DNA from: an uncultured Bacteroidia bacterium
GTDB taxonomy: Bacteria > Bacteroidota > Bacteroidia > J057 > CALDDN01
DNA: 49,969 bases
Direction: 5' to 3'
NCBI GenBank assembly: GCA_937936615.1
Contig: CALDDN010000029.1
Coordinates: 1-49,969, forward strand
Shown here: positions 1 to 49,969 of the stretch, one piece after another
Numbering within the stretch: position 1 is the first letter of the stretch
Layout of the letters: the number at the start of each line of letters is the position of its first letter
Position numbers and translations under genes: made by a program
The notes under the pieces: model-generated
What the model was told of the DNA's origin: nothing
Database searches by the model: none
Seen by the model: only the letters and a program-made list of their open reading frames with translations

Positions 1-699
1 CGCGGACGTCCCGGACAGAAAGCACTCTTCTATCCCGACAACCATAAGCTCGAAGCCGTCTGGACGGTCATTCCGGCCATCGGTATATCGGTCATGGTCA
101 TCTACGGTGTTACCATCTGGACGCATATCAACGACCCCGCACACGCCGAGGGGCCTGATGTCATCAATCTGGAAATAGTAGGCGAACAGTTCCAGTGGCG
201 GCTTCGCTACCCGGGTCAGGACAAGCAGCTGGGCAAGCACGAGTTCCGTCTCATTTCAGCCGAAAATCCGGTGGGGGTGGATACCAAGGACGGCAAAGCG
301 ATGGACGATGTCGTACCCATTGCCAAGGAAATCCATCTGCCGGTCGGTGCAAAAGTCAACCTGAACATCCGCGCCAAAGACGTGCTCCACGGCGTGTACA
401 TGCCCCAGTTTCGGGTCAACCTCTACGCCGTACCCGGTGCGCCTGCCAACTTCGCCTTCAAGCCAACCAAAACCACGGCAGAAATGCGCAAAGAGACCGG
501 CAATCCCAATTTCAACTACGAATTGGCGTGCTCGCAGCTCTGCGGCTCGGCCCACTGGAACATGCGGGCGATTATTATCGTAGAGAGCCAGGAAGAATAC
601 AACAAGTGGCTGGCTGAACAGCCGACCATAGCCTCGATTATGATGCCATCGCCCCCCGCACTTGGCGAAGACGCCCAAGCTTCAGCCGTCCGCCCCTGA
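1..699 (+). CDS. coxB: Cytochrome c oxidase subunit II, 5' end truncated by the window
   Basis: Frame is open from base 1 (RGRPGQKALFYPDNHKLEAVWTVIPAIG...). CuA motif CSQLCGSAHWNM is present. Directly upstream of coxA. Confidence 0.95.
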   Translation, partial: RGRPGQKALFYPDNHKLEAVWTVIPAIGISVMVIYGVTIWTHINDPAHAEGPDVINLEIVGEQFQWRLRYPGQDKQLGKHEFRLISAENPVGVDTKDGKAMDDVVPIAKEIHLPVGAKVNLNIRAKDVLHGVYMPQFRVNLYAVPGAPANFAFKPTKTTAEMRKETGNPNFNYELACSQLCGSAHWNMRAIIIVESQEEYNKWLAEQPTIASIMMPSPPALGEDAQASAVRP

Positions 700-751
700 C
701 AACTCCCCAATTACTTGAAATAATCCTGAATCCTAATTTCAATCATATCCC

Positions 752-2734
752 ATGGCTGCAGAATTGACGCACGGCACCGCCACGGCCCACGACGTGCACG
801 CCGGCCATCATGCGCACGACGACCACGCGCATGAACACCACCACAAGGATACCTTCTGGACGAAGTACGTCTTCAGCCAGGACCACAAAATGATCGCCAA
901 GCAGTTCCTGATCACCGGCATGATCATGGGCTTTATTGGCGGTCTGATGTCGGTCATTTTTCGCATCCAGCTCGCCTATCCGGGCGAATCCTTTCCCATT
1001 CTGGAAAGTATTTTAGGCAAATGGGCACCGGGCGGCGTACTCGATCCCAATTTCTACATGGCTCTGGTAACGCTGCACGGTACGATCATGGTGTTTTTCG
1101 TACTGACGGCAGGCCTGAGCGGTACCTTCAGTAACCTGCTCATTCCGCTGCAAATCGGTGCGCGGGATATGGCCTCGCCTTTCATGAACATGCTCTCGTA
1201 CTGGTTTTTCTTCCTCTCGTCGGTGGTGATGATCATCTCGATCTTTATCGAGACAGGCCCTGCGGCTGCTGGCTGGACGGTCTATCCCCCGCTGAGTGCG
1301 CTGCCTCAAGCCATGCCGGGGTCGGGCCTGGGTATGACCCTCTGGCTGGTGAGTATGGTACTCTTCATTGCCTCGGTGCTGCTCGGTGGCCTGAACTACG
1401 TTACGACCGTCCTCAACATGCGCACCAAAGGCATGACCATGACCCGCATGCCGCTGACAGTTTGGGCCTTCCTGCTGACGGCTATCGTGGGCATTATTTC
1501 GTTCCCGGTGCTGGTCTCAGCCTGCGTGCTGCTGATTTTTGACCGCAGCCTGGGTACGAGCTTCTATCTGTCGGAAATCTATGTCTCGGGTATGCATCTG
1601 CCCAACGAGGGCGGCAGTGTGGTTCTTTACCAGCACCTGTTCTGGTTCCTGGGCCACCCCGAAGTATACATCATCCTGATGCCGGCCCTGGGCATCACCT
1701 CGCAGGTCATCGCGACCAATGCCCGCAAGCCCATTTTTGGCTACCGCGCCATGATCGGCTCGCTGCTTGGCATTTCGCTGCTCTCGTTCATCGTGTGGGG
1801 ACACCACATGTTCGTTTCGGGCATGAATCCGTTCCTGGGAACGATCTTCGTCATAGCTACAGTCATCATCGCCATTCCTTCGGCGGTCAAGACGTTCAAC
1901 TACCTGGCTACGCTCTGGCGGGGCAACCTGCAGTTTACACCGGCGATGATGTTTGCCGTGGGTCTGGTTTCGCTCTTCGTGGCGGGCGGTCTGACGGGCC
2001 TTTACCTGGCAAACGCCCCGATGGATGTGCCGCTGCACAACACCTACTTTGTAGTCGCGCACTTCCACATTGTGATGGGTGCCTCGGCCATGTTCGGGAT
2101 GTTCTCGGGCGTTTACCACTGGTTCCCGCGCATGTTCGGGCGCATGATGAACAAGCAGCTGGGCTACGTCCACTTCTGGCTGACCTTTGCCTCGGCCTAT
2201 CTGGTGTTTTTCCCGATGCACTTCATTGGTCTGGCCGGTGTTCCGCGTCGCTACTACGCCTTTACCGAGTTCGACCTCGGCTCCTATTTCATGGATCTGA
2301 ATGTCCTGATCACCATCGGGGCCATCATCGGCGTGGGGGCGCAGTTCATTTTTGCCTACAACTTTATCACGAGTGCCCTCTGGGGCCGTCGTGCACCTAA
2401 AAACCCCTGGAAATCGAACACCCTGGAGTGGACCGCTCCCGTCGAGCACCTGCACGGCAACTGGCCGGGGGAAATTCCGACGGTACACCGCTGGCCCTAC
2501 GACTACAGCCGTCCCGATGCGCCGGTCGACTACCTGCCCCAGCACATCAGCGACGAGCAGCTGGCCGCCGGCTACAAATACTGGCTGGAGGATCAGGACG
2601 AGAGCGATCACGGCTCCGGTGGCGGCGAACCCGATTCGCCGCCGGTAACCGATCCGCCGGTGGTTGACAAGACACCGGAACGGGTCTATCGCCGCCCCGA
2701 ATCGAGCGATCCGGCCTCCGAGGGCGCGGCCTGA
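752..2734 (+). CDS. coxA: Cytochrome c oxidase subunit I (heme-copper oxidase, A-type)
   Basis: 660 aa. HPEVYIILMPALGI, WGHHMFVSGMNP and HNTYFVVAHFHIVMG motifs. His-rich N-terminus and acidic/Pro-rich C-terminal tail. Confidence 0.97.
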   Translation: MAAELTHGTATAHDVHAGHHAHDDHAHEHHHKDTFWTKYVFSQDHKMIAKQFLITGMIMGFIGGLMSVIFRIQLAYPGESFPILESILGKWAPGGVLDPNFYMALVTLHGTIMVFFVLTAGLSGTFSNLLIPLQIGARDMASPFMNMLSYWFFFLSSVVMIISIFIETGPAAAGWTVYPPLSALPQAMPGSGLGMTLWLVSMVLFIASVLLGGLNYVTTVLNMRTKGMTMTRMPLTVWAFLLTAIVGIISFPVLVSACVLLIFDRSLGTSFYLSEIYVSGMHLPNEGGSVVLYQHLFWFLGHPEVYIILMPALGITSQVIATNARKPIFGYRAMIGSLLGISLLSFIVWGHHMFVSGMNPFLGTIFVIATVIIAIPSAVKTFNYLATLWRGNLQFTPAMMFAVGLVSLFVAGGLTGLYLANAPMDVPLHNTYFVVAHFHIVMGASAMFGMFSGVYHWFPRMFGRMMNKQLGYVHFWLTFASAYLVFFPMHFIGLAGVPRRYYAFTEFDLGSYFMDLNVLITIGAIIGVGAQFIFAYNFITSALWGRRAPKNPWKSNTLEWTAPVEHLHGNWPGEIPTVHRWPYDYSRPDAPVDYLPQHISDEQLAAGYKYWLEDQDESDHGSGGGEPDSPPVTDPPVVDKTPERVYRRPESSDPASEGAA

Positions 2735-2749
2735 ATCTGACACAAAAAC

Positions 2750-2776
2750 AAAGGGGGCGGCAACGCCCCTTTTTTT
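2750..2776 (+). terminator. Rho-independent terminator between coxA and ctaA
   Basis: AAAGGGGGCG-GCAA-CGCCCCTTT followed by T's: about 10-bp stem (one G-U), GCAA tetraloop, and a run of 7 T's that overlaps the 3' arm. Confidence 0.85.
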
Positions 2777-2787
2777 ACGCTCAATCC

Positions 2788-3834
2788 ATGTCCGAATCCA
2801 AAACAGTTTCTGCAGTGCCACGCGGCCTCTGGAGTGCGAGTTTTCGGGCGGCCCGCCTGACCGATGCCGCCGAACGCCGCTACCGGCTGGTGGGCCTGCT
2901 GACCATCGGTCTGGTTTTTCTGGTAATTCTGGCGGGTGGTATTGTGCGGGCAACGGGTAGCGGCATGGGCTGCCCCGACTGGCCCAAGTGCTTCGGCAGC
3001 TGGGTACCGCCCACGCACGAGAGCCAGCTTCCGTCCGACTACCAGACCCGCTACAACGTCCACGGCCACGGGGTCGAACCTTTCAACGCCGCCAAAACCT
3101 GGACCGAATACATCAACCGCCTGCTGGGGGCCCTGTCCGGAGTTTTGGTCTTTGGGCTGGTGCTGGCTGCCGTGCCGCTGCGCACGCGCACGCTCCTGCC
3201 ACTGGCCCTTGCGGGTATCGCCTTCGTGCTGATGGCCTTTCAGGGCTGGCTGGGAGCGCAGGTGGTCGATTCCAATCTGGCACCTTATATGGTGAGCCTG
3301 CATATGCTGGTGGCCCTTGTGATCCAGTTTATTCTGGTGGCGGCGGTGGCGTGGCGCACTACTCCCGTGCTGGATGTGCCTCTGCGTCGGCTGGGCCTGC
3401 TGCGGTCAGCTACGCTGGCCTTTCTGCTGCTGGTGCTGGCGCAGATTCTGCTGGGCACCCGGGTGCGTGAGGCCGTCGATGTGGCCGCCCTCGAAATTTC
3501 AGACCGGGCCGGCTGGGTCGATGGGCTGGGCCTCGTTTACTATGTGCATCGTTCTTTTTCGATCCTGCTGGTATCAGGGAGCGTGGGCTTGGGCTGGCTC
3601 CTGTATGAGTATACACGCCAGTTGGGACACCTGTACTACATGGTATCGGTTCTCTTTATGCTGCTGGCTGCAGAAGTGCTGCTGGGTGTTGTGCTGGCCT
3701 ACGCGGGCTTTCCGGCTTGGGCGCAGCCTTTGCACCTGCTTCTGGGCAGCGGGCTTGCGGTGGCGGTGTTCTTTATATTTATGGTACTTTTGAAGCAAAA
3801 ACAAAGTCCGACCAACCGAACAAATCCTCTTTGA
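2788..3834 (+). CDS. ctaA: Heme A synthase, COX15/CtaA family
   Basis: Multi-TM protein with GGIVRATGSGMGCPDWPKCFG motif; location in cox cluster. Confidence 0.93.
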   Translation: MSESKTVSAVPRGLWSASFRAARLTDAAERRYRLVGLLTIGLVFLVILAGGIVRATGSGMGCPDWPKCFGSWVPPTHESQLPSDYQTRYNVHGHGVEPFNAAKTWTEYINRLLGALSGVLVFGLVLAAVPLRTRTLLPLALAGIAFVLMAFQGWLGAQVVDSNLAPYMVSLHMLVALVIQFILVAAVAWRTTPVLDVPLRRLGLLRSATLAFLLLVLAQILLGTRVREAVDVAALEISDRAGWVDGLGLVYYVHRSFSILLVSGSVGLGWLLYEYTRQLGHLYYMVSVLFMLLAAEVLLGVVLAYAGFPAWAQPLHLLLGSGLAVAVFFIFMVLLKQKQSPTNRTNPL

Positions 3835-3852
3835 TCCCAATTTGATCAGCCT

Positions 3853-4758
3853 GTGTTGAACGATAAAACACTGGAGCCTGCAGCTGCCGCAACGGTGGGC
3901 CTGCGGGTCTCGGATTATGTGCAGCTAGGCAAGCTGCGGCTCTCGCTCGTTGTCGTCTTCTCGGCGGGCATGGCCTATCTCATCGGCTCGCCCGAACCAA
4001 CCGACTGGCTGGGCTTTCTGGCCCTGATATTCGGGGGGCTGTTGGTAACCCTGTCGGCCAATGCGTGGAACGAATTGATCGAAATCCGCACCGATGCCCT
4101 GATGGCCCGCACGGCCCAACGCCCGCTGCCGACGCGCCGCATGGCCCGTCGCGATGCCGTTCTCTTTGGACTGGGAGCGGGCCTGCTGGGGCTGCTGACC
4201 CTTGCCTTGGGGGCCAATCTGCTGTGTGGGGTGCTGGCCCTGCTCTCACTGCTGCTCTATGCAGCGGTCTATACCCCGCTCAAGCGGGTAGGGTCGATCT
4301 GCGTGCTGGTTGGGGCGGTGCCGGGTGCATTGCCAGTGGTGATTGGCTGGGCAGCAGCGCGGGGCAGTCTGGGACCCGAAGCCTGGCTGCTCTTTGCGCT
4401 GCAGTTTGTGTGGCAGCTGCCCCATTTTTTTGCCATTGCCTGGCTGGCGCACGACGAATACCGCAAGGCGGGTTTCTCGATGCTGCCCTGGGGCGGTTCG
4501 CGCAGCGATTTGAATGCGCTGACGGTGCTGCTCTACACACTCCTGCTGTTGCCGCTGGCCTGGATGCCGCAGGAAATCGGCCTGACGGGTCAGGGCGCAA
4601 CCTATGCCCTGCTCTCTTTTGGCCTGCTTTTCACGGTGCAGGCCATTGGTCTGTGGGCGTACCAGACGCGCCGTTCGGCTCTGCAGCTCATGTTCGGATC
4701 GTTTCTCTACTTGCCCGCTGCACTCATCTCCATTCTGCTGGATCGAACGAACCTCTGA
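3853..4758 (+). CDS. ctaB: Protoheme IX farnesyltransferase (heme O synthase)
   Basis: UbiA-type signature NAWNELIEIRTDALMARTAQRPLPTRRM; multi-TM; GTG start; adjacent to ctaA. Confidence 0.92.
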   Translation: MLNDKTLEPAAAATVGLRVSDYVQLGKLRLSLVVVFSAGMAYLIGSPEPTDWLGFLALIFGGLLVTLSANAWNELIEIRTDALMARTAQRPLPTRRMARRDAVLFGLGAGLLGLLTLALGANLLCGVLALLSLLLYAAVYTPLKRVGSICVLVGAVPGALPVVIGWAAARGSLGPEAWLLFALQFVWQLPHFFAIAWLAHDEYRKAGFSMLPWGGSRSDLNALTVLLYTLLLLPLAWMPQEIGLTGQGATYALLSFGLLFTVQAIGLWAYQTRRSALQLMFGSFLYLPAALISILLDRTNL

Positions 4759-4768
4759 TCCGCAGGAC

Positions 4769-4800
4769 TTGTTTTATTGACTGACCCGATTTAATTTTTG
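4769..4800 (+). promoter_or_regulatory. Putative Bacteroidota-type promoter (-33 TTG / -7 TAnnTTTG-like) just upstream of coxC
   Basis: TTG (4769-4771), 20 nt, TAATTTTTG (4792-4800), then TACC before ATG 4805. The -7 element has one extra base relative to consensus. Confidence 0.45.
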
Positions 4801-4804
4801 TACC

Positions 4805-5434
4805 ATGAGCCTGAGCCTCTCCACCAACCTGGCCGCCGAAGACCCGCGCCGCAGCTATGCCGTACGGTTCCTGATGATGTTGTACATCTTTTCGATGGTC
4901 ATGATTTTTGCCGGTTTCACCAGTGCAATGATCGTGAGCATGAACGACAATATGCGCAACCAGTCGTGGCAGCATTTTACGATGCCGCTCACCTTTGGCC
5001 TGAGTACCGTGGTGGCCATAGCCAGCAGCCTGACTTTCTGGTGGGCCTACCGTGCCGCCAAGCGCGACCGCCTAGCCCAAATCAACCAAGGTCTGGTCGC
5101 TACCCTGGTGCTGGCCGTGCTGTTTCTGGCCCTGCAGTACATCGGCTTTGGCGAGCTTTACGAAGCAGGAGTCCGTTTTGTGGATAACAGTGCCAAATTA
5201 GGCACCAACGTCAAAGTCAACAACGTATCCGGTTCGTTTTTTCTGCTGCTGACGGGGGCGCATGCCGCCCACATCGTCGCAGGCATCGTGGTACTGATCG
5301 TGCAGATCATTCGCGCACTGATGTTCCGGATCAATGCCCGCCGTACGCAGGGCCTGTACCTGGCTGGGCTGTTCTGGCACGCGCTAACCGTTCTCTGGAT
5401 TTATTTGTTCGTCTTTCTGTCGGTTATTTATTGA
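4805..5434 (+). CDS. coxC: Cytochrome c oxidase subunit III (first copy)
   Basis: 209 aa multi-TM COX3-like protein; motifs LTGAHAAHIVAGI and LFWHALTVLWIYLFVFLSVIY. Confidence 0.88.
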   Translation: MSLSLSTNLAAEDPRRSYAVRFLMMLYIFSMVMIFAGFTSAMIVSMNDNMRNQSWQHFTMPLTFGLSTVVAIASSLTFWWAYRAAKRDRLAQINQGLVATLVLAVLFLALQYIGFGELYEAGVRFVDNSAKLGTNVKVNNVSGSFFLLLTGAHAAHIVAGIVVLIVQIIRALMFRINARRTQGLYLAGLFWHALTVLWIYLFVFLSVIY

Positions 5435-5500
5435 GAGCGATTGATAAAAAGACCCCATTGCTTAATTTAGCTTGCTGAATTTATCGGCACCCTCAGAATC

Positions 5501-6229
5501 ATGGCCACTACAACGCTGACTCCCCAATCGCATTCTTCCGAACCCAAGGACTTGCAAGGCCCGTGGCAAGGTGGCGACGTGCTGCCCTTCGGCTCGCGCT
5601 ACGGCAAGCTGATGATGTGGTTCTTCCTGCTTTCGGACGCCTTCACGTTCTCGGGGCTGCTGGTCTCCTATGGCCTGCTGCGCTACAGCCACGAGTACTG
5701 GCCCAACCCTGAAAAAGTTTTCTCCTCATTCCCGGGCATTGCAGACTACGGCTGGCCTCTCGTTTTTGTAGGTCTGATGACTTTCATCCTCATCATGTCC
5801 AGCGTAACGATGGTACTGGCAGTCGATGCGGGCCATAAACGCGACCAGAACAAGGTTACTCTCTACCTGTTCCTTACCATTCTGGGTGGCATCGCTTTTC
5901 TGGGCTGCCAGGCTGCCGAATGGACCCATATGATCATGGAAGGCGCAACGCTAAGCAGGAACCCCTTCGGGCCAAACTTTGACCCCGCCAACCACGTGCT
6001 TGACTTCAATAGCCCCCAAGTATTTGCCCAGCTTTTCTTTGGTATCACCGGTTTTCACGGTGCGCACGTATTCAGTGGCGTGATCATTCTGCTGGTGATT
6101 TTCAATAATGTCGTCAAAGGGGTTTACCAGCGCACCGGCGACTACGAAATGGTTGAAAAGGTCGGCCTCTATTGGCACTTTGTCGACCTGGTTTGGGTAT
6201 TCGTTTTCACCCTTTTCTATCTGATCTGA
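5501..6229 (+). CDS. Cytochrome c oxidase subunit III (second copy)
   Basis: 242 aa; FFGITGFHGAHVFSGVI and VGLYWHFVDLVWVFVFTLFYLI are typical COX3 motifs. Confidence 0.93.
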   Translation: MATTTLTPQSHSSEPKDLQGPWQGGDVLPFGSRYGKLMMWFFLLSDAFTFSGLLVSYGLLRYSHEYWPNPEKVFSSFPGIADYGWPLVFVGLMTFILIMSSVTMVLAVDAGHKRDQNKVTLYLFLTILGGIAFLGCQAAEWTHMIMEGATLSRNPFGPNFDPANHVLDFNSPQVFAQLFFGITGFHGAHVFSGVIILLVIFNNVVKGVYQRTGDYEMVEKVGLYWHFVDLVWVFVFTLFYLI

Positions 6230-6274
6230 TCTGGTTGCTGAATATCCTTTATCTGACCTCAATCTAACCCTGAT

Positions 6275-6631
6275 ATGGAACACAGCGCAGCACACGGCCC
6301 CTCGGGCGACCACAGCCACGGCGGCGACCACCTCGAAGCGCACGGCTCGGTCTTCAAGCGCATCTGGGTACCGTTTTTCATTCTCTTCGGTCTGACGGCT
6401 CTCGAATTCCTGATTGCCTTCACCATGCCAAGCGGCCTGCTCCGTACCATCATCTTCCTGTTCCTGACCGTTCTCAAGGCTTTCTACATCATCGCCTACT
6501 TCATGCACATGAAGTTCGAGCGCATCGGCCTGGTTTATTCGGTCGGAATTCCCTTTCTGTTTGTCGTCTACCTGGTGATCTTGCTGCTCGTCGAAGGCGG
6601 CTACATCTACAATAACACGTATGGCGGATGA
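6275..6631 (+). CDS. Cytochrome c oxidase subunit IV-like (prokaryotic)
   Basis: 118 aa, three predicted TM segments, His-rich N-terminus, FLTVLKAFYIIAYFMHMKFE motif; position after subunit III. Confidence 0.85.
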   Translation: MEHSAAHGPSGDHSHGGDHLEAHGSVFKRIWVPFFILFGLTALEFLIAFTMPSGLLRTIIFLFLTVLKAFYIIAYFMHMKFERIGLVYSVGIPFLFVVYLVILLLVEGGYIYNNTYGG

Positions 6632-7322
6632 CGCGCCAGACGGCGGTAACCTGCTCAAAGCTCGATTCAAGTTTTTCGCAGCCCTCATCATCCTGCTGCT
6701 TCCGCTGCTGATCTGGTTTATCATCGCCCAGTTCGGCGAAACGCGCTGCAAGCCCCTGATGATGGTCCACAACTACCTGCCCTCCGGCGACTCCGTAGCC
6801 CATACACTGCCCCGCTTTCAGCTGATCAACCAGCGGGGCGAGCCTTTCACCGACGATTCACTCCGCGGATACTATCACGTGGCAAGTTTCATCTTCACCA
6901 CCTGCCCCGGTATCTGCATACCCATCACCGAGCACTTCGTCAGGCTTCAGGAAAAAGTCAAAGACGCTCCCGAGGTGCGCTTGGTATCCTACAGCGTCGA
7001 TCCTGAAACCGATACCCCCGAGGTGTTGCGCAAATACGCCAACAAACACGCAGCCATCCCCTACAAGTGGACGTTCCTCACCGGCCCCGATTCGGTCATC
7101 CTGAGCGTGGTACGCGACGGCTACAAACAGTCGGCCCTCAAAACCCCCGACGGCCCCGAAAAGGTAACGCACTCCGGATTCCTCGTGCTGGTCGACAAGG
7201 ACTTGCGTCCCCGAGGCTTCTACGATGTGCTCAACCCGCAGATCGGCAAAAAAGAGTTTGAACGGCTTGTCGAAGAAATCAACGTGCTGGGCTGCGAGTA
7301 CAACGCCCGCAAATCGGACTGA
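6621..7322 (+). CDS. SCO1/SenC family copper chaperone
   Basis: Thioredoxin-like fold with FTTCPGICIPITEHF (CxxxC). Overlaps the coxIV stop by 11 bp. Confidence 0.93.
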   Translation: MADDAPDGGNLLKARFKFFAALIILLLPLLIWFIIAQFGETRCKPLMMVHNYLPSGDSVAHTLPRFQLINQRGEPFTDDSLRGYYHVASFIFTTCPGICIPITEHFVRLQEKVKDAPEVRLVSYSVDPETDTPEVLRKYANKHAAIPYKWTFLTGPDSVILSVVRDGYKQSALKTPDGPEKVTHSGFLVLVDKDLRPRGFYDVLNPQIGKKEFERLVEEINVLGCEYNARKSD

Positions 7323-7373
7323 ACGGGAATCTGAAACCGCCCGCCGGCGTTAGAATTGATAATCACTTCGACC

Positions 7374-7904
7374 ATGACCGACCGTATCTACCTGCCTCTG
7401 ATCGGTACCATTTCGGTACTGGTTCCCATCGTAGTGGCTCTTCTGCTTTACATCCCGCCCCAAGGGTTGTTCGTCGACAGCTTCAACGTCCGGCTCCTGC
7501 CCCTGCTCAACGCCTGCCTCAATAGCGCGGTGAGCATCCTGCTGGTGGCAGGCTTCATTTTCATCCGCCGCCGCCAGATTGCCTACCACCGCACCTGCAT
7601 GATCTCGGCCTTTATCCTATCGGCCCTGTTTCTGATCTCGTACGTGCTTTACCACCTGCAGACCGAATCGACCCCTTACGGGGGCGAGGGGGCCATCCGG
7701 TATGTATACTTTTTTGTTCTGCTGACGCACATCGTGCTGGCGGCGGGCGTGCTGCCACTGATCCTGCTGTCGGTGTACCGCGGCCTGGCGGGCCACTACG
7801 CCCAGCACCGGCGCATCGCCCGCTGGACCTTCCCGCTTTGGCTTTATGTCTCGGTAACGGGGGTGGTGGTCTACCTGATGATCTCGCCTTATTATCCGGC
7901 CTGA
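7374..7904 (+). CDS. DUF420 family membrane protein (oxidase-associated)
   Basis: Four or more TM helices; RRRQIAYHRTCMISAF and HRRIARWTFPLWLYVSVTGVVVYLMI are DUF420-like. ORF track starts at TTG 7356; ATG 7374 preferred. Confidence 0.8.
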   Translation: MTDRIYLPLIGTISVLVPIVVALLLYIPPQGLFVDSFNVRLLPLLNACLNSAVSILLVAGFIFIRRRQIAYHRTCMISAFILSALFLISYVLYHLQTESTPYGGEGAIRYVYFFVLLTHIVLAAGVLPLILLSVYRGLAGHYAQHRRIARWTFPLWLYVSVTGVVVYLMISPYYPA

Positions 7905-7908
7905 GGCC

Positions 7909-9363
7909 CTAGCGGCCCGTGTCCAGTACCTGACGGGCCACCCGCTGGCCACTCTCGATGGCTCCATGCACGGTGGCATAATAACCGCCGTTGTGGGTGT
8001 GCTCACCTGCAAAAAACAGCGAGTCGCGCACCGGCTGCTCGAATGCCATGGCCACGCCCGACGAACCCACCGAGGGATACGAGTACGCCCCGCCAATCCA
8101 TTCCTCAGCCGACCAGTCCATCCAGATGTGAGCTTCGAGGTTGTCGGTGGCCTTGCCCGGGCCGAACATCGTATCCAAATCCTGCAGGATGCGTTGCACC
8201 CCCGCGCTCTCGCCGGCAGCGATGAGACTCTCGGCCAGCTCACCATGTACGAAGGCTGTCAGGTAGCGGTCTTCGCGTCCGCGGCCTACGGCAGTCGCCC
8301 AGTATTCGGGTATGGGGCCTGCGCCGTAAATCGAACCGGTATTGGGCTGCCAGAAGCCCCTCCGGAATTTGAGAATGACTTTCATGCCCGGGTCCATGCC
8401 CAGGCGGGCAATTGCGTTGCGGATACCTTCGGGCAGGCCCGGCTCAAAATTGATTTTATTGGCTTTGAGCACCGCCAGTGGAGCCGTAACGATGACGCGA
8501 CGGTGGTTGAAGACACGGCCTTGGCGGTCGCGCAGCTCCACTGAACCGTCTTCGGCCAGGCGCACGTTGACAATGGGCGTGTTGCCCTGCACCAGCGGCA
8601 GCACCGATTCGAACTTGCGCTGCAGCACCTGCTGCATCGACTGGTCGGCCAGCAAAGCATCGGCTCCCGGATCGACACGGTTGGCATCGGCATCGACGCG
8701 GGCCTTGATACCGATGCGGCGCAGCGAGGTACCGTATTCGTTGGCCAGCACGGCGTTAAGCCAGGGCAGGGTGATGTCGGCCATGCCGCGTCCGCGCACC
8801 AGATCGAACATCGACTGGTCGGCACCACCCCATTCGTCGAGGTCTTCCAGCTCCTCGAACAGGGCCTGAGCCTGAGCAAACTCACGAACGGTTGCGGCCT
8901 GCTCCTCCGACCGCAGCAGTGGCGGCAGGAAGATGTAGTCCGTCCCTTCGATATCGACGTAGCGAGCACCGGCCTCGCGGACATAGCGACCGAGGATCGA
9001 ATTGACTCCGTGGACTTCCTCGGCTCCCAGTTCGACCGGAAAATCGGCCCAACGCGTGAGGCTGCGCACGCGCCCGCCCCAGGTGTTGGCAGCTTCGTAG
9101 ACTTTGACTTCGACCCCGCGGGCACGCAGGTCGAGGGCCGCCTGTAGACCTGCCGCACCGGCTCCGATGATGGCTACCGAGCCAACTTTGGCCGGATCGA
9201 CCGGAGTACTCGGTCCTGGGGCGGGCTTGTCTTCCTCGTCGTCGCCCGAACAACCGCCCAGCAGCAGGCTGGGGGCAAGCATCAGACCCGTTGCACCCAA
9301 GGTCAAGGAGTGCAGGAAGCGGCGACGACTCCACCTTTCATCCAAGTGTGGGTTATTCTTCAT
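7909..9363 (-). CDS. Flavin-containing amine oxidase/NAD(P)-binding protein with Tat-like signal and lipobox
   Basis: WSRRRFLHSLTLGATGLMLAPSLLLGGC (Tat twin-Arg plus lipobox), VAIIGAGAAGLQAALDLRARGVEVKVYEA (Rossmann FAD), C-terminal LFFAGEHTHNGGYYATVHGAIESGQRVA. Confidence 0.92.
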   Translation of the reverse strand: MKNNPHLDERWSRRRFLHSLTLGATGLMLAPSLLLGGCSGDDEEDKPAPGPSTPVDPAKVGSVAIIGAGAAGLQAALDLRARGVEVKVYEAANTWGGRVRSLTRWADFPVELGAEEVHGVNSILGRYVREAGARYVDIEGTDYIFLPPLLRSEEQAATVREFAQAQALFEELEDLDEWGGADQSMFDLVRGRGMADITLPWLNAVLANEYGTSLRRIGIKARVDADANRVDPGADALLADQSMQQVLQRKFESVLPLVQGNTPIVNVRLAEDGSVELRDRQGRVFNHRRVIVTAPLAVLKANKINFEPGLPEGIRNAIARLGMDPGMKVILKFRRGFWQPNTGSIYGAGPIPEYWATAVGRGREDRYLTAFVHGELAESLIAAGESAGVQRILQDLDTMFGPGKATDNLEAHIWMDWSAEEWIGGAYSYPSVGSSGVAMAFEQPVRDSLFFAGEHTHNGGYYATVHGAIESGQRVARQVLDTGR

Positions 9364-9486
9364 GAGGCAATATAATCGATCAGGCGACTAAATTTTGTTC
9401 CAATTCGATGAGATGAAAAAAGCCGGCCCCGAAGCCGAGCAGATTACCGGTCAATCAAAGCTCAGCTTCCGAAACATCCAGGTAGC

Positions 9487-9507
9487 TGGTTTTTAGAATA
9501 AAAACCA
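9487..9507 (-). terminator. Possible terminator hairpin downstream of the photolyase gene
   Basis: Perfect 8-bp inverted repeat TGGTTTTT-AGAAT-AAAAACCA, 12 nt past the stop of the minus-strand photolyase. AT-rich stem, no separate T tract. Confidence 0.4.
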
Positions 9508-9518
9508 AACTCCGAGTT

Positions 9519-11039
9519 TCATTTCTTTACAAACTGCCGAATACGGGAAGAATGCGTCGTTCGGCGCAGACCAGCCCGCACGAGAGCCTTTTCGTAGCGT
9601 TTCTCGTTTTCGGCGGCCGAGGCAAAGAGATCGACCACAGGACGCGGATAGTCCGTGCCGAGGCGCACACCCCAGCGGGTCTGCTCGTCGGGGGTCAAGA
9701 GCCAGGGTTCGTGAATGCGGTTGGCGGGCAGGCGGGCCAGTTCGGGCAGCCAGTGGCGGATGTAATCGCCCTGCGGGTCGTAGTCCTTACCCTGCTTCAC
9801 GGGGTTAAAAAAACGGAAGCCCCGCGGGTCGGTACCCACAGCAGCGGCGTAGCTCCAGTTGCCGTAGTTCGAAGCCGGGTCGTAGTCGATGAGCAGGCTC
9901 TCGAACCACTCGGCCCCGCGCAGCCAGTCCAGGCCCAGGTTTTTGGTCAGGAAGCTGGCCACATTCTGCCGGCCTCGGTTGGACATGAAGCCCGTAGCGG
10001 CCAGCTCACGCATGTTTGCATCGATGAGCGGGAAGCCCGTACGGCCCTCGGTCCACGCAGTCCAGTGCGCCTCGTTGCGCTGCCAGTCGATGCGCAGGCC
10101 CCGCAGGCTGCTGCGCCGGAAAAGCCTGCCCCCGTGCTTGAGGGTCAAAAAATGGAAGAAGTCGCGCCACAGCAGTTCGAATACCAGCCAGTAAGTCGAA
10201 TCGTTGCGCACGACCTGCCGTTCGTAGCGTTCGACCTCGGCATATATGAAGCGGGGCGAGAGGCAGCCCAAGGCCAGCCACGGCGAGAACTTGCTCGAAA
10301 AATTGGCTCCGAGCATACCGTTTCGCGTGTCCTTGTAGCGGCGCAGGCAGTCGTTGTGCCAGAAGTAGTCCTGCAGGCGACGCAGGCCGGCTGTTTCGCC
10401 CCCCCGAAAATCGAGCACCCCGCGCGGGTCGGGCGTTCGCGGGGCCACCCCCAGATCGGCCAGAGTCGGAATTGGGCCCGGCGGCAGGTCGTCGAGGCGA
10501 GGAGAGGGGACGGTTTCGGGTGTGGCAAAAGGTTCGCGAATGGCCGTATTGTTTTCGATGCGGCGGCGGAACTCAGTGAAGACCTCGGGCAGCTGTTTGA
10601 GGGAAAACGGCAGGTTGTTCGGGTGATACAGCGTATGGCCGTCGAAGGCGGCAGCCGATGCGCCAACTTCGCGCAGGGCCTGAGCAACGGCAGTCTCTAT
10701 CGCCTGTTCTTCGGTGCCGGCGCAGCGGTGGTAGAACACCTGAGGGGCACCGGTAGCAGCGGCCAGCTGGGGCAGCACCGCTTCGGGATGACCGATTCGC
10801 ACGATGAGATCGGAGCCGCGCTGGCGCAGCTGCTGCCGCAGGTCTTCGACAGCCTCGCGCAGGAACCGGGCACGGTAAGCCGCCGTACGCTCGAAGCCCT
10901 GACGCGTGCGGCCGAAAAAACGGGGATCGAAGATATAGACGGGAACTACATCGGCATCGCGGTCGAGGGCGGCGGCGAGGGCTTCATGGTCGTGCAGCCG
11001 CAGGTCGGTGCGGAACCACAGCAGAAGAGTCGGATGCAT
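9519..11039 (-). CDS. Photolyase/cryptochrome, DASH-like
   Basis: N-terminal LLLWFRTDLRLHDHEAL, GHTLYHPNNLPF, DLPPGPIPTLADLG, TGFMSNRGRQNVASFLTKNLGLDWLRGAEWFESLLIDYDPASNYGNW (FAD-binding domain typical of cry-DASH). Confidence 0.95.
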   Translation of the reverse strand: MHPTLLLWFRTDLRLHDHEALAAALDRDADVVPVYIFDPRFFGRTRQGFERTAAYRARFLREAVEDLRQQLRQRGSDLIVRIGHPEAVLPQLAAATGAPQVFYHRCAGTEEQAIETAVAQALREVGASAAAFDGHTLYHPNNLPFSLKQLPEVFTEFRRRIENNTAIREPFATPETVPSPRLDDLPPGPIPTLADLGVAPRTPDPRGVLDFRGGETAGLRRLQDYFWHNDCLRRYKDTRNGMLGANFSSKFSPWLALGCLSPRFIYAEVERYERQVVRNDSTYWLVFELLWRDFFHFLTLKHGGRLFRRSSLRGLRIDWQRNEAHWTAWTEGRTGFPLIDANMRELAATGFMSNRGRQNVASFLTKNLGLDWLRGAEWFESLLIDYDPASNYGNWSYAAAVGTDPRGFRFFNPVKQGKDYDPQGDYIRHWLPELARLPANRIHEPWLLTPDEQTRWGVRLGTDYPRPVVDLFASAAENEKRYEKALVRAGLRRTTHSSRIRQFVKK

Positions 11040-11170
11040 GGCGCGGAACGAGAGGCACTAAGGCTAACGGCAAGGCGGTGCCGAAAGTGCCGGCAGGCCT
11101 GCTGCTGCACGTCAAGAGTAGCCTTTCCTCCTTGGAAAGGCCTCAAGAAATGGATTGAAGCGCGTCAGAT

Positions 11171-13249
11171 CTAACGTTTCCTGGGCTTGTAATTGAAGCT
11201 GCGGATACGGAATTCGGTGCGGCGGTTGGCCTGCTCGTCGCTGTCCGACAGCTCGGGATAGATCAGCGGCTGCGACTCACCGTAGCCGAAGGCTTCGAGC
11301 CGATCGAGCGGAATGCCTGCATCCTTGAGGTAGGTTACGACCGAGCGTGCCCGGCGGTCGCCCAGGCGAATGTTGTAGCGTTCGGTACCGTTGGTATCGG
11401 TGTGCGAGCCGATCTGGATGGTCATCGTGGGGTTGGCCTCAAGCAGGGCAACGAGCTTGTCGAGTTCGGCTTTCGACTCGGGCCGCAGGTCCGATTTGTC
11501 GAAGTCGTAGTAGATGTTTTGCAGGACGTAGGGCTGGTCGATCTGAATGCCTTCGAGGTAAATGTCGATATCCTGTTCGAGGTTGACCGGCCCACGGGTG
11601 GCGTCGACTTCAGACGTCGATACGAAGGCTTGGTTGGAAAGGTATTCGGGGGCCGTGGCCACGAGCTTGTAATCGAAGCCGTTTTCGAGGGGAAATTCGT
11701 AGTAAGCGTTCTGCTGCGTCTGGAAGGTATCGAGCGGCGTAATGGAGCCGTCGTTTTCGAGGCGGTAGAGGGTTACGGTAGCGAAGGGGATGGGCTGGCG
11801 TGTATCGCGGTCGCGCACATAGCCATGCACTGTAATGGGATAGTCGGGCCGGTAGATTTTTTTGATGCCGAAGATGTCATCGCGACCGATGCTGGGCGTG
11901 CGGTCGGAGGACAGGTAGCCGATCGAGTCCTGATGAATCCAGACCAGGGCGTAGTCGTCGTAGCTGGTATTGAGGGGATAGCCCATGTTTTCGGGATCGC
12001 TCCAGGTAGACTTTTCGCCTTCGACGCGGAACATGTCGAAACCACCCAGGCTTTTGCGGCCATTCGACGAGAAGTAGAGAGCCTTGCCGTCGGAACCGAT
12101 GTAAGGGAAAAGCTCGTCGAACTCGGTATTGATCTTAGGTCCGCAGTTGACGGGCGCATTCCATTTGTCGCCGTTTTTGGTGGCGTACCAGATGTCCTTG
12201 CCGCCGTAGCCGCCCTCGCGGTCAGAGACAAAGTACATGATCTGGCCATCGGGCGAGAGGCAGGGCTGCATGTCCTGCGCGGCGACTTTCTTTTCCTTGC
12301 CCCGCGAGTTGACGATTTGTTTACGGGTAGTGTTGACGTCAGGCACTTTTTTCCGTCTGGACCACGACTTGCGCTCGTTATTGTATTCCGACATATAAAT
12401 CTGGCAGCCCCATTTTCTTCCGATTCGACCCTCGCCGCAGATGGTGTAGTAGAGGATGGTACCCGTGGGATCGAGGCAGGGGGCACCGTCGTTGGCTTTG
12501 GTGTTGAGCCGCTTTTTGCCCAGGGCTTCGGGCTCGCCAAAAATGGAATCGCTCTCTACCTTGACGATATAGAGGTCGGAGTAGGGTTCGCCGGTGAAGG
12601 GATATACCCGCTTGACTTTTTTGACTTTACCCTTTTTCATGGGGGCGCGGTGCGAGGTAAAAATCAGGAAGGAATCGGCCTCGACGTTGAAAAGGGCTGT
12701 GCTGAAGTCGTTGTTCTCGGAATTGAAGGGCAAGGATTTGAACTCCCATTTGGGTTTTTCCTGCATCAGCTGGCGGGCCTCTTCGATGCCTTCGAGTTCG
12801 TAACGGGCTTGGCGGGTAAAAATGCCGTCGGCGGGCTGACGCTTGACGAACTCACGGAACTGGATTTCGGCTTCGTCGTAGCTGCCTATTTTTTTGAGGG
12901 CATTACCCAGATCGAAGTAGAGGGTATCGTTGCCGTCGGGGTCGATCTGGCGGGCTTGGTTGTAATATTGTATGGCCAGGTCTAGGTCTTCGGAATACCA
13001 CTTGGCACGTCCCAGCTTGTAGGTCAGATCGAAGTTGGTGTTGTCGCGGCTATAGGCTTGTTCGTAAATCTTGGCAGCCTCGACCATTTCACGCCGTTGA
13101 AAGTGGCGGTCGCCCCTGCGGATGAGTCGCTTGACCTCGCGGACGGCTTCATCCCTGTCGGACTGCGACCGGGCTGGGGGCAATCCCACTCCACTCCAAA
13201 GGAGCAGCAGCGAGTATACCCATACCCATCGTCTCTTGCTGAACATCAT
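11171..13249 (-). CDS. TPR - PD40 propeller - CarboxypepD_reg-like - OmpA C-terminal protein (PorE-like architecture)
   Basis: TPR segment (AAKIYEQAYSRDNTNFDLTYKLGRAKWYSEDL), PD40 repeats (PCLSPDGQIMYFVSDREGGYGGKDIW), CRD (ITVHGYVRDRDTRQPIPFATVTL), OmpA (IYYDFDKSDLRPESKAELDKL...IGSHTDTNGTERYN). Start set at MMFSKRR (13249). Confidence 0.9.
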   Translation of the reverse strand: MMFSKRRWVWVYSLLLLWSGVGLPPARSQSDRDEAVREVKRLIRRGDRHFQRREMVEAAKIYEQAYSRDNTNFDLTYKLGRAKWYSEDLDLAIQYYNQARQIDPDGNDTLYFDLGNALKKIGSYDEAEIQFREFVKRQPADGIFTRQARYELEGIEEARQLMQEKPKWEFKSLPFNSENNDFSTALFNVEADSFLIFTSHRAPMKKGKVKKVKRVYPFTGEPYSDLYIVKVESDSIFGEPEALGKKRLNTKANDGAPCLDPTGTILYYTICGEGRIGRKWGCQIYMSEYNNERKSWSRRKKVPDVNTTRKQIVNSRGKEKKVAAQDMQPCLSPDGQIMYFVSDREGGYGGKDIWYATKNGDKWNAPVNCGPKINTEFDELFPYIGSDGKALYFSSNGRKSLGGFDMFRVEGEKSTWSDPENMGYPLNTSYDDYALVWIHQDSIGYLSSDRTPSIGRDDIFGIKKIYRPDYPITVHGYVRDRDTRQPIPFATVTLYRLENDGSITPLDTFQTQQNAYYEFPLENGFDYKLVATAPEYLSNQAFVSTSEVDATRGPVNLEQDIDIYLEGIQIDQPYVLQNIYYDFDKSDLRPESKAELDKLVALLEANPTMTIQIGSHTDTNGTERYNIRLGDRRARSVVTYLKDAGIPLDRLEAFGYGESQPLIYPELSDSDEQANRRTEFRIRSFNYKPRKR

Positions 13250-13318
13250 GCTGTACGAGCCAAGTCTAAGTTTTTGCCCGCGCAAACATACGATTTTCAG
13301 CCGTTACGGGCAATTAGG

Positions 13319-14071
13319 CTAATTCCACAGCAACAACCAGCCCAACAAATCGGCCAGCAGCACGGCTATCGATGCCCAGACAAAAGCAGCTATCGTTACC
13401 CGGCTGACGCCCAAAGCCCCGCCGCTTGCCCGCAGACCCTGCCAGCAACCCAGCGAAGCCACCAAAAAGCCAAAAACAAGAGCTTTGCCCAGCCCCAGGC
13501 CCACATCCGAAGGCGTAACAAACTGCCGAACCGAAGCTGCAAACCGTGCCGGGCTCACTCCCAGACCCATCACCAGCACCGACCACGCCCCGAGAGTACC
13601 TGCCAGCGTCGCAATCCACGTCAGCAAGGGCAGAGCCAGCATACCCGCCACCACGCGCGGAAGCACCAGGTAGCGCAGCGGATCGATGGCCATCGACCGC
13701 AGCGCATCGATCTGCTCGGTGATGCGCATCGAGCCCAACTCGGCCGCCAGAGCCGCGCCAATGCGGCCCGCCAGCACCAGCCCCGTCAGCACCGGCCCTA
13801 TTTCCATGCACAGCACCTTGACCACCTGCCCGCAGAGCAGGGCAATGGGAGCCAACCCCTCGACCTGGTAGGCTCCCTGCCACGCGATGATGGCCCCGGT
13901 AGAACCGCCCGTAAGCAGCACCAAGCCCACGGCCCGCGTGCCCAGCCGTTCCAGCTGATCGACCACGGCCCAGCGATCGGCCGGAAGCCAGCGCAGGCGG
14001 GCCAGCACCTCCAGCGCAAAGGCGGTGTAGTCGGCGGGCAGGTGCCACCATCGCCGTTCGGGCGGGTACAT
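13319..14071 (-). CDS. mlaE: MlaE family ABC transporter permease
   Basis: 250 aa, GGSTGAIIAWQGAYQVEG, EIGPVLTGLVLAGRIGAALAAELGSMRITEQIDALRSMAIDPLRYLVLPRVVAGMLALPLLT. Confidence 0.95.
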   Translation of the reverse strand: MYPPERRWWHLPADYTAFALEVLARLRWLPADRWAVVDQLERLGTRAVGLVLLTGGSTGAIIAWQGAYQVEGLAPIALLCGQVVKVLCMEIGPVLTGLVLAGRIGAALAAELGSMRITEQIDALRSMAIDPLRYLVLPRVVAGMLALPLLTWIATLAGTLGAWSVLVMGLGVSPARFAASVRQFVTPSDVGLGLGKALVFGFLVASLGCWQGLRASGGALGVSRVTIAAFVWASIAVLLADLLGWLLLWN

Positions 14072-14080
14072 CGATTGCTT

Positions 14081-15085
14081 TTACTTGCGAAAATCGCCCA
14101 GAATTTCGTGAACATCGAGGCTGTAGCCGCAGCGGAAGTGCTTTTCAGGACAGGCAGCCCGCCCATGGATGCTGCAGGGACGGCATGCGAGGGGTTCCGA
14201 AGTACTGACGCAGCGACTGCCCGGACTCAGAGGCCCGAAGCCGAAATCGGGCACGGTCGAACAGTAGATCGCAGTCGTAGGTGCGCCCACGCCCGATGCC
14301 AGGTGCATGGGTGCACTGTCGTTGCAGAAAACCTGGGCAGCACCGGCCATCAGGGCCGCGCTTTGCAAGAGCGTAAGCTGGCCGGCCAGGTTCTCGCCGT
14401 GAATGTGCAGCATGGCCAGCTCCTGACACAGCTCGTATTCGGCGGCACTGCCCACCAGGTAGACCCGGTAGCTGGCCGAGAGCTGGCGCAGCAGTTCGGC
14501 CCACTTGGTGCGGGGCATCTGCTTGGTGAACCAGAGGGTGGCGGGCGCAACGACGATATAAGGGCCGCGCCGCGTATAGGGCTGCACATGCTCGAAATCC
14601 CCGGGCGAAGGGTAGAGCCGAGGAGCTTCGCGGTGGGTATCGGCCCAAGGGGCAATGAGCGAGAGGTTGCGATCCACTTCGTGCGGGGCATCGGCCGCAC
14701 CGACAGGGCCGATGCGGTGGGGCGGGCGGTGGCCACAGGCAAACGAAAAAGGATTGCTCCGGAAGGCCGCTTTGCGCCGGCCCCGCAGCAGCCACGTCAG
14801 CAGCCCCGTGGCCGCAAAGCGCTGGATGTTGACAACGAGGTCAAAGCGGAAGCTGTAAAGGGAACGAAGCAGTTTCCACCAGCTGCGGTATTTTCGGCCT
14901 GCCCGTTTGTCCCAGGTCCAGACGCGGGCAATGGCCGGATGATTGCTCACCAAGCCTTCGTGGCCCTGTTTGACCAGCAGATGGATTTCGGCTTCGGGGT
15001 AGCGTTGATGCAGACGCTGGGCCACGGGCAGGGCCAGGATGACGTCGCCGATAAACGCCGTCTGGATAATCAGAATGCGCTGCAT
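14081..15085 (-). CDS. Glycosyltransferase family 9 (heptosyltransferase-like)
   Basis: RILIIQTAFIGDVILALPVAQRLHQRYPEAEI, CNDSAPMHLASGVGAPTTAIYCSTVPDFGFGPL, C-terminal CRPCSIHGRAACPEKHFRC. Confidence 0.93.
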   Translation of the reverse strand: MQRILIIQTAFIGDVILALPVAQRLHQRYPEAEIHLLVKQGHEGLVSNHPAIARVWTWDKRAGRKYRSWWKLLRSLYSFRFDLVVNIQRFAATGLLTWLLRGRRKAAFRSNPFSFACGHRPPHRIGPVGAADAPHEVDRNLSLIAPWADTHREAPRLYPSPGDFEHVQPYTRRGPYIVVAPATLWFTKQMPRTKWAELLRQLSASYRVYLVGSAAEYELCQELAMLHIHGENLAGQLTLLQSAALMAGAAQVFCNDSAPMHLASGVGAPTTAIYCSTVPDFGFGPLSPGSRCVSTSEPLACRPCSIHGRAACPEKHFRCGYSLDVHEILGDFRK

Positions 15086-15368
15086 CGGCTGAGGTGCGGG
15101 CTGGGATTGAGGCGAGGTAAATCGAGGGGTGGCATTCGTCTTTTACTCAAAAATGGGAAAAAGGTTGTAACCAATACGGCCCGAGGCAGCGCAGGTGCAA
15201 GGCAATTGCATACGAAAAAGCAACAAAATTGACTAAAATTTGATTTTTAGTTTTTTTATCTAAAATAGGCGATAAAAAATCAAGCTGTTTTCTGAGATGC
15301 TGGAATAATGTTGCAGGCATCGACAGGCCGAAAGACTGTACACGACGCCCCCCCGTATACCCGAAGGC

Positions 15369-15400
15369 TTTGCAAACAGCCCCAGACCTGGCTAACTTTA
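15369..15400 (+). promoter_or_regulatory. Putative Bacteroidota-type promoter of the TamB-like gene
   Basis: TTTG (15369-15372), 20 nt, TAACTTTA (15393-15400), four bases before ATG 15405. Confidence 0.5.
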
Positions 15401-15404
15401 GTCC

Positions 15405-18400
15405 ATGAGTTCAAGCATGATGCGCTGGAAGTGGACCGGTCGGCTCGTGGTAGGTAGCCTGGTGGGGGTGGCCGGCCTCTATCTGCTGGTCTTCGTAGTG
15501 TGCTGGGCCTTGCTGCGGGTACCCTCGTTTCAGGAACGCATCCGCCCGTGGGCCATCCGGCAGGCGGAAGCCGCCCTGGGTACCCGTGTGGAACTGGAGC
15601 GCATCGAACTGCAGATTTTTGACCGCATCGACCTGCGGGGCTTCGCGCTCTACGACCGCAACGGCGTACGGGCCATTGCCGCCGACCGCCTGCAGATCGG
15701 CGTATTCAGTTTTCCAACCGTCAGCTGGTTCACCCAGCCCGAAGGGGTAAAACGCATCCTGGCCCGCTCGCTGCGGCTCGAGGGGGGGGGGCTCAACCTC
15801 TACCGGGAGCGCGAGAGCCGCCGGCTCAACCTGAGCCGGCTTTTTGATCCCGAGCCCAGCCCGCCCGATACCCGTCCCCCCGCAGCCATGCCCCCCCTCT
15901 GGATTGAAATCGACGAGGTGGAACTGGCCCGTTTCGGCTTTCGCTGGAGCGACTCCACCGAAGCGGACCGCGACCTGGCCCCCCAGCCGGGCCATCTGCA
16001 GTACCAGGCCCTTTACCTCGATTCGGTCAACCTGCGCACCAGCCTGAGTTACCGGCCCGACGGCTTCACCGAAGGAATCGTACAGCACCTTTCGGCCCGC
16101 GAGGCCAACAGCGGCCTGGAACTGAAGCGCGGCGGTCTGACAGCCCGTTCGATTCCAGCCACCGACAGCAGCGCGGCCCGCGTCGAAGTGCGCGAGGCCA
16201 TCCTCGAAGTAGCTGGCTCGTTCCTCAACCTCGACCTCGACATGCCGGGGCAGACCTTTGCCACCCTCATCGAAGAAGGCCACAACCGCCGCTTCGATGC
16301 CCGCCTGCGGCAGACCGTCTTCGACTGGGCCACCCTCAACTTCTTTCTCAAAGAAGACCTCGCGCTACAGGGACCGCTGACGCTCGAAGGCCGCATCTGG
16401 GGCGACTACCGCACGGTGCGCTGCCGCGATCTGGAAGTGCGCTACGGCGAAGAGACGCGCCTGCGGCTCTCGGCCCGCCTGCGCAACTACATCGATCCGG
16501 CTCGGCTTTTCATCGAAGCCGAGCTTAACGAAACCAACCTAGCCATCCGCGACCTGCGCCAGCTGCTGCCCAAGGTTCAGCTGCCGGCGGCCGCTCAGGC
16601 TCTCGAATACGCCCGCATCGACGGACGGTTTACGGGCTTCTGGCATGACTTTGTGGCGCGGGCCACCTTCGCAACGGGGCAGGGACAGATCGTCAGCGAC
16701 CTCAACCTCAAATACGACAGCCTGACCACGGCCCTGACCTACAGCGGACGCCTACGTACCGAAAACCTGAACCTGGAGCGGCTCATCGGTCAAAAATCGA
16801 CTGCCCGGCTCAACCTGACGGCCGAAGTCAGGGGCCGCAGTCTGGATGCCCGACGAACGACTGCCTCGGCCAGCTTCCAGCTCAGCGATTCGGAGGTCTA
16901 CGGCTATGTTATCGATTCGGCAAAGGGCCGCGTGCAGCTGCGCGAGGGCGACCTCGATGCCGATTTCGTGCTCGAAGACCGCGAAGGCAGTTTCCGCGGG
17001 CAGCTCGACGTCGACCTGGGCGGCCCCATGCCGCACTACCGCGCCGTTGGCGAGCTGCGCACCCTCGACCTGGCTCACTACGGCCTGACCGACCGCCCGT
17101 TGCAGCTGAGCACCCTGCTCAACGTCGACCTGATCGGGGGCAACCTCGACGAGCTGGAAGGCCTGATCACGGTCGAGGATATGTTCCTCTACCACGCCGA
17201 TAAGCCCCAACCGCTCAAATCGGAACACCTGAGCCTGCGCATCGAATCGGAATCCGATTCAGTAAAAGTACTCGAAGCCCAAGGGTCGACCTTTGCCCTG
17301 CAGGCACGGGGCCGGTTCGGCTACCTGAATCTGGCCAAACGGGTCGAAAACATGACCCAGAGCCTGCTGCGCCGCTACCTGCCCGATAGTACAACCCGAG
17401 GAACAAGCCCCGCCTCGCCGTGCGAGCTGTCGCTCACACTGACGACCCGCGAGCTCGACCCCTGGCTCGAATTCGTCGACCTGCCCCTGCGCATCAAGCC
17501 CGGCACCCAGCTGCAGGCTGACTACCGCGGCAGCCGCCACGACTCGCTCTACGCAACCCTCCTCAGCGACTCCATCAGCTGGGGCGCAATGCCCCTGCGA
17601 CAGGTGGCCGCCCTAGTCAAGCTCGACCTCAACACCCAGACCGACACCGTCAATTTGCAGCTCAACGCCTACGCCGCCCACTTTGCCCTCAGCTCCGATT
17701 TTGTGATCGAAAATCCAGGCATCGAAATCGAAGACCTGTATGGGGTACTTTATTACGATGTGTATTACGAACAAAACAAATTCAAAAACAAAGTACGGAT
17801 TGCCGGCGATGCCGTTTTCGATGAAAGCGGCATGCTGGCCCAGCTCGACGACGAACGCTGCTACCTGACACTCAATGACTCGGTGTGGCGGGTGGTGCAG
17901 GCCGCACCCATTGTCTGGGGGCCTGGACTGCTGCAGATCGACAGCCTGCGCATCGAACAGGGCGATCATCGCCTGACCTGCACGGCACGCATCGGCGATC
18001 CACTGCGCGACGAAGTCCGCATCGTAGCCGATGCCTTCGATCTGTCATTGGTCGAGGGTTTTTACGATGTGGGAGTCAAGCTCAATGGGCGCGTCAATGC
18101 CGATCTGCGCATCCTCAACCCTAGACGCAACTACCTGCTGCTGCTGCAGGCCCAGGTGGAGGGGCTGCGGGTCGAAGGGGTGAAGATGGGCCGAATTTCG
18201 GCCCGCTCGCGCCTCGAAGAAGGCAGCGAGGCACTGGCTACCGACCTCGACTGGATTTCGGATACCGATACCATCCTGCGCATCCGGGGCTTCTACCGCC
18301 TCGATGCGCCCGAAGCCCCGCTCGACCTGGTGGTTTCAGCCCAGCGTTTTCCGCTGGAACTGTTCCATGCCTTTGTCCAAGACTACGTGCCCACGCTCGA

Positions 18401-19949
18401 GGGTCAAATTTACCTCAGTGAAATCCGCATTCGGGGTTCGCTGGCCGAACCTGACCTGCAGGGGCGCGGACGCTTCGACGGGCATTTTGCCCTGGGCTTT
18501 CTGGGCGAGCATTTCCTCATCAACGACGGCTTCGAGCTGCGGGGACAGCAGCTGCTGATACGCGATCTGGTGCTGCGCAACTACGAATCGCGGGGCCGGC
18601 GGGTACTTGCCGACCGCTCGTGCCGGCTCGATGGCAGCCTGACCCTGCTGCCCGAGCTGCGCTACCGCATCCAGGCCCGCCAGATCGGCAACCTGCGCGT
18701 GATGCAGACGACCGCCGCCACCGATCAGCCTATCTACGGTACCGTGGTCATCGAACGGGGTCAGGCCTTGATCGAGGGCGATCTCAAGGGCCTGCGCATC
18801 AACTCGCCCGAGCTTTACACGGGCACGGGCACCGTGCTGAGCCTGCCCATTTCCGATTACAGCGAGCGGCAACGGCTGAGCTATATCCGCTTCGTAGGCA
18901 GCGGCGCATCCGATGCCCTCGCCAATCAGGCGACCAAACGACCTCAAGCTCAAGCCTTCGAGCTCGAGTTCCAGCTGACGGCCTTCGTTTCGCCCCAGGC
19001 CGAGATCAACCTCATTTTCGATGAACGCCTGGGCGACCAGATCCGCGTTCGCGGTTCGGGGGCACTCAACGTCCGGATCGACCCCGATGCCAACGTCAGC
19101 CTCAGCGGCCAGTACAGCATCACCGAGGGGGACTACCTCTTTACTTTCGCCAATGTGTTCAACCGCCGGTTCCGCATCACGTCGGGTACGCTGAACTGGG
19201 TGGACGACCCCATCGACGCGCGGGTCGATCTGCGGGCCGTCTATCGCCTCGAGCAGGCCAACCTGCGGGCCTGGGACACGCTCCAGAGCCTGAGCACCAA
19301 GCTCGATGTGGTCATGAACATGACCGGCTCGCTGCTGCAACCCAACATCACCTTTGGCATCGAAGCCCCGGCCGTTACGCAGAACCAGAGTTTTATCATC
19401 GCCCAGACCCTGCGGCTGATCGAAAACGACCCCCAGGAACTCAACCGTCAGGTTTTCAGCCTGATTGTAACGGGAAGTGTGGCACCGGTAGGCCAGTTCC
19501 TGGGTTCGGGAGCGGGAGCAGGGGCCGCCTCGGCTTCGATGTCGGAATTCCTGAGCAACCAGCTCAATACCATCATCGGGCGGACGGTGGGCCAGAACAT
19601 CGGGATTTCCTTCGGCTACAACGACCGGGTGCTGGTAATGAATTTTCGGGCCAGCCTGCTCAACAACCGCATAACCATTGAACGCAACGGGGCGATCTCC
19701 TCGGGCGGCCCCAACCGCGACATCACCCTGGGCAACCTGAGCGTGCAGTACCGCATCCTGCCCACTACGCGGCGCGAATCGGTCGAATCGGGCCAGCTCG
19801 TAGCCGAACTCTTCAACCGCGAAAATCTGGTAACCGGAGCTTTCAATACCACCACCCGGGGAGTGGGCCTCTTCTACCGCAAGGAGTTCGACTTCGTGAA
19901 GCGGCCCCCGCGCGAGCTGCCCCTCGAATTCGATGAGTTCCAGGAATGA
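15405..19949 (+). CDS. tamB: TamB-like translocation/assembly module (DUF490)
   Basis: 1514 aa with N-terminal TM anchor and AsmA-like start (ALGTRVELERIELQIFDRIDLRGFALYD). C-terminal GSGALNVRIDPDANVSLSGQYSITEGDYLFTFANVFNRRFRITSGTLNWVDDPIDARVDLRAVYR typical of the TamB C-terminal domain. Confidence 0.93.
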   Translation: MSSSMMRWKWTGRLVVGSLVGVAGLYLLVFVVCWALLRVPSFQERIRPWAIRQAEAALGTRVELERIELQIFDRIDLRGFALYDRNGVRAIAADRLQIGVFSFPTVSWFTQPEGVKRILARSLRLEGGGLNLYRERESRRLNLSRLFDPEPSPPDTRPPAAMPPLWIEIDEVELARFGFRWSDSTEADRDLAPQPGHLQYQALYLDSVNLRTSLSYRPDGFTEGIVQHLSAREANSGLELKRGGLTARSIPATDSSAARVEVREAILEVAGSFLNLDLDMPGQTFATLIEEGHNRRFDARLRQTVFDWATLNFFLKEDLALQGPLTLEGRIWGDYRTVRCRDLEVRYGEETRLRLSARLRNYIDPARLFIEAELNETNLAIRDLRQLLPKVQLPAAAQALEYARIDGRFTGFWHDFVARATFATGQGQIVSDLNLKYDSLTTALTYSGRLRTENLNLERLIGQKSTARLNLTAEVRGRSLDARRTTASASFQLSDSEVYGYVIDSAKGRVQLREGDLDADFVLEDREGSFRGQLDVDLGGPMPHYRAVGELRTLDLAHYGLTDRPLQLSTLLNVDLIGGNLDELEGLITVEDMFLYHADKPQPLKSEHLSLRIESESDSVKVLEAQGSTFALQARGRFGYLNLAKRVENMTQSLLRRYLPDSTTRGTSPASPCELSLTLTTRELDPWLEFVDLPLRIKPGTQLQADYRGSRHDSLYATLLSDSISWGAMPLRQVAALVKLDLNTQTDTVNLQLNAYAAHFALSSDFVIENPGIEIEDLYGVLYYDVYYEQNKFKNKVRIAGDAVFDESGMLAQLDDERCYLTLNDSVWRVVQAAPIVWGPGLLQIDSLRIEQGDHRLTCTARIGDPLRDEVRIVADAFDLSLVEGFYDVGVKLNGRVNADLRILNPRRNYLLLLQAQVEGLRVEGVKMGRISARSRLEEGSEALATDLDWISDTDTILRIRGFYRLDAPEAPLDLVVSAQRFPLELFHAFVQDYVPTLEGQIYLSEIRIRGSLAEPDLQGRGRFDGHFALGFLGEHFLINDGFELRGQQLLIRDLVLRNYESRGRRVLADRSCRLDGSLTLLPELRYRIQARQIGNLRVMQTTAATDQPIYGTVVIERGQALIEGDLKGLRINSPELYTGTGTVLSLPISDYSERQRLSYIRFVGSGASDALANQATKRPQAQAFELEFQLTAFVSPQAEINLIFDERLGDQIRVRGSGALNVRIDPDANVSLSGQYSITEGDYLFTFANVFNRRFRITSGTLNWVDDPIDARVDLRAVYRLEQANLRAWDTLQSLSTKLDVVMNMTGSLLQPNITFGIEAPAVTQNQSFIIAQTLRLIENDPQELNRQVFSLIVTGSVAPVGQFLGSGAGAGAASASMSEFLSNQLNTIIGRTVGQNIGISFGYNDRVLVMNFRASLLNNRITIERNGAISSGGPNRDITLGNLSVQYRILPTTRRESVESGQLVAELFNRENLVTGAFNTTTRGVGLFYRKEFDFVKRPPRELPLEFDEFQE

Positions 19950-19967
19950 GGCGGCTTGTGCATCCGC

Positions 19968-20735
19968 TCAGAGCAGGGCAATGACCTGCGGCAGGTGGCG
20001 GATGAGCCGCCGCACAGCAAAATCGGTTCCTTTCTCGAACTCGCTGTAATTGCCGTAGGTGATGCTGCCGGCCTCGCGGTGGACGACGTCGCTGACGCAG
20101 CGCATGACGTAAGGCCTGACGCCGTGGCGGCGGCAGACCCAGCCCAAGGCCGCGCTTTCCCATTCGGCGGCCGTGGCCTGACAGCAGGTTTCGAGCCAGG
20201 TCATCAAGCGGGGGTCGAGGTCGGCGTCCGCCGTTACAAAGACCCCGAAGAGCAGGCTGTCGATCTTGAGCGAGGCAAAGCGTTGCCAGTCATAGACCGT
20301 TTCGTACTGCTGGGCATATTTTGCGCTGTCGCCCATGAGGTCGCGCAGGTCGTACATCAGGGTTTTTTTGCCGATGATCAGATCGCCCGGTCGCGTCAGC
20401 TTTTCGAAGCCCCCGCAGGTACCGGCGTTGAAAAGAATGGTTGGCCGGTACTGGCTGATAATGTACTGGGCGGCGGCCGCCGAGGCGGTTTTGCCCTGCC
20501 CGCTGTGGAACCAGCGCAGGCGCACGCTGCGGCCATCGGGCAGCTTCATGTCCTGAACAAAAGTTTCGCCCAGCGGGGTAGTTTCGATGTTTTGGGGCTT
20601 GAGGGTGGCTTTTGCCGTGTTCCACTCGGCCAGTGCCGAGACAGCTATCACAATCCGTTCCTTGAGGGGGTCGGCCTGCAGGCCCGGGGCAATCAGAATC
20701 AAACAGCCTAGTACGGCCCAAAAAGTTCGCTTCAT
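19968..20735 (-). CDS. Exported nucleoside phosphorylase/MTA-SAH nucleosidase-like protein
   Basis: Signal peptide MKRTFWAVLGCLILIAPGLQA; FNAGTCGGF; AAEWESAALGWVCRRHGVRPYVMRCVSDVV matches the PNP_UDP family. Start moved to 20735 from the ORF-track start at 20879. Confidence 0.85.
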   Translation of the reverse strand: MKRTFWAVLGCLILIAPGLQADPLKERIVIAVSALAEWNTAKATLKPQNIETTPLGETFVQDMKLPDGRSVRLRWFHSGQGKTASAAAAQYIISQYRPTILFNAGTCGGFEKLTRPGDLIIGKKTLMYDLRDLMGDSAKYAQQYETVYDWQRFASLKIDSLLFGVFVTADADLDPRLMTWLETCCQATAAEWESAALGWVCRRHGVRPYVMRCVSDVVHREAGSITYGNYSEFEKGTDFAVRRLIRHLPQVIALL

Positions 20736-21092
20736 GGCATTGGGAAAAAGAATCGATGCGTAAAATAAATCAGCTAAAGAGGCGATTGGCAGGCCGGGGC
20801 CACAAATCGCCTCCTCTTCTGCTGTAAAACCGGAATTGCCGCAATCAATCAAAGCCGGGTGAACTGCAGATAAACTCAAGATAAACTCGCTGCAACCTTT
20901 TTTCTGTCCTGCGGAATGGAGTTGACTTGACTCATCGGGCCATGGAAATCGAACAGCTCGTCGAGCCCAACCCGCAGACGGCAGCGGGCCCAGCTCAGGG
21001 AGGGATTAAGGCCGGTTTTGCTTCAAAAATTTTTAATTAAAAAAATACAGTAAGTTAAACCAAAAATTTAGATTGAGTTCTTATTTCAGCTA

Positions 21093-23507
21093 TTAATACC
21101 CGAACTTGATACGCACGCCGATGGAAGGCAGCACACTGGCTCCCGCGTTTTCAAGCAGAATCCAGTTGTCGGGGCCAGTGGCAAAGGTCGTAGGGCTGGT
21201 GCGCCGCAGTGTGAAACTGGGCGGGCCGTTGTTGGGGTTGTTGGTCGCGTTCTGGATGTCGAGAAACAGGTTGAGGCTCCATCTGGGAAAGAACCACCGC
21301 TTGTCGATACGGACATCAAGAAGTGAGAACCAGCCGGTCTCGGCGGTGTTGAGGCGTTCCCAGTCGAGCTGGCCCTCGCCCGTGATGGGGTAGGTCTGGC
21401 GGCTCAGTTCAATGTTCCAGGGGGTGAAAGGGGCCGGCCCCAAGGCCCGCAGGCGGGCCGAGAATTCCCAGCTTTTGTTGCGCCCGAAGCGGTAGCCACC
21501 CGTCAGCGACACGAGGTGGCGGTTGTCCCAGGCACTGCGGATGTAGCGGTCGTTGGGGCGGCCCGTGGCCGTATCGATGCCCGTAAACTCACTCCAGAAG
21601 AGCGTATAGGCCAAAATACCGTAGAGCTTGTCGGTCAGCAGTTTTTGACCGAAAAACTCCACGCCGTAGGCTCGACCCCGACCCACACTGGCCACCGGCT
21701 CGTTGCCAAAGATGCCGAAATCGCTGCCCAGATTGGCCAGACTCAGGCCCGAGCGCAGCGAGACGGGGTAATCTTTATAAGCTTTGAGAAAACCCTCGAG
21801 GCTGAAGAGCCAGTCGTCGGCAGGTTTGTACTCAAAGCCGGCCACGTAGTGGGTCGATTCGATGTACTTGGCTCCGCTGTTGACGAACTGCCCGTCGGGG
21901 GCAAAGCCCAGCACGGTGTACGAGGGCAGCTTATAGTAGGTACCCGTGCTGGCGTTGGCTGTCCAGCGTTCGGAGAGGGCGTAAGCCAGAGACAGACGGG
22001 GAGAAAGCGTGGCCAGCAGGTCGTTGCCCGTGTCGGTGAAGGAGTTGCCGTCGGTGCGCAGGCCCAGGGTCGAGCGGAACCGGCGGAAGCGGCGCGAGAG
22101 CGAGGCATGCAGCCCCCACCGCCAGAATTCCAGCCGGTCGTCCTGGCGGATTTGCTGTTCGAAGCCGGTGAGTGAGCCGTCGGGCAGCTGTACAGGAATG
22201 ATGACGCTGCCGCGCGAGTCGACGTAGAACTGGGCGAACTGCAGTACCCCGCCGTAGCGGAACTCCCACGGCCCGCGCGTTTCGATGCCGTTGATCCGCA
22301 GCTTGGTTTCCGCTTCAAACGATTCGAAATCGAGCAGGCGTTCGGCGGGATCGGTCAGGGGCTTGTTGCGCTCAAAAGTATTGAAAAGGAAGTTTCGCGA
22401 AAGAACAAGCGAAACGGCTCCCCGTTTGGTCGAACGTTTGAGGTTGAAACCCTGCGTGAAGGTGCGTTGGGTGATGCCGGGCAGGGCGTCGATGATGGCT
22501 TGCGTTTCGAGGTCGGGGTCTCGGGGATAATTGCGCTTGAAGTTGTCCCAGGCACCGATGTGCAGGTACGTGAGTCGGGTACGCGGGTTGATCTGCCAGT
22601 CCACCTTGGTGGCCACGTCGTAGTATTCGGGCAGAAAAGGCAGTTCGATGACTTTGAAAAGCAAATCGAGGTAGGACCGCCGGATGGAGGATGTAAGCTT
22701 GACCTTTTTACCGATGGGGGTATCAAACGCCAGACCGAATTCCGTAGCCGAAGCCGTCAGCAGGTTCTGAAAGCGTTCCGAGTTGGCGGTCTGCAGATCA
22801 AAATCGAGTACCGAACTCAGGGTATTGTCGTACTGGGCACCAAAACCCGAGGTCTGAAAGCTCACCCGTTCGATGAGGTAGGAAGGGATCAGCCCTTGGG
22901 GGCCTCCGCCTGCCCCCTGGGTGGCGAAGTGGTTGATGTTCGGAACCTCGATGCCATCGAGGTAGAAGACGTTTTCGTTGGGGGCACCGCCGCGGATGAT
23001 GAGGTCGTTGCGGAACCCGATCGAAGCCCCCACCCCAGGCAGAGCTTGCAGGGCCCGCGACACGTCCTGATTGCCGCCCGGGTTGGTCTGAATCTGTTCC
23101 ACCCCGATGGAGCGGGTGCTCACCAGCTCGGTGGAGCTGCGCTGGAAAGGAGCGGCCCGAATGACGACGGCATCGACCTCGGTACCCAGCTCTTTCAGCT
23201 TGACGTTGTAGTTGGTGTTACCGCTTTCGAGGCGCAGTTGATACTGGACAAATTCAGCGTAGCCTACGTACGATACCCGCAGGGTGTAAGTGCCCAGCGG
23301 AACGTTGCGGATCTGATAGCGTCCGTCCTCATCGCTCAGGGCACCTTGTTTGGTTTCGACGATCTCGACGCGGGCACCGGCGAGAGGCTCGCCCGTAATC
23401 TCGTCGCTGACGCGCCCTTCGAGGGTGCCAGTTACTTGGGCGATCAGCTCAGCCGGTCGGGCCAGCCCCAGCAGCAAGGCAAAAACCAAGAGGAGGGTGT
23501 ATTTCAT
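21093..23507 (-). CDS. TonB-dependent outer-membrane receptor with N-terminal CarboxypepD_reg-like domain
   Basis: Signal peptide MKYTLLLVFALLLGLARPAELIAQ; GTLEGRVSDEITGEPLAGARVEIVETKQGALSDEDGRYQIRNVPLGTYTLRVSYVGY; plug motif DVSRALQALPGVGASIGFRNDLIIRGGAPNENVFYLDGIEVPNINHF. Confidence 0.93.
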   Translation of the reverse strand: MKYTLLLVFALLLGLARPAELIAQVTGTLEGRVSDEITGEPLAGARVEIVETKQGALSDEDGRYQIRNVPLGTYTLRVSYVGYAEFVQYQLRLESGNTNYNVKLKELGTEVDAVVIRAAPFQRSSTELVSTRSIGVEQIQTNPGGNQDVSRALQALPGVGASIGFRNDLIIRGGAPNENVFYLDGIEVPNINHFATQGAGGGPQGLIPSYLIERVSFQTSGFGAQYDNTLSSVLDFDLQTANSERFQNLLTASATEFGLAFDTPIGKKVKLTSSIRRSYLDLLFKVIELPFLPEYYDVATKVDWQINPRTRLTYLHIGAWDNFKRNYPRDPDLETQAIIDALPGITQRTFTQGFNLKRSTKRGAVSLVLSRNFLFNTFERNKPLTDPAERLLDFESFEAETKLRINGIETRGPWEFRYGGVLQFAQFYVDSRGSVIIPVQLPDGSLTGFEQQIRQDDRLEFWRWGLHASLSRRFRRFRSTLGLRTDGNSFTDTGNDLLATLSPRLSLAYALSERWTANASTGTYYKLPSYTVLGFAPDGQFVNSGAKYIESTHYVAGFEYKPADDWLFSLEGFLKAYKDYPVSLRSGLSLANLGSDFGIFGNEPVASVGRGRAYGVEFFGQKLLTDKLYGILAYTLFWSEFTGIDTATGRPNDRYIRSAWDNRHLVSLTGGYRFGRNKSWEFSARLRALGPAPFTPWNIELSRQTYPITGEGQLDWERLNTAETGWFSLLDVRIDKRWFFPRWSLNLFLDIQNATNNPNNGPPSFTLRRTSPTTFATGPDNWILLENAGASVLPSIGVRIKFGY

Positions 23508-23709
23508 GGCAGCTGCGTTTGAATCGGAATAATGACGATTGGCAAAACAACAGATCATCGCTTTAGTTTCGCCAGCACCCAGGCAGGGGTAAAAAGCGCG
23601 TCAGCCTTCAAGCCCGAACAAAGCACAAAGGTATAGGCCATCGGATCGGGTGGCCCGACCGGAAGATACCAGGGGCGGGAAGCGGGGCAATCAATGGAAA
23701 AAAGCGGCC

Positions 23710-24411
23710 TCAGCGGGCGCGGCGCAGGGCTTCCTGGATGCTGACGCGCACGCCATCGACGTAGGCCACGACGAATGCATCGCGGATGCCCAGCTTGACA
23801 ATGTCCTGCCGGAACTCGCGGGCCAGGTCGTAGCTCCGGAAACGGCCAATGAGGTATTTGTTGAGGCCGTCGACGTACTCGCCCGAGAAGTTTTTCTCGG
23901 TATTGGCCAGGCGGTCGTCGATCTTGAATTTCTGGTAGGCTCCGATCTGGACGCGGAAGACGACTCCGCGCTCGACGGTTTCCCCCGGCTGGTCTTTGAC
24001 GGTGGGGCGTACGCCCTCGCTGACGCGCACGGGTTCGGACTGGGTGCGGCTGGCTTCGTAGGCCGTTTGCAGCTTTTTGTGTTCGTACATCAGGGAATCG
24101 AAGCGGGCGTCGCGACGGCGCAGCTCGGCCTCGTATTTGCCGACGCACTCTTCGAGCTGGCGTTCCAGCTCTTTGATGCGCTTTTGCAGCTCGGCGTTGC
24201 GTTCGGTCAGCTCGGCAATTTCGCGGGCACAGCCTTCTTCCTTGGCCTTGAGGGCCATCGGATTCTTTTTGTAAGCTTTAGCCTTGTCGCGCCAGCGTTT
24301 CATTTCCGCTTTGTCGCCGCCTTTGCTGGACTTGCAGCCCTCGAAGGCCAGCAGAGCGGCCAGGAGGAAAACCAGCCAGACGAGCGGAAACCTGATTTCA
24401 GACGCTTTCAT
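23710..24411 (-). CDS. Lipoprotein with coiled coil and SPOR-like C-terminal domain
   Basis: Lipobox LLAFEGC, long charged coiled coil (AREIAELTERNAELQKRIKELERQLEECV), C-terminal VVFRVQIGAYQKFKID...YLIGRFRSYDLAREFRQDIVKLGIRDAFVVAYVDG. Confidence 0.78.
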   Translation of the reverse strand: MKASEIRFPLVWLVFLLAALLAFEGCKSSKGGDKAEMKRWRDKAKAYKKNPMALKAKEEGCAREIAELTERNAELQKRIKELERQLEECVGKYEAELRRRDARFDSLMYEHKKLQTAYEASRTQSEPVRVSEGVRPTVKDQPGETVERGVVFRVQIGAYQKFKIDDRLANTEKNFSGEYVDGLNKYLIGRFRSYDLAREFRQDIVKLGIRDAFVVAYVDGVRVSIQEALRRAR

Positions 24412-24517
24412 GGGTCAATTCCGGTGATTCGGGCAAAGATAAGCAGGTGAACCGATTCGGTACCGGCCGGCTTGGAGCTTGTCGGGCTGAAAGGCGGCGT
24501 TTTTTTCAACAAGCCTC

Positions 24518-26827
24518 CTACCAGGGCACGGGATCGGCGGGCGTGGCATTGACATCGTAGAAGGGCAGCAGCTGCCGAAAGAGTAGGGGCTTGGCAGGCT
24601 GGGGACTGCTCGGCGGCAGTACGAGCTGCCAGTTGGGGTCTTTCCAGACGGCAATCCGCCCGTAGCGCAGAGGTCGGGCTACGGCCAGATCGTAGCGACC
24701 CAAGGGGTCGATGATGCGTTCCTGGCCCTTGAACCAGAACCAGATGTAGCCCTCGCGCAGCTCGGGTACCTTTTCGATCTCCATGCGCAGGACGAGTTTG
24801 CCCTTGGCATCGAGCAGGCCCCAGCGGTCTTCGTGAGGGGAACGAACGGCAATCCAGTTGGCGGTCAGAGGGTATACATCGCCGTAGCTGGCGGGCACCC
24901 GCTCGGCACCCGTCAGGTCGACAAGCCCCCAGCGGCCGGCCCGCTGCACGGCCAGCAGGCCGTGGCGCAGCTCCCCGATGCGGTCGTACTGCCCCTCGAA
25001 AGCCGATAGGCCCGTCTGCAGCGAAACCACCTGCCAGCGGCCCTGTGCCTGACCGGCCGCGTACTGCTCGTCGATCAGATGGACTTCCCTGTAGGCGGCG
25101 GGTACGGCCAGACTGGCGGTCTTGAGGTCGAGAATGCCCCAGTTTTCGCCCTGCTGGACGGGCAGATAGCGGCGGCTGCGGCTGTCGTAGCGGATGGCAG
25201 CGTACCTGAAAGGAGTCAGCTGCCTGCCTGCCGAATCGACCAGGCCCCAAAGCCCCCCCTGCCGAATGGCGTAGAGGTCGGTACGCGGTCCCAGAGCCTG
25301 GACCTTGCCCCACTGGGAGCCAAAAATGAGGCTGCCGGTTGTGTCGTAAAGCAAATCGAAATCACGCCCGTTGAGGCGCAGGCGGCGGCCCGGCAAGGTG
25401 TCGTAGCTCTCGAACTGGCACTCGGCAAGCTGCTGGCCCGTGCGGTAGTCGATCAGTCCGTAACGGCCCTGCTCGCGCACCAGGCCCAGAACCCCGCCTG
25501 CCGCAAACTGCCGCTCAAAACGGGCCGGGTGAACGAGCTGACCCGAGGTGTCGAAAGCTCCCCAGCGTTCGTCGGTACGCACCCAGATGGTAGCCTGGAC
25601 GGGCGGCTGGATGGAGTCGTACTGCGTGGGAATGATGAGCCGTCCGCGGACGTCGATCAGGCCCAGTTTCTGGTCGCGGCGGATGTGGGCGTAGCCCCCT
25701 TCGGCGCAGTCGAGGCGTTGGTGTACGTAATCCTGCACCAGGTAGCCCTCATCGCTGACCAGGCCCCAGCGGCTGTTGCGCTGCACGAGGTAATTGCCTT
25801 CGGGGCAAGGCTCGAAGTAATCAATTTTGAAATCCTGACGGGGCTGGCCATCGAGCCCAAAAGCTCCCCAGAAACCGTTCTGAAAAGCCCAGATGAGCTG
25901 ACGGCCCGTGTAACGCACCCGCTCGTAGCGGGGCGGAAGCACCAGCTGCCGGTCGACGTGGGCCAGCCCCCAGAGCCTGTTTTGCTGGACACGGAAATAG
26001 CCGCCGGTCTGGTATTCGATGGCTTCCCACTGGGCGGGCAGGCGCACACGGCCCGAATCATCGGCTACGCCCCAGCGACCGGCCTGCTGAAAGAGAATGT
26101 AGCCTTCAAGTGGATAATTCAAATCGTCGTATTCGAAAGGCATGACGATGCGCCCCCGCTGGGTGATGAGGGCCTTCTTGCCCCCCTGTTCGACGATGGC
26201 GTAGCCTTTGTAAAAATTTTCGGGCGAGCCTTTGCTTTCCAGTTGGAAGGGTACCACCATTTCGCCGCGGGCATTGACCTGGCCCCACTTCTTGCCTTTG
26301 CGCACCCATGCCAGGCCGTTCTGGAATGGTTCGATCCGATCAAAGTCGTAATAGAGTTTGATTTCGCCGCGGGTGGAGATCAGTCCCCATTTAAGTTTTC
26401 CACTTTTATCGGCAATACCGACCCGGTAGACCTCGATCAGCTGTTGATTGCGGGCGTAAGCACTGGCCAGACTTTCGATAGTGTCGAACTGCGCGGGTAG
26501 GAGGAGCTTGCCCGTCGGATCGACCACCCCCCAGTGTTTTTTGACTTTAACCCGTGCCCCGCCCTGCAGGAAACTGCGCTGGGGGTAGTTGCGCTCGGCG
26601 AAGCTGCGCCAGTCCACGCCGTTCCAGCGAGGCGGTCGCCGGTAGGGGTCGATTTCGATGCTGTCGAACTGCGGCGAGACCACCCACCGTCCCATCGTAT
26701 CGATCACGCCCCATTTGCCATCGAGCTGAACCGCGGCCAGCGTCTGGCCCCGTGAGTCGAGAACCAGACCGATCAACGCCAGACACCCCAGCAGCCAAGC
26801 CCAGGCGTACCGTTTGGAGAGCATCAT
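24518..26827 (-). CDS. Secreted WG-repeat protein
   Basis: Signal peptide (MMLSKRYAWAWLLGCLALIGLVLDSRGQ) followed by roughly 17 WG-like repeats (GKWGVIDTMGRWVVSPQFDSIE, KHWGVVDPTGKLLLPAQFDTIE, GRWGVADDSGRVRLPAQWEAIE, ...). Confidence 0.92.
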   Translation of the reverse strand: MMLSKRYAWAWLLGCLALIGLVLDSRGQTLAAVQLDGKWGVIDTMGRWVVSPQFDSIEIDPYRRPPRWNGVDWRSFAERNYPQRSFLQGGARVKVKKHWGVVDPTGKLLLPAQFDTIESLASAYARNQQLIEVYRVGIADKSGKLKWGLISTRGEIKLYYDFDRIEPFQNGLAWVRKGKKWGQVNARGEMVVPFQLESKGSPENFYKGYAIVEQGGKKALITQRGRIVMPFEYDDLNYPLEGYILFQQAGRWGVADDSGRVRLPAQWEAIEYQTGGYFRVQQNRLWGLAHVDRQLVLPPRYERVRYTGRQLIWAFQNGFWGAFGLDGQPRQDFKIDYFEPCPEGNYLVQRNSRWGLVSDEGYLVQDYVHQRLDCAEGGYAHIRRDQKLGLIDVRGRLIIPTQYDSIQPPVQATIWVRTDERWGAFDTSGQLVHPARFERQFAAGGVLGLVREQGRYGLIDYRTGQQLAECQFESYDTLPGRRLRLNGRDFDLLYDTTGSLIFGSQWGKVQALGPRTDLYAIRQGGLWGLVDSAGRQLTPFRYAAIRYDSRSRRYLPVQQGENWGILDLKTASLAVPAAYREVHLIDEQYAAGQAQGRWQVVSLQTGLSAFEGQYDRIGELRHGLLAVQRAGRWGLVDLTGAERVPASYGDVYPLTANWIAVRSPHEDRWGLLDAKGKLVLRMEIEKVPELREGYIWFWFKGQERIIDPLGRYDLAVARPLRYGRIAVWKDPNWQLVLPPSSPQPAKPLLFRQLLPFYDVNATPADPVPW

Positions 26828-26901
26828 CCTCCAAAGATACGCACAATCTACGGCCCACGTAAGTTGAAATCCAAGCTTGCAGCATCTGCGGCTAAATAGA
26901 C

Positions 26902-26929
26902 TTTGGCACGGCTTATTGGCTTATTTTTG
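26902..26929 (+). promoter_or_regulatory. Putative Bacteroidota-type promoter upstream of the OmpA/TPR gene
   Basis: TTTG (26902-26905), 16 nt, TATTTTTG (26922-26929) matching TAnnTTTG. Spacer somewhat short. Confidence 0.4.
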
Positions 26930-26971
26930 TAGCCAACGGATGAAAAGTATTGCACAGGTTACGGCTGATTA

Positions 26972-29002
26972 ATGCAGAATCGTCAATCGAAGTGCTTGCC
27001 TCCTGTCGCCGACGGGCCGCAAGCCATACCCGCAAATCGAGCCGCCGCCACGGGGGCCATTCTGAGCCGCTGGGTCGCTGTGGGGCTGCTGCTAGCCTTG
27101 GCCGCCTGCAAACCCGCCGGCTTGATCAATAAAACCAAATACGACGGCAAAAAGTGGGTCAACACCTGTGATGAATTCCGCAAGGAAGTCGAAGGTTTGA
27201 TCGAGGCCAACCAGGTCGAAGGCAAGCTTGTCGTCAGCGAGTACGACAATTCCGAGTTCAACCACTACTACCTGGAACCCGGCCAGTTCGAGCAAATCGG
27301 CGACACCCTCTATTTTCGCCTGATCAACGACCTAGAATATGGCAAGTACGTCCAGAAAGGCGTCGCCGTCATCGTTCGGGCCAATGCCTACGTTCCCGAA
27401 GAGCTGAACGAGCTGATGGCCAGCGAACCCGACGAAATCGGCCGCTGCATCGTCGATGAAGCCTACTACAACGCCAACCGCGAACCGGTCTTCCTCTACA
27501 AAATCCCCCTGCTCTCCGACCTCGACGGCAGAGGGCTGAAGCTGAGCTTCTCCATCGTTCAGTTCAATAAAAAAGGAGGAATCAAAAAAGAATTCTGTCA
27601 GACAGTCGAAACCCCACTCGGGCCATTGACCCCAGCCTGCTGCGCCGAAAGGCCTTGGGCCACGGCCGAAGCCCATTCGATTATCGAACTGCCCGAACTC
27701 AACATCTCGGACGAAGCCTACCGCTACAAGGGGTTCATCGGTACGCTCGACCTGATTTTCCCCATGAATTCGACCCGATTCAACCAGAAGAAACTCAACG
27801 ATGTAATATTCAACTTCCTGACGCGGTACGAATCGTCAGGCTTCCAGGTACGCAGCATCCACATCGACGGCTATGCGTCGCAGGGCGGCAAAGAATCCTA
27901 CAACCAGAAACTCTCGGAGGCCCGCTGCGAAGCCGTACAGAAAGACTTGGTGCGCCACCTCGACAAACTGGGCCGCACCGGTGAAGTCAACATCACCTAC
28001 ACGGGGCGGGGCGAAGACTGGCAACGCTTCGAGGAACTGGTCAACAGCCGCAACTTCACCGACCGCGAGCGCGATACCCTTCTGGCTATTGCCACCTCGA
28101 ACATTTCGGCCGACGACAAAGAAGCGCAGCTGCGCCGCCTGCCCTTCTGGAACAAACTCGTCGATCAGGTGCTGGTCGACTGCCGCCATACGTACATTCA
28201 ATTTACTTTCCGCTATGTAAACGACAAAATGTACGTCGAAGACTACGATCAGGCCCTTCCCATCGAATCAGCCGAACTTTATAACGCTGCCACAACTGAA
28301 CACGTCATCACTCGCTACAAGCGGGGCGTCGACCCGCGCCGCAACCTGAGCGTGCTCAACATCCTGATCGACGAGCGCGAGAACAAACGGCCCAACCTCT
28401 TTGCCATGCGCTCGACCTACCACCTGAATCTCAATCAGATTCGCGAGGCGGTAACCGACATGGAGCAGGCCGCAGAATTGGATGCCAAAAATGAACGATT
28501 CAAGTGGGCGGGGCTGGCCCTGCGCACCCAGATCGCGCACGAGTTCCCGATCAAGGAGCGCATCCGCATGTACAACGACTACAACACCTATATCGTCAAA
28601 TACCCCAACGAACCCAGCCTCAAACGTAACCGCCTGGTCCTGATGGACAAAGTCGGCTACATATCGGGTGCATTGGCCGGCTACACCAAGGAACTGCAGG
28701 AAAATAAAGCTTCCGCCGTCCTCTACAACAACCGCGGCGTAGCCAAGCTCAAAGCCAACCGCCTGACCGAAGCACAAGCCGATTTTGAGGAAGCCGTGGC
28801 CCTCAATCCCGAGTTGGCCGAAGCTTATTTCAATCTGGCCCTGATCGCCGCCTGGCGGGGCCAGACCAGCCGCACCATCCAGTACCTGGATGAGGCCATT
28901 CTGCTCAACGAGCAATTCAAGTGTGAAGTCTACGGTAACCCCGTTTTTCGCGCGATGATCAAAGCCAACGCCAATAAATTCAAGAAGTACCTGTGCAAAT
29001 AA
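26972..29002 (+). CDS. Lipoprotein with OmpA-like peptidoglycan-binding domain and C-terminal TPRs
   Basis: Lipobox LALAAC; OmpA-like IHIDGYASQGGKESYNQKLSEARCEAVQKDLVRHL; TPR ASAVLYNNRGVAKLKANRLTEAQADFEEAVALNPELAEAYFNLALIAAWRG. Confidence 0.85.
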   Translation: MQNRQSKCLPPVADGPQAIPANRAAATGAILSRWVAVGLLLALAACKPAGLINKTKYDGKKWVNTCDEFRKEVEGLIEANQVEGKLVVSEYDNSEFNHYYLEPGQFEQIGDTLYFRLINDLEYGKYVQKGVAVIVRANAYVPEELNELMASEPDEIGRCIVDEAYYNANREPVFLYKIPLLSDLDGRGLKLSFSIVQFNKKGGIKKEFCQTVETPLGPLTPACCAERPWATAEAHSIIELPELNISDEAYRYKGFIGTLDLIFPMNSTRFNQKKLNDVIFNFLTRYESSGFQVRSIHIDGYASQGGKESYNQKLSEARCEAVQKDLVRHLDKLGRTGEVNITYTGRGEDWQRFEELVNSRNFTDRERDTLLAIATSNISADDKEAQLRRLPFWNKLVDQVLVDCRHTYIQFTFRYVNDKMYVEDYDQALPIESAELYNAATTEHVITRYKRGVDPRRNLSVLNILIDERENKRPNLFAMRSTYHLNLNQIREAVTDMEQAAELDAKNERFKWAGLALRTQIAHEFPIKERIRMYNDYNTYIVKYPNEPSLKRNRLVLMDKVGYISGALAGYTKELQENKASAVLYNNRGVAKLKANRLTEAQADFEEAVALNPELAEAYFNLALIAAWRGQTSRTIQYLDEAILLNEQFKCEVYGNPVFRAMIKANANKFKKYLCK

Positions 29003-30099
29003 GCCGTCGGATGCACCAATGGGTGGCGGGCCTGCTGGCAGCTGCCTGCATGTACCAGCCCACCTTGGGGCAGTCCAGCGAAGGCAAGTTCTTCCTCTGG
29101 CAGGGCTTCTCGCAGCAGTGGACCTACCCGCACCCCCCCCTGCGCTGGGGCGATGGATTTACAAAAATCAGGTGCTCGGCCCACGACTGCATTGCCACCC
29201 ACGAACAAATCAATTCGACCCAGCTGCCCGACCGATCCTCTTTCTTTTGCCGCTACACTTTTTGCGTCGTGCCCGGCGCACGCGCTTTTCTAGGCAAACA
29301 CACCTTCCAGCTCACGGCCCCCAACGGTGCGTCGGCTCGCGGTGATGTGGAGTTACACCTGCCTGCCGACAGCATGCCAGGCATACAGCAAAATTACATC
29401 GGTGTTTTAGCCGGATTTGATCTTAATTTTAATCAAAAGGCACAAAAAATAAGAACTTTTAGCATCGAGGTCGGGGACGGATACTACAGTCCGGAGGACC
29501 GGACAATCCGCATCCCCCTCAGCGGCGAAATCGCCGCCGGTCAGTCGGGTTTCAACTGCAGGCTGACTATCTACTACCTCGTTCTGGCTGGCGATGGGGT
29601 GCTCTCGAGCCGCGGTGCGACTTTCCAGCGGCGGTACTTCTGGGACAAGCGCATCGCCTTGGAACCGCAGCCCCAGCGGGTAGTGCTCGAAGGGCAGGCC
29701 GACCCGTTATATGAATTGGGTATCCCAACTTTTCGCCGCATCCGCTTCAACCTCGACCGTCCGCATAACTTCGTTGCCACCGCCCAGTATCTTGATGAGC
29801 TGGCTTACGATCCCTTGAGCGGCAAGGCCGAATTCACCCTCAACCTGCAATGGCGGCAATGGCAGGACGGCATGAAAGCCAGCAGCCGGTACCGGAAATA
29901 TGCCCGCCGCTCCGCCAGAAAAACCGCAGGGGTCGCCGACTGTTACGCCGATGTGGTGCTGATTCAGGCCCGCCAGGGCTGCGCCGAGGAATCGGAAATC
30001 CGTGCCGAGAACAGCTGGCCCGGGCGGCCCGCCGCCGAACCCGGCGACGACATCTACCGCTCCTCGCTTCAGCACCTCGTATCCCCGGAGTGCAGGTAG
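28993..30099 (+). CDS. Secreted protein of unknown function, translationally coupled to the OmpA/TPR gene
   Basis: Signal peptide-like MHQWVAGLLAAACMYQPTLGQ; 10-bp overlap with upstream gene; several cysteines; no family recognised. Alternative ATG start at 29011. Confidence 0.72.
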   Translation: MQISRRMHQWVAGLLAAACMYQPTLGQSSEGKFFLWQGFSQQWTYPHPPLRWGDGFTKIRCSAHDCIATHEQINSTQLPDRSSFFCRYTFCVVPGARAFLGKHTFQLTAPNGASARGDVELHLPADSMPGIQQNYIGVLAGFDLNFNQKAQKIRTFSIEVGDGYYSPEDRTIRIPLSGEIAAGQSGFNCRLTIYYLVLAGDGVLSSRGATFQRRYFWDKRIALEPQPQRVVLEGQADPLYELGIPTFRRIRFNLDRPHNFVATAQYLDELAYDPLSGKAEFTLNLQWRQWQDGMKASSRYRKYARRSARKTAGVADCYADVVLIQARQGCAEESEIRAENSWPGRPAAEPGDDIYRSSLQHLVSPECR

Positions 30100-30111
30100 C
30101 ACATCGATCGA

Positions 30112-30735
30112 TCAGAACAGCCGATCGAAAAAGTAAACAAAACCCAAACCGTAATTCGTCGAGCGTGAGCGATCCGTATTGAATTCGGTATCGGTCAAGC
30201 CCAGATTGGTGTGCACGCGCACAGTAAACACCCCCCCGCTACGAGTCCCGAAGTTCACTTCCAAAGCGGCAGCCGGTGCGACGAAACCCTGCCGTACCGA
30301 AAAGTCATTGATCCGCACGCCGACATAGGTATACTTCGGCCCGATTCCAAGGCCCACACCAAAACGGTTCTCGTTGAACCGGGTGCAGTTGGCCCCAATC
30401 CGCCCCATCAGAAACACGGGCAGTTCGAAGGTGATCGCACCCGAAAAGTTGGAGAGGATAAAGCCTACCAGCGCATTGGGGTTGACGGTCAGGGCCGCGC
30501 GATCGCGGGCATGCACGATCTGGTAATGACCGCCCAGGTTGAAACACGTGAAGCTTAAGCCGGCCAGCGGTTCGTTGGTGCTGCGCCGGTAGATGTCGAT
30601 GTATTCGAAGCTGACCCCGGCGTAGTACTGAATACGCTCGTCGTCGGCTTGTGCCCGCAGCCGACTGGTAAAAGCTGCAAGCAGCAGCAGGCCTATCAGC
30701 CAGGTTCTCCAGGTCATTTCATTGATTCTTGCCAT
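30112..30735 (-). CDS. Small outer-membrane beta-barrel-like protein
   Basis: Signal peptide (MTWRTWLIGLLLLAAFTSRLRAQ; likely start 30717), alternating amphipathic strands, C-terminal STNYGLGFVYFFDRLF ending in an aromatic. Confidence 0.7.
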   Translation of the reverse strand: MARINEMTWRTWLIGLLLLAAFTSRLRAQADDERIQYYAGVSFEYIDIYRRSTNEPLAGLSFTCFNLGGHYQIVHARDRAALTVNPNALVGFILSNFSGAITFELPVFLMGRIGANCTRFNENRFGVGLGIGPKYTYVGVRINDFSVRQGFVAPAAALEVNFGTRSGGVFTVRVHTNLGLTDTEFNTDRSRSTNYGLGFVYFFDRLF

Positions 30736-30764
30736 AAAAAAAGGGTAAGTAGGCTACTTACCCT
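30735..30764 (-). terminator. Rho-independent terminator of the fibre-like repeat gene
   Basis: On the minus strand AGGGTAAGTA-GCC-TACTTACCCT followed by TTTTTTT. Perfect 10-bp stem. Confidence 0.88.
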
Positions 30765-30798
30765 GAATTTTATTTTGTGAAAGAAGAGTCGAGAAATA

Positions 30799-32853
30799 TT
30801 AGCGGGTATTATCGGCCTGTTTGAACTGGCGGCCCAGCGGACGGCGAACGGCACCCGGATAGCTGAAGTGGCCTTTGCTGACTTGGGTAGCATTCGGGTT
30901 GTAGAAAATACCCTGGCTGGCAGGCTGGCCGTGCAGTTCGGGGGCCAGGTACTTACCCCGTTGTGCCGGAGCTTTGTCCTGCTCGGCAACAAAGGGGTTT
31001 GCTTTGGCGTAAGCATCGTTGCGACGGGCACTGACCATCCACGAGACCTCGACGTTGGGCTTGTCGGTCTGGATGCGGAAGCGGTTGTTCCGTACTTTTT
31101 CGATAACGACAGCCTGCGCGAACTGCCCAACCACCGTCAGCGTGTACCGTACGTCGGTATTGATGGCCTCAAAATAAGCAGGCAGCTCGACAGTAGCAAA
31201 GCCCGAGGCATCGGTTCTGATGTTACCCGAGTAGATGTTGAGCGGTTCCGAGCTTTCGGGGCACACGTGGTTCAGTACCTTGTTGGCCGGATCGATCGGG
31301 TGATCGATGTGAAACTGCTTGAAGCCAACACCGCCGATGTTATTTTGGCTGAAAAGACCGAATGAGCCGGGAGTCGATGGCGCACGACCCACTACGCCAT
31401 ACCGGTTGCCTTCGCCAAAAACACCGATGCCCATGGCATCGTTACCCTTGACTGCGGCACCCCACACACCGTAGTAAGTGCCACCGGCTTCGCCCGCGCC
31501 GTGCGACACCCCCTGGACGCCCGACGAGAAGCTGCCGTCGCTGTTGTTGGCACCTACGACGCCCGCCGTACGCTCGCCGGCTGTGTTGTCGGCAACCCCT
31601 ACCACGCCTGCTGAACCAGCTCCGCGGTTGAGAGTTACACCAAAGAGTCCGTAAGTGGAAAAGTCCCCGTCGCCGAACGAGCGGGCAAATATACCTGACG
31701 AGCCGTTGCCGCTGCCGTACGACTCGCCATAAAGTCCAAAGTTGATTCCGTCTTCCGAAACGCCCACGCCGTAGACACCTGCGGCGGCTTCGGTGTTGCT
31801 GTAGCTTTCGCCGATGACGCCGTAAGTCCAGCCACTGACGCTACCCGCCTGACCAACCACCCCACCCGCGCCGTCGCTGCCGCTGTTGCTGATGCCCACG
31901 ACCCCAAAAGTTGAGCCGTCGGTATTGTTGGCCAAGCCATAGACACCGGCTGCACCCGGATTGGCACTGTTCGACTGACCGTAAACACCGTTGTTGTTGC
32001 CTACGCCCGCAACGCCCGCACCAAAGGGTACGTCAGCGCGTTCGGTGATGCCGTTCGAGAATCCAAGAATACCGAATTCGGTACCGGCACCATAGGAAGC
32101 CAATCGGGAATTGGGAGCCGGGTTTTGATCGAAGCGATTGACCACAACCTTGCCGTCGGCCGTAACCTGCATGCGCTGCTCGTTGTTGGTTCGAACGATG
32201 AACGGAAAATCGTGCAGCGTACCGATAAAATGGCGGTTAGGATCGGTGAGCGAGGTATTGTCGTTACCGCCGATAAGCCAGTTGCGGCGATTGAAGCCAC
32301 CTTCGGCGATGACCCAGCGGCCTGCATCGGCATCCCAGATGATGGCATCGCCGTCGTTGTTGCCGTTTCGAATGCCTAGGCAGCCATCAGGCCCGATGCG
32401 AAGCACCGCTTGCGCTTCAACGCAAATGGCATTGACTCCGCCGCCGAAACCGCAGACCCAGTTGCCATTGCGGAAGACCAGCACCTGGTTTTCCTGGCAG
32501 TCGATGAGTGTCAGTTCACCGTTGCGGATTTCGATGCCCCCGCCGGTGCGCACGCGGACGGTACCGCCTCCTTGGTCGACCACCCACTCATCGCCATTCC
32601 AGATGATGATGGAACCCGGGCGGGCGTTGGGTGGCAGGGCGATACGCTTGACGATCTGGTCAGTGGCATCCCAGACCATGATGTCGGCGCGGGAGGAAGA
32701 TTCCTCTACCCGTACTATTCGAGCATCGCCTTCTACATCCAGCGTAGCTTGGGGCGCGCGGTCTTGTCCAATGGTTACCTGCGCCTGTGCCGTCAGCATC
32801 GAGGCCAGTCCGGCGCACAGCAGCATCAGGGCTTGTAGGATGAGCTTACGCAT
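30799..32853 (-). CDS. Secreted fibre-like protein with Gly-rich repeats and conserved C-terminal module
   Basis: Signal peptide; ATLDVEGDARI start typical of fibre-like proteins; G-V-x-G repeats (AGVYGLANNTDGSTFGVVGISNSGSDGAGGVVGQ...); C-terminal FHIDHPIDPANKVLNHVCPESSEPLNIYSGNIRTDASGFATVELPAYFEAIN... Confidence 0.8.
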   Translation of the reverse strand: MRKLILQALMLLCAGLASMLTAQAQVTIGQDRAPQATLDVEGDARIVRVEESSSRADIMVWDATDQIVKRIALPPNARPGSIIIWNGDEWVVDQGGGTVRVRTGGGIEIRNGELTLIDCQENQVLVFRNGNWVCGFGGGVNAICVEAQAVLRIGPDGCLGIRNGNNDGDAIIWDADAGRWVIAEGGFNRRNWLIGGNDNTSLTDPNRHFIGTLHDFPFIVRTNNEQRMQVTADGKVVVNRFDQNPAPNSRLASYGAGTEFGILGFSNGITERADVPFGAGVAGVGNNNGVYGQSNSANPGAAGVYGLANNTDGSTFGVVGISNSGSDGAGGVVGQAGSVSGWTYGVIGESYSNTEAAAGVYGVGVSEDGINFGLYGESYGSGNGSSGIFARSFGDGDFSTYGLFGVTLNRGAGSAGVVGVADNTAGERTAGVVGANNSDGSFSSGVQGVSHGAGEAGGTYYGVWGAAVKGNDAMGIGVFGEGNRYGVVGRAPSTPGSFGLFSQNNIGGVGFKQFHIDHPIDPANKVLNHVCPESSEPLNIYSGNIRTDASGFATVELPAYFEAINTDVRYTLTVVGQFAQAVVIEKVRNNRFRIQTDKPNVEVSWMVSARRNDAYAKANPFVAEQDKAPAQRGKYLAPELHGQPASQGIFYNPNATQVSKGHFSYPGAVRRPLGRQFKQADNTR

Positions 32854-32909
32854 ATTTCTGATGGAAAAGGTAGTCGTTGAAAGGATAAATATTTTTTGAA
32901 TCTTAATGC

Positions 32910-34838
32910 TTAGCGGATCAATGTAATGGTACCACTTGAACGCCAGATTTTTTCTGGGGTATCGGCAATCGACGATTCTACCTCGATGGTGTAGACATAG
33001 ACTCCTTCGGGGCAGATGTTGTTGTTCTTGTCTTTGCCGTTCCAGAGCAACACCCCGCCGTTTTCAAAGGGTGGCTCGTTGCCGGGCGGCGTGTAGGGCA
33101 GCGGTCCCGGACCTTCGAGATCGGGATTCGGGGCCGGTATCTGGGGGTCCTGCTTGTCTACGATGCGCACCGAGATTACATCGCCCCAACGGTTATAAAC
33201 TACGAATTTAATTCGCTCAAATCCATAGAACCAACCAATAAAATTCTCATTCGGGCCTTGGCCGTTGGGCGAGAAGGCATCGGGCAAGTAGTAGACCAAG
33301 CTTGGCTTGACGATGAAGGTCAGTTCATCGACCGCGTTGCACTTGGTCGGGGCCAGCGGGTTCGATACCACCAGCTCCATGGTATAGGTACCGGGCGGGT
33401 ACTTGCGGAGCGTCGGTGGCGTAACCGTGGAGTCCAGGTAGTCTTTGCTGAAATCAACCTTGGGGTTGCGCGAGCCATAGCGTCCTACGATTCGGCCCGT
33501 CCGGTTGTCGCGTACCTGCCAGGTGTACTGAAAGCGCGGATCATTGTCCGGATTATCGCTGAAGGTGGCACTGCCGCGCGGGTCGTTCTGGCGGTTGTTG
33601 AACACGAAGCGCGGAGGCAGATAGGCCGGATCGGTCGTTATGCCATCGAGGGGATTTTTGAGGCCCCAGGCAAAAACCGGAAAGTCGAACCGCCGCCAGC
33701 TGGGGACGCTGCCAAAAGTTTTGCCGTTGAACGTAAAGCCAAGGTCGGCACCCATGGCCACCCAGTTACCATCGGAAGGGACGGCACCGTCGCGGTCGTA
33801 CTGTACCAGGTCATTTACTGGATCGTTGGGGCCGTATTCGATAGCCAATTGGGCAACCGGGAAGTCATCGCGCAGGCCGTCGGGGCGAATGGCCGTCGAA
33901 TCGTCTACGATATGATAGAACCGCTCGTTGACCGCGCAGATGTTCTGGTCAGGGTCCAGAAAAGCGAGCGTCCATTGGTCGAGTTCAGGATTTTTGTTGA
34001 CCAGACGCACCATGTAATTACGCAGTCCATTTCCCGAAGGGCGGATAAGCACGTCGCGGCGAAAGGGACTGAGGCTGCGATGCCCCACCGGGAACAGGTA
34101 GTTGGCTCCCGAGTTGTTCCGGGTATACCAGGCAATGCGCCCACCCTCGGTCAGCGGACGTTCATCGGCGAAGGGCGGCTGGGTGTTGTCCGACTCGCTG
34201 CTGATGAAGCTGTCCTCATCTTCGGCTACAATGGCCGTAGGTGCGTTGTTTTCCACGACCATTCGGTAAATGGCCGTACTCAGTTCCGAGGACTGGCGCA
34301 AGCGCAGGGTGTTTACGTCGTCGATGTGGGCATTTAGGTCCTGGGTAACCACGGTCTGGCCTTCCAGGGTCAGGTTGTTGAAGCGGGTTACTTCTGTGCC
34401 CGATATGCGGGGGCTATTCTGGCCATCCATGATCAGGGTACCGCCCGGACGGGGTACCACGAAAGCATTGCCGCCATTGCCGCCCGGGTTGGCACCCGCG
34501 GTACGCTCGTTGATGAACCAGCCATTGATGCGGATGCTGCCCTCGCCGGCGGGGGTACCGCCATTGTTGATGTAGGCTCCGCCCGTCAGGTAGAGGCCGC
34601 CATCCTGGCCACCGCCCACCGCGCCTTCCACGCGGATAAAACCTTCGTTGCGAATGATCCCGTCGGTACCGTACAGGTTGAGAATCCGCTGCTGGGCCAG
34701 CCCGCTGAGGGCCATCAGGCACAGGGCCAGCGTCAGGGTAAGGTTACGCATAGGCTTCAGTTTCGGCATCCGTGAAATCCTGCTGTACAGGGATCGCGTA
34801 GATTGGGCCAAAATTAAGGCTAAATCCGCAGTCTGCAA
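32910..34838 (-). CDS. Secreted protein with gliding-motility-associated (type B) T9SS C-terminal domain
   Basis: C-terminus YYLPDAFSPNGQGPNENFIGWFYGFERIKFVVYNRWGDVI...LLWNGKDKNNNICPEGVYVYTIEV...GTITLIR. Likely start at the downstream signal peptide MRNLTLTLALCLMALSGLAQ. Confidence 0.88.
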   Translation of the reverse strand: MQTADLALILAQSTRSLYSRISRMPKLKPMRNLTLTLALCLMALSGLAQQRILNLYGTDGIIRNEGFIRVEGAVGGGQDGGLYLTGGAYINNGGTPAGEGSIRINGWFINERTAGANPGGNGGNAFVVPRPGGTLIMDGQNSPRISGTEVTRFNNLTLEGQTVVTQDLNAHIDDVNTLRLRQSSELSTAIYRMVVENNAPTAIVAEDEDSFISSESDNTQPPFADERPLTEGGRIAWYTRNNSGANYLFPVGHRSLSPFRRDVLIRPSGNGLRNYMVRLVNKNPELDQWTLAFLDPDQNICAVNERFYHIVDDSTAIRPDGLRDDFPVAQLAIEYGPNDPVNDLVQYDRDGAVPSDGNWVAMGADLGFTFNGKTFGSVPSWRRFDFPVFAWGLKNPLDGITTDPAYLPPRFVFNNRQNDPRGSATFSDNPDNDPRFQYTWQVRDNRTGRIVGRYGSRNPKVDFSKDYLDSTVTPPTLRKYPPGTYTMELVVSNPLAPTKCNAVDELTFIVKPSLVYYLPDAFSPNGQGPNENFIGWFYGFERIKFVVYNRWGDVISVRIVDKQDPQIPAPNPDLEGPGPLPYTPPGNEPPFENGGVLLWNGKDKNNNICPEGVYVYTIEVESSIADTPEKIWRSSGTITLIR

Positions 34839-34907
34839 AAATGTTTTGAACGCAAGGATTCAAGGCTGTAAGCAGGGTCTGCTGTTCCTGGCAAGGATCA
34901 TGCCGGT

Positions 34908-35939
34908 TCATACCCAGAGCTTGACCCCTTCGGAACAATTGGCGCAGAGGCCGATCTGCCGGCGTCCGCCCAGAAGCCGCTGCCGGAAACCGCGGTAAGC
35001 GGAGCCACTTTTCCACAGGGTTCGGATGCCCGTTTGGTCGGCGCGGCCCAGTTCGTAGGCGGCATTTTTGTCGAAGCAGCAGGGCACCAGCCGCCCGTCC
35101 CAGGTCATCTGTGCTCCGATCCACACCTTCCAGCAGTGGTCAGGAATGCGCCCGCGCAGCCGCCAGCCACCCTGACCGTCCGGTTCGTAGCGGCGTTTGC
35201 TCGCATCGGCAGGCAACCACCGGTCGGCGGTATCGAAGTCGTAGACCTGAGCCGTCTTCAGGCGCACGCGGTCAGCTCCCAATTCCTCGCCCAAAGCCTT
35301 TACGGCTTTTATTTCTGATTCATTGTGTTGAAAGACAATGAACTGCACATCGACCAGGGGCCTGCGGCAGCCCAACCTGCGCTTCCAGGCAACGACGCGC
35401 CGAATGCCCGCGAGCACGGCATCAAAGTCGCCCCCCACGCGGTAGGTGGCGTAGCTCTCGGCGTTGGTGCCATCGAGCGACACAATGAGCTTGCCCAGAC
35501 CGCTTTCCACCGTTCGGCGGGCCGATTCCTCATCCAGAAAATGGCCGTTGGTGCTCGTTGTTACAAAAAGGCCTTTGCGGGCGGCGTATTCGACCAGTTC
35601 GAGGAACTGGGGGTGAATGTAAGGCTCGCCCTGGAAATAGAGCATGAGGTAGAGCAGGTCGGGAGCCAGCTCGTCGATGACCTGCCGGTAAAGGACTGCA
35701 TCGAGCCGACCGGTCGGCCGCTCGAAAGCCCGCAGGCCCGACACACAGTGGGGGCAGCGCAGGTTACAGGCCGTCGTCGGTTCGATGCCCAGCGTTACGG
35801 GCCAGCCCCACATGTGGGGTCGCCGCGACCAGCGGGCCGCTCGGTACGAAGCCCACACCGCCAGGGCATTGGCTGCACGCCGCACCGTCAGGCAGCCAAG
35901 CACCGCCCGAATCTCCGGCCATTCGTCGCGCAGGCTCAT
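34908..35939 (-). CDS. Radical SAM protein with SPASM-like C-terminal cysteines
   Basis: GIEPTTACNLRCPHCVSG (CxxxCxxC), C-terminal DHCWKVWIGAQMTWDGRLVPCCFDKNAAYELG...GLCANCSEG. Start taken at MSLRDEWPEI. Confidence 0.9.
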   Translation of the reverse strand: MSLRDEWPEIRAVLGCLTVRRAANALAVWASYRAARWSRRPHMWGWPVTLGIEPTTACNLRCPHCVSGLRAFERPTGRLDAVLYRQVIDELAPDLLYLMLYFQGEPYIHPQFLELVEYAARKGLFVTTSTNGHFLDEESARRTVESGLGKLIVSLDGTNAESYATYRVGGDFDAVLAGIRRVVAWKRRLGCRRPLVDVQFIVFQHNESEIKAVKALGEELGADRVRLKTAQVYDFDTADRWLPADASKRRYEPDGQGGWRLRGRIPDHCWKVWIGAQMTWDGRLVPCCFDKNAAYELGRADQTGIRTLWKSGSAYRGFRQRLLGGRRQIGLCANCSEGVKLWV

Positions 35940-36196
35940 TTTCGATTGTTCATGCCCTCCAAAATTACTGAATTGAAAACTGGAATCGATTTCGCCTACC
36001 CAATCAGCGGCTATCGCGTAAGCAGTTCGGGGCAATCGCCTGCTTTTTCTTTTTTATGAAAATGAAATATAAACAAATGTAAATAAACGACTTTAAGTTT
36101 TTGAACTTAAGACAGATGCCTGCCCAGGCTGCAGAAGGCTGTAAAACAGGATCAGGAAAGCAGTCGGATGCCCAAAATCGTGGAATAACCGGACGG

Positions 36197-36778
36197 TCAG
36201 CTGCCCATGCGCATGGCTCGCCACTCGCGGGCCAGCAGGCTGTAAACTTCCACGTCGTGGTAGGCTCCGCGCGAAAACAGGTTCTCGCGAAGCACGCCAT
36301 CGCGCTGGAACCCGCACTTGCGCAGCACCCGTGCCGACGGCACATTTTCGGGGATGACCCGAGCCTCGACGCGGTTCAATTCCAGGTTGTCGAACGAATA
36401 GGCCAGCAGGCGGTTGATGGCTTCGGTCATGTAGCCGCGGCCCCAGCAGGCCGGCGAAAGGGCATACCCGATTTCGACGCGGTGGTGCCGCGGCTGAAAA
36501 TCGACATAGCTCAGCGTACCCACCACCACACCCGTGGCCAGCTCTTCGATGCCCCACGAAGCCGGCTCGCCCAGCTGATAGTGCTGGAAGGTAGCCGTCA
36601 GAAACTGGTCCACATCCTCGAGGCTGCGGTAGCTGTCCCAGAGCAGGTAGCGGGTTACTTCGGGCTGCTGGCCATAGGCATAGAGGTCGTGGCGATCGCT
36701 GCGGCGCAGGCGGCGCAGCAGCAGGCGTTCGGTACGCAGGTCGGGATAAGTCAGGCGGGTGGCAGGGACACGCTCCAT
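36197..36778 (-). CDS. GNAT family N-acetyltransferase (RimJ/RimL-like)
   Basis: LRTERLLLRRLRRSD..., GVVVGTLSYVDFQPRHHRVEIGYALSPACWGRGYMTEAINRLLAYSFDNLELNRVEARVIPENVPSARVLRKCGFQRDGVLREN. Confidence 0.93.
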   Translation of the reverse strand: MERVPATRLTYPDLRTERLLLRRLRRSDRHDLYAYGQQPEVTRYLLWDSYRSLEDVDQFLTATFQHYQLGEPASWGIEELATGVVVGTLSYVDFQPRHHRVEIGYALSPACWGRGYMTEAINRLLAYSFDNLELNRVEARVIPENVPSARVLRKCGFQRDGVLRENLFSRGAYHDVEVYSLLAREWRAMRMGS

Positions 36779-36828
36779 TGCCAGCAAGTTACATTTTTTC
36801 GGTGGAGCCTGCCTGCGATCGAAGCCGC

Positions 36829-39009
36829 TCAGCCGGCGCAAGGGGCCAGCAGCCAGTCGTCGGTAGCGTAGAAGCGGCGGTAGCCCGCGGAGCTGCGCAG
36901 CCCCAACCGGAAAGAAATACCATGCAACCGTGCGGGCAAGGGCACACGAATGCGTGCCCAAGGGCCATCCACCCGGTCGATGTATTCGACCAGTTCATGG
37001 CCGATCCGGCTGCCATCTTCAGCTTCAAAAACCAGATAAAGAGGCTGGGCACCGGGTTCATAGAGCCGCAGCCAGGCCCAGAATTCGTAATCGACCGGTT
37101 CCGCTAAACGGCCCTCATAAAAAAGCTGGGGCATGGGGGCCCAATGCCCGCCCCGTGAACGGTAGGCCGCCTGCGGACTTTCATCCTCAAACCGACGATC
37201 CACAAGCGGCAGACCCGCAGAGCTGGAATCCGATTCATGCCGCCCCGAAAGGGCGGCCAGCCGTTCGCGTTCGGCAGCGAGGATGGCCCGCCCCAGCACG
37301 CGGTAAACGGCCAGAGCCGAGTCCTGATGGAGCAGCTCTCCGCAGGCCGGCATCGCTTTTTCCTTGGGGCGCAGCAGCGGACTGCCGCGCTCCCAGACCA
37401 CGAGATACCGCTGGCGGGCCTGAAAGGAATCGTGTGCCTCGACACGGTCGAAGGCAAAGCGGCCCAGCTGCGTCCAGCTCTGATCGAAGCGCGTGCGCGA
37501 GAGCGAGAAATTGACCATCGGCAGGCCCGTTTCGAGGCTCAGCCATGCGGCCAGCTCCTGCGTACGCCCGCGGGAATCGAGTCCGTAATTTTCCGAACCG
37601 ATCGCAAAATAGGGCAGCACCAGAATCGCGTCGTAATCGGCAGGCTGGATGCGCTCGAGCCAGGCGAAACGCGGCACGGGCTGCGACCGCAGCTGAACCT
37701 TAGGCCCAAACTGCACGTGGATTTCCCAGCCCCACACAGCCAGCAGCAGCACCGCCAAGCCCGCGAAGCGCGGCCCGCGAGCCGCCCACCGCCACAACAA
37801 TACCAAGGTAAGTGCCGTCAGGATGTAATACGCCGGAAACGCAAAGCGGGCCAGCGAGCGGAACTGGGCCAGCAGGCCCACGTAGTCGCCGCTGTTTTCC
37901 GGCAGCAGGGCCAGCGGAAAACCCATCGCAAAGACGATGCACAGCAGGGCCGTCCACAACAGGCGGTTTTCGAGCGGACGATCCCACCCGAAGGGCCGCC
38001 CCAGAACCGACCATCGCCGCCGGACGAGCAAAAACAGCCCCCCGAGCAGCCCGCCCACCAACACAAGCACCGTCGGGAAACCCAGATAAAGCAGGGTTTC
38101 GGCGTTGAGGGGACGGATGCCCACCAGCTGGTGCAAGGCATCACCCGTGGGGAGCTTGACCGGCAGCAGCAAGCCTTCCCAGCGGGCGTTGTAGCTGTCG
38201 AGACCCCAGGGATGAGGGGGGCGGAACTCGGCTCCCGTACTACCGCTCTTGACGAAGAGCAGCAGCAAAACAGCGGGCAGTACAACCGAAGGCAACACGG
38301 CCCGCAGCAGTTCGCGCCAGCTCATCTGCCCCTGCAGCCAGCCCACCAGCCAGAAACCGCCCACCAGCAGGCCCGCGATCGCCAGGTGGTACAGGTGCAG
38401 CAGACCCGCCAGCAGCAGCACCGCCCCGATGCCGGTCAGCTGCCGCCAGTCCCGTCGCTCATTGGCCCGCACCAGCAGAACCAGCGTCAGCAGGGAGGGC
38501 CAGGTATAGGCCAGCGAATAGTGGTAGGCCAGCCGGACGAGCTGCGGGCTGCCCAGCACCACAAACGCCGCCCCCACGGCTGCCGGCACAGCCGCCACCC
38601 CCAGCCGAACGAGCATCCACTGCAGCAACGCCGCCCCCACCACCAGATCGACCAGCAGCAGCAGCTTGAAAACCGCCAGCCAGAAGGGCCAGTCCAGATT
38701 CAGGATTTGATTCAATGCCCAAAGAGGCATCGCAAACAGCGGCTGGTTGTCTGTGAATACGATGTGATCGCCAAACGGTGCGTTCGAGCCGCTGAAATGT
38801 GTGGGCGATGTCCCGTAAACTATGTGGTAGAGAAACGTAAACTGATTCTTGACTCCGTCGTAGTGATCGCCCCAGGCATGCGAAGTCAGTCCCTGCCAGA
38901 GTGGCCCCATCCAGACCAGCACGCCCACCAGCACCAGCAGCACAGCCAGTCCTCGACCAGCCAGCACGGCTTGCAACCGATTCCGAAATCTATTAATATA
39001 AATTTGCAC
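36829..39009 (-). CDS. Multi-spanning membrane protein, GT-C glycosyltransferase-like
   Basis: 726 aa with many TM helices in the N-terminal two thirds and a soluble C-terminal domain; adjacent to a GT2. GTG start. Confidence 0.7.
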   Translation of the reverse strand: MQIYINRFRNRLQAVLAGRGLAVLLVLVGVLVWMGPLWQGLTSHAWGDHYDGVKNQFTFLYHIVYGTSPTHFSGSNAPFGDHIVFTDNQPLFAMPLWALNQILNLDWPFWLAVFKLLLLVDLVVGAALLQWMLVRLGVAAVPAAVGAAFVVLGSPQLVRLAYHYSLAYTWPSLLTLVLLVRANERRDWRQLTGIGAVLLLAGLLHLYHLAIAGLLVGGFWLVGWLQGQMSWRELLRAVLPSVVLPAVLLLLFVKSGSTGAEFRPPHPWGLDSYNARWEGLLLPVKLPTGDALHQLVGIRPLNAETLLYLGFPTVLVLVGGLLGGLFLLVRRRWSVLGRPFGWDRPLENRLLWTALLCIVFAMGFPLALLPENSGDYVGLLAQFRSLARFAFPAYYILTALTLVLLWRWAARGPRFAGLAVLLLAVWGWEIHVQFGPKVQLRSQPVPRFAWLERIQPADYDAILVLPYFAIGSENYGLDSRGRTQELAAWLSLETGLPMVNFSLSRTRFDQSWTQLGRFAFDRVEAHDSFQARQRYLVVWERGSPLLRPKEKAMPACGELLHQDSALAVYRVLGRAILAAERERLAALSGRHESDSSSAGLPLVDRRFEDESPQAAYRSRGGHWAPMPQLFYEGRLAEPVDYEFWAWLRLYEPGAQPLYLVFEAEDGSRIGHELVEYIDRVDGPWARIRVPLPARLHGISFRLGLRSSAGYRRFYATDDWLLAPCAG

Positions 39010-39078
39010 TAATTTCGATAATATAGATGTTTTTTTATTTGATAAACATTTTTTATTTTCTTTGCAATAAAAAGAATT

Positions 39079-39801
39079 TCAGGTCCTCCACCAGATGCGT
39101 ACGAGGTTGACCAGTTCGCGAAGCATCACGCCAGCCCCAATCGAACTGAGCTCGACATCGGGCCGCAGCTGAACGGGGACAGCCAGCACCCGCAGCTTAG
39201 GATCCCGACCCGCCAGACGCAAAAATTCCACATCGAAGAGAAACTCATTTATGCGCGTACGTTGAAACACCACCCAGCCCGCACGGTTGAAACCTTTGAG
39301 ACCGCACTGCGTGTCATCGACGGGCAGGCGCAGCAGCAGGGCCAGCAGCCGCCGCAGCAGCTGCGAAAGCACGCGCCGCCGCCACGGAATCTGAGCGTAG
39401 TAGGTCGCATCGCGCACTCCCACCGCCACATCGGCCCGCCCCTCGGTCAGGGCTGCCACCACCGCCAGCAGGCTGGCTTCGGTGTAGGGCAGGTCGATGT
39501 CGGTAAAGACAAAGTAATCGGCCTCGGCACAGGCACCAAAACCCGTACGCAGCGCGTAACCCTTGCCGCGGTTGGGCTGATAGGCAATCCAGCGTAGATT
39601 GGAAACGCGCTCCCGGAGGCGACGGGCTTCCTCGGCAGGTGATGCCGTCGAACCGTCATCGACGAGAACAAAGCTCCAGTCGAGGGCGGGTACAGCTGCA
39701 GCCAAGGCTTCCGCCCAAGGCATGAGCCGCTGCGACCAGCCGGCCGGCGGGTTGTAGCTGGGCAATACGACCGCCACGCGAGGCCTCGTTGCGGAATACA
39801 T
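39079..39801 (-). CDS. Glycosyltransferase family 2 (dolichyl-phosphate glucose/mannose synthase-like)
   Basis: VAVVLPSYNPPAGWSQRLMP, FVLVDDGST, NRGKGYALRTGFGACAEADYFVFTDIDLPY, VDDTQCGLKGFNR. ORF-track start at 40452 is too long; ATG at 39801. Confidence 0.93.
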   Translation of the reverse strand: MYSATRPRVAVVLPSYNPPAGWSQRLMPWAEALAAAVPALDWSFVLVDDGSTASPAEEARRLRERVSNLRWIAYQPNRGKGYALRTGFGACAEADYFVFTDIDLPYTEASLLAVVAALTEGRADVAVGVRDATYYAQIPWRRRVLSQLLRRLLALLLRLPVDDTQCGLKGFNRAGWVVFQRTRINEFLFDVEFLRLAGRDPKLRVLAVPVQLRPDVELSSIGAGVMLRELVNLVRIWWRT

Positions 39802-39849
39802 CCTGCAAACATACAGCGATCGGAACGAAGGTGGCGGGCAAATGCCGCC

Positions 39850-39857
39850 TAACTTTG
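39850..39857 (+). promoter_or_regulatory. Putative -7 element TAACTTTG immediately upstream of the tandem ddl start
   Basis: TAACTTTG matches TAnnTTTG, 4 bp before ATG 39862. No clear TTG -33 element seen. Confidence 0.35.
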
Positions 39858-39861
39858 CGCC

Positions 39862-42606
39862 ATGCGCATTGGCATCCTCATGGGCGGACCTTCGCGCGAA
39901 CGCGAGATCGCCTTCGCCGGCGGGCGTACCGTCTTCGACAACCTCGACCGGAGCCGCTTTACACCCGTTCCCCTGCTGGTCGACGGTCTGGGGGGCATCG
40001 TCCTGCTCGACTGGCCGTACCTCTACCGCGGCACCCTGCGCGATTTTTTCCCGCCGCCCCACCTGCTGGGGCAGCCCCCCTACCCCGCGCACATCGACCA
40101 GCTCGGCCCCCTCGACCCCGACCGGCTGGCCGCCGCCCGCCACCAGATCGGTGCTCCAATCGATCCAGCTGAGCTGCCGCTGGTCTGCGACCTTATTTTT
40201 ACCACGCTGCACGGCCCCTGGGGCGAGGACGGAACGCTGCAGGGGCTGTGTCAGTGGCTGGGCTTGCCCTATACGGGCGCGGGCATCGCCGGCTCGGCCC
40301 TGGGCATCGACAAAATCGCCCAACGCCGCTGGATGCAGCAGGCGGGCTTCCCCAGCCCGCGCTTTCTGGTCCTCGACCGCGCGGCAGCCTGCAGCCCCCA
40401 GGCCGCCGATCAGATCGCCCGCGAAGTGGGCTTCCCGTGCGTCGTCAAGCACCCCACCCAGGGTTCAAGCATTGGCGTGGCACTGGCCCACACCGCCGCC
40501 GACCTGCCCGACGCCCTGGATGCCGCCTTCCTGCGCCGACGTCTCGACCCGACCGCCTGGCGCAGCCGCACGCCCGCCGACCGCTTCGCCGAGCTGCAAC
40601 GCCTGACCGACCTGCGCTACGAGGTGGGCCTGCCCGCCTGGGCCGAGTGGGCCGACGGCCGCCGCCAGCCCGTCGAAAGCCCCCACGCCCTGGCCGCGCT
40701 CCTCGACTCCGAAACCGAAGCCTTCGAGCTGGTGGCTCTCGATGCCCCCGATGCCGTACTCGTCGAAGAGTTCATTCCGGGCGACGAGTTTTCGGTCATT
40801 GTCCTCGAAACGCCCGAGGGGCGGCCGCTGGCCCTGCCGCCCACGCGCATCCAGAAAAGCGGCCCCGTTTTCGATTACCGCGGCAAATACCTGGCGGGTG
40901 CCGCCAGCAAGCAGACCCCCATGCCCGCCCCGTCCGAAACGATGGCCCACCTCCTGCGTCTGGCCGAAGAACTGCAGCAGGCGGGCGATTTCGGCCCCTG
41001 TGCCCGCCTCGACGGCATCCTCGGTGCCGACGGCGTACCCTATTTCAACGACCCGAACACCACCTCGGGCATGCTACCCAGTTCGTTTCTGTTTCATCAG
41101 GCCGCTGAGGTAGGGCTGTCGCCTACGGCCCTGCTGACCTGCATCATCGAGCAGTCGCTGCGGCAGCGGCGGCGCAGCCCCACGACCCGCCCCCGTGCCG
41201 AAGCCCTGCTCGAACAAATCGGGAAGACTTTGAGCCACTGCGACGAAACGGACACCCGCCGCCAGCGGGTGGGGGTCGTGCTGGGGGGCTTCTCCACCGA
41301 GCGGCATATTGCCGTCGAAAGCGGACGCAACGCCTGGCAAAAACTCCTGAGCAGCGAAGCCTACGAACCGGTGCCGCTCTTCCTGCTCGATCATCGCCTG
41401 CTCTACCTGCCCCAGAAAGCCGCTCTGGGCCTCAAAGAAAGCGACCCGCCTTTCGGCCTCTGGGAACTGCCGCTGCCGCTGCTGCTCAAGGACAACGCCG
41501 ACGACATTGCCCGCCAGGTGGCCGCAAGCATTGGCACGCCGCACGAACGGCGCGGACCCCTGGCCCAACAGTACGAGCGGGCCGCGCCCCTGCGCGACCG
41601 CTACGCTACAGCGCAGACCGAAACACCCCGATTCATCCCGTTTTCGGAGCTGGCGCGGCATGTCGATCTGATTTTCAACACGGCTCACGGACGGCCGGGC
41701 GAGGATGGAACCCTGGCGGCAATCTTCGAGGAACTGGGCCTGCCGCACAACGGCTGCGATCCCGCCGCCGCGAGCCTCACGATGGACAAGGCCGCTACCA
41801 ACGCCGCCCTCGATGCCCTGGGCTTCCGAACGCCCCGCCGCCGGCTGCTCTGCGCCGACGAGTGGACAGGACGGCTGACCGAATCGCTGCTTCAGGGTCT
41901 GACCCGAATCGCGGATGGCGAACTGCAGCCCTGGCTCGTAGCCAAACCCAACGACGAGGGCTGCAGCAGTGCCGTCCGCCGCCTCCAAAGCCCGCAAGCT
42001 TTGGAGGCTTACTTGCGACTGGCCTTCCGCCAGGCCCATGCCTGGGACGAACGGCTGGCCCAGTTGCTGGATGTGCGCTCGCCCCTCGATTTTCCGGCCA
42101 AAGACGAGGTGCTGCTCGAAGAATGGATTGGGCCGCAGGCGGGCAGCCGGCTCATGGAAATCACCGTCGGGTTTTACACCGAGTATGCGCCCGATGGCGG
42201 GGTAGTCTGGCAGGTCTTTGAACCCAGTCAAACGGAGGCGCAGCTGGGTCTGCTGACGCTGGAAGAAAAGTTTCTGGCAGGCGAGGGCCTCAACCGCACC
42301 CCCGCGCCTTTTGCCGACGACCCCGACACGCAGGAGCGCATATCGGCGGGCATCCGCAGCCAGGTGGCAGCGGCCATGCAGGGTCTCGGGGTTACGGGCT
42401 ATGGGCGGGTGGATGCGTTTGTGCGCATCGATGCCGGTTTCAATTTTGAATTGATTTTCATCGAAGTCAATACCTTGCCCGGTTTCACCCCTGCGACGGT
42501 GCTCTTTCATCAGGCGGCACGGGCCGGTCTGCGTCCCATCGACCTGATGGAGAAAATCCTTAGTTTTGGCCGTGAACGGGCGGCCCGTCAGCAGGCCCTG
42601 GCCTGA
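39862..42606 (+). CDS. ddl: Tandem fused D-alanine--D-alanine ligase (two ATP-grasp Ddl domains)
   Basis: 914 aa. Domain 1: MRIGILMGGPSREREIAF, LHGPWGEDGTLQGLCQWLGLPYTGAG, VVKHPTQGSSIGV, FDYRGKY, NDPNTTSGMLPSS. Domain 2 from about 41258: RVGVVLGGFSTERHIAVESG, AHGRPGEDGTLAAIFEELGLPHNG, EVNTLPGFTPATVLFHQA. Confidence 0.92.
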   Translation: MRIGILMGGPSREREIAFAGGRTVFDNLDRSRFTPVPLLVDGLGGIVLLDWPYLYRGTLRDFFPPPHLLGQPPYPAHIDQLGPLDPDRLAAARHQIGAPIDPAELPLVCDLIFTTLHGPWGEDGTLQGLCQWLGLPYTGAGIAGSALGIDKIAQRRWMQQAGFPSPRFLVLDRAAACSPQAADQIAREVGFPCVVKHPTQGSSIGVALAHTAADLPDALDAAFLRRRLDPTAWRSRTPADRFAELQRLTDLRYEVGLPAWAEWADGRRQPVESPHALAALLDSETEAFELVALDAPDAVLVEEFIPGDEFSVIVLETPEGRPLALPPTRIQKSGPVFDYRGKYLAGAASKQTPMPAPSETMAHLLRLAEELQQAGDFGPCARLDGILGADGVPYFNDPNTTSGMLPSSFLFHQAAEVGLSPTALLTCIIEQSLRQRRRSPTTRPRAEALLEQIGKTLSHCDETDTRRQRVGVVLGGFSTERHIAVESGRNAWQKLLSSEAYEPVPLFLLDHRLLYLPQKAALGLKESDPPFGLWELPLPLLLKDNADDIARQVAASIGTPHERRGPLAQQYERAAPLRDRYATAQTETPRFIPFSELARHVDLIFNTAHGRPGEDGTLAAIFEELGLPHNGCDPAAASLTMDKAATNAALDALGFRTPRRRLLCADEWTGRLTESLLQGLTRIADGELQPWLVAKPNDEGCSSAVRRLQSPQALEAYLRLAFRQAHAWDERLAQLLDVRSPLDFPAKDEVLLEEWIGPQAGSRLMEITVGFYTEYAPDGGVVWQVFEPSQTEAQLGLLTLEEKFLAGEGLNRTPAPFADDPDTQERISAGIRSQVAAAMQGLGVTGYGRVDAFVRIDAGFNFELIFIEVNTLPGFTPATVLFHQAARAGLRPIDLMEKILSFGRERAARQQALA

Positions 42607-42628
42607 AAAGCCGTACCCCATCAAGCCC

Positions 42629-43552
42629 ATGTCAGCGACAAATTACGAAAGCGATCCCTACGCCCCCGAACCACGAGCCACCCTGCGGCAGTATCTGGTG
42701 AGTACGGAATTCCTCCTCACGCTGGGTAGTCTGTTTTTTGGGGGGGTGCTGCTGGTGCTGCTGCTCTTTTACGTGATCCTGCCCTGGATGACCAACCACA
42801 ACAAGACGGTCGATGTACCCGACGTTACGTCCGATCCGCTGAAAAAACGCTACGTCAAGGTTGACGAGGCGTTTGCCGACCTCGAACGGGCAGGACTGCA
42901 TCCGGTGGTCAACGACTCGCAATACTACCGCGACCTGCCCCCGCTGTGCGTCATCCGGCAGGAACCGATAGGGCTGAGTATCGTCAAACCGGGACGTACG
43001 GTCTATCTGGTCGTCAACAAGCGCACGCCACCCGCCGTCAAAGTACCCGATGTGGTCGATATCAACCTCGATCAGGCCCGCAGCCTGCTCGAAAACTGGA
43101 AGTTGAAGGTGGGCCGCCTGACCTACACCCAGGGCGAATACCCCAACCTGGTACTCAAAGCCCTGTACCGCGGACGCGAACTGGAGAAATTCGAGGAAGT
43201 ACCCGAAGGGTCGGCCATCGATCTGGTAGTCAGCCGGGGGCATGGCCCCACCCGCGTGGAACTGCCCAACCTGCTGGGGCTTGAGCTTCAGCAGGCCGTT
43301 TCGCGGCTCAACCTGCTGGGCCTGCGGGCCAGCGTCAGCTACGATGAAGCCTCCAGAAAACCCGTAGGCACGGTAGTCAACCAGTCGCCCCGCGCCGGCT
43401 CGCAGGACTCGGTATTCCAGAATGTGGTGGTGTATCTGACGGTGGCTGGCAGCCCCGATGCCGCCATCGAAGGCCCTTCCACCAGCGGTACTGCCGATTC
43501 GTCGGCAGCTAAAACCAAAAAGCCCGCCAACACCCGCGAGAGAAATGACTAA
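42629..43552 (+). CDS. Membrane-anchored PASTA-domain protein
   Basis: N-terminal TM helix then three PASTA-like units (VDVPDVTSDPLKKRYVKVDEAFADLERAGL, VKVPDVVDINLDQARSLLENWKLKVG, VELPNLLGLELQQAVSRLNLLGLRA). Follows ddl. Confidence 0.92.
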   Translation: MSATNYESDPYAPEPRATLRQYLVSTEFLLTLGSLFFGGVLLVLLLFYVILPWMTNHNKTVDVPDVTSDPLKKRYVKVDEAFADLERAGLHPVVNDSQYYRDLPPLCVIRQEPIGLSIVKPGRTVYLVVNKRTPPAVKVPDVVDINLDQARSLLENWKLKVGRLTYTQGEYPNLVLKALYRGRELEKFEEVPEGSAIDLVVSRGHGPTRVELPNLLGLELQQAVSRLNLLGLRASVSYDEASRKPVGTVVNQSPRAGSQDSVFQNVVVYLTVAGSPDAAIEGPSTSGTADSSAAKTKKPANTRERND

Positions 43553-45590
43553 AAAGGCCGGTCTGGTCGTTAGCTGGGCAATGATCCGCCGTGGAACCGC
43601 GCTACTGATTGGCTGGCTCGCGTGCCTGCACGTGCTTCAGGCTCAGGAGGTCTGGCGGCATCGCAATCAGGCATTGATTCAGGATTCGGCTACTTCTTTC
43701 TTTTATTTTTCAAAAAATAATGATAGTGAATTTTTGAAAGAAAAAAGAAATGAAAATCAGGCACACAAGCAAGCCACCGGCGAGCCGCGGACGCTGACCC
43801 TGCCGTTTTTCGAGGATTTCAACCTGGGCCACAGCGGGCCGCTCGACGATGCCCGCCGCTTCGTTCCCGACACGCTGCGCTGGTTCAGCAACCGCGGCGT
43901 GCAGCTCAACCGCTCGAGCGCCATCGATCCGCCCGATTTCGGGGTCGCGGTTTTCGACGGTGCGGCCGACGACGGACGCGGCTGGCTGCTGCTGCCCATC
44001 GCCGTTACCGACGGGGCCGACACGCTGACCTCGCACGCCTTCGATCTGCGATCGTATGCGCTGGCCGACAGCCTGCGCCTGAGCTTCTGGTACCAGGGGG
44101 GCGGACGCATGGAACGACCCGATACGGTCGATTCGCTGATCCTCGAATTTCGCGATTCCGTGGGCGACTTCCGGCGGGTCTGGGCCAGTGCCGAGGTCGA
44201 TACCAGCCGCTTTCGCTATGCATCCATTCCCCTGGAAGACAGCCTTTTTCTGCACAGGCGATTCCAGTTTCGGCTGCGCAACATCGCCACGCGCAACGGC
44301 CCCTTCGACCAGTGGTTTGTGGATCACATCTGGCTGGCGGCCGGTCGGAGCGCGGGCGACAGCCTGCCGGTCGATCGGGCGGTCGTGGGACTGAAACGCG
44401 GCCTGCTCTGGCCCTACACAGCCTTGCCGCGGCGGGTGCTCAACGGCCTGATGTACAACAAGGATTCGATCGTAGTAGAGCTGCGCTCGACCGACAGCCT
44501 GGAACAGAACTCGCGTTTGCACGTCATGCTCAGCGACCCTACGGGAGGCGTGGGCCTCATTGATGTGCGACGCGACAGCGTGGTTTTGCCGCCCCTGGCC
44601 GACCAACAAAAGGCCGTGCGCTTCGACGATCCCACGCGCTGGACCTATGCCCAGAACAGCATGCTGCGCCACACCGCCTACCTCGATTCCTCGGAGCGCG
44701 ACCGCTACCGGCGCAACGACACGCTGCGGCTCGATTTTCGGGCCGATACCCTCTATGCCCTCGACGATGGCGAGGCCGAAAGCTGGTACGGGGTAACCAA
44801 TCCGGGGGCACCCTTCGCCCAGATGTTTTACTGCGAGCAGCCCGAACGCCTGCAGGCGGTTTGGCTCACGTTCGTACCCCGCGAGACGGTCTACGATACG
44901 GCCCTGACCTTCAACCTGGGCATCTGGTCGTTTCGGGTCGATACCATCCGCAAGGTGGGGGTCTTCCTGCGGGATTCCATTTTTCTGGATACGATTATTA
45001 CGCCGGTCTATCTGTCTGGCATTGAAGATACGGTACGCTACGGGCCGGTGCCCAACTTCTTCCGCCGCTATGCCTTCGATGCGGCAGCTGTGGCCGATGG
45101 CCTGACTACGGTACAGGGTTATTTTCTGGTGGGGCTGATCCAGCGGCAGGGCATTCCCATCGGGGTCGGCTACGACCTGAATGCCAACAGTGCACAACGG
45201 ATCGTCTTTCAGGTGCGGCCCCAGGTGTGGGCGGCAACCGCCGGCACGGGTACGCTCATGATCCGGCCCGAGGTGGCCAACGCCTACCCCCGGCGCGAAC
45301 CGCCGGCCCGCACCACCTCGGGCGGTCTGCGCATCTACCCCAACCCCGTACGAGGCTCGCGGCTGAGTCTGGACCAGAGCACGGGCGAGGCCCTCAACGG
45401 GGTGCGCTGGCAGCTGCTCGACATTACCGGGCGCACGGTGGGGGACGGAACGGCTCCGCGCTGGACCTGGCCTCAAACCCTCGACCTGGGCACCGCGCCA
45501 CCGGCGGGGGTTTACGTGCTTCGGGTGCAAGGTACCACGGATTCAGGGTTTTATAACGCATGGACAACGCGGCTGCTTTTCGTAGACTGA
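43545..45590 (+). CDS. Secreted protein with type A T9SS C-terminal sorting domain
   Basis: Signal peptide-like MIRRGTALLIGWLACLHVLQAQ; C-terminal GGLRIYPNPVRGSRLSLD...WQLLDITGRTV...PAGVYVLRV. Overlaps the PASTA gene by 8 bp. Confidence 0.87.
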   Translation: MTKKAGLVVSWAMIRRGTALLIGWLACLHVLQAQEVWRHRNQALIQDSATSFFYFSKNNDSEFLKEKRNENQAHKQATGEPRTLTLPFFEDFNLGHSGPLDDARRFVPDTLRWFSNRGVQLNRSSAIDPPDFGVAVFDGAADDGRGWLLLPIAVTDGADTLTSHAFDLRSYALADSLRLSFWYQGGGRMERPDTVDSLILEFRDSVGDFRRVWASAEVDTSRFRYASIPLEDSLFLHRRFQFRLRNIATRNGPFDQWFVDHIWLAAGRSAGDSLPVDRAVVGLKRGLLWPYTALPRRVLNGLMYNKDSIVVELRSTDSLEQNSRLHVMLSDPTGGVGLIDVRRDSVVLPPLADQQKAVRFDDPTRWTYAQNSMLRHTAYLDSSERDRYRRNDTLRLDFRADTLYALDDGEAESWYGVTNPGAPFAQMFYCEQPERLQAVWLTFVPRETVYDTALTFNLGIWSFRVDTIRKVGVFLRDSIFLDTIITPVYLSGIEDTVRYGPVPNFFRRYAFDAAAVADGLTTVQGYFLVGLIQRQGIPIGVGYDLNANSAQRIVFQVRPQVWAATAGTGTLMIRPEVANAYPRREPPARTTSGGLRIYPNPVRGSRLSLDQSTGEALNGVRWQLLDITGRTVGDGTAPRWTWPQTLDLGTAPPAGVYVLRVQGTTDSGFYNAWTTRLLFVD

Positions 45591-46303
45591 CCTCTGTCGA
45601 GGTGCTGGCCATCGGGGTTCATCCCGATGATGTGGAACTGGGCTGCGGGGGCACGCTGCTCAAGCTGCGGGCGGCAGGCCGGTCGGTGGCCATCGTGGAC
45701 CTGACGCGGGGCGAACTGGGTACACGGGGTACGCCCGAACTGCGCCTGCAGGAAGCAGCGGAAGCGGCCCGAATTCTGGGAATCGAACAGCGGCTCAACC
45801 TGGGCCTGCGCGACGGCTTTATCGGTGAGAGTGAGGCCGAGGTGCGGGCGGTGATCGGGGCGTTGCGGGCCTTTCGCCCGCGGGTGGTGCTGGCCAACGC
45901 ACTGGAAGACCGCCACCCTGACCACGGTCAGGCGGCGGCACTGGTGCGGCGGGCGTGCTTCCTGAGCGGCCTGCGGCGCATCGAGACGGCAGCCGGCGGC
46001 GAGGTACAGGCCCCCTGGCGGCCCGATCACCTGTACTGCTACATTCAGGATCGGTGGCTGCAGCCGAGCTTCGTAGTCGATATTTCGAGCCATTTTGAAA
46101 GAAAGCTGGACGCGGTGCGGGCGTTCCGGTCGCAGTTTTACGACCCGCAGAGCCAGGAACCGGAAACCTATATATCCTCACTGGCTTTTGGGGAGTACCA
46201 CCGTGCGCGGGCGCGGGAAATGGGTCATTTCATCGGGGCGGCCTACGGCGAGGGCTTTGTGGCGGGTGGGCCGCTGGTGTCGGAATTGCTGCCCGGGCTG
46301 TAA
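45560..46303 (+). CDS. bshB1: Bacillithiol biosynthesis deacetylase BshB1 (PIG-L family)
   Basis: VLAIGVHPDDVELGCGGTLLKL, TRGELGTRGTPELRLQEAAEAARILG, ANALEDRHPDHGQAAALVRRACFLSGL. Overlaps the preceding gene by 31 bp. Confidence 0.92.
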   Translation: MDNAAAFRRLTSVEVLAIGVHPDDVELGCGGTLLKLRAAGRSVAIVDLTRGELGTRGTPELRLQEAAEAARILGIEQRLNLGLRDGFIGESEAEVRAVIGALRAFRPRVVLANALEDRHPDHGQAAALVRRACFLSGLRRIETAAGGEVQAPWRPDHLYCYIQDRWLQPSFVVDISSHFERKLDAVRAFRSQFYDPQSQEPETYISSLAFGEYHRARAREMGHFIGAAYGEGFVAGGPLVSELLPGL

Positions 46304-46318
46304 AGATGTGAAAACAGA

Positions 46319-46981
46319 TCATTGATCGTCCGACAGGGCCAGGCGGGCTTCGATGCGGCGTCTGGTTTCGTGGAGGATGTTCCAGATGATGCGCAGCTCG
46401 GCTGCATCGGTGGCGTCGTAGCCCTGCGATTCGGCGAAAGTCGTGGCGTCGAGGTAGACGAACCGCCAGTAAGGCCCCACGATGTAGCAGCCGTAAAGCG
46501 GCTCGCCGTCCGCGTTGAGGTGCTGGGCAGCAATCATCGTAATGAGCAGCTGGCCCTGGGGATCTCCTTCGGCATTGAGCCCGCGCTTGTACTCGTGGAT
46601 GAAAAAGTAAGGCCGCTCGGGTTGCTCGATGCCGGCGGCGACCATCGCATCGACCTGGCCGGCGGTTTTGCGATTGTCAGCCAAATGCAGGCTCAGCACT
46701 CGGTTGTGAAACAGGTTGTAGGTGCGGCCCCAGAAGCGGATCAGACTGAGCAGCGGGCCAATAAACCGCCCGAAAAGCTCGTACTCGTTCCAGGCCGACA
46801 CAAAACGCTGCAGTTCCAGCCGCAGCTCGTTCAGGCGCTGGTCGGTAATGGGATCGATCTCTTTGCGGGATTCCAGCCATTGCTTGAAGTCGGGCAACTC
46901 GTCGTTACGCTGAAGATTGAAGGCAAGCTCAACCTGGCCGATGGGCCATTCGCTAAAGTTACTGTACCATTTGGGTTTCAT
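46319..46981 (-). CDS. Uncharacterised protein (220 aa)
   Basis: Intact ORF MKPKWYSNFSEWPIGQVELAFNLQRNDELPDFKQWL...; no family recognised. Confidence 0.7.
   Translation of the reverse strand: MKPKWYSNFSEWPIGQVELAFNLQRNDELPDFKQWLESRKEIDPITDQRLNELRLELQRFVSAWNEYELFGRFIGPLLSLIRFWGRTYNLFHNRVLSLHLADNRKTAGQVDAMVAAGIEQPERPYFFIHEYKRGLNAEGDPQGQLLITMIAAQHLNADGEPLYGCYIVGPYWRFVYLDATTFAESQGYDATDAAELRIIWNILHETRRRIEARLALSDDQ
46338..46394. repeat. 57-bp direct repeat, copy 1 (inside the 3' end of the 220-aa gene)
   Basis: gccaggcgggcttcgatgcggcgtctggtttcgtggaggatgttccagatgatgcgc; 56/57 identical to 47000-47056 minus the gcc offset, in the same orientation 662 bp away. Copy 2 begins with the same gcc at 47000. 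Confidence 0.93.
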
Positions 46982-46999
46982 GATGGAGCAGGGATTAAA

Positions 47000-47056
47000 G
47001 CCAGGCGGGCTTCGATGCGGCGTCTGGTTTAGTGGAGGATGTTCCAGATGATGCGC
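47000..47056 (-). pseudogene. 57-bp direct repeat, copy 2: remnant of a duplicated 3' gene end with in-frame stop
   Basis: Minus-strand reading gives RIIWNILH*TRRRIEARLA versus RIIWNILHETRRRIEARLA in the intact gene. The single mismatch changes GAA to TAA. Confidence 0.75.
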
Positions 47057-47192
47057 GGCTGGCCGGCATTGCCGAAGTAAAAAAGGAGCTGTCTAAAGCC
47101 GATGGGTGCAACTCTGTTTGGGGCATTTCGAAGCGGTCATGCGGCCCATTCCCCAAGTTACAGCCTGCCGTGCAGCAGGGCAAGCAGGCCCC

Positions 47193-48980
47193 TCAGAACC
47201 GGATGCCGATAACGGTAATGTCGTCGGTCTGCTCGCGGTCGCCGCGCCAGTGGCGCAATTCGGCATCGAGCAACATGGTCTGGTGCTCCATGTCTTTGGT
47301 GTGGATGTCGAGCAGGAACTGGTAGAAGCGTTTCATGAGGTACTTTTTGTTCAGCTCGTGGCCGATCTGGTCGGCAAAGCCGTCCGAAAAGATATAGACG
47401 CTGTCGCCCGACAGCACCTCGAAGCTGTGGTTGGTGTAGTGGCGCGCGTCTTCCTCCTGATCGCCGCCGATGCCGTAGCGGTCGCCTTTCATCTCGATGA
47501 TCTCGTTGTCGCGGATGAGCAGCAGCGAGCGGTTGGCACCGGCAAACTGGAGTTTGTTGCGTTTGACGTCGAGCTGACAAAGGGCAATGTCGAGGCCGTC
47601 TTTGTTGGCATTCTGGCTGTTCTCCTGCTGCAGTGCCACGCGGGTACGCAGGTGCAGCTGGTAGAGTATTTCGTTGGGCTTGAAGATGCCCTCCAGCTCG
47701 ACGATCTGCTTGAGCAGGGTATTGGCCATCACGTTCATGAAGGCCCCCGGCACGCCGTGACCCGTGCAGTCGCCGCAGGCTAGAATCGACTTACTGAGCC
47801 GCCGGCTGAACCAGTAGAAATCGCCACTGACGATGTCCTTGGGCCGGAAATAGACAAAGGAATTGGGGTAGACCGAGCGGATGTCGCTGAGCTTGGGCAG
47901 AATGGCATCCTGAATGCGCTTGGCGTACTGGATGCTGGCGATGATGTCGTTGTTCTTGTCCTGGATTTCGTCGCGCACACGCTCGATCTCGGCCTTCTGG
48001 CTCATGACCTCGCGGGTGCGTTCCAGTACTTTCTGCTCGAGTTCGCCATAGAAGCGGGCGTTCTGGATGGCGATGGCTGCCGGAGCCGAAAGCAGGCGGA
48101 AAAGCTCGATGTGGTAGGCCGAGAAGGCATCGGGCTTCTGGTTGTTTTCCAGGTAGAGCAGGCCGTGAATCATCCCCTGATAGATCAGAGGGGTGCACAG
48201 CAGCGAGCGGCAGCCCATTTTGCGAATGAAGGGGTGTTTGGCAAACAGCCCTTCGTTCATGGCATCGGCCAGGATGACGTTATCGCTGGTCTTGCGGGCG
48301 TATTCGACGATGGCCGGGCATACGGGCGAAAAGTCGTTGACTTCGGTCGAGCGAATGGTTGTTTCGTAGGCTCCTGCGTGGCCTTCGGCTTCGATGCACA
48401 GGGCACCGTCGGATTCGCGCACCAGAATGATGTAGCCATTGATGGCATCGGCGTTCTCGATGACGATGCGCATGAGTTTGTGCAGCAGCTTGTTCAGGTT
48501 ACGCTCACCGATGAGGGTCATCGAGGCGCGGTGCAGTTCGGTGAGCACCCGCGATTTGAAGAGCAGTTCGAGCCGCTGGTTGTAAAAGCGGGCTACCTCG
48601 CGCAGGGCCGCGCGGTAGTCCGGCCAGTCGATGGGTTTATAGAAGATGCGGTGCAGGCGGGCCGCTTCGAGGGTGGCTTCCGCGGGCAGGCGGTCGGCAC
48701 TGGCCACGAGCACGCGCATGGCGTGGGGCCAGCGTTCGTAGGAGCGGACCAGCGATTCGGCCCCGGGAATGTCGGTCAGGTCCTGATCGGCAATGAAGAG
48801 GGCGATCTCCTGGCTCTCGGCCACGAGGCGGTCGAGGGCCTTGAGGCCCTCCTCGGCCCGCAGGCCCGTAACGAGTTCGTAGTCGGGCAGGATTTGGGCC
48901 GTCTGGTCGGCGATTTCACGTAGCGACTCGCGGTCGCTCATCAGGCAGATGACGTAGGGCTTGGCCGAAGTGAAGATCAT
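47193..48980 (-). CDS. REC-like - GAF - coiled coil - SpoIIE/PP2C phosphatase
   Basis: N-terminal receiver-like segment (ICLMSDRESLREIADQTAQILPDYEL...FIADQDLTDIPG...LVASAD...FYKPID), GAF, then FRPKDIVSGDFYWF...ILACGDCTGHGVPGAFMNVMANTLL...EQTDDITVIGIRF. Start set at MIFTSAKPYVIC (48980). Confidence 0.92.
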   Translation of the reverse strand: MIFTSAKPYVICLMSDRESLREIADQTAQILPDYELVTGLRAEEGLKALDRLVAESQEIALFIADQDLTDIPGAESLVRSYERWPHAMRVLVASADRLPAEATLEAARLHRIFYKPIDWPDYRAALREVARFYNQRLELLFKSRVLTELHRASMTLIGERNLNKLLHKLMRIVIENADAINGYIILVRESDGALCIEAEGHAGAYETTIRSTEVNDFSPVCPAIVEYARKTSDNVILADAMNEGLFAKHPFIRKMGCRSLLCTPLIYQGMIHGLLYLENNQKPDAFSAYHIELFRLLSAPAAIAIQNARFYGELEQKVLERTREVMSQKAEIERVRDEIQDKNNDIIASIQYAKRIQDAILPKLSDIRSVYPNSFVYFRPKDIVSGDFYWFSRRLSKSILACGDCTGHGVPGAFMNVMANTLLKQIVELEGIFKPNEILYQLHLRTRVALQQENSQNANKDGLDIALCQLDVKRNKLQFAGANRSLLLIRDNEIIEMKGDRYGIGGDQEEDARHYTNHSFEVLSGDSVYIFSDGFADQIGHELNKKYLMKRFYQFLLDIHTKDMEHQTMLLDAELRHWRGDREQTDDITVIGIRF

Positions 48981-49147
48981 CCGAGAGCAGGGCGGGCACC
49001 GTCGGGGTTCCCAATTGCGGCTCAAATTAGCAAATAAACCGCTGTCGCTGGCCCTTTTCCTGCCCGAAGTCCCAGCTGCCGAAAAGGGGTCTCACGATTC
49101 ACGGCTTTTGAGCATCTTGCACCTTTGTCCCAATCTGACGAAGCACC

Positions 49148-49969
49148 ATGCCGGCTTCTTCGACCCTTGCGCCCCAACCGCCTCGACGCATAGCTGCGGC
49201 CGTGGCCGTAGCGGCCCTCGGCTACTTTGTCGATATCTACGACCTCATCCTCTTCGGGGTCGTGCGCGTACCCAGCCTTACCGATCTCGGCCTGAGGGGT
49301 GAGGCCCTGACCCTCGAGGGTGAGTTCCTGCTCAACATGCAGATGTTTGGCATGCTGCTAGGCGGGGTGCTTTGGGGCGTGTTGGGCGACCGCCGCGGCC
49401 GCCTCTCGGTACTCTTTGGTTCGATCTTCCTCTATTCGGCGGCCAATCTGGCCAACGGCCTGATCTCCGACCTGACGAGCTACGCCGTGCTGCGCCTGAT
49501 TGCCGGTATTGGTCTGGCAGGCGAGCTGGGTGCAGGCATCACCCTGGTAGCCGAGATCATGTCGCGCGAGCGGCGGGGGCTGGGCACGACCATCGTCGCG
49601 GCCTTTGGTCTGCTGGGAGCGGTGGCCGCCGGTCTGGTCGGCACCTACGACTGGGGCCTGAGCTGGCAAGGGCAAGCCCTGTCCAACTGGCGCGTTGCTT
49701 ACCTGATTGGCGGGGTGCTGGGCATCGGGCTGCTGCTCCTGCGCATCGGCGTTGTCGAGTCGGGCATGTTCGAGCAGGCCAAGGCCCACGGGGCACGCCG
49801 TGGCGACCTGCGCCAGCTCTTCGGGCAGCGACGCAACCTCTTCCGCTACCTGCATTGCATCCTCATTGGCCTGCCGCTCTGGTTCATCATCGGTATTCTG
49901 ATTTTTCAGTCGCCGGAGTTCGGGCAGGCCCAGGGGCAGACTTTTCCCGTACAGGCGGCTACGGCCATC
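49148..49969 (+). CDS. MFS transporter, 3' end truncated by the window
   Basis: Open from ATG 49148 to the window end: AAVAVAALGYFVDIYDLILFGVVR..., MFGMLLGGVLWGVLGDRRGRLSVLFGSIFLYSAANLANGL, LRLIAGIGLAGELGAGITLVAEIMSRERRGLGTT. Not in the ORF track because it has no stop. Confidence 0.9.
   Translation, partial: MPASSTLAPQPPRRIAAAVAVAALGYFVDIYDLILFGVVRVPSLTDLGLRGEALTLEGEFLLNMQMFGMLLGGVLWGVLGDRRGRLSVLFGSIFLYSAANLANGLISDLTSYAVLRLIAGIGLAGELGAGITLVAEIMSRERRGLGTTIVAAFGLLGAVAAGLVGTYDWGLSWQGQALSNWRVAYLIGGVLGIGLLLLRIGVVESGMFEQAKAHGARRGDLRQLFGQRRNLFRYLHCILIGLPLWFIIGILIFQSPEFGQAQGQTFPVQAATAI

Follow-up and report, generated by a model that had tools for sequence, protein, structure and literature searches.

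A two-unit D-alanine–D-alanine ligase of Bacteroidota with two conserved and different active sites

Why would a bacterium carry two D-alanine–D-alanine ligase (Ddl) units in one polypeptide, and do both of them act as enzymes? Ddl, an essential enzyme, is the target of the drug D-cycloserine, and the two sites of its homodimer are generally regarded as equal. The question is raised by a gene in a stretch of 49,969 nucleotides from an uncultured Bacteroidia bacterium (hereafter the window), for which an original prediction made from the letters alone proposed two complete Ddl units in a 914-aa open reading frame. This layout is borne out by the translated frame (39862..42606, +), by 50 full-length orthologues and by doubled Pfam domains far over their cut-offs, PF01820 matching twice (127 bits, cut-off 34.6) and PF07478 repeatedly (133.5 bits, cut-off 24). 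The N-terminal unit (aa 1–436, 39862..41169, +) has a Y-type active site with Asp in place of E270, as seen by alignment to Escherichia coli DdlB and 59 single Ddls and in an AlphaFold model, whose secondary structure also delimits a linker helix joining the units (aa 443–466, 41188..41259, +). The C-terminal unit (aa 467–914, 41260..42603, +) has an F-type active site with the changes S150C, Y216F and S281T, and was defined by alignment and by the NCBIfam and PDB matches of the C half alone. For the full tandem protein, AlphaFold2 (28-row alignment) reached a pLDDT of 87.5 and a pTM of 0.87, so that the fold of both halves and their mutual arrangement are predicted confidently; the closest solved folds are Ddl enzymes, including 1ehi (the D-Ala-D-Lac ligase LmDdl2) and 1iow (DdlB Y216F).

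Could the fusion be an artefact of assembly or a frameshift? This was ruled out by the 50 intact full-length orthologues (duplicates removed, all from Bacteroidota, 36–48% identity), and since the layout and the half-specific residues are identical in all of them, the tandem arrangement is not due to chance. Full-length tandem matches were found in 26 of the 60 relatives searched and in 18 of 38 families sampled within the class, including six of the seven other sampled families of the window's own order, the exception (family f4) having a single Ddl. A scan of a genome collection returned at least 31 tandem loci, all of them in Bacteroidota among the matches listed, where the cultured species Raineya orbicola (strain SPSPC-11, NZ_NKXO01000023.1) also appears as a carrier, and no viral copy was confirmed in a viral contig collection. 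When the phylum is sampled evenly across species (118 genomes), the tandem is rare, with one genome besides the window's own, presumably because species-rich families with a single Ddl dominate such a sample. By its distribution and alignment, the tandem Ddl is an old, conserved family.

Carriers of the tandem appear to have no other Ddl. When Ddls were counted per genome through PF01820, the Ddl-specific N-terminal domain, all 28 tandem genomes gave exactly two matches, both within the tandem protein, and the eight single-Ddl genomes gave one match each; no separate standard Ddl was thus detected by this search in any of the 28. Most genomes in this count are at least 92% complete, and for the window's own genome (57%) the case rests on its relatives. 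Two weak extra matches in the latter (contigs C61 and C45) were rejected as Ddls, as they are devoid of the Ddl N-terminal domain. From what is known of the pathway, an enzyme that is the only Ddl in 28 of 28 genomes must provide the essential D-Ala-D-Ala activity.

By maximum likelihood, N halves and C halves fall into separate clades (support 100/99 and 100/100, respectively), and these two clades group together apart from all single Ddls (99/95). A single internal duplication that predates the split of the families accounts for this topology. A shared innovation also supports this origin: an F-H-Q motif is present in both halves (41092–41100 in N, 42505–42513 in C), at a place where single Ddls have a conserved proline (DdlB P284). 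The stem branch measures 1.75 for the C half vs 0.79 for the N half, and the C half, as these branches read, evolved fast at first and then froze. Family f4 is of a different kind, as its single Ddls (L117, L118, L119 and L122, from the window's order) group with enzymes of Actinomycetota and Chloroflexota, which suggests that the tandem was replaced there by a horizontally transferred single Ddl. Such a replacement would fit the view that an ordinary Ddl is able to take over the essential role of the tandem.

The genomic neighbourhood is an ordinary one. About 60 bp lie between the start of the tandem gene and a divergent glycosyltransferase gene, and downstream, after a gap of 22 bp, comes a gene for a PASTA-domain protein (42629..43552, +; PF03793), the usual ddl neighbour in Bacteroidota; since this order is common to many tandem and single ddl loci, the fusion occupies the phylum's ordinary ddl locus. 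The stretch 42629–46303 is likely an operon, comprising the PASTA-domain protein, a large secreted-looking protein with a C-terminal tail that by eye resembles type IX secretion signals, and a PIG-L-type deacetylase, and the same order recurs in locus L055. Farther along, 47193–49025 (−) holds a candidate, also picked by eye, for a GAF-type sensor and a SpoIIE-like phosphatase in one protein.

What do the two active sites look like? Every active-site position was mapped to the numbering of E. coli DdlB, and the comparison set of 59 single Ddls covers Bacteroidota and other phyla. The motifs first read from the sequence are all in place: the two halves share HGxxGEDG, the N half has FDYRGKY, QGSSIGV and DPNTTSG, and the C half has EVNTLPGFT and KPNDEGCSSAV. 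The N unit has HGPWGEDG (40210..40233, +; His117 = DdlB His63, in 50/50 orthologues), a glycine-rich loop KHPTQGSSIG (40447..40476, +; Lys196, Ser202 and Ser203 aligning with K144, S150 and S151), and an omega-loop DYRGKYLAG (40873..40899, +; Lys342 and Tyr343 = K215 and Y216, both 50/50). The N half thus has the canonical Tyr and Ser at the positions of the D-Ala1 triad, where the C half has Phe and Cys instead. Its Mg-ligand motif NDPNTTSGM (41047..41073, +) keeps Asn399 for N272 and has Asp397 for E270, in agreement with the Glu-to-Asp change proposed earlier; Asp is found here in 50/50 tandem N halves vs Glu in 59/59 single Ddls. This conservative substitution is the only N-half change among the invariant exceptions.

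The C half was initially described as lacking a recognisable omega-loop and as having a degenerate glycine-rich loop, and neither description survives alignment. Its N-terminal subdomain motif KDNADDI (41488..41508, +) is invariant among the tandem sequences and its HGRPGEDG motif (41686..41709, +) aligns His609 with His63. In the glycine-rich loop KPNDEGCSSA (41944..41973, +), Lys144 (Lys695), Gly149 and Ser151 (Ser702) are kept, the only change being Cys701 for Ser150 in 50/50 orthologues. An omega-loop is present (TLEEKFLAGEGLNRTP; EEKFLAG at 42262..42282, +), in which Lys803 corresponds to DdlB Lys215 and Phe804 replaces Tyr216, both 50/50. The combined Mg and acceptor motif EVNTLPGFTPAT (42463..42498, +) has Glu868 and Asn870 for E270 and N272, and Thr879 in place of S281, each again in 50/50. 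All three substitutions of the C half lie within the D-alanine pocket, and neither they nor E270D occur in any of the 59 single Ddls compared.

Both halves are otherwise highly conserved. Invariant in both across the 50 orthologues are E15, H63, K97, G149, S151, E180, E187, K215, R255, D257, N272 and G276, and K144 is Lys in all C halves and in 44 of the 50 N halves (Arg in the other six). Among 39 columns that are near-universal in single Ddls, 28 are kept by the N half and 29 by the C half, and in the C half four others are fixed for a different residue, the pocket residues accounting for three of them. Mean within-half identity (0.50 for N, 0.53 for C) indicates that constraint on the C half is no weaker than on the N half, and that the C half is not decaying. 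No ATP or Mg ligand is missing from either half, E270D in the N half being the only ligand change, and the complementary loss of active-site motifs assumed by the original prediction is not what is found; 'specialisation' should be the term for these two halves, not 'loss'. Evidence against a catalytic role, in the shape of a separate standard Ddl together with eroded ATP-binding residues in both halves, was also looked for, and no such Ddl was found in the 28 tandem genomes and the ATP-binding residues are retained. The broader proposal, that the fusion yields a pseudo-heterodimer or an enzyme of changed specificity, loses its basis in complementary loss, and is strengthened by the sole-Ddl status in 28/28 genomes, the invariant half-specific residues and the Phe of the C half.

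Taken together, the alignments and the tree show two Ddl units of single, evidently ancient origin, with both halves retained since. The reading that we favour, with a probability of roughly 55%, is that the tandem serves as the organism's D-Ala-D-Ala ligase and is a single asymmetric polypeptide with two sites, in which the C half would use ATP with an altered pocket. The two halves would pack like the usual Ddl homodimer, and the N half, with its canonical Tyr and Ser, would make the essential D-Ala-D-Ala. The C half would be a second ATP-using site whose acceptor or donor pocket has been changed by S150C, Y216F and S281T, and may either join D-Ala to different or wider partners, or tune the N half via the shared interface. 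E. coli DdlB altered at Y216 or S150 reportedly gains D-lactate-related ligase activity. In lactic acid bacteria, a single omega-loop residue, Tyr vs Phe, sets dipeptide vs depsipeptide activity, and the F261Y substitution in the Leuconostoc enzyme alters its ligase activity (PMC5996685). Given the changes at S150 and Y216, an altered acceptor is the leading inference for the C half, D-lactate itself not being proven; no substrate can be read with certainty from the three residues.

Alternatively, one half may be a pseudoenzyme, a single unit turning over while the other serves as an allosteric or structural stand-in for the second subunit of the homodimer. An asymmetry fixed across all orthologues, the long stem of the C half before it came under constraint, and the replacement of a Mg ligand in the N half could all be explained in this way. 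However, all other ATP and Mg ligands are kept by both halves, essentially in 50/50 sequences, while pseudo-ATP-grasp domains have usually lost theirs, and constraint is equal on both halves; we consider this explanation rather doubtful.

A bolder proposal assigns two definite specificities, with the N half making D-Ala-D-Ala and the C half joining D-Ala to another partner, for example D-lactate, a different D-hydroxy acid or a D-amino acid, and further holds that plants inherited the enzyme from Bacteroidota for plastid peptidoglycan; as a whole we regard it as unlikely. The F-type D-Ala-D-Lac ligases (Leuconostoc LmDdl2, lactobacilli) have Phe for the omega-loop Tyr like the tandem C half (PMC5996685), but they are single units of Gram-positives, and the tandem C half additionally carries S150C and S281T and is no nearer to D-Lac ligases by sequence or NCBIfam scores. 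D-Ala-D-Ala ligase is the top-scoring NCBIfam profile for both halves, and for the C half PRK01372 (D-Ala-D-Ala ligase) reaches 120.4 bits vs 65.7 bits for D_ala_D_lac, so that it is not classed as a D-Lac ligase. Genes for VanX-type dipeptidases (PF01427), which accompany van clusters and with which lactic acid bacteria dispense, are not associated with the tandem (10 of 26 tandem vs 9 of 21 single genomes), so that the genomes give no hint of a D-Ala-D-Lac pathway.

At the other extreme, both halves could be plain D-Ala-D-Ala ligases, the changes of the C half shifting kinetics only and the fusion amounting to a covalent ordinary dimer. The status of the tandem as sole Ddl, the best profile of each half and the conservative nature of S281T would suit this idea, as would the E. 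coli Y216F mutant, which is said to retain Ddl activity (work of the Walsh laboratory). Yet three joint pocket changes, each fixed in 50/50 tandems and seen in 0/59 single Ddls, make a changed role hard to avoid, and we consider this explanation improbable. Sequential sites, with an intermediate passed between the halves, are very improbable: the layout is that of the carbamoyl phosphate synthetase large subunit, in which two homologous, diverged ATP-grasp units share one chain, but that enzyme differs in reaction and architecture, the substrate pocket is complete in each half of the tandem (E15, R255, G276), there is no evidence of a tunnel or of channelling, and ordinary single Ddls finish the reaction alone.

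How does the asymmetric two-site ligase that we favour compare with known systems? Standard bacterial Ddls are single units (E. coli DdlB and DdlA, Thermus Ddl) which the tandem resembles in fold, in ATP and Mg ligands (save E270D in the N half), in the D-Ala1 glutamate and in Arg255, and from which it is set apart by its four half-specific substitutions. Chlamydiae also have Ddl in a cell-wall fusion, MurC-Ddl (NCBIfam PRK14573), with MurC as the partner rather than a second Ddl. A well-characterised tandem family had been named at the outset as what would remove novelty, and this caveat holds in part: plant DDL (Arabidopsis, moss) is a fusion of two Ddl enzymes throughout the plant lineage (PMC9954125), whereas no description of a bacterial Ddl-Ddl fusion was found in the open-access literature, where only plant DDL and MurC-Ddl fusions came up. 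As far as we found, the fixed asymmetry of a two-unit bacterial Ddl has gone unremarked.

The plant and algal enzymes, like the Bacteroidota tandem, hold two Ddl units in one polypeptide, but serve a eukaryotic plastid pathway, and the likeness is one of architecture taken from descriptions. As the Ddl of the moss Physcomitrium is reported to fall nearest by sequence to the Fibrobacteres-Chlorobi-Bacteroidetes group (PMC9434261), a common origin of the plant fusion and the Bacteroidota tandem is plausible. The tandem gives a whole clade, as its only Ddl, an enzyme with two permanently different sites, one of which bears the residue used for predicting D-lactate ligation. Might there be a second kind of cell-wall terminus in Gram-negative Bacteroidota, and might the two-unit Ddl of plants have descended from a Bacteroidota fusion?
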